Source: Treponema sp. | Lineage (GTDB): Bacteria > Spirochaetota > Spirochaetia > Treponematales > Treponemataceae | DNA: 52,388 bases | Reading direction: 5' to 3' | Assembly (NCBI GenBank): GCA_012520945.1 | Contig: JAAYNH010000032.1 | Location: 1 to 52,388, forward strand | In this document: positions 1 through 52,388 of the stretch, piece by piece | How positions within the stretch are numbered: position 1 is the stretch's first letter | Layout of the letters: each line of letters opens with the position of its first letter | Made by a program: the position numbers and the translations under genes | The notes under the pieces: generated by a model | Database searches by the model: none | Told to the model about the DNA's origin: nothing | The model's input: the letters and a program-made list of their open reading frames with translations, nothing else

Positions 1-453
1 AATGTTCCTTTCAACAATGCAAAAAATCCTTTAATTTGTGATGAAGGAAATTTGAAAGCTTGTTCAAAACAATTACAAAATGTAAAAATGCTTACGGGCG
101 ATTATAAAAAATGTAAAAGTTTTATCGATGATAAAACTTTTGTGTATCTTGATCCCCCGTATCGTCCGATTACAGAGACTTCTGCTTTTACTTCTTATTC
201 AGAAAATCAGTTTGCAGACAGAGAACAAATTGAACTTGGAAATTTTATCGAAGAATTGTCTTTGAAAGGTGCTCAAATACTTGCAAGCAATTCAGATCCA
301 AAAAATACGGATAAAGACGATAATTTTTTTGATGACTTATATTCAAATTTTGAAATTCAACGGATTCAAGCAAGTCGAATGATTAATTCAAATGCTAAAA
401 AACGGGGAGCAATAAATGAGTTGTTAATTAGCAACACGGCGTCAATTTTTTAA
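1..453 (+). CDS. dpnM: DpnM/Dam-type adenine-N6 DNA methyltransferase, C-terminal part (5' end outside window)
   Basis: The reading frame is open from the first base (NVPFNNAKNPLIC...), so the gene starts upstream and only about the last 150 residues are seen. The catalytic motif DPPY is present (FVYLDPPYRPITET), and the C-terminal pattern with SRMINSNAKKRGAINELLI is typical of the Dam/DpnM family that methylates adenine in GATC. An ATG is not needed here; a TTG at 52 lies inside the domain and is not a credible start. The DpnII-like endonuclease begins 11 bases after the stop, which supports a role as the protective methylase of a GATC system. The family call is firm. The GATC specificity is inferred from the neighbour. 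Confidence 0.9.
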   Translation, partial: NVPFNNAKNPLICDEGNLKACSKQLQNVKMLTGDYKKCKSFIDDKTFVYLDPPYRPITETSAFTSYSENQFADREQIELGNFIEELSLKGAQILASNSDPKNTDKDDNFFDDLYSNFEIQRIQASRMINSNAKKRGAINELLISNTASIF

Positions 454-464
454 AGAGAGAAAAC

Positions 465-1328
465 ATGAAAAAAAGAGACTTTACAGAATGGCTTTCTACA
501 TTCAGAAAAAGTATAGCAACATATTCGTATTATGTTGATTTTAATAAAATTTATGAAAATGTTGAAACTATAAAAATTGAACTCAATATTTTAAATTCAT
601 TGATTGGTTCAAAAAATATTAAAACAGAATTTGAAACGCTTCTTAAAAAATATCCTGAAATTTTAAAATGTATTCCTATTTTACTTGCTGTCAGGAGTAC
701 GGAAATTGCAATCTCTGATGAAAATGGAAGTTTCAATTTTAATTTCACAAAACAAACAGCTTCGATTTCAGAATATTCAAACTTCATGGAAAAATCAGGT
801 TTGTTTGATCTGTTACAAAACCATTTAATTAATAATTTTATTGATTATGTAACCGGCGTTGAAACAGGTTTAGATTCAAATGGTCGTAAAAATCGTGGTG
901 GACACCTGATGGAAGATTTAGTTGAAAGCTATATAAAAAAAGCCGGTTTTGTAAAGGATAAAAATTATTTCAAAGAAATGTATATCCATGAGATCACAGA
1001 TAAATGGGCTGTAGATTTATCTGCTATTTCTAATCAAGGCAAAATGGAAAAGCGTTTTGATTATGTTATAAAAACCGAAAAAATGATTTATGTAATTGAA
1101 ACAAATTTTTATGGAAGCAGTGGTTCAAAATTAAATGAAACAGCACGAAGTTATAAAACTCTTGCGCAAGAAATTGCTTCAATCCCGGGTGTCAGTTTTG
1201 TTTGGTTTACAGATGGCAAAGGCTGGATGAGTGCTCGAAACAACTTGGAAGAAACCTTTGATATTATGGAACATATGTATTGCATCAAAGATATGGAAGA
1301 TGGAATAATGGAGAAAATATTTGTATGA
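465..1328 (+). CDS. dpnB: DpnII-family type II restriction endonuclease (GATC)
   Basis: This 287-residue protein matches the DpnII endonuclease family in length and overall sequence (DpnII itself is close to this size). These enzymes cut unmethylated GATC in double-stranded DNA. A conserved block RGGHLMEDLVESYI near residues 145-160, followed by the charged stretch KRFDYVIKTEKMIYVIETNFYGSSGSKLNE near residues 190-220, has the D...(E)xN/K layout of a nuclease core. The start is an ATG with AAAGAGAG upstream, 11 bases after the methylase stop. The stop overlaps the next start (ATGA), so the two are translationally coupled. It is intact. The family call is strong; the exact cut site is inferred. 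Confidence 0.9.
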   Translation: MKKRDFTEWLSTFRKSIATYSYYVDFNKIYENVETIKIELNILNSLIGSKNIKTEFETLLKKYPEILKCIPILLAVRSTEIAISDENGSFNFNFTKQTASISEYSNFMEKSGLFDLLQNHLINNFIDYVTGVETGLDSNGRKNRGGHLMEDLVESYIKKAGFVKDKNYFKEMYIHEITDKWAVDLSAISNQGKMEKRFDYVIKTEKMIYVIETNFYGSSGSKLNETARSYKTLAQEIASIPGVSFVWFTDGKGWMSARNNLEETFDIMEHMYCIKDMEDGIMEKIFV

Positions 1329-1855
1329 CAATTATTGACTTATACAAAATTATGGCATCCTCAAAAGCAAAAGCTCGAAGTGAAGTCGTAATGGAATTTC
1401 TAAAAGAAGCGTGTGGCTCAAAAGACAACGTTTCACGATATGAATATAACGTAGAAGAATTTGAAAATTATAAAATCGTTTTAAAAAGACCGGGAAGATT
1501 CAAGAAAGGGTTTGATTTCACAGTTAATATTCGAGGGATATATTTTAAAAAACAAAAACGGTACGAGAACCCTAGTTTTACAGATATAAAAAAAGCATTG
1601 AGTTATGCAAAAGAAAATTACGCTTCAAGCTATGATAAAGTGAAAAAAGAAATTAATAATATTTTTGAAGTTAAATCTTATGATTTAGAAAATGTAAAGG
1701 AAATATATTTTATTGATTATGAAATGAAGTTGCATCCAATTGCAATTATCTTATTAGCTATAAAATGGTTGTTTGTATCCGAAGATATTTCGTATTGGAA
1801 TTGGTCCGGTAGAAATATGTTTATGGATGATTTAAAAAAATTGTTACTAGCCTAA
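1325..1855 (+). CDS. Uncharacterised protein inside the DpnII operon
   Basis: The protein has 176 residues starting at the ATG at 1325, whose ATGA overlaps the stop of the endonuclease. An in-frame ATG at 1280 lies deep inside the upstream gene and has no need to be used. The protein is basic and rich in Lys, Glu and Tyr, with no signal peptide. Its one hydrophobic stretch, near residues 135-150 (HPIAIILLAIKWLFV), is short and flanked by charged residues, so it is probably a buried strand or helix. The C-terminus has a distinctive YWNWSGRNM motif. I do not recognise a family. The canonical DpnII operon has only dpnM, dpnA and dpnB, so this is an extra gene. Its stop overlaps the next ATG (TAATG). 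The tight coupling suggests a function tied to restriction or modification, such as a controller, accessory subunit or nicking nuclease; this is inference only. Confidence 0.85.
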   Translation: MTIIDLYKIMASSKAKARSEVVMEFLKEACGSKDNVSRYEYNVEEFENYKIVLKRPGRFKKGFDFTVNIRGIYFKKQKRYENPSFTDIKKALSYAKENYASSYDKVKKEINNIFEVKSYDLENVKEIYFIDYEMKLHPIAIILLAIKWLFVSEDISYWNWSGRNMFMDDLKKLLLA

Positions 1856-2739
1856 TGTTAAAGTCCTGTTATCGCTCAAATAATTTAGATTTTACTCTTG
1901 TAAAAGGAGATTGTTTAGAATTACTTCCAAAACTAGATTTCCAATTTGATATGATTTTTGCAGACCCTCCTTATTTTCTTTCAAACGATGGAATTTCTGT
2001 TCAGAGTGGAAAACAAGTTTCTGTCAATAAAGGACAATGGGATAAGTCTCAAGGCTTTGAAAAAGATAATGAATTTAATCGGCAGTGGATTTCGCTTTGT
2101 CGAGATAAACTTAAAGAAAACGGTACAATTTGGATTTCTGGAACATATCACAACATCTTTTCTGTGGCTCAAATGTTAAATGAATTAAATTTTCGAATTC
2201 TTAATTGTATTACGTGGGCAAAGACAAATCCACCGCCAAATTTAAGCTGTAAGTTTTTTACTCATTCTACAGAGTTTATTTTATGGGCACGAAAAAATAA
2301 ACAAATAACACATTATTATAATTACGAATTGATGAAAGAAATCAATGGCGGCACACAAATGCGTGATTTGTGGACTTTGCCGGCAATCGCAAAATGGGAA
2401 AAGACTTGTGGTAAACATCCCACTCAAAAACCGTTACCTCTTTTAGCAAGAATAGTTCTTGCTTCTACAAAAGAAAATGCTTGGGTGCTGGATCCTTTCG
2501 CTGGTTCAAGTACAACAGGTGTTGCAACAAGTTTATTAGGGAGACGATTTTTGGGTTTAGACAAAGAAGAAACCTTTTTAGAAATATCTAAAAATCGGCG
2601 TGAAGAAATTGACGATCTAAAAATTCGGGAAGAATACAGAGAAAAAATTATAAAATATTCAGATAAGCCATTACAAGAAATTTGGGAAATTCAAGAAAAA
2701 AGTCATTATTATAGAGAAGATTTACCTATTACTGAATAG
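1855..2739 (+). CDS. dpnA: DpnA-type DNA adenine methyltransferase (second methylase of the DpnII system)
   Basis: This 294-residue N6-adenine methyltransferase is of the beta class. The catalytic motif comes first (FADPPYF near residues 35-41) and the SAM-binding motif near the C-terminus (DPFAGSSTTGVA near residues 218-229), the order seen in DpnA and CcrM/HinfI relatives. In DpnII systems DpnA methylates GATC also in single-stranded DNA, protecting incoming DNA during transformation. HPTQKP precedes the SAM motif as usual in the class. The ATG overlaps the preceding stop by one base. The order here is M, R, unknown, A, unlike the pneumococcal dpnM-dpnA-dpnB order. Single-strand activity is by analogy. 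No plus-strand terminator is obvious after it. Confidence 0.9.
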   Translation: MLKSCYRSNNLDFTLVKGDCLELLPKLDFQFDMIFADPPYFLSNDGISVQSGKQVSVNKGQWDKSQGFEKDNEFNRQWISLCRDKLKENGTIWISGTYHNIFSVAQMLNELNFRILNCITWAKTNPPPNLSCKFFTHSTEFILWARKNKQITHYYNYELMKEINGGTQMRDLWTLPAIAKWEKTCGKHPTQKPLPLLARIVLASTKENAWVLDPFAGSSTTGVATSLLGRRFLGLDKEETFLEISKNRREEIDDLKIREEYREKIIKYSDKPLQEIWEIQEKSHYYREDLPITE

Positions 2740-2756
2740 ATGTTTTTTTTGCAAAT

Positions 2757-2781
2757 AAAAAAACCGCCTAGAAAAAGGCGG
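2757..2781 (-). terminator. Rho-independent terminator of htpG
   Basis: Read on the minus strand, a six-base-pair stem CCGCCT / AGGCGG with a six-base loop is followed by seven T residues. It begins 10 bases after the htpG stop. On the plus strand no T run follows the stem, so it should not terminate the dpn operon efficiently. Confidence 0.85.
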
Positions 2782-2790
2782 CTAATTATC

Positions 2791-4791
2791 TTATTTTACA
2801 AGTAGCTTGTTTAAACGTTTAACAAAATCTGCAGGATCTTCTAGTTCTGCTCCGGAAATTAAAAGTGCTTGGTCTAGTAAAACCGAAGAAATATCTGCAA
2901 TATAATCTTTGTCATCCGTATCTTTTAATTTTGCAACAAGAGCGTGGTCAGCATTTACTTCCAGAATAGGTTTTACGGCTCCAAATCCTGCTTGCCCCAT
3001 CGCTTTCATCATACGTTCCATTTGTAGTGACGGATCGTTTTCGTCGACAACAATACATGAAGGAGAGTCGGAAAGGCGCTTTGAAAGATGCACATCCTTA
3101 ACGCGTTCCCCCAATGCAGATTTAATTTTTTCAATGACACCTTTAAATTCTTTTTCCTTAGATTTGTTTTTATCGACACCAAGTTCTTCATCACTACCGG
3201 CACGGTTTACAGCTTTTAAATCAAAGTCTTTATATTTATTTAAAGATGGAATAACTATGTCATCAATATCATCTGCCATAATTAAAACTTCAAAGCCTTT
3301 CGCAGTATAAGCTTCCAAAAGGGGACTCGAACGTAGTTTTTTTTCATCTCCTCCGGTAATATAATAAATGGCTTTTTGGTCAGGTAACATTCTCTGAACA
3401 TAATCTGCAAAACTAGTCCAATTATCCGTGCCTATTCCTGCTTCATTAGTAGATTTGAAACGCACAATTTCCGCAATTTCTTCGCGATTTGCAAAGTCGG
3501 AATACAAGCCTTCTTTTAATGGCCTGTTATATTGGCTTACAAATTTGTTCCATTTATCGATTGTTGCTTTGTTTTCTGCACTTGGTTCTGTTCCTTCAGG
3601 AGCATCTTTCAACGTTTGTTTTACTTTGTCAGCATCTTCGCCCATTTTTTTGAATTCGCTCAAAAGTTTTTTGACGGATTGATTTTTAATTGTTGAAAGA
3701 ATGCGATTTTGTTGTAAAATTTCGCGACTCACGTTTAATGGTAAATCTTCCGAGTCAATGATACCTCTAACAAAACGTAAGTATGAAGGCAAAAGTTCTC
3801 TATCATCGTCTGTAATAAAAACGCGTTTTACATATAATTTTACACCACTTTTATAGTCCGCTTGATACATATCGAACGGAGCGTCTTCAGGAACATAAAA
3901 TAAAGTCGTATATTCTTGAGTTCCTTCAGCGTGAGTGTGAATATATGTGAGTGGATCAGTGCTGTCATGGCTAATTGTTTTGTAAAAATCATTGTAATCT
4001 TCTTCTTTCAAAGATGATTTTGAGCGTTTCCATAATGCACTTGCACTGTTGATTTTTTCTATTTTTGCTTCGCTACCGGTTTCTTTGCCCTTATCATCGT
4101 ATTTTTTTTGTACATAATGTAAATAAATAGGAAAGGCAATGTGGTCAGAATATTTTTTAATTAATTCTTCTACTTTCCAGCGAGAAGCATATTCGGTGGA
4201 TTCATCGTTTAGTTTCATTACAATTGCCGAACCGCATTCGCTTGCCCATTCTTTCGTGTTGTCAGTGTCAAAACCATATGTTTTAGCAATATCGCTATCC
4301 AAAGATAATTCTTCAAGTTCATATGAGTTTGTGCCTTCACTTGACCAATGCCAAAGAGAAGATGTGGCGGCCTTACGTGTATAAACATCAATTTTGCTTG
4401 ATGCCATAAAAGCACTGTAAAATCCTACACCAAACTGACCAATAAGTGCACTGTCTTTTTGAGCATTTTTTTCCAGTTGTTCTAAAAAAACTTTTGTTCC
4501 CGAGCGAGCTATCGTTCCTAGATTTGCATTTAAATCATCGCTATCCATGCCAATTCCGCTATCGCGAACAGTGAGAGTTTTTTTCTCTTCATCGAACATA
4601 ATATCTATGCGTGGATTAAATTTTACGCTTTTATATTTGTCATCTGAAATATTTAGATATTTTAATTTGTCCAAAGCATCACTTGCGTTAGAAACTATTT
4701 CGCGCAAAAAAATGTCTTTGTTTGAATACATTGAGTGAATAATAAGTTTTAATAGTTGATTCACTTCTGTTTGAAATTGAAATTTTGCCAT
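2791..4791 (-). CDS. htpG: HtpG, bacterial Hsp90 chaperone
   Basis: The 666-residue protein has the complete Hsp90 layout. The N-terminal GHKL ATPase includes LREIVSNASDALDK (with the catalytic Glu and Mg-binding Asn near residues 30-34), VRDSGIGMD near residues 75-83, and GQFGVGFYSAFM near residues 118-129. Middle and C-terminal dimerisation domains follow. It is slightly longer than E. coli HtpG (about 624 residues), with lysine- and aspartate-rich insertions. The ATG has AAGAAGG a few bases upstream. It is monocistronic with its own terminator and lies divergently from the pectate lyase operon. The product is a cytoplasmic ATP-dependent folding chaperone. Confidence 0.97.
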   Translation of the reverse strand: MAKFQFQTEVNQLLKLIIHSMYSNKDIFLREIVSNASDALDKLKYLNISDDKYKSVKFNPRIDIMFDEEKKTLTVRDSGIGMDSDDLNANLGTIARSGTKVFLEQLEKNAQKDSALIGQFGVGFYSAFMASSKIDVYTRKAATSSLWHWSSEGTNSYELEELSLDSDIAKTYGFDTDNTKEWASECGSAIVMKLNDESTEYASRWKVEELIKKYSDHIAFPIYLHYVQKKYDDKGKETGSEAKIEKINSASALWKRSKSSLKEEDYNDFYKTISHDSTDPLTYIHTHAEGTQEYTTLFYVPEDAPFDMYQADYKSGVKLYVKRVFITDDDRELLPSYLRFVRGIIDSEDLPLNVSREILQQNRILSTIKNQSVKKLLSEFKKMGEDADKVKQTLKDAPEGTEPSAENKATIDKWNKFVSQYNRPLKEGLYSDFANREEIAEIVRFKSTNEAGIGTDNWTSFADYVQRMLPDQKAIYYITGGDEKKLRSSPLLEAYTAKGFEVLIMADDIDDIVIPSLNKYKDFDLKAVNRAGSDEELGVDKNKSKEKEFKGVIEKIKSALGERVKDVHLSKRLSDSPSCIVVDENDPSLQMERMMKAMGQAGFGAVKPILEVNADHALVAKLKDTDDKDYIADISSVLLDQALLISGAELEDPADFVKRLNKLLVK

Positions 4792-4867
4792 AATAACCTT
4801 CTTAAAAAAAAAATTTTAATACATATTTAAAAAATACTAAAAATAATCAAAAAAGACAACATTAGGC

Positions 4868-4896
4868 TTGAGTTTTTTAACAAATGAGCTTATATT
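4868..4896 (+). promoter_or_regulatory. Promoter of the pectate lyase operon, probably leaderless
   Basis: A -35-like TTGAGT and a -10-like TATATT are separated by 17 bases. Only six bases (TCAAGT) separate the -10 from the ATG at 4903, so the predicted transcript begins at or within a base or two of the start codon. No Shine-Dalgarno sequence is present. Confidence 0.6.
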
Positions 4897-4902
4897 TCAA
4901 GT

Positions 4903-6858
4903 ATGAAAAGATTTTATAAATTTTGGATGATAATATCCGCTTTTATTTTAACAATTTATGTTGATTCTTGCTCATTAATTAGTATTTTCCCAAAAGATAA
5001 TAAATCTGAAAATACTCAAGAAGAGCCGGTCATAGAAGAGACAGAAGAAAATGTAGATAATCAAGAAGAAAATACAACAGAGCCTGAAATTGAAACAGGT
5101 GGCGGTGAACCTGTTTTGACAACAATTTGGTGGCGTGCCGATGATTATGAACTTCAAGAAATAGATACAGTGAAAAAATTAGGTGATGTGACTATTGAAG
5201 CAAAGTCTGATAAAAAAGTTACAATAAAAGAATATGCAGCAACAATTGATACGGTAACTTTTTCAAAAATTGCAGATTTAGGTGGAAGTGGACAAGTAGG
5301 TTCGTATCGTACATTAAAATTTGATGTGCAGGGAAGTGCAGAAATAACTGCTTATGCATATGGGGATTCTTCAAGATTTTTGTTACTAAAAGACACAACA
5401 ACAGAATATGGAAGAAAAGAAACATCTTCAGAACCTGCTTCCTATAAATTTACGTATGACAAAGAAGAGAGTGCTACTTTGTATTTATTGTCATCTGCTA
5501 GTGCAATTAGGATTTTTGCCATAAAGATTGTAATGACAACTTATGAAGAAGGTTCCGATGGCGGGGCAACCGAGCCCGGTGGTACAGGTGGTGAATCAGG
5601 AGACGCAGGCGGAGAGCAAGGCGGAGAACAGGGTGGCGACGCAGGCGGAGATGCCACTTTGGAAATTCGTTCAAGTGATTTGCCGCAAGGTTTTGCAAGT
5701 ACGGGCATCGGTTCAGCTTTTGGTGGTGCCGGCGGTACAAGTGTAACTGTTACAACAAAGGCTCAGTTATTGAGTGCAATAAGCGGGACAACTAAAAAAG
5801 TTATCTATATTGATGGAATGATTGATATGTCCGATGGTATGCTCCCTACAATTGGCGGAGGTTCAACAACGGCACTTGATAATTTTGTAAAAACTAAAAC
5901 CGGTGGTGCTTTTACAACATATTCTTCTTTCATTACCGCTTATGCTGCCGGATGCTCAAAATCAACGGAAGACGGTGACAGGGCAAATCCTAAAAGTGAA
6001 TACGGTGCAATGTTGTGGACTTTAAATCAAGCATATACAGATGTTATTAAACTTTCATTAACAAATGCAAATTCAAATAAAACAATTATCGGCTTGACAA
6101 ATAAATCCGGATTGAAAGGTGTAACCATTAGTATAAATTCTGCTAAAAATATTGCTATTCGTAATTTGATAATTCAAGATGCATATGATCCGTTCCCTCA
6201 TCATGAATCAAATGACGGTTTTAATGCACAACACGATGGTATTGTAATTCAAGGAACTGCAAGTGGTATTTGGGTTGATCACTGTACATTTAAAGATACG
6301 ATGACCCTTGTTAATGCGGCTAATGGTGAAAAATGGCAAACTTACGATGGACTTTTGGATATGAAAGGTGATATAAAAAATATTACTGTTTCATATTGTC
6401 GTTTTGAAAATCATGATAAAACAATGCTTATCGGTTCATCGGATTCGGACGGAAGTAATGCAACACGTACGATAACATTACATCATAATTATTTTTATAA
6501 TTGTGCCCAACGATTACCTTTAGCTAGAAATACAAGACTTCATATATTTAATAATTATTTTGACACGGATTCGACTAAAGTATATTCTAATTCATATGCA
6601 ATAAACGTGCGAAAAGGTTCTTTAATTATTTCCGAAAATAATTATTTTGGTACAGGAATAGGTTATAGTCATAAAGATAGTTATGGAACTTTATATATGG
6701 CAGGAAATGTTGATAATTCTGCAAAAAAACATAATTCGTCTGTTTCAGGCACAAAGCCTTTTTCAACAACTTATACTTATACAGTTGAAGATGCTACAGA
6801 TGCAAAAGCTTCTGTGTTGGCATCGAGTGGTGCCGGTGTTTGTTCAGTGATTAAATAA
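4903..6858 (+). CDS. Pectate lyase, PL1 family, lipoprotein (first of three)
   Basis: The protein has 651 residues. A signal peptide with a lipobox ends at Cys23 (YVDSC), so it is probably a surface or periplasmic lipoprotein. Domain order: an acidic Thr/Glu linker; a beta-rich module near residues 70-210 that may bind carbohydrate; a Gly/Glu-rich linker near residues 218-248 with repeated GGE/GGD; then a PL1 parallel beta-helix. PL1 hallmarks are visible: WVDHC at 457-461, VSYCRFENHDKTMLIG from 496, and HHNYFYNCAQRLPLAR from 527, where R537 or R542 is the expected catalytic arginine. It should cleave polygalacturonate by calcium-dependent beta-elimination. It is followed after 10 bases by a second PL1 gene. 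No SD sequence is seen before the ATG. Confidence 0.93.
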   Translation: MKRFYKFWMIISAFILTIYVDSCSLISIFPKDNKSENTQEEPVIEETEENVDNQEENTTEPEIETGGGEPVLTTIWWRADDYELQEIDTVKKLGDVTIEAKSDKKVTIKEYAATIDTVTFSKIADLGGSGQVGSYRTLKFDVQGSAEITAYAYGDSSRFLLLKDTTTEYGRKETSSEPASYKFTYDKEESATLYLLSSASAIRIFAIKIVMTTYEEGSDGGATEPGGTGGESGDAGGEQGGEQGGDAGGDATLEIRSSDLPQGFASTGIGSAFGGAGGTSVTVTTKAQLLSAISGTTKKVIYIDGMIDMSDGMLPTIGGGSTTALDNFVKTKTGGAFTTYSSFITAYAAGCSKSTEDGDRANPKSEYGAMLWTLNQAYTDVIKLSLTNANSNKTIIGLTNKSGLKGVTISINSAKNIAIRNLIIQDAYDPFPHHESNDGFNAQHDGIVIQGTASGIWVDHCTFKDTMTLVNAANGEKWQTYDGLLDMKGDIKNITVSYCRFENHDKTMLIGSSDSDGSNATRTITLHHNYFYNCAQRLPLARNTRLHIFNNYFDTDSTKVYSNSYAINVRKGSLIISENNYFGTGIGYSHKDSYGTLYMAGNVDNSAKKHNSSVSGTKPFSTTYTYTVEDATDAKASVLASSGAGVCSVIK

Positions 6859-6868
6859 GGATATAATA

Positions 6869-8932
6869 ATGAAACATAAACATCTGTGTTTTTTATTTTG
6901 CGTTGTATTAATAATGGTTTTTTTTGCTTGCAAAAGTACAACAAAAGTTCAAAGTGATTTTGAGCCTACAGATAAATTTTGGGATTTTCAAAAACTGCCT
7001 GAAGATTGGAAAGATAATGAGTGGCAAAAAGGCACAGATGTTGATTATGGCAATGGAATGACTCTGTTAGCAAGCAAACAACGTCTTAAAATTTGCCCGC
7101 AAGCAAGACCGCCACAGTTGGAGAGTGCTTTTTCAACGGGTTATTTACAACCGGAAGGCTCGGGAGAAGTTCTTTCCATTAAAGATGTTGTAGGACCGGT
7201 TGCAATAAAAGTTTATTATACGGGTGCAGGCGTTAACAAAGAACGATATGCAATTATTAAAATAAATGATATGGAAGTTGCTGTTGGTGAAAATAGTCCT
7301 GATGTTTACACTGAAAAAATAGTTACAGTAAATTATATACTAAAAGAAAAAGCAAACGTAACGATACTTTCAAATAACGGCTTGCACATTTTTGACGTAA
7401 AAATTGTACCAATAGAAGTAATAAAAGCAGAAAGATTACTTTTAGAAAAAACAGAAATAAATATTGATTGTGGGAAAACGGTGGAAATTGTAGCTCAGAT
7501 TATCCCTGAAAGTGCAAGCTCAAAACGTATTGCGTGGGAGGTTAAAGATAATTTTAGCACGGAAAAATCTGAGCTGGACGCAATTGCAGTAAATGCAAAT
7601 AATTCAAAGCTTTCTGTTTTGGCACTTCGTTCAGGTTCTGCAGTTGTGCAAGCCACCGCTTTTGACGAAAAAACAGTTTTTGCACAATGTAGAATTTCTG
7701 TGAATAATATTGATAATTTTCAAGATTCGCTTAATTTTAGTGAAGCTGAAAAATTGAATATAACAGGAAATTCTGAGGAAGTTTTTTCAGCAATCAAGGA
7801 GCAAGACAGACCAATAGGTTTTGCAAATAGTGCAGGCAGCCCGGAAAATTTTGGTGGATATTTGCCGGAGAATCAAAGCACTGTTTTTGATAATGTGGAC
7901 ACATATGAAAAACTTAAAACCGCATTAACAGCAAAAGTTTCCAGTCGAATTGTCTACATTACAGGCGAGATTGATTTAAACGGTGGTAAAACTCCGTTTG
8001 ATTATATAACAGAATGCGGTTTTGCAGGGACGGGAGAAAATAAATTTTCCAGCTATGAAGATTATAAGACAAAATTCAGTTTAACATGTGTTCGTGATTC
8101 TGAATCTGTGATGCATTCCGTTCAACAGACCTTGCATAAAGCACAAAGAAATCAGGCAAAGTTTTCCGTTCCAAGTAATACAACAATTATCGGGAAAACA
8201 AATAATGCAGCATTAATGAATGCGTGGATAGAAATTTCAAATAAAGAAAATATAGCAATACGTAATGTAAAAATTTGGAATGCATGCGATTACTTTCCTT
8301 TATGGTATCAATCTTATGAAAATAATTTTAATAGCGTCATGGACAACATTGAAATAGACGGTTCAAAGTGGATTTGGATAGATCATTGTTCCTTGGGAGA
8401 AGATCCATGGATATATGACAAAGTTCAAACTCCTGTGGGGGAGTTGCCATGGGTAACTTATGACGGGGTTGTGGATATTGGAAAAAGCAGTGACTTTGTA
8501 ACTGTTTCATGGTGTCATTTTCAAAACCATGATAAAACAATGCTTATCGGTTATGGAGCAAATTTTATAAATGATGCAGGAAAATTACACGTAACAGTTC
8601 ATAATAATATTTTTGAAAATTGTAAAGGGCGTTTACCTTTGGTAAGATATGGAACTGTGCATGTTTATAAAAATAAATATTTTTGCGATGACAAAAACAA
8701 AAGCGGATTTTGTATAGGCGTAGGATATGCGTCAAAAATTTTTGCAGAAGAAAATCATTTTAGTGAATGCAAATATGGTTTTAGAAAAGAAAATGCAACA
8801 AGTACAGATAATGACGGAAAAATTTTTTACATAAATAATGTTGATGGTTCGTCATATTATGATTCAACGCGTAAAGCAATTAGTGAAAACATTGGTTGGA
8901 ATCCTCAAAACAGTTATATTTATAAATTTTAA
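6869..8932 (+). CDS. Pectate lyase, PL1 family, lipoprotein with Ig-like (Big2) domain (second of three)
   Basis: The protein has 687 residues. A signal peptide ends with the lipobox FFAC (Cys21). The region near residues 40-185 is a beta-rich module ending in LHIFDVKIVPIEV, comparable with the N-terminal module of the first lyase. A bacterial Ig-like domain follows near residues 190-285 (AERLLLEKTEINIDCGKTVE... IAWEV... GSAVVQATA). The PL1 catalytic beta-helix occupies the rest, with WIWIDHCS from 501, VSWCHFQNHDKTMLIG, and GRLPLVR with R588 and R593. It is more divergent than the other two lyases: HHN is replaced by VHNN. It lies in the same operon, with 10 bases upstream and 14 downstream. 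Ca-dependent pectate lysis is expected; exo- versus endo-mode cannot be told. Confidence 0.9.
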   Translation: MKHKHLCFLFCVVLIMVFFACKSTTKVQSDFEPTDKFWDFQKLPEDWKDNEWQKGTDVDYGNGMTLLASKQRLKICPQARPPQLESAFSTGYLQPEGSGEVLSIKDVVGPVAIKVYYTGAGVNKERYAIIKINDMEVAVGENSPDVYTEKIVTVNYILKEKANVTILSNNGLHIFDVKIVPIEVIKAERLLLEKTEINIDCGKTVEIVAQIIPESASSKRIAWEVKDNFSTEKSELDAIAVNANNSKLSVLALRSGSAVVQATAFDEKTVFAQCRISVNNIDNFQDSLNFSEAEKLNITGNSEEVFSAIKEQDRPIGFANSAGSPENFGGYLPENQSTVFDNVDTYEKLKTALTAKVSSRIVYITGEIDLNGGKTPFDYITECGFAGTGENKFSSYEDYKTKFSLTCVRDSESVMHSVQQTLHKAQRNQAKFSVPSNTTIIGKTNNAALMNAWIEISNKENIAIRNVKIWNACDYFPLWYQSYENNFNSVMDNIEIDGSKWIWIDHCSLGEDPWIYDKVQTPVGELPWVTYDGVVDIGKSSDFVTVSWCHFQNHDKTMLIGYGANFINDAGKLHVTVHNNIFENCKGRLPLVRYGTVHVYKNKYFCDDKNKSGFCIGVGYASKIFAEENHFSECKYGFRKENATSTDNDGKIFYINNVDGSSYYDSTRKAISENIGWNPQNSYIYKF

Positions 8933-8946
8933 TAAAAGAGAAAAAA

Positions 8947-10455
8947 ATGAAAAAAAAAATATTTGTTTTTGTTAATTTGATAACATTTATATTATTAAGT
9001 TGTGCCGAAAAGCCTTTTACAGGAATAAAATTTTCCGGAGAACAACTTGTGGATATTAATGGCACAACAGAAATCTCCGCTATCTATGTTTTAAATGGTG
9101 CGGAAATACCGACGGAAAAAATACTTTTATCTGTAGATAATGATACAACGGGCGGAGCAGTTTTTGAATATGGAAATAATTCTGTAAGTGTAACTGTCGG
9201 AAGCAATAAAGATGGTGCTGTAAAAATCACAGGAAGTGCACGCACAGTTACAAACTCAATTTGGGTTTGTACAAAGCCGGCAAAAACGATTAATGCAAGT
9301 GACAGACCTAATGGTTTCGCATCAATTAATGCAAGTGATAATTTTGGAGGATATAATCCTGAAACGCCGGAAAAAGTCGTAACTGTGTCTACAAAAAAGG
9401 ATTTAAAAAATTATGCAGAAACAGGCGGATATGTTATTTACGTACAAGGCATGATTGATATGAGTGAAGGAATGTTACCAAGTACAACAGGTGGCACAAC
9501 CGACGCATTAGATAAATTTGTAAAAACTCATTCAAATGGAGAATTTACAAATTATCCTGATTTTAGATATGCATATTCATCTAATTGCAACGCTAGTACA
9601 AATGACACGTCTAGCAGTTCTGCAAAAAGTAAATACGGTACATTGCTTTGGGTGTTAAATTATGAATATAAAAGAGTTATTCAATTAAATGTAAAAAGCA
9701 ATACAACAATTATAGGTGAAGATGAAAATGCAGGAATTAAAGGTTGCGCAATAAGTATTAGTGCAGTCAATAATGTTGCCATTCGTAATTTAACACTACA
9801 AGACGGATTTGATCCGTTTCCGCATCATGAAACAAATGACGGTTTTAATGCACAACATGATTTGATAGGCATTCAAAATGATAAAACAAGTAATATCTGG
9901 ATTGACCATTGTACTTTGGAAGACACGATGGGTTTAATTACTTCAGGAAACGGAGAAAAATGGCAAACCTATGATGGACTTTTAGATATAAAATCAAACT
10001 GTAAAAATATTACAGTTTCATATTGTATTTTTAAAAATCATGATAAAACAATGCTCATTGGTTCAAGTGACTCAGATGGAGATAATAAGACACGCACGAT
10101 AACATTGCATCACAATCATTATTATAATTGCGGTCAACGCTTACCAATGGCACGAAATGTGAGTTTGCATTTATATAATAATTTTTATTCCGCCCCAAGT
10201 TCAAGATATTCACAGTTAAGTGCTGTTGATGTTAGAAAAGGTTCTTTGATAATTGCAGAAAATAATAAATTCGGCTCGGGCATTTCGCTTGATTTTAAAA
10301 GCATGATTGGACAACTTGTTTTTAAAAAAGATTCATCAACAGCGGGAAACAAACTTTTTGCAATTGATTATCCTTACGTTTCGGAAAGTCAAAGCAAAGT
10401 GGAAGCATCGGTTTTGGCAAATGCCGGTAGCGGAAAAATGACGGTAATAAAATAA
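8947..10455 (+). CDS. Pectate lyase, PL1 family, lipoprotein (third of three)
   Basis: The protein has 502 residues and a short signal peptide with lipobox LLSC (Cys19). A small N-terminal beta domain (about residues 20-105) precedes the PL1 domain. WIDHC starts at 318, VSYCIFKNHDKTMLIGSSDSDG follows, and RLPMAR has R398 and R403. The catalytic domain is very close to that of the first lyase (shared EKWQTYDGLLD and NDGFNAQHD segments), so the two are likely duplicates that differ in their N-terminal modules; the middle gene is the outlier. The start is preceded by AAAAGAGAAAAAA. This ends the lyase operon. Confidence 0.92.
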   Translation: MKKKIFVFVNLITFILLSCAEKPFTGIKFSGEQLVDINGTTEISAIYVLNGAEIPTEKILLSVDNDTTGGAVFEYGNNSVSVTVGSNKDGAVKITGSARTVTNSIWVCTKPAKTINASDRPNGFASINASDNFGGYNPETPEKVVTVSTKKDLKNYAETGGYVIYVQGMIDMSEGMLPSTTGGTTDALDKFVKTHSNGEFTNYPDFRYAYSSNCNASTNDTSSSSAKSKYGTLLWVLNYEYKRVIQLNVKSNTTIIGEDENAGIKGCAISISAVNNVAIRNLTLQDGFDPFPHHETNDGFNAQHDLIGIQNDKTSNIWIDHCTLEDTMGLITSGNGEKWQTYDGLLDIKSNCKNITVSYCIFKNHDKTMLIGSSDSDGDNKTRTITLHHNHYYNCGQRLPMARNVSLHLYNNFYSAPSSRYSQLSAVDVRKGSLIIAENNKFGSGISLDFKSMIGQLVFKKDSSTAGNKLFAIDYPYVSESQSKVEASVLANAGSGKMTVIK

Positions 10456-10661
10456 CTGCATAAAAAGAAAAAAAAGTGCAAAAAACCGTAAAAAAATACC
10501 AAAAGGTGCAAAAAGTGCAAAAATAAGGCAAAGCTAACTGAATAATGCAAAAAATAGGCAGATATTGATATTGAGAAAAAATGCAATATGATGAACAATA
10601 AATGTAAGCTTGTTTTTAGTGAAAATTTTGCTAAGGATAAAATAATTTTTTTGAGGTACGT
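10456..10661 (+). other. Lyase-GH28 intergenic region with TGCAAAAA repeats
   Basis: The 206-base spacer is very A-rich. The octamer TGCAAAAA occurs four times (three in the first 70 bases, one near 10546), irregularly spaced, too short and irregular for a CRISPR. No stable GC-rich terminator hairpin is seen. The promoter at 10565-10592 lies in the second half. Confidence 0.5.
10565..10592 (+). promoter_or_regulatory. Candidate promoter of the GH28 gene
   Basis: TTGATA, a 16-base spacer and TATGAT form a good sigma70-like promoter about 70 bases upstream of the GH28 start, leaving a normal leader with the SD-like GAGGT. Confidence 0.5.
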
Positions 10662-12008
10662 ATGAAAACATTTACACTTGACCAATTTGGCGGAAAAGCG
10701 GATGGCCAATTTGATAATAGCGAAGCTTTTAAAAAAGCATTAACAGAATTGAAAGAAGCAGGCAGCGGAAAATTAATTGTTGGAAAAGGCAAATGGAGCA
10801 CAGGTCCGATTGAGCTTTTTTCAGGAACAGAATTACATCTGGAAGAAGGTTGTGAAGTTTCTTTTATTCCTGAACCGGAAAGATATCCTCCTGTGTTTAC
10901 ACGCTGGGAAGGTGTTGAATGTTGGTGTATGCATCCGTGTGTTTTTTCTAAAGACCAGAATAATGTAAAAGTTACAGGAAAAGGTGTTTTTGACGGTAAC
11001 GGTTCTGTTTGGTGGAAAATGCGTGAAAGTAAACGCGGTCAAGACAAGCCTGTTACAGAAATTGAAAAGAAATTTGCAGCGATGAATCCGGGTTTTGAAG
11101 ATCAACCGGGTGGTGGCGGTGGTCGTGAAGTGCAGTTTTTACGCCCTCCTTTAGTTCAGTTTTTAAGTTGTACCGATATTCTTTTGGAAGATGTTACATT
11201 GCGCAACAGTCCGTTTTGGACAATGCACCCCGTTTATGTAAAAGGACTTGTTTTAAAAGGCATAACGGTTCAAAATCCGCATAACGCACCTAACACAGAC
11301 GGAATAGACATTGATTCGTGTGAAGACGTTCAAGTTCTAGGTTGTACGGTTAGCGTTGGAGATGATGGCATTGCATTAAAATCAGGCTCCGGTCCGGATG
11401 GAATAAAAATAAACAGACCTTGTCGAAATGTTTTGGTTAGAGATTGCGTTGTAGGCGACGGACATGGAGGAATCGTTATTGGAAGTGAAACAGCGGCAGG
11501 AGTAGATCACTTGGTTGCAGAAAACTGTACATTTAACGGAACAGATCGTGGCATACGCATTAAAACTCGTCGCGGACGCGGTGGAGACATTCATAATCTC
11601 GTGTTCCGTAATCTTACAATGATAGATAATTTATGCCCTTTTGCAGTGAATATGTATTATAAATGCGGTGCAAAACCGGAAGATGAGTTTTTTACATTGG
11701 ATAAATTACCAATAAATGATGCAACACCACATATTCATGACATAACAATTTCTGGAATTAAAGCAACCGGTTGTAAGGCTTCTGCAGGTTTTATTGTTGG
11801 ATTGCCTGAACGTCCAATTAAGAATCTTACAATTAAAGATAGCACATTTGAAACTAATGAATCTTCAAATGAAAGTCCACAAGAGTCGGAAATGTTTTAT
11901 GGATTGCCTCCTGTTGAAGAAAAAAGTTTCCGTATAAAATTTGCAGATAATCCAAAGTTTGAAAATGTGACTGTTAAAGGTCCTGCAGAACCGTTTATTT
12001 ATGAATAA
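10662..12008 (+). CDS. Polygalacturonase, GH28 family, probably cytoplasmic exo-acting
   Basis: The 448-residue GH28 beta-helix enzyme shows the four family motifs: NTDGID at 211-216, GDDG at 233-236 (catalytic aspartates), GHGG at 268-271, and RGIRIK at 296-301. GH28 hydrolyses alpha-1,4-galacturonic linkages. There is no signal peptide; the protein begins MKTFTLDQFGGKADG, the usual first strand of the fold. It should therefore act in the cytoplasm on imported oligogalacturonides, as in exo-polygalacturonases. The SD is GAGGT seven bases before the ATG. It lies between the lyase operon and kdgK, so the pectin route reads outward to inward along the DNA. The exact substrate (saturated or unsaturated oligomers) is not determined. 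Confidence 0.93.
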   Translation: MKTFTLDQFGGKADGQFDNSEAFKKALTELKEAGSGKLIVGKGKWSTGPIELFSGTELHLEEGCEVSFIPEPERYPPVFTRWEGVECWCMHPCVFSKDQNNVKVTGKGVFDGNGSVWWKMRESKRGQDKPVTEIEKKFAAMNPGFEDQPGGGGGREVQFLRPPLVQFLSCTDILLEDVTLRNSPFWTMHPVYVKGLVLKGITVQNPHNAPNTDGIDIDSCEDVQVLGCTVSVGDDGIALKSGSGPDGIKINRPCRNVLVRDCVVGDGHGGIVIGSETAAGVDHLVAENCTFNGTDRGIRIKTRRGRGGDIHNLVFRNLTMIDNLCPFAVNMYYKCGAKPEDEFFTLDKLPINDATPHIHDITISGIKATGCKASAGFIVGLPERPIKNLTIKDSTFETNESSNESPQESEMFYGLPPVEEKSFRIKFADNPKFENVTVKGPAEPFIYE

Positions 12009-12013
12009 TATAA

Positions 12014-12047
12014 TTTTGCTAAATCTTCCTCATAAGGTTTAGCAAAA
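12014..12047. terminator. Ten-base-pair inverted repeat after the GH28 gene
   Basis: TTTTGCTAAA and TTTAGCAAAA form a perfect ten-base-pair stem around a 14-base loop, starting six bases after the stop. No T run follows on the plus strand, so it may be an mRNA-end stabiliser or weak terminator rather than a classic intrinsic terminator. Confidence 0.5.
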
Positions 12048-12050
12048 AAC

Positions 12051-12063
12051 GAAACATTGTTTC
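12051..12063. promoter_or_regulatory. Palindrome GAAACATTGTTTC, candidate operator of a KdgR-like regulator
   Basis: The five-base arms GAAAC/GTTTC around ATT lie eight bases upstream of the kdgK -35 hexamer. The sequence resembles the binding-site consensus remembered for enterobacterial KdgR (GAAAC...GTTTC core), the repressor of pectin genes. The match is by memory and the regulator family here is unknown, so this is only a candidate. Confidence 0.4.
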
Positions 12064-12071
12064 ATTATTCA

Positions 12072-12101
12072 TTGACATTTATATTCATTTAAGGTTAATA
12101 T
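12072..12101 (+). promoter_or_regulatory. Promoter of kdgK
   Basis: A consensus TTGACA -35, an 18-base spacer and a TAATAT -10 lie about 130 bases upstream of the kdgK ATG. This leaves a long AT-rich leader in which I see no clear riboswitch fold. Confidence 0.6.
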
Positions 12102-12232
12102 ACAATTAGGAAAAAATTCCATTAGTGTTTCTAGTGGATACAAAAGCAAGAAAAATAAAATTCTTGAAAAAAAAACAAGTTTTTTAGTAATAATTTTCAA
12201 GTGTTTATTTTTCTTAAATATAGGAGAAATAC

Positions 12233-13258
12233 ATGAGTAAAGTAGTTACTTTTGGTGAAATCATGTTGCGCATTCAGCCGGCAGATTATTATCGCTTTGT
12301 GCAAGTTGACAGCATGACGACAACATTCGGTGGTGGAGAAGCAAATGTTGCAGTTTCCTTAGCAAATTACGGTATGGACGCATACTTTGTTACAAAATTA
12401 CCATCACACGAAATAGGACAAGCAGCAGTAAATAGTTTGCGTCGTTACGGTGTGCACACGGATTTTATCGTTCGTGGCGGTCCTCGCGTTGGTATTTATT
12501 ATAATGAAAAAGGTGCTTCACAACGCGGTTCAAAATGTGTTTATGACCGTGCCGGTTCTTCCATTCAGCTTGCTAAACCGGAAGAATTTAATTGGGCGGA
12601 AATTCTTAAAGATGCAAAATGGTTTCACATTACAGGAATTACTCCTGCACTAGGACCAAATATGGTTCAAGCATGTCTTGATGGATGTAAATATGCACGC
12701 GAACATGGAATTACTACATCATGTGATCTTAACTATCGTGGAAAACTCTGGACAAAAGCAGAAGCACAAGAAAAAATGACAGAAATTTGTAAATATGTAG
12801 ATGTATGTATTTCAAACGAAGATGACGCAAGCGATGTTTTTGGAATCAAAGCAGAAGGAACAGATACAACAGCCGGTCACTTGAATAACGATGGATATCT
12901 TTCAGTTGCTCGTCAGCTTAAAGCAAAATTTGGTTTCAAAAAAGTTGCAATTACACTTCGTTCATCCATTAATGCTAATCGTAATGACTGGCAAGCACTT
13001 CTTTACTGTGATGACAAAGACTATGCATTCAGTAAAAAATATGAAATGTGGATTGTTGACCGCGTAGGTGGCGGAGACTCATTTGGTGGTGGATTGATTT
13101 ATTCACAACTTAAAGGCATGAAAACAGAAGACTCAATCAACTGGGCAGTTGCCGCATCATGTTTGAAACATTCAATTATTGGTGATTTTAACATGGTTTC
13201 TGTAGACGAAGTTTCAAAACTTGCCGGCGGAGACGCTTCCGGTCGTATCCAACGTTAG
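12233..13258 (+). CDS. kdgK: 2-dehydro-3-deoxygluconokinase (KDG kinase, PfkB family)
   Basis: The 341-residue PfkB/ribokinase-family sugar kinase begins with VVTFGEIMLRIQP and contains FGGGEANVAVSLANYG (substrate-binding signature) and VDRVGGGDSFGGG near the C-terminus, with D282 as the expected catalytic base. The overall sequence follows the KdgK subgroup, which phosphorylates 2-keto-3-deoxygluconate to KDPG, the last committed step of uronate breakdown. The SD AGGAG sits 7 bases before the ATG. Its place directly after pectate lyases and polygalacturonase fits well. The aldolase that would use the product is not in the window. A fructokinase-like activity cannot be excluded from sequence alone. 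Confidence 0.87.
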   Translation: MSKVVTFGEIMLRIQPADYYRFVQVDSMTTTFGGGEANVAVSLANYGMDAYFVTKLPSHEIGQAAVNSLRRYGVHTDFIVRGGPRVGIYYNEKGASQRGSKCVYDRAGSSIQLAKPEEFNWAEILKDAKWFHITGITPALGPNMVQACLDGCKYAREHGITTSCDLNYRGKLWTKAEAQEKMTEICKYVDVCISNEDDASDVFGIKAEGTDTTAGHLNNDGYLSVARQLKAKFGFKKVAITLRSSINANRNDWQALLYCDDKDYAFSKKYEMWIVDRVGGGDSFGGGLIYSQLKGMKTEDSINWAVAASCLKHSIIGDFNMVSVDEVSKLAGGDASGRIQR

Positions 13259-13307
13259 TATTAGTTTACTAAGATAAGGCATTTTTGCAAAATCTTCAGT
13301 AATTGAA

Positions 13308-13339
13308 AGCACGTTTCATTTTTGAGACGTGCTTTTTTT
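13308..13339 (+). terminator. Rho-independent terminator of kdgK
   Basis: The ten-base-pair stem AGCACGTTTC / GAGACGTGCT (one G-T pair) has the loop ATTTTT and is followed by six T residues. Confidence 0.92.
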
Positions 13340-13407
13340 GTATTGTTTTTAGGAAATAAATTTTTGTTTTTCAACAATATCTTTTTTTCTAGCTTTTTAT
13401 CTATAAG

Positions 13408-13436
13408 TTGTCATAATTAGATTTTTCTGTTATCAT
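13408..13436 (+). promoter_or_regulatory. Promoter of efp
   Basis: TTGTCA, a 17-base spacer and TATCAT lie 38 bases before the efp start, leaving room for an SD-containing leader (AGGATAG). Confidence 0.6.
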
Positions 13437-13474
13437 AGAATCAACAAAAATTTATTTTATTAGGATAGATATTT

Positions 13475-14041
13475 ATGATAACAACAGCAGAAGTTAGAGT
13501 AGGATCAGCATTCATGCACGATGGGCAACCGTTAATTGTACAAAAAAAGTACGGGCAAAAATCAGGTCGTACAGGTTGTGTTACGCAACTCCGTGTGAAA
13601 AATATTCTCACAGGAACAACAATGGATTTAGGCTTGGATGCAGGTGAAAAATTTGAAGAAGTGCTTCTTGAAGAAAAAACAATGCGTCTTTCATATATAG
13701 ACGGAGAAGACTATGTTTTTATGGATCAGGAAACTTTTGAACAAATCCATTTAACAAAAGAAGATTTAGGTGATAATGCCGGTTATATTAGTCCGGAAGA
13801 TGATATTGATATTAAAATTACTTTTTATAATGACGAGTCTGTTGGAGTTAATCCGCCTACAAATGTTGTTCGTACAATTACTTATTGTGAACCGGGTGTT
13901 AGAGGAAACACTACCGGAAAAACATTTAAACCGGCTACATTGGATACAGGAATAGAAGTAAATGTTCCTTTATTTATTGAAGAAGGTGAAAAAATTTTAA
14001 TTGATACACGTGATGGCACTTTTGTCGAAAGGGCAAAATAG
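13475..14041 (+). CDS. efp: Elongation factor P, arginine-32 (EarP) type
   Basis: The 188-residue protein has the three beta-barrel domains of EF-P, which binds between the P and E sites of the ribosome and relieves stalling at polyproline stretches. The modification loop reads QKSGRTGCV, with Arg at position 32, where E. coli-type EF-P carries the lysine modified by EpmA. It matches the Pseudomonas-type KSGR loop whose Arg32 is rhamnosylated by EarP. The C-terminal signature TYCEPGVRGNTTGKTFKPA is intact. The SD is AGGATAG. Transketolase follows after 51 bases in the same direction. EarP is not in the window; rhamnosylation is inferred from the loop. Confidence 0.97.
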   Translation: MITTAEVRVGSAFMHDGQPLIVQKKYGQKSGRTGCVTQLRVKNILTGTTMDLGLDAGEKFEEVLLEEKTMRLSYIDGEDYVFMDQETFEQIHLTKEDLGDNAGYISPEDDIDIKITFYNDESVGVNPPTNVVRTITYCEPGVRGNTTGKTFKPATLDTGIEVNVPLFIEEGEKILIDTRDGTFVERAK

Positions 14042-14092
14042 TTAAATAATAAATTATGTTGTTGTAGCTTAATAAAAGAGGAGAACTTTTTT

Positions 14093-16135
14093 ATGGATAA
14101 TAAAATTTTGGAACGTGCTGCAAATAATGTACGCATTTTATCTGCTGCAATGGTTGAAAAAGCTGCATCCGGACACCCGGGCGGAGCAATGGGTGGTGCA
14201 AATTTTGTAAGCGTTTTATACTCAGAATTTTTGAACTATGATCCAACTGATATGACATGGATTAATCGTGATCGCTTTTTTTTGGACCCGGGACATATGT
14301 CACCAATGTTATATTCAATTTTAGCACTCATGGGTAATTATACAATGGATGAGTTAAAACAATTTCGTCAATGGGGCAGTCCTACAGCAGGGCATCCTGA
14401 AGTGGATTTTAGTCGCGGAATTGAAAATACATCCGGTCCGTTAGGGCAAGGTCATACAATGGCTTTAGGTGCTGCTATTGCAGAAAGATTTTTGTGTGCA
14501 AAATTTGGCGAATGGATGAGTCACAAAATTTATACATTTATTTCCGATGGTGGCATTCAAGAAGAAATTTCTCAAGGCACAGGACGCATTGCCGGACATT
14601 TAGGTTTGAGCAATTTAATTATGTTTTATGATTCAAACGATATTCAACTTTCGACTGAGTGCGATGTTGTTACGAGTGAAGATACAGCAAAAAAATATGA
14701 ATCATGGAATTGGAACGTTATTCAAATCAACGGAGACAGTCCTGAAGAAGTGCGAAGTGCGTTAAAAAAGGCAAATGCGGAAACAAAAAGACCTACAATT
14801 ATTATCGGGAAAACAACGATGGGCAAAGGTGCAGTTACCGCCGATGGTTCAAATTATGAACGTCAATGCAAAACACACGGAATGCCACTTGGAAAATCAG
14901 GAGCGTCTTTTGAAAAAACAATTGAAAATCTTGGTGGAAATCCTGAAAATCCGTTTGTAATTTTTGATGATGTTGCTAAAGCAATGGAAGAGACAAAAAA
15001 AGCAAAAATTGCCTTTGCAAAAGAAAAAAAAGCTCAACAGGAAAAATGGGAAGTAGCAAATCCTGAATTAGCAAAAAAATTACGGACATTTTTTAGCGGA
15101 AAAGCCCCTGAGTTTGATTATAAAAAAGTAGAACAAAAAGCAAATGATGCAACACGTAATGCTAGCGGAAAAGTTTTAGAATATTTTGCACAAGAAATTG
15201 AAAATATGATTGTAATGTCTGCTGACCTTTCAGATAGTGATAAAACAAATAGCTTTTTAAAGTTTACTCATGCATTTACAAAAGATGATTTTTCCGGTGC
15301 TTTTTTACAAGCAGGTGTTTCAGAGCTTACAATGGCATGTATTGCAAATGGAATGGCGTTACATGGCGGAGTAATTCCTGCATGTGGAACATTCTTTGTA
15401 TTTAGTGATTATATGAAACCGGCGGTACGTTTAGCGGCCTTGATGAAACTGCCGGTAAAATATATTTGGACACATGACGCTTTTCGTGTTGGGGAAGATG
15501 GACCAACACACCAGCCTGTTGAACAAGAAGCACAAATACGTCTCATGGAACACGTTCGTAACCATGATGGAAAACGTTCAATGTTGGTAATTCGTCCGGC
15601 AGATTCTGTTGAAACAACAATTGCATGGAAAATGGCAATGGAAAATACAGAGTCTCCTACTGCATTAATTCTTTCGCGTCAAAATGTAAAAGATTTGCCT
15701 GCAAAAACAGGTAGTAATCGTTATGCAGATAGTTTGCATTCAGAAAAAGGAGCATACATTGTAAACGATGTTAAAGGTAAGGCAGATATTGTGCTTTTGG
15801 CGAACGGTTCGGAAGTTTCAACTATGGCAGATGGTATGGCAAAGCTTGAAGCAGATGGCATAAAAGTGCAGCTTGTTTCTGCTTGCTCGGAAGGACGTTT
15901 CCGTGATCAAGATAAAGCATATCAAGAAAAGGTGATACCGTCTGATATTCCGGTTCTTGGTTTAACTGCAGGAATTCCTGTTGCATTGGAAGGTTTAGCG
16001 GGAAAAAACGGAAAAGTTATTGGGCTTGAGCATTTTGGTTATTCTGCACCGTATCAAGTTTTAGACGAAAAATTCGGCTTTACAGGTGAAAATGTATATA
16101 AACAAGCCAAATCATGGCTTAAAGAATGGAAATAA
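14093..16135 (+). CDS. tkt: Transketolase
   Basis: The 680-residue full-length transketolase transfers two-carbon units between pentose-phosphate sugars using thiamine diphosphate. Visible marks are the N-terminal SGHPGGAMGGANF, GPLGQGHTMALGAAIAE, the TPP/metal-binding stretch FISDGGIQEEISQG...DSNDIQL near residues 150-185, and the pyrimidine-domain segment GVSELTMACIANGMALHGG. The GDG of many transketolases reads SDGG here, a conservative change. The SD GAGGAG precedes the ATG. It supplies pentose-phosphate interconversion that could accept carbon from uronates. It ends before a nested hairpin shared with the convergent kdgF operon. Confidence 0.95.
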   Translation: MDNKILERAANNVRILSAAMVEKAASGHPGGAMGGANFVSVLYSEFLNYDPTDMTWINRDRFFLDPGHMSPMLYSILALMGNYTMDELKQFRQWGSPTAGHPEVDFSRGIENTSGPLGQGHTMALGAAIAERFLCAKFGEWMSHKIYTFISDGGIQEEISQGTGRIAGHLGLSNLIMFYDSNDIQLSTECDVVTSEDTAKKYESWNWNVIQINGDSPEEVRSALKKANAETKRPTIIIGKTTMGKGAVTADGSNYERQCKTHGMPLGKSGASFEKTIENLGGNPENPFVIFDDVAKAMEETKKAKIAFAKEKKAQQEKWEVANPELAKKLRTFFSGKAPEFDYKKVEQKANDATRNASGKVLEYFAQEIENMIVMSADLSDSDKTNSFLKFTHAFTKDDFSGAFLQAGVSELTMACIANGMALHGGVIPACGTFFVFSDYMKPAVRLAALMKLPVKYIWTHDAFRVGEDGPTHQPVEQEAQIRLMEHVRNHDGKRSMLVIRPADSVETTIAWKMAMENTESPTALILSRQNVKDLPAKTGSNRYADSLHSEKGAYIVNDVKGKADIVLLANGSEVSTMADGMAKLEADGIKVQLVSACSEGRFRDQDKAYQEKVIPSDIPVLGLTAGIPVALEGLAGKNGKVIGLEHFGYSAPYQVLDEKFGFTGENVYKQAKSWLKEWK

Positions 16136-16212
16136 ATTTTGCATAATAATTCAAATGGAAAATTTAGTTAGATAAGATTAATAATACAGAAGTTTTGTTT
16201 ATTAATTTTTGC

Positions 16213-16299
16213 AAAAGGATTGAATAGATTGAATGTTAGAGGTTCTTAATAAAATATGTGAACCTTTTTTACTGAAAATTTGTTCAATCCTTTTTTTTT
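16213..16299. terminator. Nested bidirectional terminator between tkt and kdgF
   Basis: An outer perfect 12-base-pair stem (AAAAGGATTGAA at 16213-16224 with TTCAATCCTTTT at 16283-16294) is followed by more T residues. It encloses an inner hairpin (AGGTTC / GAACCT, 16240-16265) with its own T run to 16270. Both can act on tkt transcripts, while the A-rich 5' side of the outer stem gives T residues for the opposite strand. Confidence 0.8.
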
Positions 16300-16313
16300 G
16301 TATAAAACACAAT

Positions 16314-16637
16314 TTAGAGAAAATCTTTACGAATAGGTGTGAATGTGTCCAAAACGATAGAATCTTCCAGAGCTTTTAATCCGTGTATTACATTTTTATT
16401 TGCTATAAAGCCGTCACCTTTTTTTATGATTTTAATTTCTTCGCCTATGGTGCATTCAAAAGAACCTTCCAGAACATATGAAACTTGTTCATAGTTTTCA
16501 TGAGTATGAGGCTTACCGATGCCCCCTTTTTTGAAATGCACTTCAACTAACATTATATTTTCACTGTGAGGTAAAATTTTTCGGCTTACAAGTGGTTCTA
16601 ATTCTTGTTTTTCAATTTTGTTTCCATAAAAAATCAT
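16314..16637 (-). CDS. kdgF: KdgF-like cupin, uronate linearisation
   Basis: This 107-residue single-domain cupin has metal-binding HTH...E (KPHTHENYEQVSY) and a second histidine in NVIHGLKALE, with the C-terminal LDTFTPIRKDFL typical of KdgF. KdgF converts 4,5-unsaturated galacturonate, the product of pectate lyases, to the linear ketouronate. The SD AAAGGAG lies about 13 bases before the ATG, a rather wide spacing. It is the last gene of a four-gene minus-strand run (esterase, lipid-kinase-like, MFS, cupin). Its presence near three pectate lyases strengthens the call. Other small cupins look similar, so it is not certain. Confidence 0.82.
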   Translation of the reverse strand: MIFYGNKIEKQELEPLVSRKILPHSENIMLVEVHFKKGGIGKPHTHENYEQVSYVLEGSFECTIGEEIKIIKKGDGFIANKNVIHGLKALEDSIVLDTFTPIRKDFL

Positions 16638-16670
16638 AATACTCTATTCTCCTTTTATTTTAAAAAATAA

Positions 16671-17804
16671 TTATTGCTTTTTTATAAATAATTTTATTAT
16701 AGTTAAAGACATTATACAAAAAAATGCAATGGAAATTGTTGCAATTCCGCCGGCAATGCCCGTTTTTTCGGCAACAAAACCTACAATTACAGGCATAATA
16801 ACAGCACCGCACGTTGCTACACCTATTGATGTTCCTGTGGCAACAGTGCTTGAATTAAATTTTGCAGGCATTGTTGCAAGCGTTGTAGGATACATACCGG
16901 ACATACTAAAGCCAACACCTAAAAGCCCTGTTATTATTAGTGCGGAATTATTTGAAACAAGCATTAATATGAAAAAAATGCACGCAGCAGTGGCAAGAAT
17001 AACTAAAAGCAGGTTTTTATTTACTTTATTGGAAATGGACGCACAAATAATTCTACCGATCATAATCATAATCCAAAGAAAAGAAGTACTACTTTGTGCA
17101 AAGGCAAAACTCATCTTTTCTGTTTTAACAAAATATGTAACAAGCCAGCCGACAACGCTCGCTTCAGTACAAACATAAAAAAATAAAATAGCCGTATTTA
17201 GCCAAAAAATATTAGATTTTAAAAAATCTTTATCATCATTTGTTTTTGTTTGGGTTGATGGTACATTTGAAATATCGGATTTTCCTATGAAAATAAGAGA
17301 AATAATTTGTAAAATAATTAAAATAGTTGTAGAAAGACGCCAACCGTAAAAAGTAAATGTTACCAGTAAAACAAGAAATGGAGCAACAAGGGCACCAATT
17401 GCAAAAATAGCATGTAAAATGTTCAAACCTGCAGTTTTGTTTTCAATTTCCTCAGAAATAATTACATTACTAATATTGCTCAAAGAACCTTTGCTAATTC
17501 CTGAAGTAACAAAGGCAATGAGTAGTGCAATGGGATTTCCTGTAAACATCATTAAAAAAAAGCCTATTATTAGACCTAAACCTAAAATGATTGTAGATTT
17601 TTTACGACCAACAAAATATGGAAAAACACCGGCAAATAAAACAGCAAATAAGTTTCCTATTTGATGTGCAGAAAGCAAAGTACCGCTAAAACCATAGGAA
17701 AGAGAATATTCTTCACTCATAAAAGGTAAAATGGCTCCGAAAATTGTGCACATGATGCCACTGGTGAAAAAAGAAAAATAGATTGCAAAAACAGATTTTT
17801 TCAT
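16671..17804 (-). CDS. Major facilitator superfamily transporter
   Basis: The 377-residue protein is almost wholly hydrophobic, with about twelve predicted membrane segments and the loop GRKKSTIILG after segment 2 (MFS motif A region). It has no soluble domain. It starts at ATG with AAAGG upstream, 12 bases after the preceding gene, and is followed by kdgF after 33 bases. Position suggests uptake of a pectin-derived sugar acid, deoxyuronate or oligomer. Sequence alone does not give the substrate; a sugar or nucleoside carrier is equally possible. Confidence 0.85.
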   Translation of the reverse strand: MKKSVFAIYFSFFTSGIMCTIFGAILPFMSEEYSLSYGFSGTLLSAHQIGNLFAVLFAGVFPYFVGRKKSTIILGLGLIIGFFLMMFTGNPIALLIAFVTSGISKGSLSNISNVIISEEIENKTAGLNILHAIFAIGALVAPFLVLLVTFTFYGWRLSTTILIILQIISLIFIGKSDISNVPSTQTKTNDDKDFLKSNIFWLNTAILFFYVCTEASVVGWLVTYFVKTEKMSFAFAQSSTSFLWIMIMIGRIICASISNKVNKNLLLVILATAACIFFILMLVSNNSALIITGLLGVGFSMSGMYPTTLATMPAKFNSSTVATGTSIGVATCGAVIMPVIVGFVAEKTGIAGGIATISIAFFCIMSLTIIKLFIKKQ

Positions 17805-17816
17805 ACAAAAAAACCT

Positions 17817-18971
17817 TTAATCAAGCACAATTGTACGAATAATAGGCTCAGTTAATTCCATAATTAAAGGAAAATGACAACCGTCAAGCATATGCACCTC
17901 TCCATCCATTTGTGCTAAAATAGGTTTGCTATATTCAATGCGAATAATTGAAGCATTTGCAAAAGTGGCATATTTAGATTTTGTGTGACGCCCTTTTAAA
18001 AATTTCTTTTTAATAAAAAGTTTTTGCAAATTGCTCATGTTTCTAGTAAAGCAAAAGTTTCTTTCGTCAGGTAAAATTTTTTGACCACTGCCATATGTAC
18101 GATTTCCTGAAACACCTAAAGAACAAAAAAGAGCATTACCTGTAATGTCATTAATTTTGGTACCATCATTTTCAAAAACTTCTACATGCATTTTACCTGA
18201 AGGGAAAAACCAACTGTAAAAAAGGCATGCAACGTCAACAAAAAATTTATAAAAATCGCCGGGAAAAATGCTATGAAATCTATTTGTATAATGTGTAATA
18301 AAAGCGTCAATGCCCACGCTGGCAATATTAAAAGCATACCACGGTGCAGTTTTATCTAGAGAACCGTATTCTGCAATTTTTTTCCGACTTGACTCATCTT
18401 TTGGTTCAATGCCTTCATAATAAACTTTTACTGCCTTTTGCTTTTGAAAATGAGCACTTTTTGTAAGCCGAGAAACGGCTTCTTCTATGGTACGCCCGTC
18501 TGTGCCATCGTTTCCGGTGCCAAAAGGTAGGCGTAAAACAGTGATTCTTTCTGTGATAAGTTTGTATGCTTTTTTGTCTGCAAGGGCAGCCTTGAGTAAA
18601 ACAGTTTGCACTTCAAGACTTGTTCCGTCTCCACCTGCAGTAATAATTAAATATTCATCGGCGAAACGAGAACGTAATGCTTCATCTAGAATAACTCGAG
18701 TGATAAATGTTGCATGACCTGAATATTCAGTAACATACAAAGGAAAGGCAACAATGTCTGTGCAAATGGGTTTAACTGCCGCATTTTTTGCTGCCTCAGC
18801 CAAAATGGTTTTATGATGTTCCGAACGTTTTTTAATTGTAAAACCACCTGATTGAGGATTTGCAATAATACATGGATGGAGTTTTTTCCCCGCCCAAAGT
18901 GGACAAACTGCTAAAAGTGGTCTTAATAATGCAGGCAAAGCCTGAACATTTAAATTATCAAATTCTGTCAT
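17817..18971 (-). CDS. Diacylglycerol-kinase-like lipid kinase
   Basis: The 384-residue protein has the DAGK catalytic fold: IANPQSGG near residues 36-43, TAGGDGTS with GGDGT at 113-117, and LPFGTGND at 148-155. This family phosphorylates diacylglycerol, sphingoid or related lipids in the cytoplasm at the membrane. An N-terminal extension of about 30 residues is unusual. No SD precedes the ATG; instead TATAAT ends seven bases before it, so this gene may also have a leaderless internal start. It lies between an esterase and an MFS transporter; a link with pectin use is not evident. Confidence 0.83.
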   Translation of the reverse strand: MTEFDNLNVQALPALLRPLLAVCPLWAGKKLHPCIIANPQSGGFTIKKRSEHHKTILAEAAKNAAVKPICTDIVAFPLYVTEYSGHATFITRVILDEALRSRFADEYLIITAGGDGTSLEVQTVLLKAALADKKAYKLITERITVLRLPFGTGNDGTDGRTIEEAVSRLTKSAHFQKQKAVKVYYEGIEPKDESSRKKIAEYGSLDKTAPWYAFNIASVGIDAFITHYTNRFHSIFPGDFYKFFVDVACLFYSWFFPSGKMHVEVFENDGTKINDITGNALFCSLGVSGNRTYGSGQKILPDERNFCFTRNMSNLQKLFIKKKFLKGRHTKSKYATFANASIIRIEYSKPILAQMDGEVHMLDGCHFPLIMELTEPIIRTIVLD

Positions 18972-18978
18972 AATAAAT

Positions 18979-18984
18979 ATTATA
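18979..18984 (-). promoter_or_regulatory. Isolated -10-like TATAAT before the DAGK-like gene
   Basis: A perfect TATAAT ends seven bases before the ATG on the minus strand. No good -35 is found at 16-18 bases, and the surroundings are AT-rich, so chance is possible. Confidence 0.3.
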
Positions 18985-18992
18985 ATACAAAA

Positions 18993-19763
18993 TTAAATTT
19001 CTTTATAGTAAGTATTGAAAAAATTTAAAAATAAATTTGGCCAAACCTGACATTCTTTTACTATGTCAACGCCACCATCGCGAGAAGTTTCTTTAGTTGC
19101 TAAAGAAATACCGTGTTTTCCTTCTAAAAATAAATGTAGTTCAAATGGAACGTTGTGGCGTTTCAGTTCTAATGCAAAAAGCATAGAGTTTTCTGCCGGG
19201 ACAGAGTCATCAGCAAGTGTGTGCCAAATAAAAACAGGAGGAACAGTTTGGGAAATATGAAATTCCAAGGAAACGTTTTGGAAAATACTGCTTTGAAAAT
19301 CTTCATGTTTAATATTAAAAAGGTTACAAAAAGAACCCTTGTGAGCAAATTCTCCTGCACTAATTACAGGATATGATAAGAGAAGCATATTAGGCTTGTA
19401 AAGTTCAGAATTACATTGCATTTTTTCAGTAATAAAGGAGGCGTTCCAAAAACATCCGCAAGAAGCACATAAATGACCACCTGCAGAAAAACCACAAAGA
19501 CAAATTTTATTTTTATCAATAAAAAAAGTGTCAGCATTTTGACGATAGTATTTTATGATTTGGCATAATTCAAGCAAGGCTGTTGGAAAAACCGAAGGAC
19601 ACAGAGAATAATGTAAGATGACACAATGAAAACCAAGTGAATTAAATTTGTGGGCAACGGGATCTGCTTCACGGACAGAAAGATGTTCGTATCCACCACC
19701 TGGACAAATTATCATTAAAGGCAAGTTTTGTTGTGTATTTAAAAAAAATTCTTTAGTATTCAT
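18993..19763 (-). CDS. Alpha/beta-hydrolase esterase (BD-FAE / acetylesterase type)
   Basis: The 256-residue protein has an oxyanion-hole loop CPGGGY (20-25), nucleophile elbow GFSAGGH with Ser93, an acidic residue in LADDSVP (D185 or D186) and His217 in EGKHG, a complete catalytic triad. Its closest pattern is carbohydrate esterases such as acetylxylan or feruloyl esterases. There is no signal peptide, so it acts inside the cell. The SD AGGAAC precedes the ATG. As the first gene of the run leading to kdgF, it is a good candidate for removing acetyl groups from imported pectic oligomers; the substrate is inferred. Confidence 0.85.
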   Translation of the reverse strand: MNTKEFFLNTQQNLPLMIICPGGGYEHLSVREADPVAHKFNSLGFHCVILHYSLCPSVFPTALLELCQIIKYYRQNADTFFIDKNKICLCGFSAGGHLCASCGCFWNASFITEKMQCNSELYKPNMLLLSYPVISAGEFAHKGSFCNLFNIKHEDFQSSIFQNVSLEFHISQTVPPVFIWHTLADDSVPAENSMLFALELKRHNVPFELHLFLEGKHGISLATKETSRDGGVDIVKECQVWPNLFLNFFNTYYKEI

Positions 19764-19913
19764 TTTTGTTCCTATAAATTGATTATAGTATATTTTAAAA
19801 AAAAAGAAAATAAATGTTTTTGAGTTTTTAGTAGAAATAGGATAATTTTTTTTATTGGAAAAATTTCAATGTTGTGCTATAATTCAAGTAGAATTTTGTT
19901 TGGAGGCAATTAT

Positions 19914-21515
19914 ATGAAAAATATTAAGTTAATTGCTTTATTAGGAAGCGTTTTAGTTTTATTTTCTTTTTTAAGTTGTGAATTTGCAGCTAAAGAATCA
20001 TCCCTTTGTATACAATTGCCGTCACAAGCGGTTCGGATTTTAGCACAAAAATTATTAAATGATACTCCAAGCGATGGTTCAAGTGGAAGTTCCGGAACAG
20101 CATTAAAATTAAACACAACACAGCCTGTATATGTTCATGTTCATTTATTTAACTTAAAGCACAGTTATGAAGAAGATAGTAGCCAAGAAAATGAAGGAAT
20201 TCACAAGCCTTTAGTTTTTACACCAAAATTAACTGTTGGCAGTGATAACGAAATTAGTTTAACTCCTGTTGTAATTAATAATGTAACTCCTGGACTTTAT
20301 GAATTTTTCTTTGATATATATTTAACTAAAAAAGATAGTGACGAAGCAATAAATATATATAATAGTGAAAATTCAGAGATAGATTATGAAAATCCACCAC
20401 AGCCAATCTTTACAGGTCGAAAATACGTTCCAAAAGAAAAAGAACAAGAATGGTGTGCAAGTAATAGTGATAATTTTGATATGAAAAATTCTCCATGGGC
20501 AGTTGAAGTTAGGGCAGGAATAATAACAAAAGTAACAATAGCTCTCACGCAAAATCCTTTATTTGAAGGTGGCGATGACGAAAATTCTGATGGCGAATTA
20601 CCTAGTGGCGTAACGCCTCCAATTCAAGAAATTGTTAATCTTATTTCTTCTGATATTTATGCAAGCCTGGTTTATGATTCAGGAGAATATATAGCAGAAT
20701 CTGTGGGCATGAAAAAAGACGGTGGATTTTGGTTATTGCAAAAAAAAAGCCAATCAAGTAAGGCAACAGGTTTTATAGGCGTAGTTGTAGGGGAAGGAGA
20801 AAAAAAATCAATTGATTTATATGACTATGACAATGGATTTGTAACAAAAAACATAAGCGAAAATCCTAGTACTGAGATACATTACAAGATATTACAAATT
20901 AAATCATGGTTAACAGGAAAATCAACTATAATAGCTAACTTAAATTTAGACACAAGCATTAAAGTGAATAAGTCAAATATTTATACAATCGATGAAAATG
21001 ATAATATGCCGGACTTTACAAAAATTATTCAAACAAATTTTGATATTGTGCCGGAAAATCCATCTTCTCAATTTATAGGTTATCAATATTATGCGGGACA
21101 TGATTATGGCGGAGATGCAACTAATACATTTGACAGTGATTATAATTTTTGTTTTTATAAATATGCACAGCCGGATTTTAATAATATAACAACACAAATT
21201 CAAAAACAGTTGGTAGTAATAGTTAAAGAAGAATATAAATATTCTGTGGCAAATAATCCAACATGGAGTTATTATGAAAATACTGACAGCGAGTACATTT
21301 GGGTTTCAACAGAAGATAATAATATAATTCCACGTAGTTTTAATATTTCTGATAATAATCCAAAGCCGGTTGGTTATTTAGTTACAGCTGCAAATTACCA
21401 AGAAGAAGAAGCAAAAACTTGTATATTAACAGCTAATTATAATAATCAAAACGTTACTTTAGAAGTTATATTAAACAAATATACAACAGGTGGTGAATCA
21501 CCAGCCGGTACATAA
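19914..21515 (+). CDS. Lipoprotein of unknown function
   Basis: The 533-residue protein starts at the ATG at 19914, preceded by GGAGG with good spacing; an ATG at 19869 would add 15 residues without a ribosome site. The signal peptide ends with lipobox FLSC (Cys22). The mature part starts with a beta-rich domain (residues about 70-210, containing GLYEFFFDIYLT), then a linker rich in Gly/Asp/Glu (EGGDDENSDGELPSG near residue 225), then another beta-rich domain. The amino acid use (many Asn, Tyr, Thr) is typical of spirochaete surface proteins. I recognise no family. It has its own terminator. Confidence 0.85.
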   Translation: MKNIKLIALLGSVLVLFSFLSCEFAAKESSLCIQLPSQAVRILAQKLLNDTPSDGSSGSSGTALKLNTTQPVYVHVHLFNLKHSYEEDSSQENEGIHKPLVFTPKLTVGSDNEISLTPVVINNVTPGLYEFFFDIYLTKKDSDEAINIYNSENSEIDYENPPQPIFTGRKYVPKEKEQEWCASNSDNFDMKNSPWAVEVRAGIITKVTIALTQNPLFEGGDDENSDGELPSGVTPPIQEIVNLISSDIYASLVYDSGEYIAESVGMKKDGGFWLLQKKSQSSKATGFIGVVVGEGEKKSIDLYDYDNGFVTKNISENPSTEIHYKILQIKSWLTGKSTIIANLNLDTSIKVNKSNIYTIDENDNMPDFTKIIQTNFDIVPENPSSQFIGYQYYAGHDYGGDATNTFDSDYNFCFYKYAQPDFNNITTQIQKQLVVIVKEEYKYSVANNPTWSYYENTDSEYIWVSTEDNNIIPRSFNISDNNPKPVGYLVTAANYQEEEAKTCILTANYNNQNVTLEVILNKYTTGGESPAGT

Positions 21516-21526
21516 TTTTTTTAGAA

Positions 21527-21563
21527 AAAAAGGGGTATTTTGCACTTGCAAGATGCCCTTTTT
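21527..21563 (+). terminator. Terminator of the lipoprotein gene
   Basis: A long stem built from AAAAGGGGTATTTTGCA and TGCAAGATGCCCTTTT, with two G-T pairs and one bulge, ends in a T run. Its 3' arm carries the -35 of the next gene. Confidence 0.85.
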
Positions 21564-21574
21564 AGTCATATGAT
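21546..21574 (+). promoter_or_regulatory. Promoter of the membrane-hydrolase gene, probably leaderless
   Basis: TTGCAA, a 17-base spacer and TATGAT lie so that the -10 ends six bases before the ATG at 21581. No SD sequence exists. The -35 lies within the 3' arm of the upstream terminator hairpin. Confidence 0.6.
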
Positions 21575-21580
21575 TAAAGT

Positions 21581-23536
21581 ATGAAAACAAATGTGAAAAA
21601 ATCTTGGGCAGTTTTTGTTCTATTTGCGGTTTTGGCTTTTGGCTCAATTATGAGTGCAAATTTATTTCAAACGAACTTTGGCAGTGTTGAAGTGAATCCT
21701 GTTGAAATTCAAGTAAAAAATACAGGAATAATTACAGGAAAGCTATACAGGCCTAAAACGGCTACTTCTGAAAATCCTAGTGCTGCAGTTTTACTTATGC
21801 ATGGCTATCAAAATGACAGAGAAACTTCAGGTGCTTTTGCTATTGAGTTAGCACGTCGCGGGATAGTTGCACTTTCCATTGATGAATATGGTCATGGTTA
21901 TACAACAATTCCCATGAAAGAGCGTGGTGCAACTAACATAAAATTTCCGCGATTAGGCAAAAAAACAGGCGGACCGTATCGTTATAAAATCATGATGAAC
22001 TTTAGCAACTTGGATTTTTTTTACAAAGAATATTCTGACGGTTTGAAAGATACATCTATGGGTGGTCGCGTTGCATACAAAGTTTTAAGCGATATGGATT
22101 TTGTTGATTCAAACCGCATTGGAATTACAGGGCATTCAATGGGAACGTGGTCATCATGGTCCGTTGCGGCAAGTTTTCCAAACCATAAGGCAATAGTTTT
22201 ACAGTGTGGTGAGCTTTATGAAGAAAAATATTATGATGCAGAAAATATAAAATTTAATAATATACTTTTACTTCAAGCTAAGTATGACGAATTTAATTAT
22301 TTTCGTGATTATAAAAATGTTGTTTCTGGTTTGGAAAATACTGAATTACGGTATAAGATTTTTGCAAAACAAGACGGTCCTATTCAATGGAATACAACAT
22401 ATGGAAGTTTTAAAGATGGTTCTGCTCGGCGCATGGAATTGCTTAATACAAATCATCGTTTAACAACACATTATCCTCAAGCTTTTACTGTCACTATGGA
22501 TTGGTTTGTTAATGCATTAAATGTAAAAACGTCTATTAAAGAAACAAGTCATATTTATTTGCTTAAAGAAATTTTAGTTTTGCTAGCTATGTTTTTTGCA
22601 TTGGCTACAATGTTACCACTGTTAACTATTTTAATAAATACAAAATTTTTCAATGAATGTGCTAGGGAAGTTTCTCAAAATGAAGTAACTCGTCTAAAAG
22701 GAAAAAAATGGTGGAAAGTTGCAATTATTAGTATTTTAATTAGCGGTATTACTTTTCCGTTTTTGACACAGTTGGGACATGGTCTTTTTCCGTTTCCTGA
22801 AAACATTTTCCGCATGACAGTGGGTAATGGCATAATTATGTGGCTAAGTTTTTTAATGATTGTTAATTTATGCATGATTTTATATTGGTATAAAAAAGGT
22901 CAAGGTAAAAAGCTCGCTGTTAATTTATATGACTTGGGCTTGGCAACAAAAAATGTTCCTGCCGGCACAAAAAATACGGTAAAAACTTCAGTTATAGCAA
23001 AGTCTGTGTTGCTTGCTTTTATTCTCTGTAGTGTCGTTTATATAATGGTATTAATTTGCGACCAATTATTTATGTTAGATTTTAGATTTATTTGGCCGTT
23101 TTTTAAACCGTATTATAATGCACCGCGTTTTGCACAGTTTTGGATTTACTTGCCTTTTTATTTTGCATTTTTCTTTGTTTCAGGTGGTGTTAAATTATTC
23201 GGACAACTTCGCTTGAAAGAAGAAGATTCTCCTGCAAAGACACAATTAAAGTGGTGGCTTTTAGCATGTGTTTTAATGCTTGGGGGAATGTTTATGTCAG
23301 TTTTAATAGAATATATTCCGTTTTTTGCAGGCTTGGGACCAGGAGCTGATTTACTTTTCGGAAGCACTTTTGGCGGACCTTTTATGTCATACTTAATTTT
23401 GGGCATTCCTCAGTTTGCTTTGATTTTCTTTTTGTCGGTTTATGCTTTCCGAAAAACAGGTTATGTTTACGTGGGCTCAACAATTATGGCAATTATTGCC
23501 AGTTGGATGGTAACAAGCGGTTCAGCAATGTTATGA
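21581..23536 (+). CDS. Alpha/beta hydrolase fused to a multi-span membrane domain
   Basis: The 651-residue protein begins with one membrane anchor (residues 8-27). Residues about 45-315 form an alpha/beta hydrolase: LLMHGYQNDR (72-81), GITGHSMGTW with nucleophile Ser186, an acidic region LLQAKYDEF, and a histidine in NTNHRLTTHYP. The remaining half, from about residue 325, has roughly seven membrane segments with no signature I know. The hydrolase would face the periplasm if residue 27 is outside. The fusion suggests a membrane-bound esterase or acyl-transfer role. The substrate is unknown. Nothing in the neighbours fixes the function. Confidence 0.82.
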   Translation: MKTNVKKSWAVFVLFAVLAFGSIMSANLFQTNFGSVEVNPVEIQVKNTGIITGKLYRPKTATSENPSAAVLLMHGYQNDRETSGAFAIELARRGIVALSIDEYGHGYTTIPMKERGATNIKFPRLGKKTGGPYRYKIMMNFSNLDFFYKEYSDGLKDTSMGGRVAYKVLSDMDFVDSNRIGITGHSMGTWSSWSVAASFPNHKAIVLQCGELYEEKYYDAENIKFNNILLLQAKYDEFNYFRDYKNVVSGLENTELRYKIFAKQDGPIQWNTTYGSFKDGSARRMELLNTNHRLTTHYPQAFTVTMDWFVNALNVKTSIKETSHIYLLKEILVLLAMFFALATMLPLLTILINTKFFNECAREVSQNEVTRLKGKKWWKVAIISILISGITFPFLTQLGHGLFPFPENIFRMTVGNGIIMWLSFLMIVNLCMILYWYKKGQGKKLAVNLYDLGLATKNVPAGTKNTVKTSVIAKSVLLAFILCSVVYIMVLICDQLFMLDFRFIWPFFKPYYNAPRFAQFWIYLPFYFAFFFVSGGVKLFGQLRLKEEDSPAKTQLKWWLLACVLMLGGMFMSVLIEYIPFFAGLGPGADLLFGSTFGGPFMSYLILGIPQFALIFFLSVYAFRKTGYVYVGSTIMAIIASWMVTSGSAML

Positions 23537-23570
23537 TTTGTTTATTTAGAAATAAAATGTTTGAAAAATA

Positions 23571-23600
23571 TTGCTTAACAAGGCGTCTTAGTGATATAAT
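23571..23600 (+). promoter_or_regulatory. Promoter of the uracil permease gene
   Basis: TTGCTT, an 18-base spacer and a perfect TATAAT lie 20 bases before the ATG, with the SD AAGAGGA between. I found no purine- or pyrimidine-type riboswitch in the short leader. Confidence 0.55.
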
Positions 23601-23620
23601 TACATTTCAAGAGGATATAT

Positions 23621-24925
23621 ATGAAAGATAAAACAACATTAGACTATAATTACAGACCCCCTTTACTACGATGGATACCTTTAAGTTTTCAACACGTATT
23701 TGCAATGTTTGGTGCAACGGTTCTTGTGCCACTTTTGACGGGCCTTAGCCCTTCAACCGCATTATTTACTGCAGGAACGGGTACATTAATTTATATTTTA
23801 TGTACAGGTGCAAAAGTTCCGGCTTTCCTTGGTTCTTCATTTGCATTTATTCCGGCATTAATTGGAATTACCGAACAGTTCGGTTTGCCTTATGCACTTG
23901 GCGGTGCTTTTTGCACGGGGCTTTTTTATGCGATTGTTGCCGCTATCGTAAAGTTTTTTGGAACAAAGTGGCTCGATAAAGCCTTGCCTCCCGTGGTTAT
24001 CGGGTCGGTAATAATCGTTATCGGGTTAAATTTAGCGCCTGTTGCAATGCAGTCTGCAATGTATAATGTAGATAATTATTCGCTTGTATATTTTTCAATA
24101 GCAATTGTAACGTTGGCCATATCCATTATTTCAAGCATTTTTCTAAAAGGCTTTTTTAATACAATTTCAATATTAATAGGTCTTGTAGGAGGATATGTTT
24201 TTACGCTTGTAATGGGATTAATTTTTCCTGCATATAAAATTATAGATTTTGAAATTGTAAAAAAAGCCAGTTGGTTAGGTTTGCCTTTTTTGCAACAGGC
24301 AGAAGACGGAAGTTATTTTTGGCTTGCACCAAAGTTTGCTCTTGTGCCCATAATTACATTTATTATTGTGTCTTTAGCGACAATTTGTGAACACTTGGGC
24401 GACACAATGGTAACATCCAAAGTTGTAGGAAAAGATTTTTACAAAGATCCGGGGTTACACAGAACTTTGCTCGGAGACGGTTTGGCAACAACATGGGCGG
24501 CAGTCTGGGGAGGACCGCCAAATACGACATATGGCGAAAATATCGGTGTAATGGCAATTACAAAAGTCTATTCCGTTTGGGTAATTGGCGGTGCTGCCGT
24601 TGTTGCTGTGCTTTTGTCTTTTTGTCAAAAATTCGGAGCTATTATTCAAACAATACCGGGTCCTGTTATGGGCGGAATTTCAATGTTGCTTTATGGATTA
24701 ATTGCATCTAGCGGATTGCGTACAATCGTTGAAAGTGGTGTAGATTTTAAAGATAAACGTAATTTGACAATATCTTCTGTAATATTAGTAATAGGTATAG
24801 GTGGCGGAATGCTTCAGTTTTCAATTGGGGAAAATTTTAACTTTAGTCTTGGTGGAGTGGCTTTAGCAACGTTAGTTGGAATCTTTCTTAATTTGATTAT
24901 TCCTGTACAAAAAACAGAAGAATAA
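23621..24925 (+). CDS. uraA: Uracil permease, NCS2 family
   Basis: The 434-residue NCS2 transporter has about 14 membrane segments. It contains [14 protein letters not shown] in the first segment, [27 protein letters not shown] with the conserved Glu, and [21 protein letters not shown], the NCS2 signature with its Asn-Thr-Thr-Tyr and second Glu. These residues bind uracil in UraA. It is a proton-linked uracil importer in the inner membrane. nagB follows after 23 bases. Xanthine permeases belong to the same family, but the PNTTYGEN motif favours uracil. Confidence 0.92.
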
Positions 24926-24948
24926 ATTTAAATAAAAAAGGAAAAAAT

Positions 24949-25752
24949 ATGCGCGTACTCGTTCGTCCTGATTATGAAGCTTGCTCTGTATGGGCGGCAA
25001 ATCATATTGCAAAAAGAATTATTGATTTTAATCCTACCGCGAAGAAACCTTTTGTTTTAGGTTTGCCTACCGGAAGTACTCCTTTAGGAACGTATAAAGA
25101 ACTTATTAAAATGAACAAAGCCGGAAAGGTTTCTTTCAAAAATGTTGTTACATTTAATATGGATGAGTATGTTGGTTTGCCGCCTGACCATCCTCAAAGT
25201 TATCATAGATTTATGTGGGATAACTTTTTTAGTCATATTGATATTCAAAAAAAAAATATTCATCTTTTGGACGGAATGGCAAAAGATTTAGAAGCAGAAT
25301 GTGTGGCTTATGAAAAAGCTATTGCTGATGTAGGTGGAATTCACTTGTTTTTGGGCGGAGTTGGTGTTGATGGACATATTGCCTTTAATGAACCGGGTTC
25401 TTCATTGACAAGCCGTACACGTAAAAAGACGTTGACTGTTGAAACTATTTTAGTTAATTCCAGGTTTTTTGGTGGAGATATGACTCAAGTGCCATCGACG
25501 GCTTTGACTGTTGGCGTGGGAACTATTACTGATGCTAAGGAAGTTATGATTTTAATTACGGGCTATAATAAGGCACGTGCATTAAAGCATGCTGTTGAAG
25601 GCGGAGTTAGCCAAATGTGGACAGTAAGTGTTTTGCAACTTCATCCTAAGGCAATTATTGTTTGTGATGAAGATGCTACAAATGAATTAAAAGTAGGAAC
25701 TCTAAAATATTTTATGAATACTGAAAGTAAAAAATTTGATAATTCCTTTTAA
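24949..25752 (+). CDS. nagB: Glucosamine-6-phosphate deaminase
   Basis: The 267-residue protein matches E. coli NagB almost residue for residue in length. Catalytic residues sit at the same numbers: Asp72 in [10 protein letters not shown], Asp141, His143 and Glu148 in [14 protein letters not shown]. It converts glucosamine-6-phosphate to fructose-6-phosphate and ammonia. The SD AGGAA precedes the ATG. It may be co-transcribed with the uracil permease (23-base gap), though the roles are unrelated. It is followed by the GC-rich foldable element. Confidence 0.96.
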
Positions 25753-25794
25753 TCAATTTTAATAACCATTTAAAATAATTATTTTTTCTCAACT

Positions 25795-25898
25795 GCGTTA
25801 GCGATTGTAGTGGCGACGGAGTCGTTCCGAAGGAATGGAGCGATAGCGGAACCACGAAAAGCGCGACGGCAACTTGCTTGCCGTAACGCCCTTTTTTT
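25795..25898 (+). other. GC-rich multi-hairpin element between nagB and purD
   Basis: By my count 57 of the first 97 bases are G or C (about 59%), an island in AT-rich DNA. A closing stem GCGTTA (25795-25800) / TAACGC (25884-25889) encloses GTGG...CCAC, CGAC-gga-GTCG, TTCC-gaa-GGAA and a strong hairpin CGGCAA-cttgc-TTGCCG (25867-25883). CC and seven T residues follow. It could be a complex terminator for nagB, a dispersed repeat, or a non-coding RNA. A minus-strand ORF can be drawn through it but has no sign of being real. No second copy is visible in the window. Confidence 0.6.
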
Positions 25899-25906
25899 GT
25901 TAAAAT
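25878..25906 (+). promoter_or_regulatory. Promoter of purD, probably leaderless
   Basis: TTGCCG, a 17-base spacer and TAAAAT lie so that the -10 ends seven bases before the ATG at 25914. No SD is present. The -35 coincides with the 3' arm of the last hairpin of the GC-rich element. Confidence 0.5.
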
Positions 25907-25913
25907 ATCCACC

Positions 25914-27218
25914 ATGAAAGTAGTAGTTTTAGGTTCAGGCGGTCGTGAACATGCTATTTGTTGGCGGCTTGCTCAGAGTGCTTTGGTAAAAGAAGTTGTA
26001 TGTGTGCCGGGCAACGGTGGCACTGCTTGTGAAAAAAAATGTCGCAATGTAATGGCGAGTACAGCTGAAGAAATGGTTGAAGTTGCTATTGCGGAAAAAT
26101 GTGCTTTTGTGGTGGTGGGGCCGGAGGAGCCGTTAGTATATGGGATTGCGGATAAGTTATGGGCGGCAGGTGTACCGGTAATTGGGCCAAAAAGGCAAGG
26201 AGCACAACTCGAGGCAAGTAAAGATGTGGCAAAGGCTTTTATGGAAAAATATAATGTGGCATGTGCAAAAAGTGTAACGGTGACAAAAGCAGAAGAAGCA
26301 CATGAATATATAGAAAAGTTCGGTGTACCAATTGTGATTAAGGCAGACGGTTTGGCGGCGGGCAAGGGCGTAGTTGTTGCAAAAGAGATAAAAGATGCAC
26401 ATGATGCGATTGACAGCTTTATGAAAGATGGTTTACTAGGGGATGCAGGAAAAAAAGTTGTTATAGAAGAATATTTAAGAGGCGTGGAAATATCTGTTTT
26501 GGCAGCAGTTTCTGTGTCTCCTACTTCAGCAGAAAATGGCAAAGCGACAATTGTTCCGTTTTTACCTGCACGTGATCATAAACGTTTGAATGACGGTGCT
26601 CAAGGACCAAACACGGGTGGCATGGGTGCGGTTTCTCCATTAGATGATATTTCTGAAAAAACTATGGCGGAGTTTGATGAAAGAATTTTGAAACCTACGT
26701 TAAAAGGCATGGTTACAGAAAAGTATGATTACCGCGGATTTATATTTTTTGGTGTGATGCTTACGGATGACGGGCCTAAGCTTTTGGAATATAATGTTCG
26801 CTTGGGTGATCCGGAAACACAGGCCGTTTTGCCTTTGATGGATTTTGATTTTGCGGCAATGTGTCGCTCAATTCTTGAAGAAGATTTAGATAGTTTTACT
26901 TTTGCATGGAAAGACGGTTATGTTTGTGCTCCTGTTGCGGTTTCCGGCGGCTACCCGGGAAATTATGAAAAAGGCTTGGAAATTTCTGTTGATGATGTTG
27001 CTTTCAGTGCAACCGGTGCAAAGTTGTTTGTTGCTGGAGGTACACTGAAAAATGAAAAGCTTGTTACTAGTGGCGGGCGTGTTTTATCATGTGCGGCATT
27101 TGGTAAAACTTTTGATGAAGCACATAAGGCAAGTTATGATGCAATGAAAGCTGTTTCGTTTGATGGTATGTTTTACCGAAAAGATATTGGTTTGCCGGGT
27201 GCAGCACAGAGTAATTAG
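25914..27218 (+). CDS. purD: Phosphoribosylamine-glycine ligase (GARS)
   Basis: The 434-residue ATP-grasp enzyme performs the second step of purine synthesis, joining glycine to phosphoribosylamine. The N-terminal VLGSGGREHAICWRLAQS is typical. VGPEEPLVYGIAD, KADGLAAGKGVVVAKE (ATP-grasp), the family signature LPARDHKRLNDGAQGPNTGG and the metal-binding YNVRLGDPETQAVLP all follow in order. The length is normal. No other pur gene is next to it. A 189-codon open frame on the opposite strand is a shadow. Confidence 0.97.
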   Translation: MKVVVLGSGGREHAICWRLAQSALVKEVVCVPGNGGTACEKKCRNVMASTAEEMVEVAIAEKCAFVVVGPEEPLVYGIADKLWAAGVPVIGPKRQGAQLEASKDVAKAFMEKYNVACAKSVTVTKAEEAHEYIEKFGVPIVIKADGLAAGKGVVVAKEIKDAHDAIDSFMKDGLLGDAGKKVVIEEYLRGVEISVLAAVSVSPTSAENGKATIVPFLPARDHKRLNDGAQGPNTGGMGAVSPLDDISEKTMAEFDERILKPTLKGMVTEKYDYRGFIFFGVMLTDDGPKLLEYNVRLGDPETQAVLPLMDFDFAAMCRSILEEDLDSFTFAWKDGYVCAPVAVSGGYPGNYEKGLEISVDDVAFSATGAKLFVAGGTLKNEKLVTSGGRVLSCAAFGKTFDEAHKASYDAMKAVSFDGMFYRKDIGLPGAAQSN

Positions 27219-27220
27219 TT

Positions 27221-27532
27221 TTATTTAATTAAAAAATTGATTATAAGACAAGTTAAACTTGCAAGTGCTGCAACTGTGAGTAGTGATTTTTCAAACCATG
27301 CTAAAATAATGGCAATGATGCAACCACAGATAGCGGCAATTATGCTATATGTGCTGAAAAAAATGGCAGGAAAAGTCATGGCTCCTAAAACTGCATATGG
27401 AATGTAATATAAAAACGATTCGATAAACTGATTTGTGATTTTCTTTTTGAAAAGCACGAGAGGTATCATTCTGATAAGATATGTTACGCCTGCCATTACG
27501 GCAAGATATTTAAAAAAAACTAAAGTGTCCAT
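27221..27532 (-). CDS. azlD: AzlD-family branched-chain amino acid export subunit
   Basis: The 103-residue, four-segment membrane protein includes TYLIRMIPLVLFKKKI near the N-terminus, typical of AzlD. With AzlC it exports branched-chain amino acids and analogues. The ATG at 27532 is chosen because GAGGAG lies four bases before it; a TTG at 27544 has no such site. It starts 12 bases after azlC and its stop comes two bases after that of the convergent purD. Confidence 0.88.
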   Translation of the reverse strand: MDTLVFFKYLAVMAGVTYLIRMIPLVLFKKKITNQFIESFLYYIPYAVLGAMTFPAIFFSTYSIIAAICGCIIAIILAWFEKSLLTVAALASLTCLIINFLIK

Positions 27533-27544
27533 ATTTCTCCTCAA

Positions 27545-28282
27545 TTATATTTTTAGCTGATTTTTTCTCAAAGGTGCGATAATTGAAAATATTGTAGCAC
27601 TTACAACTGCACATATTATAATGACAAATCCGGAGGAAACTTTTTGTAGAAAAGGTAAAAAGTAAAAGCAACAGCTTAGTGTAACCGAAACTAAAATAAC
27701 GCCAAGCACGTTCTTGTTTTTTTTTGCAGTTGGCACAATTATGGCAATGAACATGGCATAAATAGCAATTCCTAAGGCATCTGTAATAATGGTAGGCAAA
27801 ATATTTCCTGCAATTGCACCGAATAAAGTACCTAAAACCCATCCAAAATAAGGTGTAATTATTAATCCGTAAAGGTAACGTCTTCCAAGTAATTGAGCAC
27901 GTCCGGACGCTACGGCAAAAATTTCATCTGTGTTTGCAAAGGATATTATGAGGCGGTGAAATGTTGTCATGGTGGAATCGAGTTTTTGTGAAAGCGAAAC
28001 GGACATGAGTGCATAACGCATATTAATGATTAGTTGTGATAGTGCAATTTCAACTAATGGATAACCACCGTACATGATTGGGACACCGGCGAGTTGACCG
28101 GCAGATGTAACATTTGCCATGGAAACTGCAACTGCTTGCCAAGGAAATAAACCTGTGTTTACTGCAAAAATCCCAAAAGCAAAGGCTACGGATACATAGC
28201 CAAGACAGATAGGCAAGCCGTCTTTTAAGCCTTGAGAAAACGAATTAATGGATTTATGGTTTTGTGTGCTAGCAAGATGCAT
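27545..28282 (-). CDS. azlC: AzlC-family branched-chain amino acid exporter
   Basis: The 245-residue membrane protein begins with a short cytoplasmic part (FSQGLKDGLPICLGYVSVAFAFG), the AzlC hallmark, followed by about six to eight membrane segments. SMANVTSAGQLAGVPIM is a second family motif. It forms the large subunit with AzlD. The ATG has no SD but sits seven bases after a -10 with a -35 at perfect spacing, suggesting a leaderless start. It is probably transcribed as azlCD. Confidence 0.9.
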   Translation of the reverse strand: MHLASTQNHKSINSFSQGLKDGLPICLGYVSVAFAFGIFAVNTGLFPWQAVAVSMANVTSAGQLAGVPIMYGGYPLVEIALSQLIINMRYALMSVSLSQKLDSTMTTFHRLIISFANTDEIFAVASGRAQLLGRRYLYGLIITPYFGWVLGTLFGAIAGNILPTIITDALGIAIYAMFIAIIVPTAKKNKNVLGVILVSVTLSCCFYFLPFLQKVSSGFVIIICAVVSATIFSIIAPLRKNQLKI

Positions 28283-28289
28283 ATACTAA

Positions 28290-28318
28290 AACATACTTGA
28301 AAAAATGTTCAAGGTCAA
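28290..28318 (-). promoter_or_regulatory. Promoter of azlCD, probably leaderless
   Basis: Minus strand: TTGACC, a 17-base spacer and TATGTT, then TTAGTAT (seven bases) and the ATG of azlC. No SD sequence. Confidence 0.62.
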
Positions 28319-28382
28319 GTAAAAAGTGTATGTATGATGTTTGTGGGCGTTTGTGTTAAAAAAAGAAAAATAAAATAAGGTT

Positions 28383-29060
28383 TTATTTTTGTGTATATTC
28401 TTTTACATAATGTAGATATGAATCGCGACTGATATTTTTTGCACCAAAGCGTGCCATATGGTCAGTATAAACTTGACTGTCAATAAGGCGGCCTCCATTT
28501 TCAAAAAAGCTTTGTGCAAATTTAACAAATACGGCTTTAGATGAATTGGCAACTTTTGAAAACATTGATTCACCGAAAAAAATTTTACCAAGCATTACGC
28601 CGTAAAAACCGCCAACAAGATGGTCATTTTGCCATGTTTCAAATGAATGTGCATAGCCTTTTTCATGAAGAATAGAATATGCTTCAATCATTTCATTGTG
28701 AATCCATGTGCTTTCTTGATCGGGACGAATAATATTTGCACAATTTTGCATAACTTTCTTAAAGCAAGCGTTTTGTGTAAAGGTAAGTTTGGTTTTGTCA
28801 ACAGTGGATAATTTGTCATTAGTTTTCAAAAATCGCTTTAGGCTTTTAGGTATGTGTAAGTCTTGTGGAAAAAGAACAAAACGCGGGTTAGGACTCCACC
28901 AAGTAATTTGTTCATCAGCATTATACCAAGGAAAAACTCCTTGTAAATATGCGGAAAGCAAAAAACCCGGAGATAAGTTGCCTCCCACTGCAACAATTCC
29001 ACTTGAAGTAAACTGAGGAAATTTGACAAATTGAGTTTCGTCAAGATAAGTAAATTCCAT
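28383..29060 (-). CDS. aat: Leucyl/phenylalanyl-tRNA-protein transferase
   Basis: The 225-residue Aat adds Leu or Phe from tRNA to the N-terminal Arg or Lys of proteins, creating N-degrons for ClpS-ClpAP. Typical segments are GGNLSPGFLLSAYLQGVFPWY near residues 25-47, ITWWSPNPRFVLFP, HSFETWQNDHLVGGFYGVMLGKIFFGESMF, and LIDSQVYTDHMARFGA. The SD AAGG is close to the ATG. It follows clpA by 17 bases, so clpS-clpA-aat form one transcription unit. Confidence 0.96.
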   Translation of the reverse strand: MEFTYLDETQFVKFPQFTSSGIVAVGGNLSPGFLLSAYLQGVFPWYNADEQITWWSPNPRFVLFPQDLHIPKSLKRFLKTNDKLSTVDKTKLTFTQNACFKKVMQNCANIIRPDQESTWIHNEMIEAYSILHEKGYAHSFETWQNDHLVGGFYGVMLGKIFFGESMFSKVANSSKAVFVKFAQSFFENGGRLIDSQVYTDHMARFGAKNISRDSYLHYVKEYTQK

Positions 29061-29077
29061 ACCTTAATCTAAATTAA

Positions 29078-31420
29078 TCAGTGAAATTCAAAGCAGATTT
29101 TGTCATCTTTAACAATTGCTTTTGCTTTGCCACCTTTATGTAATTTGCCAAACAGAACTTCATCAACTAGAGGTGCACTAATGTGTTCCTCAACTGTTCG
29201 AGAAATGTTGCGTGCTCCAAATTCTTGACTATATCCGATTTTTGCTAAAAAGCTAAGTGCTTCATCGCTTGCTTTTAATTCAATTTTCTTTTCTTTTAAT
29301 TGCGCATTGAGTTTTGAAATTTCTTTTTGCACAATGTTTTTCATGATGTCTTGCGGTAAATGTGCAAAAGGTATGATTCCGTCGAGACGATTTCTGAATT
29401 CCGGGGTGAATTGTTTTTCAACGGCTTCAAAAATGGCACTGTCACTTTGTAAACGATTACCAAAACCAATTAAAGGTTTTGAAATATCTCTTGCACCGGC
29501 GTTGCTTGTCATAATGATAATGCAGTTTTTAAAATCTGCAGTGCGTCCTTGGTTGTCTGTAAGACTAGCATAATCCATTACTTGCAATAAAATATTATAG
29601 ATGTCACTGTGGGCTTTTTCAATTTCATCAAAGAGTAAAACAGCGTGACTTTCTTTTCGGACAGCATCGGTAAGAAGGCCACCTTCTTCAAAGCCCACAT
29701 AGCCCGGAGGCGAGCCAATCAAACGACTAACCGTATGCTTTTCTTGATATTCGCTCATGTCAAAACGATGTAATTTTATGCCTAACTCTTGCGAAAGTGT
29801 GCGAGCTAGTTCAGTTTTGCCAACACCTGTAGGTCCTGCAAATAAAAAAGTAGCTACCGGTTTGGTGTTAATTCTAAAACCTGCACGGCTACGTTTGATA
29901 GATTTTGTAACTTTTTCTATTGCATTGTCTTGGCCGAAAATTTGACTTTTTAAGGCAGATTCTAAGTTACGTAATTTATCTGTTTCACTACCACTAACAG
30001 TACGCACAGGAATGCGAGCCATTTTTGCAGTAATTTTTTCAATTATTTGTGTGTTAACACTAGGAGTCTTTGTATGATTTTTGAAAGATGATTTATAGTT
30101 TAATTTTGTCCATGCACCTGCTTCATCTATTATGTCTATGGCTTTATCAGGCAATCTTCTGTCTGTCATGTATAAAACAGATAAGTCCACTGCAGCCTTT
30201 AATGCTCCATTTGTGAATTTAACGCCATGAAAATTTTCATATTTATGACGCAAGCCTTTGAGTATCTTTATGGTGTCGTCAACGGACGGTTCTGAAATGT
30301 CAATTTTTTGAAACCGTCTAGCTAAGGCTCTGTCTTTTTCAAAAAATTTAGAATATTCTGAAAAAGTTGTGGAACCGATGCATCTTAATTTTCCACTGTT
30401 TAAAATGGGTTTGAGCAAATTGCTTGCGTCATTTGTACCGGCATTTGTTGCTCCTGCTCCTACAATCGTATGAATTTCGTCAATAAATAAAATGGCATTT
30501 TCTTTTTTCAGTAATTCATCTGAAAGCTTCTTGATTCTTTCTTCAAAGTCGCCACGAAATTTTGTTCCGGCTAAAAGGGCTGTCATATCAAGAGAATAAA
30601 TTTGTGCATCGTGCAGAAATTCAGGCACTTCTTTTGCAATAATTTTTTGTGCAAGTCCTTCTGTTATGGCCGTTTTTCCTACACCCGCATCTCCAACATG
30701 AATTGGATTATTTTTTGTGCGTCGACACAATACTTGAACAGTTCTTTCTATTTCTTCATTTCTACCAATGAGAACTTCAAGCTGTCCGTTAGTAGCTTTT
30801 TCCGTCAAATCAACACAAAAACGTGCAATAGCGGATTTTTCAGAGTTTGGTAAGGGTGAAGAGTTTGTTCGAATTTTTCTTTTTTGGCTTAAGTCTTCAG
30901 AGTTTGTTATGTTTTTTTCTTCATTTTGAGAATCATCATAATAATCTTCAACAGAATCTATTAATCGCAAAAAATTCGCTTCAATTTCATTTGGTTTTTC
31001 TTCAGGAAAACTAATAGCTTCTAAAAGGCGTAATCGATTTAAACCGCTTTTTTTAAGAAAATATGAACAGTGATTATCTTTTTGATCAAATAAACTAACT
31101 AAAATATCTGTCAAAGCAACTTGTTTTTTGTCACATGAAATGCAATGCAAAACGGCACGTTCGATTAGTGTGGAAAAACCAAGTGTTTGGATAGGTTCAA
31201 CTTCTTTATCCATAGTATATAATGTATTTTGAAAAAAATCAGTCAGTTGATTTTTTAAATATTGTGTATTTGAACCGCATTCAGCTAAAAGTAATTCAAT
31301 TTTAGGAATATCTAATGCTGTTTTCAAAATATGTTCAGGTGTGAGAAATTCGTGTTTTGCTTTTCTAGCTTCATTAATTGCATTGTCTAATACATATTGA
31401 AGATCTTTACTTATTTTCAA
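29078..31420 (-). CDS. clpA: ClpA, AAA+ unfoldase of the ClpAP protease
   Basis: The 780-residue protein carries an N-terminal Clp_N repeat domain (about 1-150), then two AAA+ modules. Walker A motifs are GDAGVGKTAI and GPTGVGKTEL; Walker B motifs are AILFIDEIHTIVGAG and VLLFDEIEKAH. The second module has the ClpP-docking loop around LIGFGNR (an IGF tripeptide), so it should partner ClpP. A TTG start follows the clpS TAG immediately, pointing to translational coupling. Co-location with clpS favours ClpA over ClpC or ClpB; the middle coiled coil of ClpB is absent. Confidence 0.95.
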   Translation of the reverse strand: MKISKDLQYVLDNAINEARKAKHEFLTPEHILKTALDIPKIELLLAECGSNTQYLKNQLTDFFQNTLYTMDKEVEPIQTLGFSTLIERAVLHCISCDKKQVALTDILVSLFDQKDNHCSYFLKKSGLNRLRLLEAISFPEEKPNEIEANFLRLIDSVEDYYDDSQNEEKNITNSEDLSQKRKIRTNSSPLPNSEKSAIARFCVDLTEKATNGQLEVLIGRNEEIERTVQVLCRRTKNNPIHVGDAGVGKTAITEGLAQKIIAKEVPEFLHDAQIYSLDMTALLAGTKFRGDFEERIKKLSDELLKKENAILFIDEIHTIVGAGATNAGTNDASNLLKPILNSGKLRCIGSTTFSEYSKFFEKDRALARRFQKIDISEPSVDDTIKILKGLRHKYENFHGVKFTNGALKAAVDLSVLYMTDRRLPDKAIDIIDEAGAWTKLNYKSSFKNHTKTPSVNTQIIEKITAKMARIPVRTVSGSETDKLRNLESALKSQIFGQDNAIEKVTKSIKRSRAGFRINTKPVATFLFAGPTGVGKTELARTLSQELGIKLHRFDMSEYQEKHTVSRLIGSPPGYVGFEEGGLLTDAVRKESHAVLLFDEIEKAHSDIYNILLQVMDYASLTDNQGRTADFKNCIIIMTSNAGARDISKPLIGFGNRLQSDSAIFEAVEKQFTPEFRNRLDGIIPFAHLPQDIMKNIVQKEISKLNAQLKEKKIELKASDEALSFLAKIGYSQEFGARNISRTVEEHISAPLVDEVLFGKLHKGGKAKAIVKDDKICFEFH

Positions 31421-31729
31421 CTAAACTTGTTCCATTTTGCATTGCAAAGGAAATCCGTTTGTCCTTGCATTGCTAATTGTCATGGCAGCTTTTGTTGCCG
31501 CAATATCATAAGGATATGCTCCAATGACTGCAGAACCTTTTTGATGCACAGTTTCCATCAAGAGTTCTGCTTCTTGTTTGTTTTTATGAAAAATGGACAT
31601 TAATATATGTACGACAAATTCTTTTGTGGTGAAGTCATCATTTAAAAAAATGACTTGATACTGAGGAGGTTCGAAAATGTCTTCATCAATACTTGTGTTT
31701 GTATTGTTTTGGTTTTGCGTCCATTCCAT
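31421..31729 (-). CDS. clpS: ClpS, N-degron adaptor of ClpA
   Basis: The 102-residue adaptor has a flexible N-terminus and the ClpS core beginning YQVIFLNDDFTTKEFVVHIL. The NDD stretch and the hydrophobic pocket residues that bind Leu, Phe, Tyr and Trp N-termini are present. The SD AAGGGA precedes the ATG. It heads the clpS-clpA-aat unit. Confidence 0.96.
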   Translation of the reverse strand: MEWTQNQNNTNTSIDEDIFEPPQYQVIFLNDDFTTKEFVVHILMSIFHKNKQEAELLMETVHQKGSAVIGAYPYDIAATKAAMTISNARTNGFPLQCKMEQV

Positions 31730-31747
31730 AAATATATCCCTTTAATT

Positions 31748-31776
31748 AGTATAACACTTTTAGTGTAAATTATCAA
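31748..31776 (-). promoter_or_regulatory. Promoter of clpS-clpA-aat with a short inverted repeat
   Basis: Minus strand: TTGATA, a 17-base spacer and TATACT. The spacer contains ACACT-AAA-AGTGT, five-base arms just upstream of the -10, a possible operator. Confidence 0.65.
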
Positions 31777-31806
31777 ATTTTTAATTTTTAGTAAATTTAT
31801 TTTTGC

Positions 31807-31842
31807 AAAAAAAAACCACTCTTTTACTGTGAAAAAAGTGGC
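31807..31842 (-). terminator. Terminator of the small membrane protein gene
   Basis: Minus strand: CCACT / AGTGG at the base, extended by T-A pairs, followed by nine T residues. Confidence 0.8.
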
Positions 31843-31864
31843 TTCTTATATCGAAAAGATAAGA

Positions 31865-32044
31865 TTAAAAAGTTTTTGTCAAAAATATAATTAAACCTGC
31901 ACCACCAGCACCAAAAATTACAGCACGAAGAATTGTCCAAGTTACACCAAGCCATAAAGGTAGTTTTTCAACGGAAAATCTGGAGTCAGCACTTGATGTT
32001 TCTTTTTTTACGGTTTGTTTTTTAACACTTTCTTTTGTAGCCAT
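31865..32044 (-). CDS. Small single-span membrane protein, unknown
   Basis: The 59-residue protein starts at the ATG at 32044 with a perfect AGGAGG; a longer frame upstream would run through the promoter. It has a basic, Lys/Thr/Ser-rich N-terminal half and one membrane helix near residues 33-55 (TILRAVIFGAGGAGLIIFLTKTF). Its size and layout resemble small secretion or division components, but no family signature is seen. It has an excellent promoter of its own and a terminator, so it is expected to be strongly expressed. Confidence 0.8.
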   Translation of the reverse strand: MATKESVKKQTVKKETSSADSRFSVEKLPLWLGVTWTILRAVIFGAGGAGLIIFLTKTF

Positions 32045-32068
32045 GAAATCCTCCTGAAAGATAACTAA

Positions 32069-32097
32069 ATTATACGACAGAAAAAATGGTTTGTCAA
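32069..32097 (-). promoter_or_regulatory. Consensus promoter of the small membrane protein gene
   Basis: Minus strand: perfect TTGACA, a 17-base spacer and perfect TATAAT, the best sigma70 match in the window. Confidence 0.85.
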
Positions 32098-32117
32098 TAA
32101 CACGGAATATACCTATT

Positions 32118-33548
32118 TTAAAGTTTATCAATTAACATGGAACATTTTCCTGAAGGAATGGGTAAAGTTTTCTTTTTATCTCCTAAAATATTAATTGTAA
32201 AATAGTAAAGTTTTTCGCTTTCCATTTGAATTTCCCAGCCTCGATTGCTTTTATTGGAAAGAATTGTAATCATGTTTCGTTTTAAACTTAAGTTTTCAAT
32301 GCCCATAATTTCAAGGTTTGGAATGGTCCAGTCAACTGTTTTTCGCGGTAAACTAATGGCTAAGCCAATAACATTTTCAATCATGAGTGCAATTGTTGAA
32401 AGTCCGGCATATGTTACACAACGATTTCGCGGAAAACTAGGGTCTTTTGACATAACTGCAGCTCCTTCCTTTCCGGGAAGATATGCTTCGTAAAGATCGC
32501 CTTTTGAGTGAGAGCCACCGGGAAACATTCCTTCAAGCATATAATATAAGTGACGAATAGCACATTCGCGAGCTAAGTCCCAGCGTTGATAACGTTCTAA
32601 GCCTTTGATAACCATGAAGTTAAAAGGTGGTAAAACACTACCGCGAAAACCTTCGCCGTTCATTGTGAAGTTTTTATCATCAGCAGATAGCGTAGGGAAC
32701 GGATGTTCTGTACCGAAAGTGGCAGGGTTACTCAAGTGTGCAATGAGTAAGTCTGCTTTGTCAGCATTTGGAATGTCTGCAAGTAGAGGCCAAAAGCCTG
32801 CAATGGTTTTATGAGGTAGTTGGTTTTCTTTTGCGTCTAAATCATGATAAAAACCGGTTTCTCCGTTCCACATTAATGAATTAATGCGTGTTTTCAAAGA
32901 AAAGTACATACGTTTATATTGGAAACTTAAGTCTTTATCATTTAAAATGTCACCAAGTTGAGACATATACAAAGCATGGATGGCTAAAGCAGAGTTAAAA
33001 TCAACGGGATAAGCGGTTTTGTTTCGTGGGGAGTTAAACATTGTGCTTGAGCTTGTAGGAGCGGAATATAAACCGTTTTCTTTTTTATAATTTTCTTCAA
33101 TCCAATTCGTATATTTTTGTAGCGTTGGCATAATTTCCTTAACGCGACGTTTGTTTGCAGATTTATGATAAAGATTAAATTCCGCCCAAGCGAAAAGCGG
33201 TAAACCGATTCCGTCGGGATTGTCTTCTGTTAAAATGGGTTTGCCTTTTTTTGTTTCGTATTTCCAACGGATAGCACCGCTTGCTTCTTGTTTTGAATAA
33301 AAATAATCCAAATTTTGATTTGCAGGAAAATTTCTATTTGAATAAACCAAAAAGAAAGATGAGAAAATTGATTCAAACTGGTCAATAACTAAAGATTTAT
33401 CTTGCGGATAAATAAAAAGACCATCAGGGTTTTGTTCGCCTGTTTTTGCGTCCAACCAAAAATCTGAAAGCCAAGTCCACGTTTTGTCATATATGTCAAC
33501 AAAATCTTGGTCGTAAAAATGGATTTTTGGAAAATCTCGTTTATTCAC
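32118..33548 (-). CDS. GH63/GH37-like alpha/alpha-barrel glycoside hydrolase
   Basis: The 476-residue protein has no signal peptide. Repeated helical hairpins and motifs such as QFESIFSSFFLVYSN, DNPDGIGLPLFAWAEF, YPVDFNSALAIHALYM, MWNGETGFYHDLD and GEGFRGSVLPPFNFMVIKGL fit the (alpha/alpha)6 barrel shared by GH63 glucosidases, GH37 trehalases and mannosylglycerate-type hydrolases. The last motif probably carries an active-site acid. The GTG start has AGAGGA four bases upstream. The substrate cannot be fixed from sequence; an alpha-glucosidic oligosaccharide is likely. It overlaps the promoter of the downstream gene. Confidence 0.75.
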   Translation of the reverse strand: MNKRDFPKIHFYDQDFVDIYDKTWTWLSDFWLDAKTGEQNPDGLFIYPQDKSLVIDQFESIFSSFFLVYSNRNFPANQNLDYFYSKQEASGAIRWKYETKKGKPILTEDNPDGIGLPLFAWAEFNLYHKSANKRRVKEIMPTLQKYTNWIEENYKKENGLYSAPTSSSTMFNSPRNKTAYPVDFNSALAIHALYMSQLGDILNDKDLSFQYKRMYFSLKTRINSLMWNGETGFYHDLDAKENQLPHKTIAGFWPLLADIPNADKADLLIAHLSNPATFGTEHPFPTLSADDKNFTMNGEGFRGSVLPPFNFMVIKGLERYQRWDLARECAIRHLYYMLEGMFPGGSHSKGDLYEAYLPGKEGAAVMSKDPSFPRNRCVTYAGLSTIALMIENVIGLAISLPRKTVDWTIPNLEIMGIENLSLKRNMITILSNKSNRGWEIQMESEKLYYFTINILGDKKKTLPIPSGKCSMLIDKL

Positions 33549-33678
33549 TTGTTCCTCTTGTAGATTTATAATGTTCCAGCTTAAAGTATATCATAAATTC
33601 TGAAAAAAAGAAATAATTTTTTTTAAAATTAGTTAAAAAATTAAAGAAAATGTTACGGTTTTATACGTTATTTTATAT

Positions 33679-35544
33679 TTAGTTTGAAGTTTCTGAAAAT
33701 TCTGCATCATCTGTTAGGTTTGAAGAGACAGAGGAGTTTTCATTTTCGGAAACAGGATTTATTTGTTTTTCGTTTGTGTTAACTTCGGATGATTGATTTT
33801 CAGTTTTAGGTTCGGGAACAACAGGTTGTGTTTTGTAAAATAAACGAACAATTTCTTTCGTTTCTTTATGACGTTGTTTTAAAAGCAAAGTTTTAGTTTT
33901 TGCATCATAAACATAACCGGAAGAATTATATGTTTCAAAACGTGGGTCGGTACGGAATTGTATGCCATATATTTCAATGGAAGAAAAAGGTTCAATTCCG
34001 TTAATTATCATATGATGATTTGCTCCTCTAGGGAATGTTGAAACAATTGTAATGGTGCCTTCAGAGTCAACGCTTGTTGAAACATCTTGAGCAATTGTCC
34101 ATGCATGGATTGTATTTCCTTTGGGTTTTAGTACAATTTGATGAGGTATATAATTGCTTTCACAAAGTAAAGTGTAAATATTGCTCAAAGTAGTTAAGTC
34201 AGGTTGTTTTTCTAGTTGCAAATGTGATGTTGCAAGCATTTTTCCGGCAGAGATATATGTTGAGTTTTTTGAAATTTCACCATAATTTATAAGAGCAACA
34301 GCGGCTTTGATGGCATTTGTTATGTAAATTGCAGTATTATCCTGTTGAATTACTAAAATTTCGTCTTGCATTGAGCAGGATTTTTCTATTGTAGTTAAAC
34401 AATTAGGTAAAATAGGAGTAAGTTTATTTGCAAGATTGGGGGATTTTTTGTAAATTTTACAATACGTATATAAAATGCCGATAGCTTTTTCTAAAGAAAA
34501 TTTATAATTTGGATTGTTTTGCAAAACGGCATTTGGCAAATTTAATATGGAGTGAGCAACCTCTGTTTTTTGGCGTTCAATAAATGGAGAAATGTTATCA
34601 TCTTCAAAAATGTCTAAACTATGTGTTGAAAGAGCATGATTAATTTTGTAAATCATATTTTCATTATACATAATATAACTACTGTTCATCGCCGCTAAGT
34701 TATTTAATTGCGGTGCCGTTAAATATGTACGTCTTGTGCCGTTTTTAAATGATTGTGGAATATTATTTATTGCTTCAATATATTTTCCTTGTAAAGCCAT
34801 TTCTGCAATATATGCTGTAACTGCAATTTCATCCGCTGAATCAGGGAACGGAGTAAAAGCATTAAGAATATTATTTTTTGTTTGTTTAACGACAGCATTA
34901 AACAGTTCATTTTGATCTGCACGTAAAGGAGCTAAAGAGGCAAAGCTAAATGCTTCTACCGGATTATATGAAGAATATGTGGCTGAAAGTTGTTTTGGCA
35001 TAAAATAAATTCTGTTAGCGGAAATTTTTGGTCCGGCTAGCATAGTTTGCAAGTTTTTTGATTGTAAAATGGCTCGTTTTTCAGATAAATCAGTAATGGA
35101 AAAACTTCCGGAGTAACTGTACGGAATACTAAGTTTGGATGATTGTGAATTAAGTTTTGCAAAGACGGAATAGCTTGGATTTTCTTTATCTGTGCTTTCA
35201 AAAATTAAAGAAATATCTTCAGAAAAAAACAATTCAATGGAATTTTCGGAAATTTGATGCCAATTTAAGAAAATCAGGTCTTGTATTTTTCCGTTAGAAT
35301 GAGTAATTTCTATATGATCGTTTTTATCTGAAAAAAATGTTATTCCGTTAAAAGAAACTTGAAAGCCGTTTGTGTAAGGAAGTTTTGCATCTGTGGCTTT
35401 ATTATGAGAAACGGTTAAACGCATGGAACCGAAATTTTTAGAAATTACTGCACGATTTCTAAATTGCAATGCAAAAATGCCGAAAATAATAATAACGTAA
35501 AGAAGTGCAAGACCAAAAAACTTGCGAATAGGATGTTGTGCCAT
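33679..35544 (-). CDS. Large membrane-anchored protein of unknown function
   Basis: The 621-residue protein has one N-terminal membrane segment (residues 9-27, FFGLALLYVIIIFGIFALQF) and a long exported or periplasmic remainder: a beta-rich first third, a helical middle (residues about 200-420), another beta domain, and a low-complexity Ser/Asn/Glu tail from about residue 575. No family is recognised. Its coupling to a divergent TPR lipoprotein gene over 55 bases suggests an envelope role. No SD precedes the ATG. Confidence 0.8.
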   Translation of the reverse strand: MAQHPIRKFFGLALLYVIIIFGIFALQFRNRAVISKNFGSMRLTVSHNKATDAKLPYTNGFQVSFNGITFFSDKNDHIEITHSNGKIQDLIFLNWHQISENSIELFFSEDISLIFESTDKENPSYSVFAKLNSQSSKLSIPYSYSGSFSITDLSEKRAILQSKNLQTMLAGPKISANRIYFMPKQLSATYSSYNPVEAFSFASLAPLRADQNELFNAVVKQTKNNILNAFTPFPDSADEIAVTAYIAEMALQGKYIEAINNIPQSFKNGTRRTYLTAPQLNNLAAMNSSYIMYNENMIYKINHALSTHSLDIFEDDNISPFIERQKTEVAHSILNLPNAVLQNNPNYKFSLEKAIGILYTYCKIYKKSPNLANKLTPILPNCLTTIEKSCSMQDEILVIQQDNTAIYITNAIKAAVALINYGEISKNSTYISAGKMLATSHLQLEKQPDLTTLSNIYTLLCESNYIPHQIVLKPKGNTIHAWTIAQDVSTSVDSEGTITIVSTFPRGANHHMIINGIEPFSSIEIYGIQFRTDPRFETYNSSGYVYDAKTKTLLLKQRHKETKEIVRLFYKTQPVVPEPKTENQSSEVNTNEKQINPVSENENSSVSSNLTDDAEFSETSN

Positions 35545-35553
35545 TTGCTTTAT

Positions 35554-35582
35554 AGTTTACTAAAACAAAGAAAATGTGGCAA
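35554..35582 (-). promoter_or_regulatory. Candidate promoter, near-leaderless
   Basis: Minus strand: TTGCCA, a 17-base spacer and TAAACT; nine bases separate the -10 from the ATG at 35544, so the leader would be about two bases. The -10 is weak. Confidence 0.4.
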
Positions 35583-35599
35583 TAGTTTAAGAGGATTGT

Positions 35600-37114
35600 A
35601 TGAAAAAACTTGGATTTTTTATTGTAGGATTTTTAATTTTAGGTTTGTTTTTTTCTTGTGTGTCTAAGCCGGAAGAAAAGCCTGAACCGTTAGTTGAAAT
35701 TGAGGAAAAAGAACAAGAAAAAAGTAAAGAAGATGTTTTAACAGAAGATGAAAAACAAGTGGTAAAAGAAGAAAAGACATCGGAACAAAAAGAGAAAGAA
35801 TCGGAAGTTTTTACGCCTGTAAATTTTGCAGGAAATTTGCAAAAAAAACTGGAAGTGGGAAAAGCCGAAGACGCATTATTATTATTTGAAAATGTTCCTG
35901 AAGAATATAAAGAAGATTATTCAATTAATTATATGCACGCTTCATTATTGGTTTCTAGCGGAGATGTTAAAAAAGCAAGTGAAGTGGGACAAAAACTTTT
36001 AGAAAAAGAGCCGAATAATGTGGACGTTTTGTTTTTAAATTCGATGGTTGCAAAACGTGCCGGTGATACTAAAAAAAGAGCTGAGCTTTTGAATAAAATT
36101 ATCGCTATGGATCCTAATAATTCCGATGCATTGGTTGAGCTGGCTCATGATCAGATGAAAAGAGGTAGGCAAAGTAATTATAGAAGTGCAAAAAATTATT
36201 ATGAGCGTAGTGTAAAAGCAGATGATAATCAATTGGAGGGTTGGCTTGGTTACGGGCAAGCATCGTATTATTTGCGTGATGACCAAAATGCTGAAAAAGC
36301 ATTTCTAAAGATTATTGAAAAGGACCCGGAATATAGTTTGGCATATTCATATCTATCAAAAATTTCAAGTGATAAAGGTAAAATTCGCGAGGCAAGGTCA
36401 TATATTGAAAAAGCAATTGAATTGGAGCCGGAATATTATGATTATTGGGTAGATTACGGTCAAAGTTTGCGTCTTACCGGTGATTTGAACGGAGCTGTGA
36501 AAGCATGGACAAAGGCGATTGAATTAAATCCTCAGTATTTTTTAAGTTATGTTTACAGAGCAAGTGCCTTGGATGAGTTAAAAAAATATGATGAGTCAAT
36601 TTTAGATTATAGAAAGATTATACAATTAAATGCGAATTATAATTATGCATATGAAAATTTGGGAATGTTAGAATGGAAAAATGGAAATTGGACAAAGGCT
36701 AGAGAATGCTTTGAGATTGCATTAAAAAAAGATCCGACAAGTTTATCGTATAAATTAATGATTGCTGCTTCATATTTACGTGAAAAAAATAGAGAAGGTT
36801 CAAAAAAATTCATTGACAGTCATATTCGTAATTTAAATAAATCTTCTGCAGAATATTATATTTTACGATTGTATTTGGACGGAATTAATCCTTCCGCCGT
36901 AGATGTAAGAGTTAGAAAGCTCGAAAGTGTAGTTACAAAAGGTAAAATGCTGTTTTATTTGGGTTTGTTTTATGATATGTATGGTAATGATGAAATGGCA
37001 AAAAGATATTATATTGAAGTGCAAGCTATGCAAGCACCAATGATGTTTGAATATCAAATGAATGAATGGCTTTTGAATGGCGAATGTGCTAGACTATATG
37101 AAAAAAAAGAATAA
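35600..37114 (+). CDS. TPR-repeat lipoprotein
   Basis: The 504-residue protein has lipobox FFSC (Cys20), a Glu/Lys-rich linker (about residues 25-70), then an array of tetratricopeptide repeats spanning about residues 80-420, visible in units ending with N/D-P (KEPNNVDVL, MDPNNSDALV, KDPEYSLAYS, LEPEYYDYW, LNPQYFLSY). TPR arrays form scaffolds for protein complexes. The SD AGAGGA precedes the ATG. It sits divergently from the 621-residue membrane protein and is followed by traB after 21 bases. Confidence 0.88.
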   Translation: MKKLGFFIVGFLILGLFFSCVSKPEEKPEPLVEIEEKEQEKSKEDVLTEDEKQVVKEEKTSEQKEKESEVFTPVNFAGNLQKKLEVGKAEDALLLFENVPEEYKEDYSINYMHASLLVSSGDVKKASEVGQKLLEKEPNNVDVLFLNSMVAKRAGDTKKRAELLNKIIAMDPNNSDALVELAHDQMKRGRQSNYRSAKNYYERSVKADDNQLEGWLGYGQASYYLRDDQNAEKAFLKIIEKDPEYSLAYSYLSKISSDKGKIREARSYIEKAIELEPEYYDYWVDYGQSLRLTGDLNGAVKAWTKAIELNPQYFLSYVYRASALDELKKYDESILDYRKIIQLNANYNYAYENLGMLEWKNGNWTKARECFEIALKKDPTSLSYKLMIAASYLREKNREGSKKFIDSHIRNLNKSSAEYYILRLYLDGINPSAVDVRVRKLESVVTKGKMLFYLGLFYDMYGNDEMAKRYYIEVQAMQAPMMFEYQMNEWLLNGECARLYEKKE

Positions 37115-37135
37115 ATTAGGATAGATGAGGAAACT

Positions 37136-38323
37136 ATGTCAAAAACAGAAAAAAGACTTGTGCTTAATGGACGTGAAATTATCCTTTTGGGAACAGCACA
37201 CATTTCGCAAGAAAGTATAAATCAAGTTACAGAAAGTATAAGGACGGAAAAACCGGATTGTGTTGCCATTGAACTAGACAATGACCGTCTGAAAACTATG
37301 AAAGATCCTGAATCATGGAAAAAACTGGATATTGCAAAAGTTTTGAAAGAAGGTCGCGGTTTTATGCTTATGGCAAATTTGGTACTTTCAAGTTTTCAGC
37401 GGAGAATGGGCAATGATGTTGGCGTAAAACCGGGTGAAGAAATGAAAGCCGCCATTGAAGTGGCAGAAGAACTGGGCATCTCTACTGTAATGGTTGACCG
37501 GCCGATTCAAACAACATTGAAACGTGCTTGGTCTAAAAATAATTTTTTTGGAAAAATAAAACTTTTGGCAACGTTGATTGCAAGTGCTTTTGAAAAAGAA
37601 GTAATTTCAGCTGAAGAAATTGAAGGATTAAAAAATTCAAACGAAATGGATCAAATGATGGAAGAACTTGCTTCATATTTGCCTGCTGTGAAAGAAGTCT
37701 TGATTGATGAGCGTGATGTATATTTGGCAAGTCATATTTGGCAAGCAAAGGGAGAAAAGGTTGTAGCTGTTTTGGGTGCGGGGCATTTGCCTGGCGTAGA
37801 AAAGCATTTGCAAGCATTAGCGAAAGGTGAAGTGAGCCCTGATACGACAAAAATTTCTCAAGTGCCGCCTCCGGGAATTGGGGGGAAACTGGCTCAGTGG
37901 CTTTTCCCTGCCGTGATGGTTTTATTAGTTGCTGTAGGAGTAATTTTTGGCGATTGGCAAAAATCTCTTGTCTCGCTTGCAACTTGGTTCGGTTGGAATG
38001 CCGGGCTGGCAGGGGTGGGCTCACTTTTAGCAGGTGCACATCCTTTGGCGATTATTGTTACAATTTTAAGTGTTCCTGTTGGTACAATTAGTCCTGTTTT
38101 AGGTGTGGGTATGTTTGCCGGTTTGGCACAAGCTACCTTAGTTAAACCAAAAGTGAATGATTTGGAAACTTTATATTCAGATGCTTCAAGTTTGAAAGGC
38201 TGGTATAAAAACAGGATACTGCGTGTTTTGTTTGTGTTTTTTATGTCTCAAATAGGTGGCGTAATAGGTAATTTTATTGGCGTTTCTGCTATGGCTAAAA
38301 CGGTTGCAACAACAATAAAATAA
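37136..38323 (+). CDS. TraB/PrgY-family membrane protein
   Basis: The 395-residue protein has the TraB core: ILLGTAHISQESINQV near residues 16-32, CVAIELDNDRLKTM, and a later VVAVLGAGHLPGVEKHL with a conserved His. The C-terminal 130 residues hold about four membrane segments. Enterococcal TraB/PrgY limits pheromone signalling and is proposed to be a membrane metalloprotease-like protein; the role in spirochaetes is unknown. The SD GAGGA precedes the ATG, and the next gene begins five bases after the stop. Confidence 0.9.
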   Translation: MSKTEKRLVLNGREIILLGTAHISQESINQVTESIRTEKPDCVAIELDNDRLKTMKDPESWKKLDIAKVLKEGRGFMLMANLVLSSFQRRMGNDVGVKPGEEMKAAIEVAEELGISTVMVDRPIQTTLKRAWSKNNFFGKIKLLATLIASAFEKEVISAEEIEGLKNSNEMDQMMEELASYLPAVKEVLIDERDVYLASHIWQAKGEKVVAVLGAGHLPGVEKHLQALAKGEVSPDTTKISQVPPPGIGGKLAQWLFPAVMVLLVAVGVIFGDWQKSLVSLATWFGWNAGLAGVGSLLAGAHPLAIIVTILSVPVGTISPVLGVGMFAGLAQATLVKPKVNDLETLYSDASSLKGWYKNRILRVLFVFFMSQIGGVIGNFIGVSAMAKTVATTIK

Positions 38324-38328
38324 AGCAT

Positions 38329-39081
38329 ATGAAAAAGCATTGTGAAAAATTGCTTTTGATTATTTTTTTTGTCGGATTGCTTTTAAGTTGTGCGACACTT
38401 CCTCAAACATCTTCTTGGATAATGTTGCAAGAAGATGTTTTTACGTCTTCTTTTGTTTTTGAAAATTCTCTTGTTCATCTATTAAAAGCGGATTTAAAAA
38501 ATGATAAAATATTTTTAGATTTACAATTATACAATAAAAAAGAAAATGAAAAAAATGTTTTAGCAAAAATTAATGCAGGACCTTTTATTAAAAAGGCTAA
38601 TAAAACTGAAAGTGTTGGAATTATTTATTACAAAAAAGAACTTATTTCTTCAGCAAATGAAAAATATGATATGTTACTCTGCTTAGAAAATAAAGAATTA
38701 AAAATAATGAGTCAAAAAGAAAAATTTGATAAAGATGTTTTTTTTGCTGTGGGTGGATTTTGGCAAATTCTGAAAGATGGAGAATTTATAAAATTTGCGG
38801 ATATTAAAGATTCAAGAAGTGCAATTGGTTATGATGAAAAAAACAAAATAGTGATTTTTTTGCAAGTTGAAGGTGAAAAATTTTCCGCATCCAAAGGTCT
38901 TTCATATGAACAGTGTGCAAAATTATTCAAAGAATTAGGTTGTCAAAATGCAATTCAAATGGACGGAGGTAGTTCTTCAGCTTTATTTTTAAAAGAAAAT
39001 GAAAACATTAGAAAAAAAAATTTTTCACTATTTAATAAAACACATAATGTTATTTCATGGATTGTACTTAAAAGCAAATAA
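38329..39081 (+). CDS. NAGPA-type phosphodiester glycosidase domain lipoprotein
   Basis: The 250-residue protein has lipobox LLSC (Cys21) and the phosphodiester-glycosidase fold. Key segments are INAGPF, VGGFWQILKDGE, DSRSAIGYDEKNKIVIFLQVEG, and GCQNAIQMDGGSSSALFL, the family's most conserved motif. Family members remove N-acetylglucosamine covers or act on cell-wall phosphodiesters. It has no SD and relies on coupling to traB. Its stop lies one base from that of the convergent mgtC-like gene. Confidence 0.85.
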   Translation: MKKHCEKLLLIIFFVGLLLSCATLPQTSSWIMLQEDVFTSSFVFENSLVHLLKADLKNDKIFLDLQLYNKKENEKNVLAKINAGPFIKKANKTESVGIIYYKKELISSANEKYDMLLCLENKELKIMSQKEKFDKDVFFAVGGFWQILKDGEFIKFADIKDSRSAIGYDEKNKIVIFLQVEGEKFSASKGLSYEQCAKLFKELGCQNAIQMDGGSSSALFLKENENIRKKNFSLFNKTHNVISWIVLKSK

Positions 39082-39082
39082 A

Positions 39083-39790
39083 TTAATCTCTAAAAGAAAT
39101 TTCAGAAAGTTCTGATATTTGCTTTATGGCTTTAGTAAGTGAATGTATATCAATATTATCAGGACTACGTACCGAATAAATTATGTGCAGTTTGTTAGTT
39201 TCAAGATTTAGAGAAATATCTTTATTGCCTACAATTAATCCGTGTGCTTCAATTGTAGTTTCTAATTTATTTAAGTTACATTCTAAAGAATTAAATATAA
39301 CATCTAAGTGTTTTATTCTTTCAGCAGGGAAATATCGAATTTCAAATTTTTCAAGTATAACAAGAGCAATCAAGCAAGATAATAATGCTAAAAATGCGGC
39401 AATGTACATTCCGGCACCAATAGCCATACCGAGTGCAGCAGCTGTCCAAATAATGGCTGCAGAAGTTAGGCCTGTAATATTTAAGCCGTGTCTTAAAATG
39501 GCTCCTCCACCTAAAAAACCGATTCCTGAAACAACTTGTGCTGCAATACGTGCGGGGTCGCCTTTTTCCGGATTTAATGAAGCCATATGTATTGAAAGCA
39601 ACATTAAAACTGTGGAAGAGACACAGATGAGAATTAATGTACGAAGTCCAATATTACGTTGACGTGTTTTTCTTTCCAAACCAAGAGTAAAACCGACAAC
39701 AAAGCTTAAAAAAATGCGCACGATAATTTTACCGTAAGGTAAAACATTAACATTAGTTTTGTCTAAAAAATAATTCCAAAAATTCTCCAT
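39083..39790 (-). CDS. MgtC/SapB-family membrane protein
   Basis: The 235-residue protein has about four or five membrane segments in the first 140 residues, with the family stretch GFTLGLERKTRQRNIGLRT near residues 38-56 and GIGFLGGGAILRHG near 90-103. An ACT-like cytoplasmic domain follows (residues about 160-235). MgtC-like proteins affect magnesium and membrane-potential homeostasis. No SD; the -10 ends seven bases before the ATG. Its promoter region has two copies of a 14-base palindrome. Confidence 0.9.
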   Translation of the reverse strand: MENFWNYFLDKTNVNVLPYGKIIVRIFLSFVVGFTLGLERKTRQRNIGLRTLILICVSSTVLMLLSIHMASLNPEKGDPARIAAQVVSGIGFLGGGAILRHGLNITGLTSAAIIWTAAALGMAIGAGMYIAAFLALLSCLIALVILEKFEIRYFPAERIKHLDVIFNSLECNLNKLETTIEAHGLIVGNKDISLNLETNKLHIIYSVRSPDNIDIHSLTKAIKQISELSEISFRD

Positions 39791-39844
39791 ATATAATATT
39801 ATATCGTATAGAAATATAAATGTAAACCGAATATAATATTATAT
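39791..39844. repeat. Two copies of the palindrome ATATAATATTATAT
   Basis: Identical 14-base palindromes occupy 39791-39804 and 39831-39844, forty bases apart. One covers the -10 and start region of the mgtC-like gene, the other lies just upstream of its -35. They could be operator half-sites or an AT-rich coincidence. Confidence 0.5.
39798..39826 (-). promoter_or_regulatory. Promoter of the mgtC-like gene, probably leaderless
   Basis: Minus strand: TTTACA, a 17-base spacer and perfect TATAAT, then seven bases to the ATG. No SD sequence. Confidence 0.62.
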
Positions 39845-39873
39845 AAAATATTTATAATGTTTACCTATTTGCG

Positions 39874-40566
39874 TCATTGCTTAATTGTAAATTCAATAGT
39901 TGGAGACACGCCAGCCAACGAAAGATGAAGATTTCCGTCGTCAAAGTAATAATAGTAAAACTTTTCAAGATAAAATGGGCTTGTAATTATCAGTCTTAGA
40001 TTAAATTTAAATTCCGAAGAAGAGGCCATCTATGTTCCTTGAAATGAATTATAGGTTACCGGTTCGCTTTCGCCTGTCCATGTCAGAACAATTTCTTCTT
40101 CGACAATTTTATAATTAAAAAGCATTTCGTTATAACCTGCGTTCCCGTTGTTATTTAAGGTTATCATACGAAAGATGTTCGTTGTTGCACTCCAGGTTCC
40201 TGAAAAATTTCCGTTGTCGCCGGTAAAAGTGAATGAACCATCGCTTTTTAGGCTCACTTCCGTATCGTTGTCCGGATTCCATGTTTTTATTAGGGTTTCC
40301 GGCTGTGAAAAAGAGATTTTTGAAAAAGAAAAAGTCATACCTTCAACGGAAAATGAAAATGTGTTGCCTTATAGTGTACAAGCAGCACTTTTACTACCGG
40401 TAGCACCTTCCCACTGTTTTGTGGTTGTGTTCCACGATTCTGTTAAAGTGGCGGTAAAAGTATTATTTGATATAGTAAAAGTGCCTTTGTCGCCTTCTAT
40501 TTGAACCACGCCCGGTGCGTCCAATCTCGGGTGTGTCGATAAATCTCTGTAAACTACAGCTTTATT
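39874..40566 (-). pseudogene. Decayed gene with a lipocalin-like beta domain, two in-frame stops
   Basis: One minus-strand frame is coding-like from 40566 to a TGA at 39874-39876 but is interrupted by TAA at 40369-40371 and TAG at 40030-40032. The three segments read QIEGDKGTFTISNNTFTATL, then SLKSDGSFTFTGDNGNFSGT and IVLTWTGESEPVTYNS, then EFKFNLRLIITSPFYLEKF. The G-x-F-x-x-x-G-x-W alternation resembles lipocalin-like domains common in spirochaete lipoproteins. No start codon with a ribosome site exists at the 5' end, so it looks like a remnant. Stop-codon readthrough is the alternative. Confidence 0.6.
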
Positions 40567-40587
40567 TTAGGTGCAGATTTTATGATA

Positions 40588-40686
40588 ACCGTGGTTTTTC
40601 CAAAACACTCGCGTTAATTTAGTTTTCATTCAAGGTTTTTCAAAACATTCATGTACATTCGTGGTTTTAAAACATTCGTGGTTTCT
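40588..40686. repeat. Degenerate direct repeats around ACATTCGTGGTTT
   Basis: ACATTCGTGGTTT occurs exactly at 40655-40667 and 40672-40684; weaker copies (GTGGTTTTTCCAAAACACTC, AAGGTTTTTCAAAACATTC) precede them. It marks low-complexity intergenic sequence next to the decayed gene. From 40687 to 40870 I see nothing beyond AT-rich DNA and the ribosome site of the next gene. Confidence 0.5.
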
Positions 40687-40870
40687 AACAAATATTTTAA
40701 AAATAATTATTGATTTATAATTTTTCATGTGTTAAACTGTCCATATACACATTCAAAATGTCCGCTTTTTGTTGTAATTCAATGTGAAGCTATTAATTGT
40801 TCTATTTAATAAAGATAGGTGAAAGAGTTTACAAAAGATTTACAAACTTGTGATAAAAGAGGAGATAATT

Positions 40871-43063
40871 TTGAAAAAAGTAAATAAAATTTTTATCGCA
40901 ATATTTGTGATAACATCTATCCTTTGCTTCAATATCTATGGACAAGTTTTCCCTATCAATGTTCAGTGGAAGTTTAACCATGGTGACAACACATTATGGG
41001 CATTGGATACAAAAACTGAACCTTCTTGGCAAGATTTTCAAATGCCCGCTTCAATCCCTGTTAAAGATGACGGATTTATCTGGATAAAAGCACAAATCCC
41101 CGTACCTGATTATTTTGATAATGAACAATTATATTTAGAATGTGGACACGGTTCAGCAGCAATGGATTTTTACGCAGATGGAATTTTATTCGGTCATCAT
41201 GGTTATATCGAACCGGAATTAAATATTTCCATTGTAGATAATTCGGTCATACCAGTTCCTAAAAATCTGATTCATAACGGAATGATTAATTTATCCGTTC
41301 GCTGTAAATCCGGCTCAAGCCATGCAACATTTTCACAGTTCCGGTTTGTTAATAAAGCACAATATTTAAAAATAGAATTATTTCAAAAATTTTTGAACGG
41401 AAATCTAAATTATATGCTAGCGGCAGTATGTTTTGTTTTGGGCATATATTTTTTGTTTCAGTTTTTTTCAGATAAAAATGACAGACCTAGTTTATCTTTT
41501 GCATTTACATTGATTTTTATTTCCGTATACTTTTTCGACTTAGCCACTGATATATCCTTTTTACCGATTATGATTCAGCAAACAATAGCTAGAGTATGTT
41601 TGATTTATTCTGTCGGATGTTTGGTAATTTTTATCATGCGCTTTTTTAAACAAGAAGTTAGGATTGCAAGAATAATTATCTTTTCGATTTTCGCTATTCT
41701 TACTGTTGCATATGCAATTTGTGCAAAAGATGATTTGGCTCACGAAACTTTGTTTACTCTTTCACTTCTTCCCGTTTTTGCAGGCATTGTTTGCATTTAT
41801 ATTGTGCTAATTAAAGTAGTGCGTCAGCGACAAAGTTTTGCAGTATTTATTCTTTTGGGCATAACCTTTGCAATTATGTTTGCATTACATGACATAATTT
41901 ATCAAGCCTTAGGTTTGACACCGTTTGCTTGGCTACAAAGTTTTTCATTTTTTGCCATAAATATGACAATGTTTATAGTAGTTTCTTTAGAAAATGCTCA
42001 GCGTAAAAAGATGTTAGATGAATATATGAAAACAACATCACAACAAAAAGAAAAGTTGAATAAAATTGTTGAAAAGGCCTCGAAGCTTTCGGAAGAAACA
42101 ATGCAAATTGCAAACAGACTAAACGATTCAGTAAATAATGTTGCAACTATTGCAGACAAATCTGCAAAAGAAGCTGAAAATATCGGTTCATACATTAATA
42201 ATCAAAGTGATGCCATTAAAGACACCTCCTTAGCAATGGAAAATTTGGTAGAGTCTTTGCAAACTGTAAATAATGAATTACAAGAAGAAATTAAAGCAGT
42301 TCAAAATACCGCAACGGAAACTCAACAATTAGTTGCAGGAGTAAATCAAGTAGCAGAAGGAATTGTCGGTACGGAAAAATTTGCTCAAAGTTTGGGAGAC
42401 CTTACTGCACAAGGATGCAAAAATGTAAATATGCTTTCTAAACATATGGAAGATGTAAAAAAATCTTCAGAGCAAATTCTAGGCGTAGTGAGTATTGTTA
42501 GTGATTTTGCAGAGCGAACGAATATGTTAGCAATGAATGCGTCCATTGAAGCAGCTCATGCAGGAATTTATGGAAAAGGATTTGCAGTTATTGCCGGAGA
42601 AATAAAAAAATTAGCGGCGGCAAGTGCAGGACAAGTTGAAAAAATTCGTGATATAGTTACTGAAATTAATGAAAATATAAATTCAAGTTTTGATTTATCA
42701 ATTCATGTAAAAAATTCATTGCTAAAAGTTGCAGATGGTGCAAGTGAAACTACAGAACGAATTTCCGAATCAAGTGAAGAAATGGAAAATCAAAGAATTG
42801 TGGGTAATAGGATTTTGCAAACAACTTTAACACTTGCTGAGTCTACAAACAAAGTAAAAAAAGAAGCATCACAGCAATTTAACTATTCACAACAAGTTGC
42901 AACTAATATGACGGAGCTTTCAGACTCAGCCGAACAAGTAAATGTGGCGGTTCATGACATTGTTAATAAAAGTAAAGACTTGGCTCGTGAAATGATTGGT
43001 TTGTTGGCACTGGCACATAGAGCAAAAGAAGCCGCCGGTGGCTTAAATGATATGTTGCATTAA
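40871..43063 (+). CDS. Methyl-accepting chemotaxis protein with 7TMR-DISM sensor
   Basis: The 730-residue protein starts at TTG 40871, which has AGAGGAG six bases upstream; a GTG at 40850 lacks one. A signal peptide (residues 1-24) leads to a periplasmic jelly-roll domain (about 25-165, NVQWKFNHGDNTLWAL... IWIKAQIPVP) like the 7TMR-DISM extracellular module. About seven membrane helices follow (about 180-380), then a long coiled coil and the MCP signalling tip AERTNMLAMNASIEAAHAG from residue 547. There is no HAMP domain. The jelly-roll is related to carbohydrate-binding folds, so a sugar ligand is plausible. It would signal to CheA/CheW. Confidence 0.88.
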   Translation: MKKVNKIFIAIFVITSILCFNIYGQVFPINVQWKFNHGDNTLWALDTKTEPSWQDFQMPASIPVKDDGFIWIKAQIPVPDYFDNEQLYLECGHGSAAMDFYADGILFGHHGYIEPELNISIVDNSVIPVPKNLIHNGMINLSVRCKSGSSHATFSQFRFVNKAQYLKIELFQKFLNGNLNYMLAAVCFVLGIYFLFQFFSDKNDRPSLSFAFTLIFISVYFFDLATDISFLPIMIQQTIARVCLIYSVGCLVIFIMRFFKQEVRIARIIIFSIFAILTVAYAICAKDDLAHETLFTLSLLPVFAGIVCIYIVLIKVVRQRQSFAVFILLGITFAIMFALHDIIYQALGLTPFAWLQSFSFFAINMTMFIVVSLENAQRKKMLDEYMKTTSQQKEKLNKIVEKASKLSEETMQIANRLNDSVNNVATIADKSAKEAENIGSYINNQSDAIKDTSLAMENLVESLQTVNNELQEEIKAVQNTATETQQLVAGVNQVAEGIVGTEKFAQSLGDLTAQGCKNVNMLSKHMEDVKKSSEQILGVVSIVSDFAERTNMLAMNASIEAAHAGIYGKGFAVIAGEIKKLAAASAGQVEKIRDIVTEINENINSSFDLSIHVKNSLLKVADGASETTERISESSEEMENQRIVGNRILQTTLTLAESTNKVKKEASQQFNYSQQVATNMTELSDSAEQVNVAVHDIVNKSKDLAREMIGLLALAHRAKEAAGGLNDMLH

Positions 43064-43120
43064 TATTGTCTTTTTAAGAAGTGGTGTCCGTTAATTTGAT
43101 ATTAATTTAAGAGTATTTAA

Positions 43121-43158
43121 GGAAGGGGCGTGTCGAAAAATATCCCCTTCCTTTTTTT
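43121..43158 (+). terminator. Terminator of the chemoreceptor gene
   Basis: A perfect eight-base-pair stem GGAAGGGG / CCCCTTCC with a 15-base loop is followed by seven T residues. The convergent GH3-family gene ends just beyond. Confidence 0.93.
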
Positions 43159-43162
43159 AAAA

Positions 43163-44854
43163 TTATTTAACTAATTCGTTGAACATTGCTTGACGCTTTT
43201 CATCTTGCATTAAAAGATTTAATTTAAATTGTCCGTCTCTGTAGCCCATGTCAATGCAACGTGCTTTGAATGTTTCGAATGATTCTTTTTGTAATAAGAA
43301 TGTTTCCGGATCTTTAAGGCGGAAAGAATCGCGTTTTGCTTCATATTCACAGTTAATTTCTTTTAAGTTTTTGTCAACAAGTTTCGTGAATTCTTCTGCT
43401 TGATTTTGTGTAATATTTTGGTCCATAAATTCATAGTAGAATTGATATGCAGATTTTTTCAAGTTTGCAAAGCCAACAAAAAACTTAGTGCTCATATTTG
43501 ATTGTTTTTCCGCTTTTTTAACAGCTCCAATAAACTGACTTTCGTGTAACTTTTCACCGGTCATTGTGATAATGCCGTTAATTTTTTGGATAAACTGAAT
43601 CGTTGGTGTGCTTTTATAAAATCCGGTAACTTCTACTAAGTCATTCATGTTATAGCGATACAAGCCGGCATATGTTGTTACAAGCATGGAGTAACGTTTG
43701 CCTACTTCCAGTTCGTGCAATTGATAAATTTTAGGATTAGGATTATCAAGCTCGTCTGCACTAATAAACTCAAAATAGTGCATATGCGGAAAAAGAACAG
43801 TGTCATCTGCACCATTCATAACTAAACCGGCACGACATTCGGAAGCAAAGTAGCCGAATTCTTGGTGTAACATTCCTTTAGGAAATGAGTCTTTAAATTT
43901 ATTTAGATATACTTGTGTGTTTCCGCATTTCCATGTTGTTAAAACTTGCATATTTGGCCAGTAATGTTTTGGTAAAATCTTGTCGCCGTGTTTTTCTTTT
44001 AATGCACGTAATTCTGCTGCACGAACAGGATTAGGTGAAAATAATGGTTCGATTTTTGCACGAAGTTCCGGTTCAATCTTTAGGTCTTTGTTCAAAGTTC
44101 CGTTTTCAATGTCTGTAACATATGAATCAAAAAATTCATTTGCATTATTTTGCATTTCAACAATTGTTGACGGATTTGCAGTTACAAGTAAGTGAACATC
44201 TTGTTCAATGCCAAATCTCATAATTGTATAATACCGGGCTTTGTAATCGGAAATAGCATAAACGTCGGCAGTTTCAGCATAAAGCCCTTTTATAAATTCA
44301 GGACAGTCGCGACGTGTAACACCTGAAACTGAACCGTAAACCGTACCGTCCGGAGCAGAGCCTTCAATTGCTTTTCCTACAATTGATGTACATTTGTTTT
44401 CATAAACTTTTGGACGATGCATTTGAAATGAATAAAGCCAAAGTTTTGTCATTTTGCTGTAAACATTTTTATAGTATTCATTTGTAATAGGAATCCATTT
44501 CGGTTCTTTTGTTGTTCCTGAAGTTGTTGCATACATCATCGGTTTTCCGGGGAAAAGAACGTTTTCCTCGCCTTTTTTGTGACGTTCTACAAAAGAACGT
44601 AAGTCTTCATAATCTTGTACGGGAATGTTTTTTTGTAAAAGTGTAACTAAATCTTCAAACGTTTTTGCTTCTAAAATTTCAGCAAAATTGTGTGCTTGAC
44701 CCCATTCTGAATCTTTTGCATAAGATAAGATTCCACGTAAAGTTTTTTCTTGTGATTTTTTGCAATTTTTTGTTGCTTTGTCCAATTTTGACTTTTGGAT
44801 TTTTCCAGCAACGCCAAGTAAAAATTTGATTAAGCCTGAGCCTTTTATTTTCAT
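43163..44854 (-). CDS. GH3-family (auxin-responsive type) acyl-adenylating enzyme
   Basis: The 563-residue protein starts at ATG 44854, preceded by GAGG with seven bases between; a longer frame to 44941 has no ribosome site. The AMP-binding signature reads YATTSGTTKEPKWIPIT near residues 100-117, and GLYRYNMNDLVEVTGFY and INGIITMTGEKLHESQF mark the C-terminal part. GH3 enzymes adenylate a carboxylic acid and conjugate it to an amino acid; in plants the acid is auxin or jasmonate. The bacterial substrate is unknown. It has no operon partner. Confidence 0.88.
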   Translation of the reverse strand: MKIKGSGLIKFLLGVAGKIQKSKLDKATKNCKKSQEKTLRGILSYAKDSEWGQAHNFAEILEAKTFEDLVTLLQKNIPVQDYEDLRSFVERHKKGEENVLFPGKPMMYATTSGTTKEPKWIPITNEYYKNVYSKMTKLWLYSFQMHRPKVYENKCTSIVGKAIEGSAPDGTVYGSVSGVTRRDCPEFIKGLYAETADVYAISDYKARYYTIMRFGIEQDVHLLVTANPSTIVEMQNNANEFFDSYVTDIENGTLNKDLKIEPELRAKIEPLFSPNPVRAAELRALKEKHGDKILPKHYWPNMQVLTTWKCGNTQVYLNKFKDSFPKGMLHQEFGYFASECRAGLVMNGADDTVLFPHMHYFEFISADELDNPNPKIYQLHELEVGKRYSMLVTTYAGLYRYNMNDLVEVTGFYKSTPTIQFIQKINGIITMTGEKLHESQFIGAVKKAEKQSNMSTKFFVGFANLKKSAYQFYYEFMDQNITQNQAEEFTKLVDKNLKEINCEYEAKRDSFRLKDPETFLLQKESFETFKARCIDMGYRDGQFKLNLLMQDEKRQAMFNELVK

Positions 44855-45103
44855 AGCATACCTCGTAATTAAAATATTTAGCATAGTAAAATATGCTAAA
44901 ATAAATATATATACTGTACTAATAAAACACAAAGTTATCAAGTATATAATATGATTTTATCATTAAAATTTAAGCATAATTAGATAAGAAATGTAAGAAT
45001 TATAAAAAGAAGTTTTAACATAAGTTTTTTTACATAAAAAAAACCGCACCTAATTAATAGTATAATTAATGATAAAAATATAGAACAAAGAAGTAAAAAA
45101 TTG

Positions 45104-45109
45104 TATAAT
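45104..45109 (+). promoter_or_regulatory. -10-like TATAAT before the glycosylase gene
   Basis: A perfect TATAAT ends 11 bases before the ATG at 45121. No SD sequence is present and the -35 region is poor. The remaining 44855-45103 spacer shows nothing else beyond AT-rich DNA. Confidence 0.35.
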
Positions 45110-45120
45110 AATTAACAGAC

Positions 45121-45636
45121 ATGAACCTAGAAACAATTATACATCCATTTGAACCTGTTTTTGACAGCAATAGTAAAGTTTTGATTTTGGGAACTATGCC
45201 TTGTTTAGTTTCCAGAAAAAATAATTTTTATTACGCAAATCCGCATAATCGGTTTTGGCAAGTGTTGAGTGCGGTTTTTGACGAATCTTTGCCATATACG
45301 GTAGAGGACAAAAAGCAATTTGTTTTAAAACACGGTATTGCACTTTGGGATATTTTACAAAGTTGTGAAATGTCGGGAGCAGATGAAACAACAATAAAAA
45401 AACCTGTAGCGAATGATTTAACAAAAATTTTGACAGGCAGTAATATTAAAATAATATATGTTGTGGGCGATAAAGCATTTAAATTTTATAAAAAATATTG
45501 TCAAAAACAAACGCTTATTCCTGCAATAAAATTACCGTCAACGAGTACTGCAAATCAAGGGCGGTTTCCGTTAAATGTTTTGATTGATAAGTATATGGTT
45601 TTAAAAACGGGTCGCCCGGCAGAATATACGCTTTAG
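45121..45636 (+). CDS. Deoxyinosine/hypoxanthine-DNA glycosylase (UDG family 6)
   Basis: The 171-residue protein has ILGTMPCLVSRKNNFYYANPHNRFW near residues 24-48 and LPSTSTANQGRF near the C-terminus, the two motifs of the uracil-DNA glycosylase superfamily in its HDG form. These enzymes remove hypoxanthine (from adenine deamination) from DNA. The catalytic Asn in ANPHNRFW is present. The gene has no SD. Confidence 0.85.
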   Translation: MNLETIIHPFEPVFDSNSKVLILGTMPCLVSRKNNFYYANPHNRFWQVLSAVFDESLPYTVEDKKQFVLKHGIALWDILQSCEMSGADETTIKKPVANDLTKILTGSNIKIIYVVGDKAFKFYKKYCQKQTLIPAIKLPSTSTANQGRFPLNVLIDKYMVLKTGRPAEYTL

Positions 45637-45685
45637 TTTTTTAACATTGTTATAAAAGCACATGAAATTAATTATCAGGAAAAAT

Positions 45686-46495
45686 ATGAAAAAAAATTTT
45701 TTAATATTTATAGTTTGTTTTTTTGTATGTTTTTCTTTTTTCATAAGTTGTAATAAAGAAAAAAAACAAACTAAAACAAATTGGACAGAAGTAGACGGAT
45801 ATATTGCCGTTCTTTTTGGTCTTGGATATAATGAAGAAAGCTTTGTTGCAGAAACGATAATGATGATTCAACAAAAATATGGTATGACAACAGAAATTGG
45901 ACCTGCTTTGCCCATTATTTTCCCAAAAGATTTTAGATACAGTGGATACACAAGAGTTTCTCTTTTGCCGGAAATATTAAAGGAAAAAAAAATCTCTGCA
46001 CTAATTGTTTTAGGTGCTGCAGAAAATATGCATATTCCGTTGAATGTTATTAAAGAAAATATGGCAAAAGGGGAAACTGAAGAATTTCCCATAATATCGC
46101 TTTTTCCGCAAGACGATGTTTTGGGCATTGAGTCTGCAAGTGATTTAGTTTACGATTTTTTGTTAGAAGAGTCAATTTTGTCTGCACAAGATAATTTTTT
46201 TGATGAAAAAAAGCTAACAGAAACGGAAATGGCAGAACAAATTATGAAAGAAGAAAGTCTGCCGTTTTTTTCGGATATTCCGACCCTTGTTGTTGATGTT
46301 GCTTCAAATATAATGGTTTTTAAGGAAAAAAAACAACGGGGCGAAAAACTTTTTGATATTGCTTCAAGTGTTTTTGATAATAAAAAATGGAAAGTTTTTC
46401 CTTATTATGATGCTGAATCTGGCTTAAAGTCATATAATCATTTTTTGTTGAAGAAAATTGAAAATGATGTAAAAAATCAAGGAGTAAAGCATTGA
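45686..46495 (+). CDS. Lipoprotein of unknown function
   Basis: The 269-residue protein starts at ATG 45686 with AGGAAAAA upstream; an ATG at 45662 adds eight residues without a ribosome site. Lipobox FISC (Cys22). The mature part has an alternating alpha/beta pattern (KISALIVLGAAENMHIPLNVI, FPIISLFPQDDVLGIESASDLVYDFL) reminiscent of periplasmic binding proteins, but too little is recognisable to name a ligand. The stop overlaps the TTG start of the phosphodiesterase, so the two are coupled. Confidence 0.82.
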   Translation: MKKNFLIFIVCFFVCFSFFISCNKEKKQTKTNWTEVDGYIAVLFGLGYNEESFVAETIMMIQQKYGMTTEIGPALPIIFPKDFRYSGYTRVSLLPEILKEKKISALIVLGAAENMHIPLNVIKENMAKGETEEFPIISLFPQDDVLGIESASDLVYDFLLEESILSAQDNFFDEKKLTETEMAEQIMKEESLPFFSDIPTLVVDVASNIMVFKEKKQRGEKLFDIASSVFDNKKWKVFPYYDAESGLKSYNHFLLKKIENDVKNQGVKH

Positions 46496-47106
46496 ACACT
46501 TTAACTATTTGTGGCACAAACTTAATTGGAAGTGTTGATGCATTAAAAGGCTTAAATTTAAAAACGCGCTCAAAGATTTTAGTTGTGTCAGATACACATG
46601 GAAACAATGATGTTTTTGAAGATGTTATTTTGACATATGGTACAGATTGCGATGCACTTGTTTTCTGTGGCGATGGAATTTGCGACTTGGAATCATATGT
46701 CAGAAATGCCAAAACAGAGCCGGTGCTGAAAAATGCTTTGCCTGAAATTGTTGCCTTTGCTCGTGGAAATGGCGACCCTGCTGTGTCAAGGTTTTTAGAG
46801 ACGCAAATTATGCCTTCAACTCAATTTAATATTTGTGGAAAAAAAGTTATAGTAATTCATGGACATCAAGTTTCCGTTGAATATAATTTGCATGGATTAA
46901 TAAACTGGGCTCAGAGCAAAGGTGCCGATATGGTTTGTTTTGGGCATACGCACGTTCCGGAAAAAATACAAATGGGCAATGTTTTTTGTGTTAATCCGGG
47001 CAGTTGTTCAAGACCTAGAAGTGACACAGACCCCACAATTGCAACCATTACCGTTTATAAAGAAAAAAGAGATTGTAAGGTTCAGTTTTTTAGTCTTTCA
47101 TTTTAG
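46492..47106 (+). CDS. YfcE/MJ0936-type metallophosphoesterase
   Basis: The 204-residue protein starts at TTG 46492, with AAGGAG eight bases upstream and overlap with the preceding stop. The calcineurin-like motifs are complete: VSDTHGNNDVFE (D-x-H), VFCGDGICD (GD), ARGNGDP (GNxD/E), VIHGHQ, and GHTHVPE. The product is a Mn-dependent phosphodiesterase of the YfcE group. A short N-terminal tail of about 24 residues precedes the domain. Its stop overlaps that of the convergent EAL gene by three bases. Confidence 0.9.
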   Translation: MNTLTICGTNLIGSVDALKGLNLKTRSKILVVSDTHGNNDVFEDVILTYGTDCDALVFCGDGICDLESYVRNAKTEPVLKNALPEIVAFARGNGDPAVSRFLETQIMPSTQFNICGKKVIVIHGHQVSVEYNLHGLINWAQSKGADMVCFGHTHVPEKIQMGNVFCVNPGSCSRPRSDTDPTIATITVYKEKRDCKVQFFSLSF

Positions 47107-49361
47107 TCAAATAAAATTTTTTCAAATTCTTCAACCGGCATAGGTTTTGATTTTAAGAAACATTGAACCATATCACAATTAGTTTTCTTTAAGAATTCTA
47201 ATTGCTCATTATTTTCTACACCTTCAGAAACAGTTTTTATGTTAAGTTTGTGTGCCAAATCAATAATACTTCCTATGATAGAATTTCCGCGTTCAGGATT
47301 ATCTTCATTATCTGTAAAAAATTTACGATCAATTTTCAGAACATCGATTGGAATATTTTTTAGCATATTTAAAGATGAATATCCTGAGCCAAAGTCATCT
47401 AAAGAACAACTAAAGCCTTTTTCATGAATTCTATTTATAATATTTATAACATCGTTTAAGTTTTTTTGCATAATGGATTCTGTTATTTCCAATTCAATAT
47501 ATTTTGCCGGAACTTTATAATAATCAATTACTTTTTCAAAATCGTTTAAAAAATCGGTGTTATTTAAATATACACGAGAAAGATTAACAGAAATAGTAAC
47601 GGGTTGTTTGCCTTCATCTAACCACTTGCGAATAATTTTACAAACTTGTCTGAAGACGTATAAATCTAATGTTTGGATAAAGCCGTTTTTTTCAAACAAG
47701 GGAATAAACTGATTTGGAAGAATAAGACCGAGTTTAGGATCATTCCAGCGAACTAACGCTTCTGCACCGACAATTGTATCATTTTGAACATTGTATTTTG
47801 GTTGTAAATATACGATAAATTGATTGTCAAGCAAAGCAAATTCCATTTTGTTTTCAATTTCTTTTTCTTTTAGAAGTAGATTGTGTTCATTTTCACTGAA
47901 AAAACCAATGTGAGCTGTTCTCAAAGTGATTTTCGAAGAATTATTTAGAGCAAAAAAAGCTTTGTCGCGCATTGAAAGAATGTTAGAATCATTTTTGTTA
48001 ATTATATAAATTCCACAGGAAATATAAAAAAGGAATCTTTCTTTTTGAGGAATATTAAAGCTGTTAATTTTTAAAGATAAAAGATCAATGCGTTCTTTAA
48101 GCACGTTTTCAGAATAATATTTTACTAAAATGGCAAAAGTATCCGCTTCAACACGTGCAGCTATTTCTCCTGATTCAAGCGAGGAAACAATACAGTTATA
48201 AATGTAACGCAAAGTTTTATTGCCGGCTTCATAACCGTATTTGTCATTTATTACCTTAAATTTATCAATATCTAAAAAAATTAATGCACGTGAATTCGGT
48301 GTGGAAATATTAATAAGTTTTTGTGCTTCAATGTTGAACCAGTCTCCGTTTCCTCCGTTTGTAATTCTATCTTTCATAGTAAATTTTTGTAATTTTTTTA
48401 TGTTTGAAATTTGGATATAAGAAAAAGTTGCTAAAAATAAAATTAAAATTAATGCCAAAAGCACAAAGATAACAGTTATGGTTCGATTTGCAATTAAGTT
48501 ATGTTTTCCTTCTTCGCTTTTAGATAAAAAGGTAACGGCACATAAATTTGTAGCTTTTAATTTTGTGTATATGGCATATAAGTCTCTGGATTTTACATTT
48601 TCTTTGAAAAGAATTTTATTAGGTGAATTGGAAATAATTGCTTTTTGAATAGTAGTTGAAAAATGATGTAAGTTTTCTTCAGATAAAAAGTTTGAGGGTT
48701 TAACTATAAATTCGCCTGTGTTATAGTCTAAAATGAATGAATATTCTATGGTATTATCTAAACCTTCTGAAATTTCCGGTTGATATAAGAATCGTTTTTC
48801 AAAAAAATCTTTACTGATATATGCAACTAAGATACCTACTTGAAGATGATTTTTGTTAAAAAGAGGAAATGTAAAAATTATGCATTTTGTATTGAATAAT
48901 TCTGTTTTGGTATAAATGGTGATCGGTTGTTTTGTCTGAAAAGTATTTATGAAAAATTCTTTATCTGCGACATTAGTTTTTAATCCTGAAGCTCCTTGAA
49001 AATTTCCATTCGAATCAACGATTGCAATTTCTGTAAAATCATAGTCGTTAGAGAAAGTTTTTACAATTTTCATATTATCTTCAGAAAATAAATTTGCATC
49101 TTTATTTAATTTGTTTGCACATATTCCAACATTTGCAGTTATCCAATCGAGTCCTTCGTTAATATGCAATGCTGAGCGGGAGTGTATAATGGAAATTGTG
49201 TCAATGGTTTTTTCTAAGTGATCTTTTTTTAAGTTTTGTATGTATCTTGAATTTATAAATAATACAGAAAATACAATTGCAACAATACAAAATGTTGCAA
49301 CCACTATGAAAGTTTGTGTGCGGAATAATGTAGTTTTGTCATCATTAGTTTTGTTATTCAT
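47103..49361 (-). CDS. Membrane Cache-GGDEF-EAL protein, probable c-di-GMP phosphodiesterase
   Basis: The 752-residue protein has two membrane helices (about 16-36 and 293-317) enclosing a double-Cache-like periplasmic sensor. The GGDEF domain (about 330-490) is degenerate: the signature is ARVEADTFAIL instead of GGDEF, so it should not make c-di-GMP. The EAL domain (about 505-745) keeps GAEALVRW, SVNLS, ELEITES, LDDFGSGYSS, DVLKIDR, SEGVEN and the final Gln region, so hydrolysis is expected. An upstream sigma70-like promoter (49404-49432) precedes it. Confidence 0.93.
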   Translation of the reverse strand: MNNKTNDDKTTLFRTQTFIVVATFCIVAIVFSVLFINSRYIQNLKKDHLEKTIDTISIIHSRSALHINEGLDWITANVGICANKLNKDANLFSEDNMKIVKTFSNDYDFTEIAIVDSNGNFQGASGLKTNVADKEFFINTFQTKQPITIYTKTELFNTKCIIFTFPLFNKNHLQVGILVAYISKDFFEKRFLYQPEISEGLDNTIEYSFILDYNTGEFIVKPSNFLSEENLHHFSTTIQKAIISNSPNKILFKENVKSRDLYAIYTKLKATNLCAVTFLSKSEEGKHNLIANRTITVIFVLLALILILFLATFSYIQISNIKKLQKFTMKDRITNGGNGDWFNIEAQKLINISTPNSRALIFLDIDKFKVINDKYGYEAGNKTLRYIYNCIVSSLESGEIAARVEADTFAILVKYYSENVLKERIDLLSLKINSFNIPQKERFLFYISCGIYIINKNDSNILSMRDKAFFALNNSSKITLRTAHIGFFSENEHNLLLKEKEIENKMEFALLDNQFIVYLQPKYNVQNDTIVGAEALVRWNDPKLGLILPNQFIPLFEKNGFIQTLDLYVFRQVCKIIRKWLDEGKQPVTISVNLSRVYLNNTDFLNDFEKVIDYYKVPAKYIELEITESIMQKNLNDVINIINRIHEKGFSCSLDDFGSGYSSLNMLKNIPIDVLKIDRKFFTDNEDNPERGNSIIGSIIDLAHKLNIKTVSEGVENNEQLEFLKKTNCDMVQCFLKSKPMPVEEFEKILFD

Positions 49362-49403
49362 AGCAGCTCTCTAAAAACATCTTTCCCACTTTTATACAGT
49401 TTA

Positions 49404-49432
49404 ATTATAACACGATAAAATTTAGTGTACAA
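49404..49432 (-). promoter_or_regulatory. Promoter of the EAL gene
   Basis: Minus strand: TTGTAC, a 17-base spacer and perfect TATAAT. Confidence 0.65.
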
Positions 49433-49535
49433 GGGTAATTTATTTAGAATTATATAGAAATTTTTTTATGTCATAGATTTTTTAGTAATTGACTTTTTTA
49501 AAAATTAACGATATTTTTTTATATTAGGAAGGTTG

Positions 49536-50423
49536 ATGAAAAGCGAACGTAAAATTTTAATTGCATTTTTTCTCAATGCTTTTTTTGCATTAGTTGAATT
49601 TGCAGGCGGTTTGTATACAGGTAGCGTTGCAATTCTTTCGGATGCTGTGCATGATTTGGGTGATGCTATGGGCATAGGCATTTCGTATTTTTTAGAGCGA
49701 AAAAGCAAGCAAGCACCGGATAAAATGTATACATACGGATATGTGCGTTATTCTGTTTTAGGCGGAGTTATCATGACTGTCATTCTTATAGTAAGTTCCG
49801 TTCTTATTATTATACATGCCACTAATAAATTTTTTGCTCCGACTCCTGTAAATTATGATGGCATGATTGCTTTTGCCGTCTTTGCATTTCTTGTTAATTT
49901 TGTTGCAGCATACATTACTCGAAAAGGTGAATCATTGAATCAAAAAGCAGTCAACTTGCATATGTTGGAAGATGTTTTGGGTTGGGGAATTGTTCTTTTT
50001 GGTGCTGTTGTGATGAAGTTTACAAACTTTGTTTTTATCGATCCGTTGTTATCAATTGGAATCGCCGTTTTTATTTTAATCCATGCATTTAAAAATTTAA
50101 TTGAAGCGTTACATTTGTTTTTTGAAAAAACACCTGCAGAAATTGATATTGAAATGATGAAAGATGATTTGTTAAATATAAAAGGCGTTCTGGATGTGCA
50201 TCATATTCATGTATGGAGTTTAGACGGATATAGGCACTATGCAACTTTCCATCTAGTAACAAATGAAGAAGATGTGATTAAAATAAAAACACAAGTACGT
50301 TGTGCACTTGTGAAATATAATATTGTTCACGTAACGATTGAAACGGAACGCTCAGGTGAGGTGTGTGATCATATCGATTGTGCCGTTGTAAATTCAGTTG
50401 AAAAAACAGGGCATCATCATTAG
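49536..50423 (+). CDS. Cation diffusion facilitator (CDF) metal exporter
   Basis: The 295-residue protein starts at ATG 49536, with AGGA six bases upstream; the TTG just before it is less likely. It has six membrane segments. Metal-site residues are Asp36, His39 and Asp43 in SDAVHDLGD, and His and Asp in HMLEDVLG of segment 5. The C-terminal cytoplasmic domain includes VHHIHVWSLDGYRHYATFHL. CDF proteins export Zn, Co, Fe or Mn; an HxxxD pattern in the second helix suits Zn or Co. The His-rich tail (GHHH) may bind metal. The stop overlaps the xylA remnant stop by three bases. Confidence 0.92.
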   Translation: MKSERKILIAFFLNAFFALVEFAGGLYTGSVAILSDAVHDLGDAMGIGISYFLERKSKQAPDKMYTYGYVRYSVLGGVIMTVILIVSSVLIIIHATNKFFAPTPVNYDGMIAFAVFAFLVNFVAAYITRKGESLNQKAVNLHMLEDVLGWGIVLFGAVVMKFTNFVFIDPLLSIGIAVFILIHAFKNLIEALHLFFEKTPAEIDIEMMKDDLLNIKGVLDVHHIHVWSLDGYRHYATFHLVTNEEDVIKIKTQVRCALVKYNIVHVTIETERSGEVCDHIDCAVVNSVEKTGHHH

Positions 50424-50977
50424 CCTAATATAATTTCATTAAGAATATTTTCGTATAACTCTTGTTTACCGGATTCTACTTTCAGCTTTTCATAGCTAAC
50501 GGCAAGGCCGGCAAGTGTTTCCATGTCCATTTTGCCTTGCATAAAATCTTGTGCTTTTTCACCTTTGAATGAACTGTATCGTTCAGCGAGCATAGCAGAT
50601 ATGCGGCCGTCTTGAATAATAGCGGCTGCTTTTTCAAGGCCTAGTGCAAACATGTCCATTCCTCCGATATGTGCAATAAAAATATCTTGAGAATCAGTTG
50701 AATTGCGTCGGCGTTTTGCATCGAAGTTTAAGCCACCTGTTTTGAAGCCTCCCATTTTTAGAACAGCCATCATAGCAAGTGTTGTTTCATAGATGCTAGA
50801 AGGGAATTGATCGGTATCCCAACCGTTTTGCGGATCTCCTCGGTTTGCATCAATTGAGCCGAGCATATTTTCATCAACACAAATTGATAGCTCATGATAA
50901 AAATCATGTCCTGCAAGTTCTGCGTGGTTTGCTTCAATATTGAGCTTGAAATCTTTATCTAATCCGTATTTACGAAT
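50420..50977 (-). pseudogene. xylA: Xylose isomerase, C-terminal 185 residues only
   Basis: Reading IRKYGLDKDFKLNIEANHAEL, then the typical MLGSIDANRGDPQNGWDTDQFP and GGLNFDAKRRRNS, the frame matches XylA from about residue 250 to the end (full length about 440). The first half is missing; a TAG lies directly before the homology. The conserved metal ligands Asp and His of the C-terminal part are kept, but without the N-terminal half the barrel is incomplete, so it cannot be active. An ATG inside it at 50866 is only an internal methionine. Confidence 0.85.
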
Positions 50978-50980
50978 CTA

Positions 50981-51720
50981 AAACAATTTCCGGGCTTTTT
51001 GAATTTGTCGGCATTGCCCAACCCGTTATAGAAGACGGTGTCCAAAAAGTAGCCAGAAGAAGTGCAACAGTGTGGGTCTTTATTTCTTTGTCAGCTGCAA
51101 TGTTTATTGGAATTATAGGACGCGCACTGTATCCGACAGCATTGCTTACATCTTCTGCTGCAGAAAAAATATTTATTCACATGGCAAGCAATTTAATGCC
51201 GCCATTTTTGGCAGGTATTATGCTGGCAGGTATATTGGCAGCAACTATCAGCTCTGCCGACTCTTATCTTTTAATAGCGTCTTCCGCCGTTGCAAAAAAC
51301 CTCTATCATGGCATATTTAGAAAAGACGTGTCGGATAAGCAAGTTATGAAAATTTCAAAAATTACCTTGCTTCTTATTTCCCTTGTCGCAATGATTTTGG
51401 CTGTAGATGATCAATCTGTCATTTTTCAAATTGTATCTTTTGCCTGGGCAGGATTCGGTGCGACATTTGGTCCCTTAATGCTATTTTCGCTTTTTTGGAA
51501 AAATACGACGAGAGAAGGCGCAATTGCCGGTATGCTTACGGGCGGTATCATGGTATTTGTATGGAAATTGCTACTTAAACCTATGGGAGGTGTCTTTGGC
51601 ATTTATGAATTGCTCCCCGCATTCTTGTTATCCGCACTCGCAATTTTTATTGCATCAAATATAACTAAAAAAGATCCGGAAGTTCTGGCGGACTATGAAA
51701 AAGTTATGAAAGAAGTATAG
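50981..51720 (+). pseudogene. Sodium/solute symporter (SSS family), C-terminal half only
   Basis: The frame reads ISGLFEFVGIAQPVIEDGVQ, then RRSATVWVFISLSAAMFIGI and LAGIMLAGILAATISSADSY, a PutP-like signature, and continues through about six membrane segments to a normal C-terminus. The first half (about 270 residues) is absent; the frame is open into the xylA remnant on the opposite strand, so the homology begins at the junction. No start with a ribosome site is seen. A GTG at 51070 lies within the conserved part. Confidence 0.75.
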
Positions 51721-51896
51721 GAATAAAAAAGTGAATAAAAGCTTTTGCAAAAAAGTGCCTGCTGTGAAATTATAGGGAAAAAAGCAGATCTGTTTTTTAA
51801 ATAGGTCTTCTTTATTTAATTTATGGAATAGCAAAGCTTCAAAGTCATCTAAGTTCGCTACCGGTGATATGGTTTAGGGCAAATGAAAATTTATTT

Positions 51897-51925
51897 TTGA
51901 TACCCTCCCTCAATACAAGTATAAT
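51897..51925 (+). promoter_or_regulatory. Strong promoter before a truncated ORF
   Basis: TTGATA, a 17-base spacer and perfect TATAAT, followed by the SD ACGGAGG and an ATG at 51949. The 51721-51896 stretch upstream holds nothing recognisable. Confidence 0.7.
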
Positions 51926-51948
51926 TACTAACAGACGGAGGATAAACA

Positions 51949-52041
51949 ATGCTCAGTGTTAAACCAACAGAAAATTTAACAGGTGTTACAATACAAGGAG
52001 ATTTTAAAGACCTTTTTTATTCCATATTCAAAATATATTAG
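51949..52041 (+). pseudogene. Truncated 30-codon ORF, 5' end of a lost gene
   Basis: The ORF begins MLSVKPTENLTGVTIQGDF and stops after 30 codons. This opening resembles the start of a family of uncharacterised cytoplasmic proteins that continue for over 100 residues, but I recall it only loosely. Promoter and ribosome site are intact while the body is gone, as expected of a recent truncation. A real 30-residue peptide is the alternative. Confidence 0.5.
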
Positions 52042-52101
52042 ACTTATCTACTCTGATTTTGCAGTGTTTCTCTGCATTTTTTTTATAGGAGTATAATTTT
52101 T

Positions 52102-52388
52102 TTAATTCGCTTTTCTATCCTTTTTCATAAAGAGAAAAATGGGTAGCATAAAAGGTAGGCTAACTAAAAAGAAAAAGAACTCAAAAACAAAACTGCTGTT
52201 GGGAGCTTTTTTTCCTTTGAGCCGACTTATAAAAGCATCAAATGTATTTCCGCCCAAATTGCCAAAGTAAATCATGCGAATAAATAATACAATATGCGAC
52301 GCTGTCGTTTCTCCATAGAAATCGTTAAGTTTTTTGGTCATTTCTTCATCGGGATTTCTGTCAGTTTCGGCATAGTGTTGGGCAAACA
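52102..52388 (-). CDS. C-terminal part of an unknown protein, cut by the window edge
   Basis: The frame is open to the last base, so the gene continues to the right. The visible 95 residues start FAQHYAETDRNPDEEMTKK and end in a membrane helix (FEFFFFLVSLPFMLPIFLF) followed by MKKDRKAN. An internal ATG at 52341 is not needed as start. No family is recognised. It could be an anchor-tailed protein. Confidence 0.55.
   Translation of the reverse strand, partial: FAQHYAETDRNPDEEMTKKLNDFYGETTASHIVLFIRMIYFGNLGGNTFDAFISRLKGKKAPNSSFVFEFFFFLVSLPFMLPIFLFMKKDRKAN

Follow-up and report, generated by a model that had tools for sequence, protein, structure and literature searches.

A high-copy branched repeat of Treponema genomes with features of folded single-stranded DNA

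What is the short GC-rich island that lies between nagB and purD in a Treponema sp. genome? The window, the whole stretch of 52,388 nt that was analysed (contig JAAYNH010000032.1), has 33.8% GC, as opposed to 58.8% at positions 25795-25891. The island is flanked upstream by a nagB-like gene with a Glucosamine_iso domain (24949-25752) and downstream by purD with GARS N, A and C domains (25914-27218). An initial annotation, made from the letters of the sequence, had described an island of about 59% GC between these genes, with a closing stem, four internal stems and a T run at the end, and had left a dispersed repeat, a complex terminator and a non-coding RNA as options. The composition and the flanking genes were as described, and the architecture proved right in outline. 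A search for tRNA or tmRNA gave no hit, and a 67-codon reverse-strand open reading frame (ORF) spanning it had no support as a gene. The top strand is the folding strand of this copy. Its parts are given below, with pairing percentages from the alignment A4 described further on.

25795..25891, + strand: complete element copy (covariance model R1, 103.2 bits, E 1.2e-26, full model 1-102)
25795..25799, + strand: P1 5' arm GCGTT, partner AACGC at 25885-25889 (90.9% of cells paired, two-sided changes at 5/5 pairs)
25801..25803, + strand: Pb 5' arm GCG, partner CGC at 25862-25864 (98.5% paired)
25804..25809, + strand: 5' side of a purine-rich internal loop, ATTGTA (consensus ATTGNA), opposite 25856-25861 (from junction base frequencies)
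25810..25813, + strand: P2 5' arm GTGG, partner CCAC at 25852-25855 (99.3% paired, two-sided changes at 4/4 pairs)
25814..25824, + strand: P3 hairpin CGAC-GGA-GTCG, loop c(GGA)g of the cGNAg type (100% of cells paired)
25825..25835, + strand: P4 hairpin TTCC-GAA-GGAA, loop c(GAA)g (97.9% paired)
25836..25851, + strand: P5 hairpin T-(GGA)-GC-GATA-GC-(GGA)-A, made up of a T-A pair, a GNA/GNA internal motif, a 2-bp stem and a c(GATA)g loop (99.5% paired)
25856..25861, + strand: 3' side of the purine-rich internal loop, GAAAAG (consensus GNAAAG; from base frequencies)
25862..25864, + strand: Pb 3' arm CGC (from pairing in A4)
25866..25884, + strand: P6 hairpin ACGGCAA-CTTGC-TTGCCGT, the most variable arm (arms wholly different between copies, pairing kept)
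25885..25891, + strand: P1 3' arm AACGC and conserved CC tail (tail in 93/126 copies)
25892..25898, + strand: T7 run directly 3' of the element, not family-wide (downstream T-run in 20/255 copies)

BLASTN found a second copy in the same genome and copies in 13 of 59 relatives, this genome included. Twelve aligned copies (A1) gave the covariance model R1; the window copy belongs to the seed of this model, and the homologues were first detected by plain BLAST. Searches with R1 found 10 copies in the genome of origin (E <0.01) and copies in 76 of 100 sampled Treponemataceae genomes, which bears out the dispersed-repeat option and supplies the homologous copies that the annotation had proposed to look for. 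Three of the 100 genomes carry at least 39 copies, and the 1.1-Mb genome G019 had no R1 match. Two related rumen Treponema MAGs showed at least 148 and at least 149 matches, and the true copy number in both is probably higher. A pattern scan of genomes was matched, among the matches listed, by Spirochaetota contigs throughout except for one filed under a Bacteroidales MAG (NWBO01000166.1). This contig carries the element, and its flank is about 90% identical to a Treponema contig, so it is probably mis-binned. Matches occurred in 56 of 296 Spirochaetota genomes. Most of these 56 are Treponemataceae, and the others are scattered over further families and classes; apart from Treponemataceae itself, the families of its order had no match among the genomes listed. 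Named carriers include T. socranskii, T. vincentii, T. bryantii and T. berlinense. The window had no match in Rfam 15 at the gathering score, and the best sub-threshold hit at E up to 10 reached 13.2 bits, compared to a gathering score of 114. There was likewise no match by BLASTN against phages and plasmids or by the strict pattern in viral contigs; the one viral contig that matched a relaxed pattern was spurious (11.4 bits). No described Treponema repeat of this kind was found in the open-licence literature, subscription literature being outside the search. As far as the libraries searched show, the element is undescribed, and the feature in the window is one copy of a ~100-nt repeat that is interspersed in high copy number through genomes of Treponema and of some other Spirochaetota.

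The consensus fold consists of a closing stem P1, a coaxial stem Pb-P2 with a purine-rich internal loop, and four hairpins, P3 to P6. A three-way junction (P1, Pb, P6) is linked via the coaxial helix to a four-way junction (P2, P3, P4, P5). Given only the MAFFT alignment A1, which is unbiased, RNAalifold recovered Pb and P2-P5 without further guidance. In alignment A2, 126 copies gathered by a DNA pattern that biases the counts for Pb and P2, 97.1% of the pair cells were standard pairs and 22 of 23 pairs had changed on both sides, with a covariation score of 0.397 compared to 0.097 for shuffled alignments and at most 0.050 with slid partners. Alignment A4 comprised 113 copies from genome searches and fetched stretches, collected without the exact DNA pattern of A2; 97.0% of its cells were paired, two-sided changes occurred at 23/23 pairs, and the covariation score was 0.540 against 0.134 after shuffling. 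Because both alignments were fitted to the model, their pair counts lean towards the model structure; the unaided A1 result is free of this bias. Compensatory changes were present in every helix, and two-sided changes in the stems exceeded one-sided ones by 425 to 28. Pb, for example, occurs as GCG/CGC, GGG/CCC, CCG/CGG or GTG/CAC, and the outermost pair of P6 was paired in 89% of copies in both A2 and A4. The annotation had also named covariation and folding energy as checks. Covariation was present in A1, A2 and A4, and the window copy folded better than dinucleotide shuffles with RNA parameters (z -2.50, 2/200 shuffles as good) and with DNA parameters (z -2.84, 0/200).

The unpaired positions were also strongly constrained. 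When ATTGNA was set against GNAAAG in 125 copies, the opposed bases were A.G in 123, T-A in 121, T-A in 120, G.A in 123, a free N.N, and A.G in 123; the second T-A showed five compensatory changes (three to A-T, two to G-C). P5 is bracketed by TGNA (107/126) and GGAA (114/126). If the T and the A of these motifs pair, the P2-P5 four-way junction would contain no unpaired bases, and we infer a gap-free junction. A reading of the GGA motifs as CsrA sites was dropped because their middle base varies (GGA, GAA, GTA, GCA).

A functional structure found in a genome is almost always taken to be RNA. The comparative data here offer a way of separating a DNA fold from an RNA fold, through loop motifs, G-T content and strand asymmetry, and they point towards DNA. 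For each hairpin, the loop was scored on its strongest perfect stem. GNA made up 186 of 244 triloops and GNNA 106 of 161 tetraloops in A2, and 126 of 189 and 116 of 171, respectively, in A4. The GNNA loops were divided between GNRA and GNYA at 54:52 in A2 and 71:45 in A4, a strong purine preference at position 3 being absent from both, and UNCG occurred zero times and once, respectively. The listed GNNA loops of RNase P RNA, in contrast, were all GNRA. We then counted five stable DNA loop motifs, namely d(cGNAg), d(cGNNAg), d(cGNABg), d(cCNNGg) and d(gCNNGc); the tetraloop motifs are reportedly those of Nakano et al. 2002, to go by the title of that paper as cited in PMC5090098. The three- and four-base loops of the top strand matched these motifs in 304 of 405 cases (75%) and 254 of 360 cases (71%), compared to only 12 and 13 loops (3-4%) on the complementary strand. 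Triloops of the d(GNA) type closed by C-G are documented stable DNA loops, and GAA is reported to surpass all other known DNA loops in stability (PMC5815330, PMC9828363).

The pairing rules pointed the same way. G-T pairs made up 1.35% (A2) and 1.17% (A4) of pairs, compared to 9.90% G-U in the RNase P RNA of relatives, a control (A3) of 28 relatives and one RNA family aligned without a covariance model; covariance-model scores may disfavour G-U somewhat. With DNA parameters, the window copy formed P1, Pb, P2 and P6, while its inner arms P3-P5 were unlike the consensus; with RNA parameters, P1 and Pb were absent and a different fold with a terminator-like 3' hairpin appeared. Loops and pairing rules of the DNA type were thus found, and on one strand only, as expected of folded single-stranded DNA. 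The DNA loop motifs, the low G-T content and the DNA-parameter fold therefore favour a top strand folded as single-stranded DNA, although none of them is proof, and GNA loops and G.A motifs are found in RNA also. We regard this as the best supported reading of the sequence data rather than an established one, with a probability of about 0.6. The non-coding RNA option of the annotation keeps some probability, but the loop motifs, near-absent G-U and strand asymmetry fit folded single-stranded DNA better.

We compared individual copies at orthologous sites. Most examined copies were orthologous among four T. socranskii-like species with flanks 90-96% identical, and also between the two rumen MAGs, where the occupied fraction is inflated because the anchors were chosen for matching copies. 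Of 27 orthologous sites (one pair per site), 23 showed lower divergence in the element than in its flanks, and the overall divergence was 3.1% for the element compared to 5.6% for the flanks with four hairpin-exchange sites included. At exchange sites (L300/L320, L312/L335), the scaffold and flanks stayed while whole hairpins were swapped, P4 and P5 giving way to different hairpins that also pair well, a pattern suggestive of exchange from copy to copy. Among the sites compared, none showed a clean insertion flanked by a target-site duplication. Two apparent empty sites among the four T. socranskii-like species looked like deletions, and a candidate gain (L308 compared to L328) was ambiguous, with CTTTTT on both sides and an ill-defined extent of the insert. 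At the intergenic site L311:10584-10715 one species has the element, and the orthologous gap of its close relative (L331, about 4020-4300) holds a different structured element. In G111 and G088, some copies coincide with joints in a rearranged gene order, to which draft assembly could contribute; copies at points where gene order differs between close species would bear on genome rearrangement. A copy 94 nt upstream of purD in L161 was considered as an orthologue of the window copy; its upstream genes differ, and its position was taken as coincidence. Another kind of insert, about 200 bp long and containing GTCATTCCGAAC...CGGAATCTG hairpins, was seen at L303:12096-12316 (G123) and is absent at the orthologous L323 site; it is apparently a further dispersed repeat of these rumen Treponema genomes.

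Several other explanations have to be weighed against folded single-stranded DNA. The element could act as RNA, as a structured domain at many loci serving as a small RNA, a 3' UTR stabiliser or a protein-binding site. The strong covariation, the single folding strand, and the GNA triloops and tandem G.A motifs known in RNA too would all suit such a role, as would the slight tendency of copies to follow a gene of the same orientation (38:22 for the upstream neighbour in A2, 22:15 in a second set). However, G-U pairs at about 1%, the lack of a GNRA preference, the near absence of UNCG, the different fold of the window copy under RNA parameters, and the lack of an Rfam family and of a fixed gene context make it unlikely. 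For the window copy itself, whatever the family does elsewhere, a role as the intrinsic terminator of nagB is conceivable though doubtful: its RNA fold prefers an alternative hairpin, AAAAGCGCGACGGCAA...TTGCCGTAACGCCCTTTTTTT, that ends in T7 and lies 3' of nagB, but a scan of the region for terminator-like sites found none. T-runs follow only 20 of 255 copies (8%) and precede 27 of 255, and a GC-rich hairpin running directly into a T-run is thus no family-wide trait. A terminator role therefore cannot explain the family; the T run described by the annotation is real, and the complex terminator it offered would at most be a local accident of this copy. A third explanation holds that the pairing was made by mutation, through quasi-palindrome correction by template switching together with gene conversion, and that the fold has no function. 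As a DNA-level process, this would also account for the scarce G-T pairs, and both the 425:28 excess of two-sided changes and the exchange of whole hairpins within a kept scaffold are in its favour. It leaves unexplained why unpaired positions are fixed (ATTGNA/GNAAAG, TGNA...GGAA), why C(GNA)G loops are confined to one strand, and why whole orthologous copies diverge slowly, and we consider it quite improbable.

Integron attC sites are folded single-strand DNA in which structure is conserved rather than sequence, and REP/RAYT and integron systems both use single-stranded DNA hairpins folded on one strand. The repeat might accordingly be a REP element moved by a RAYT/IS200-type Y1 transposase or an attC-like site for an integron integrase. 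The Y1 transposase family PF01797 was found in 22 of 100 family genomes but was absent from the genome of origin and from the high-copy genomes G061, G069, G081, G090, G118 and G121. The integron integrase TIGR02249 was found above its curated cut-off in 33 of 100 sampled Treponemataceae, so that integrons are common in the family, but was missing above this cut-off from G061, G069, G081, G090 and G118. Several genomes with at least 29 copies lacked both enzymes, and neither correlated with copy number; both were rejected as partners. Like REP/BIME elements, the repeat is short, intergenic, high-copy, hairpin-forming, strand-specific and patchy across related species. However, REP/BIME elements consist of one or two hairpins, and a REP is an imperfect palindrome of 20-40 nt with a conserved tetranucleotide at its foot, unlike a branched fold of ~100 nt with a three-way and a four-way junction; also unlike REP/RAYT, most high-copy genomes of the element lack a Y1 transposase. 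An attC site is one imperfect hairpin with R and L boxes beside cassettes, as opposed to the branched fold seen here, and the copies were found as single dispersed elements. The ends of the element, 5' GCGTTAG and 3' AACGCCC, contain no RYYYAAC...GTTRRRY pair as read from the sequence, and the combination of an integron integrase with matched R boxes was not found. Both systems are thus highly improbable as an explanation.

Other known systems resemble the element in part. It is dispersed, multi-copy and non-coding with no gene inside, as MITEs are, but unlike these it has no transposon-like terminal inverted repeat matched to a transposase and no shown target-site duplication, and its core structure is far more conserved than that of a decaying MITE. 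The telomere arrays of Streptomyces linear replicons contain single-stranded DNA stems capped by GNA (GCA, GGA) or CTTG loops (PMC7205883). The element shares cGNAg and some gCTTGc loops with these arrays; however, they sit at replicon ends and the element is dispersed, and the likeness noted lies in the folded single strands and the loop types. Because no defining feature of REP/RAYT or attC was found, we placed the family as a variant of interspersed palindromic repeats. Neighbour-gene clustering revealed no family at more than five loci and none enriched, and no fixed gene context was found among the copies. With neither enzyme tracking the element and no enriched neighbour, a partner, if any, is therefore unlinked.

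A clear skew was present at 72 A2 loci, which are not fully independent of one another, and at 50 of them the folding strand was the G-rich one (p 0.0013). It was also the G-rich strand at 8 of the 10 copies in the genome of origin, and at 17:8 and 19:9 in two related genomes, G123 among them, neither of which is significant alone. G-richness usually marks the leading strand. If it does so here, the folding strand would be the lagging-strand template, albeit with a strand bias that is partly confounded with gene orientation. The AT content climbs from 53% to 64% approaching the element, and 83 of 198 copies overlap program-called ORFs of at least 80 codons, which were not vetted as genes.

For folded single-stranded DNA, the following sequence of events may be proposed. 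The top strand would fold once exposed, for example while serving as lagging-strand template or where the duplex is opened by transcription or repair, and the folded DNA could then be bound by a putative protein. It might be the substrate by which a non-autonomous element spreads, with a putative enzyme acting in trans, and no cargo was seen within the element. It might instead be a docking site kept at each locus; individual copies are retained, which suggests that the bound form is of consequence at its own locus. More tentatively, and with the odds somewhat against the statement as a whole, the copies may form an undescribed class of element: its selected form would be a branched single strand of DNA that has a gap-free four-way junction and draws on ultrastable DNA loop motifs. 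It would be kept at as many as hundreds of sites in a genome and be recognised by a putative protein, possibly a new kind of single-stranded DNA transposase or recombinase, or a chromosome-structure factor. If the DNA reading is right, Treponema chromosomes, those of oral and gut species included, hold from a few to hundreds of conserved DNA nanostructures, and the element would be a ready bait for its putative binding protein.

Two minor observations concern the surroundings and variants of the element. Loci of the T. socranskii-like genomes G067, G088, G109 and G111 repeatedly show, no more than about 30 nt from the element, an AT-rich palindrome of the TTAATAATTATTAA type. A second architecture occurs at G123 and G124 loci (L300-L339); it starts with CCTACG or CCTAGC, has a Pb of CGGG...CCCG or CCCG...CGGG, is without the usual GCGT...ACGC closing stem, and often ends 3' in C-T-G-S-T-C-C-A-G.
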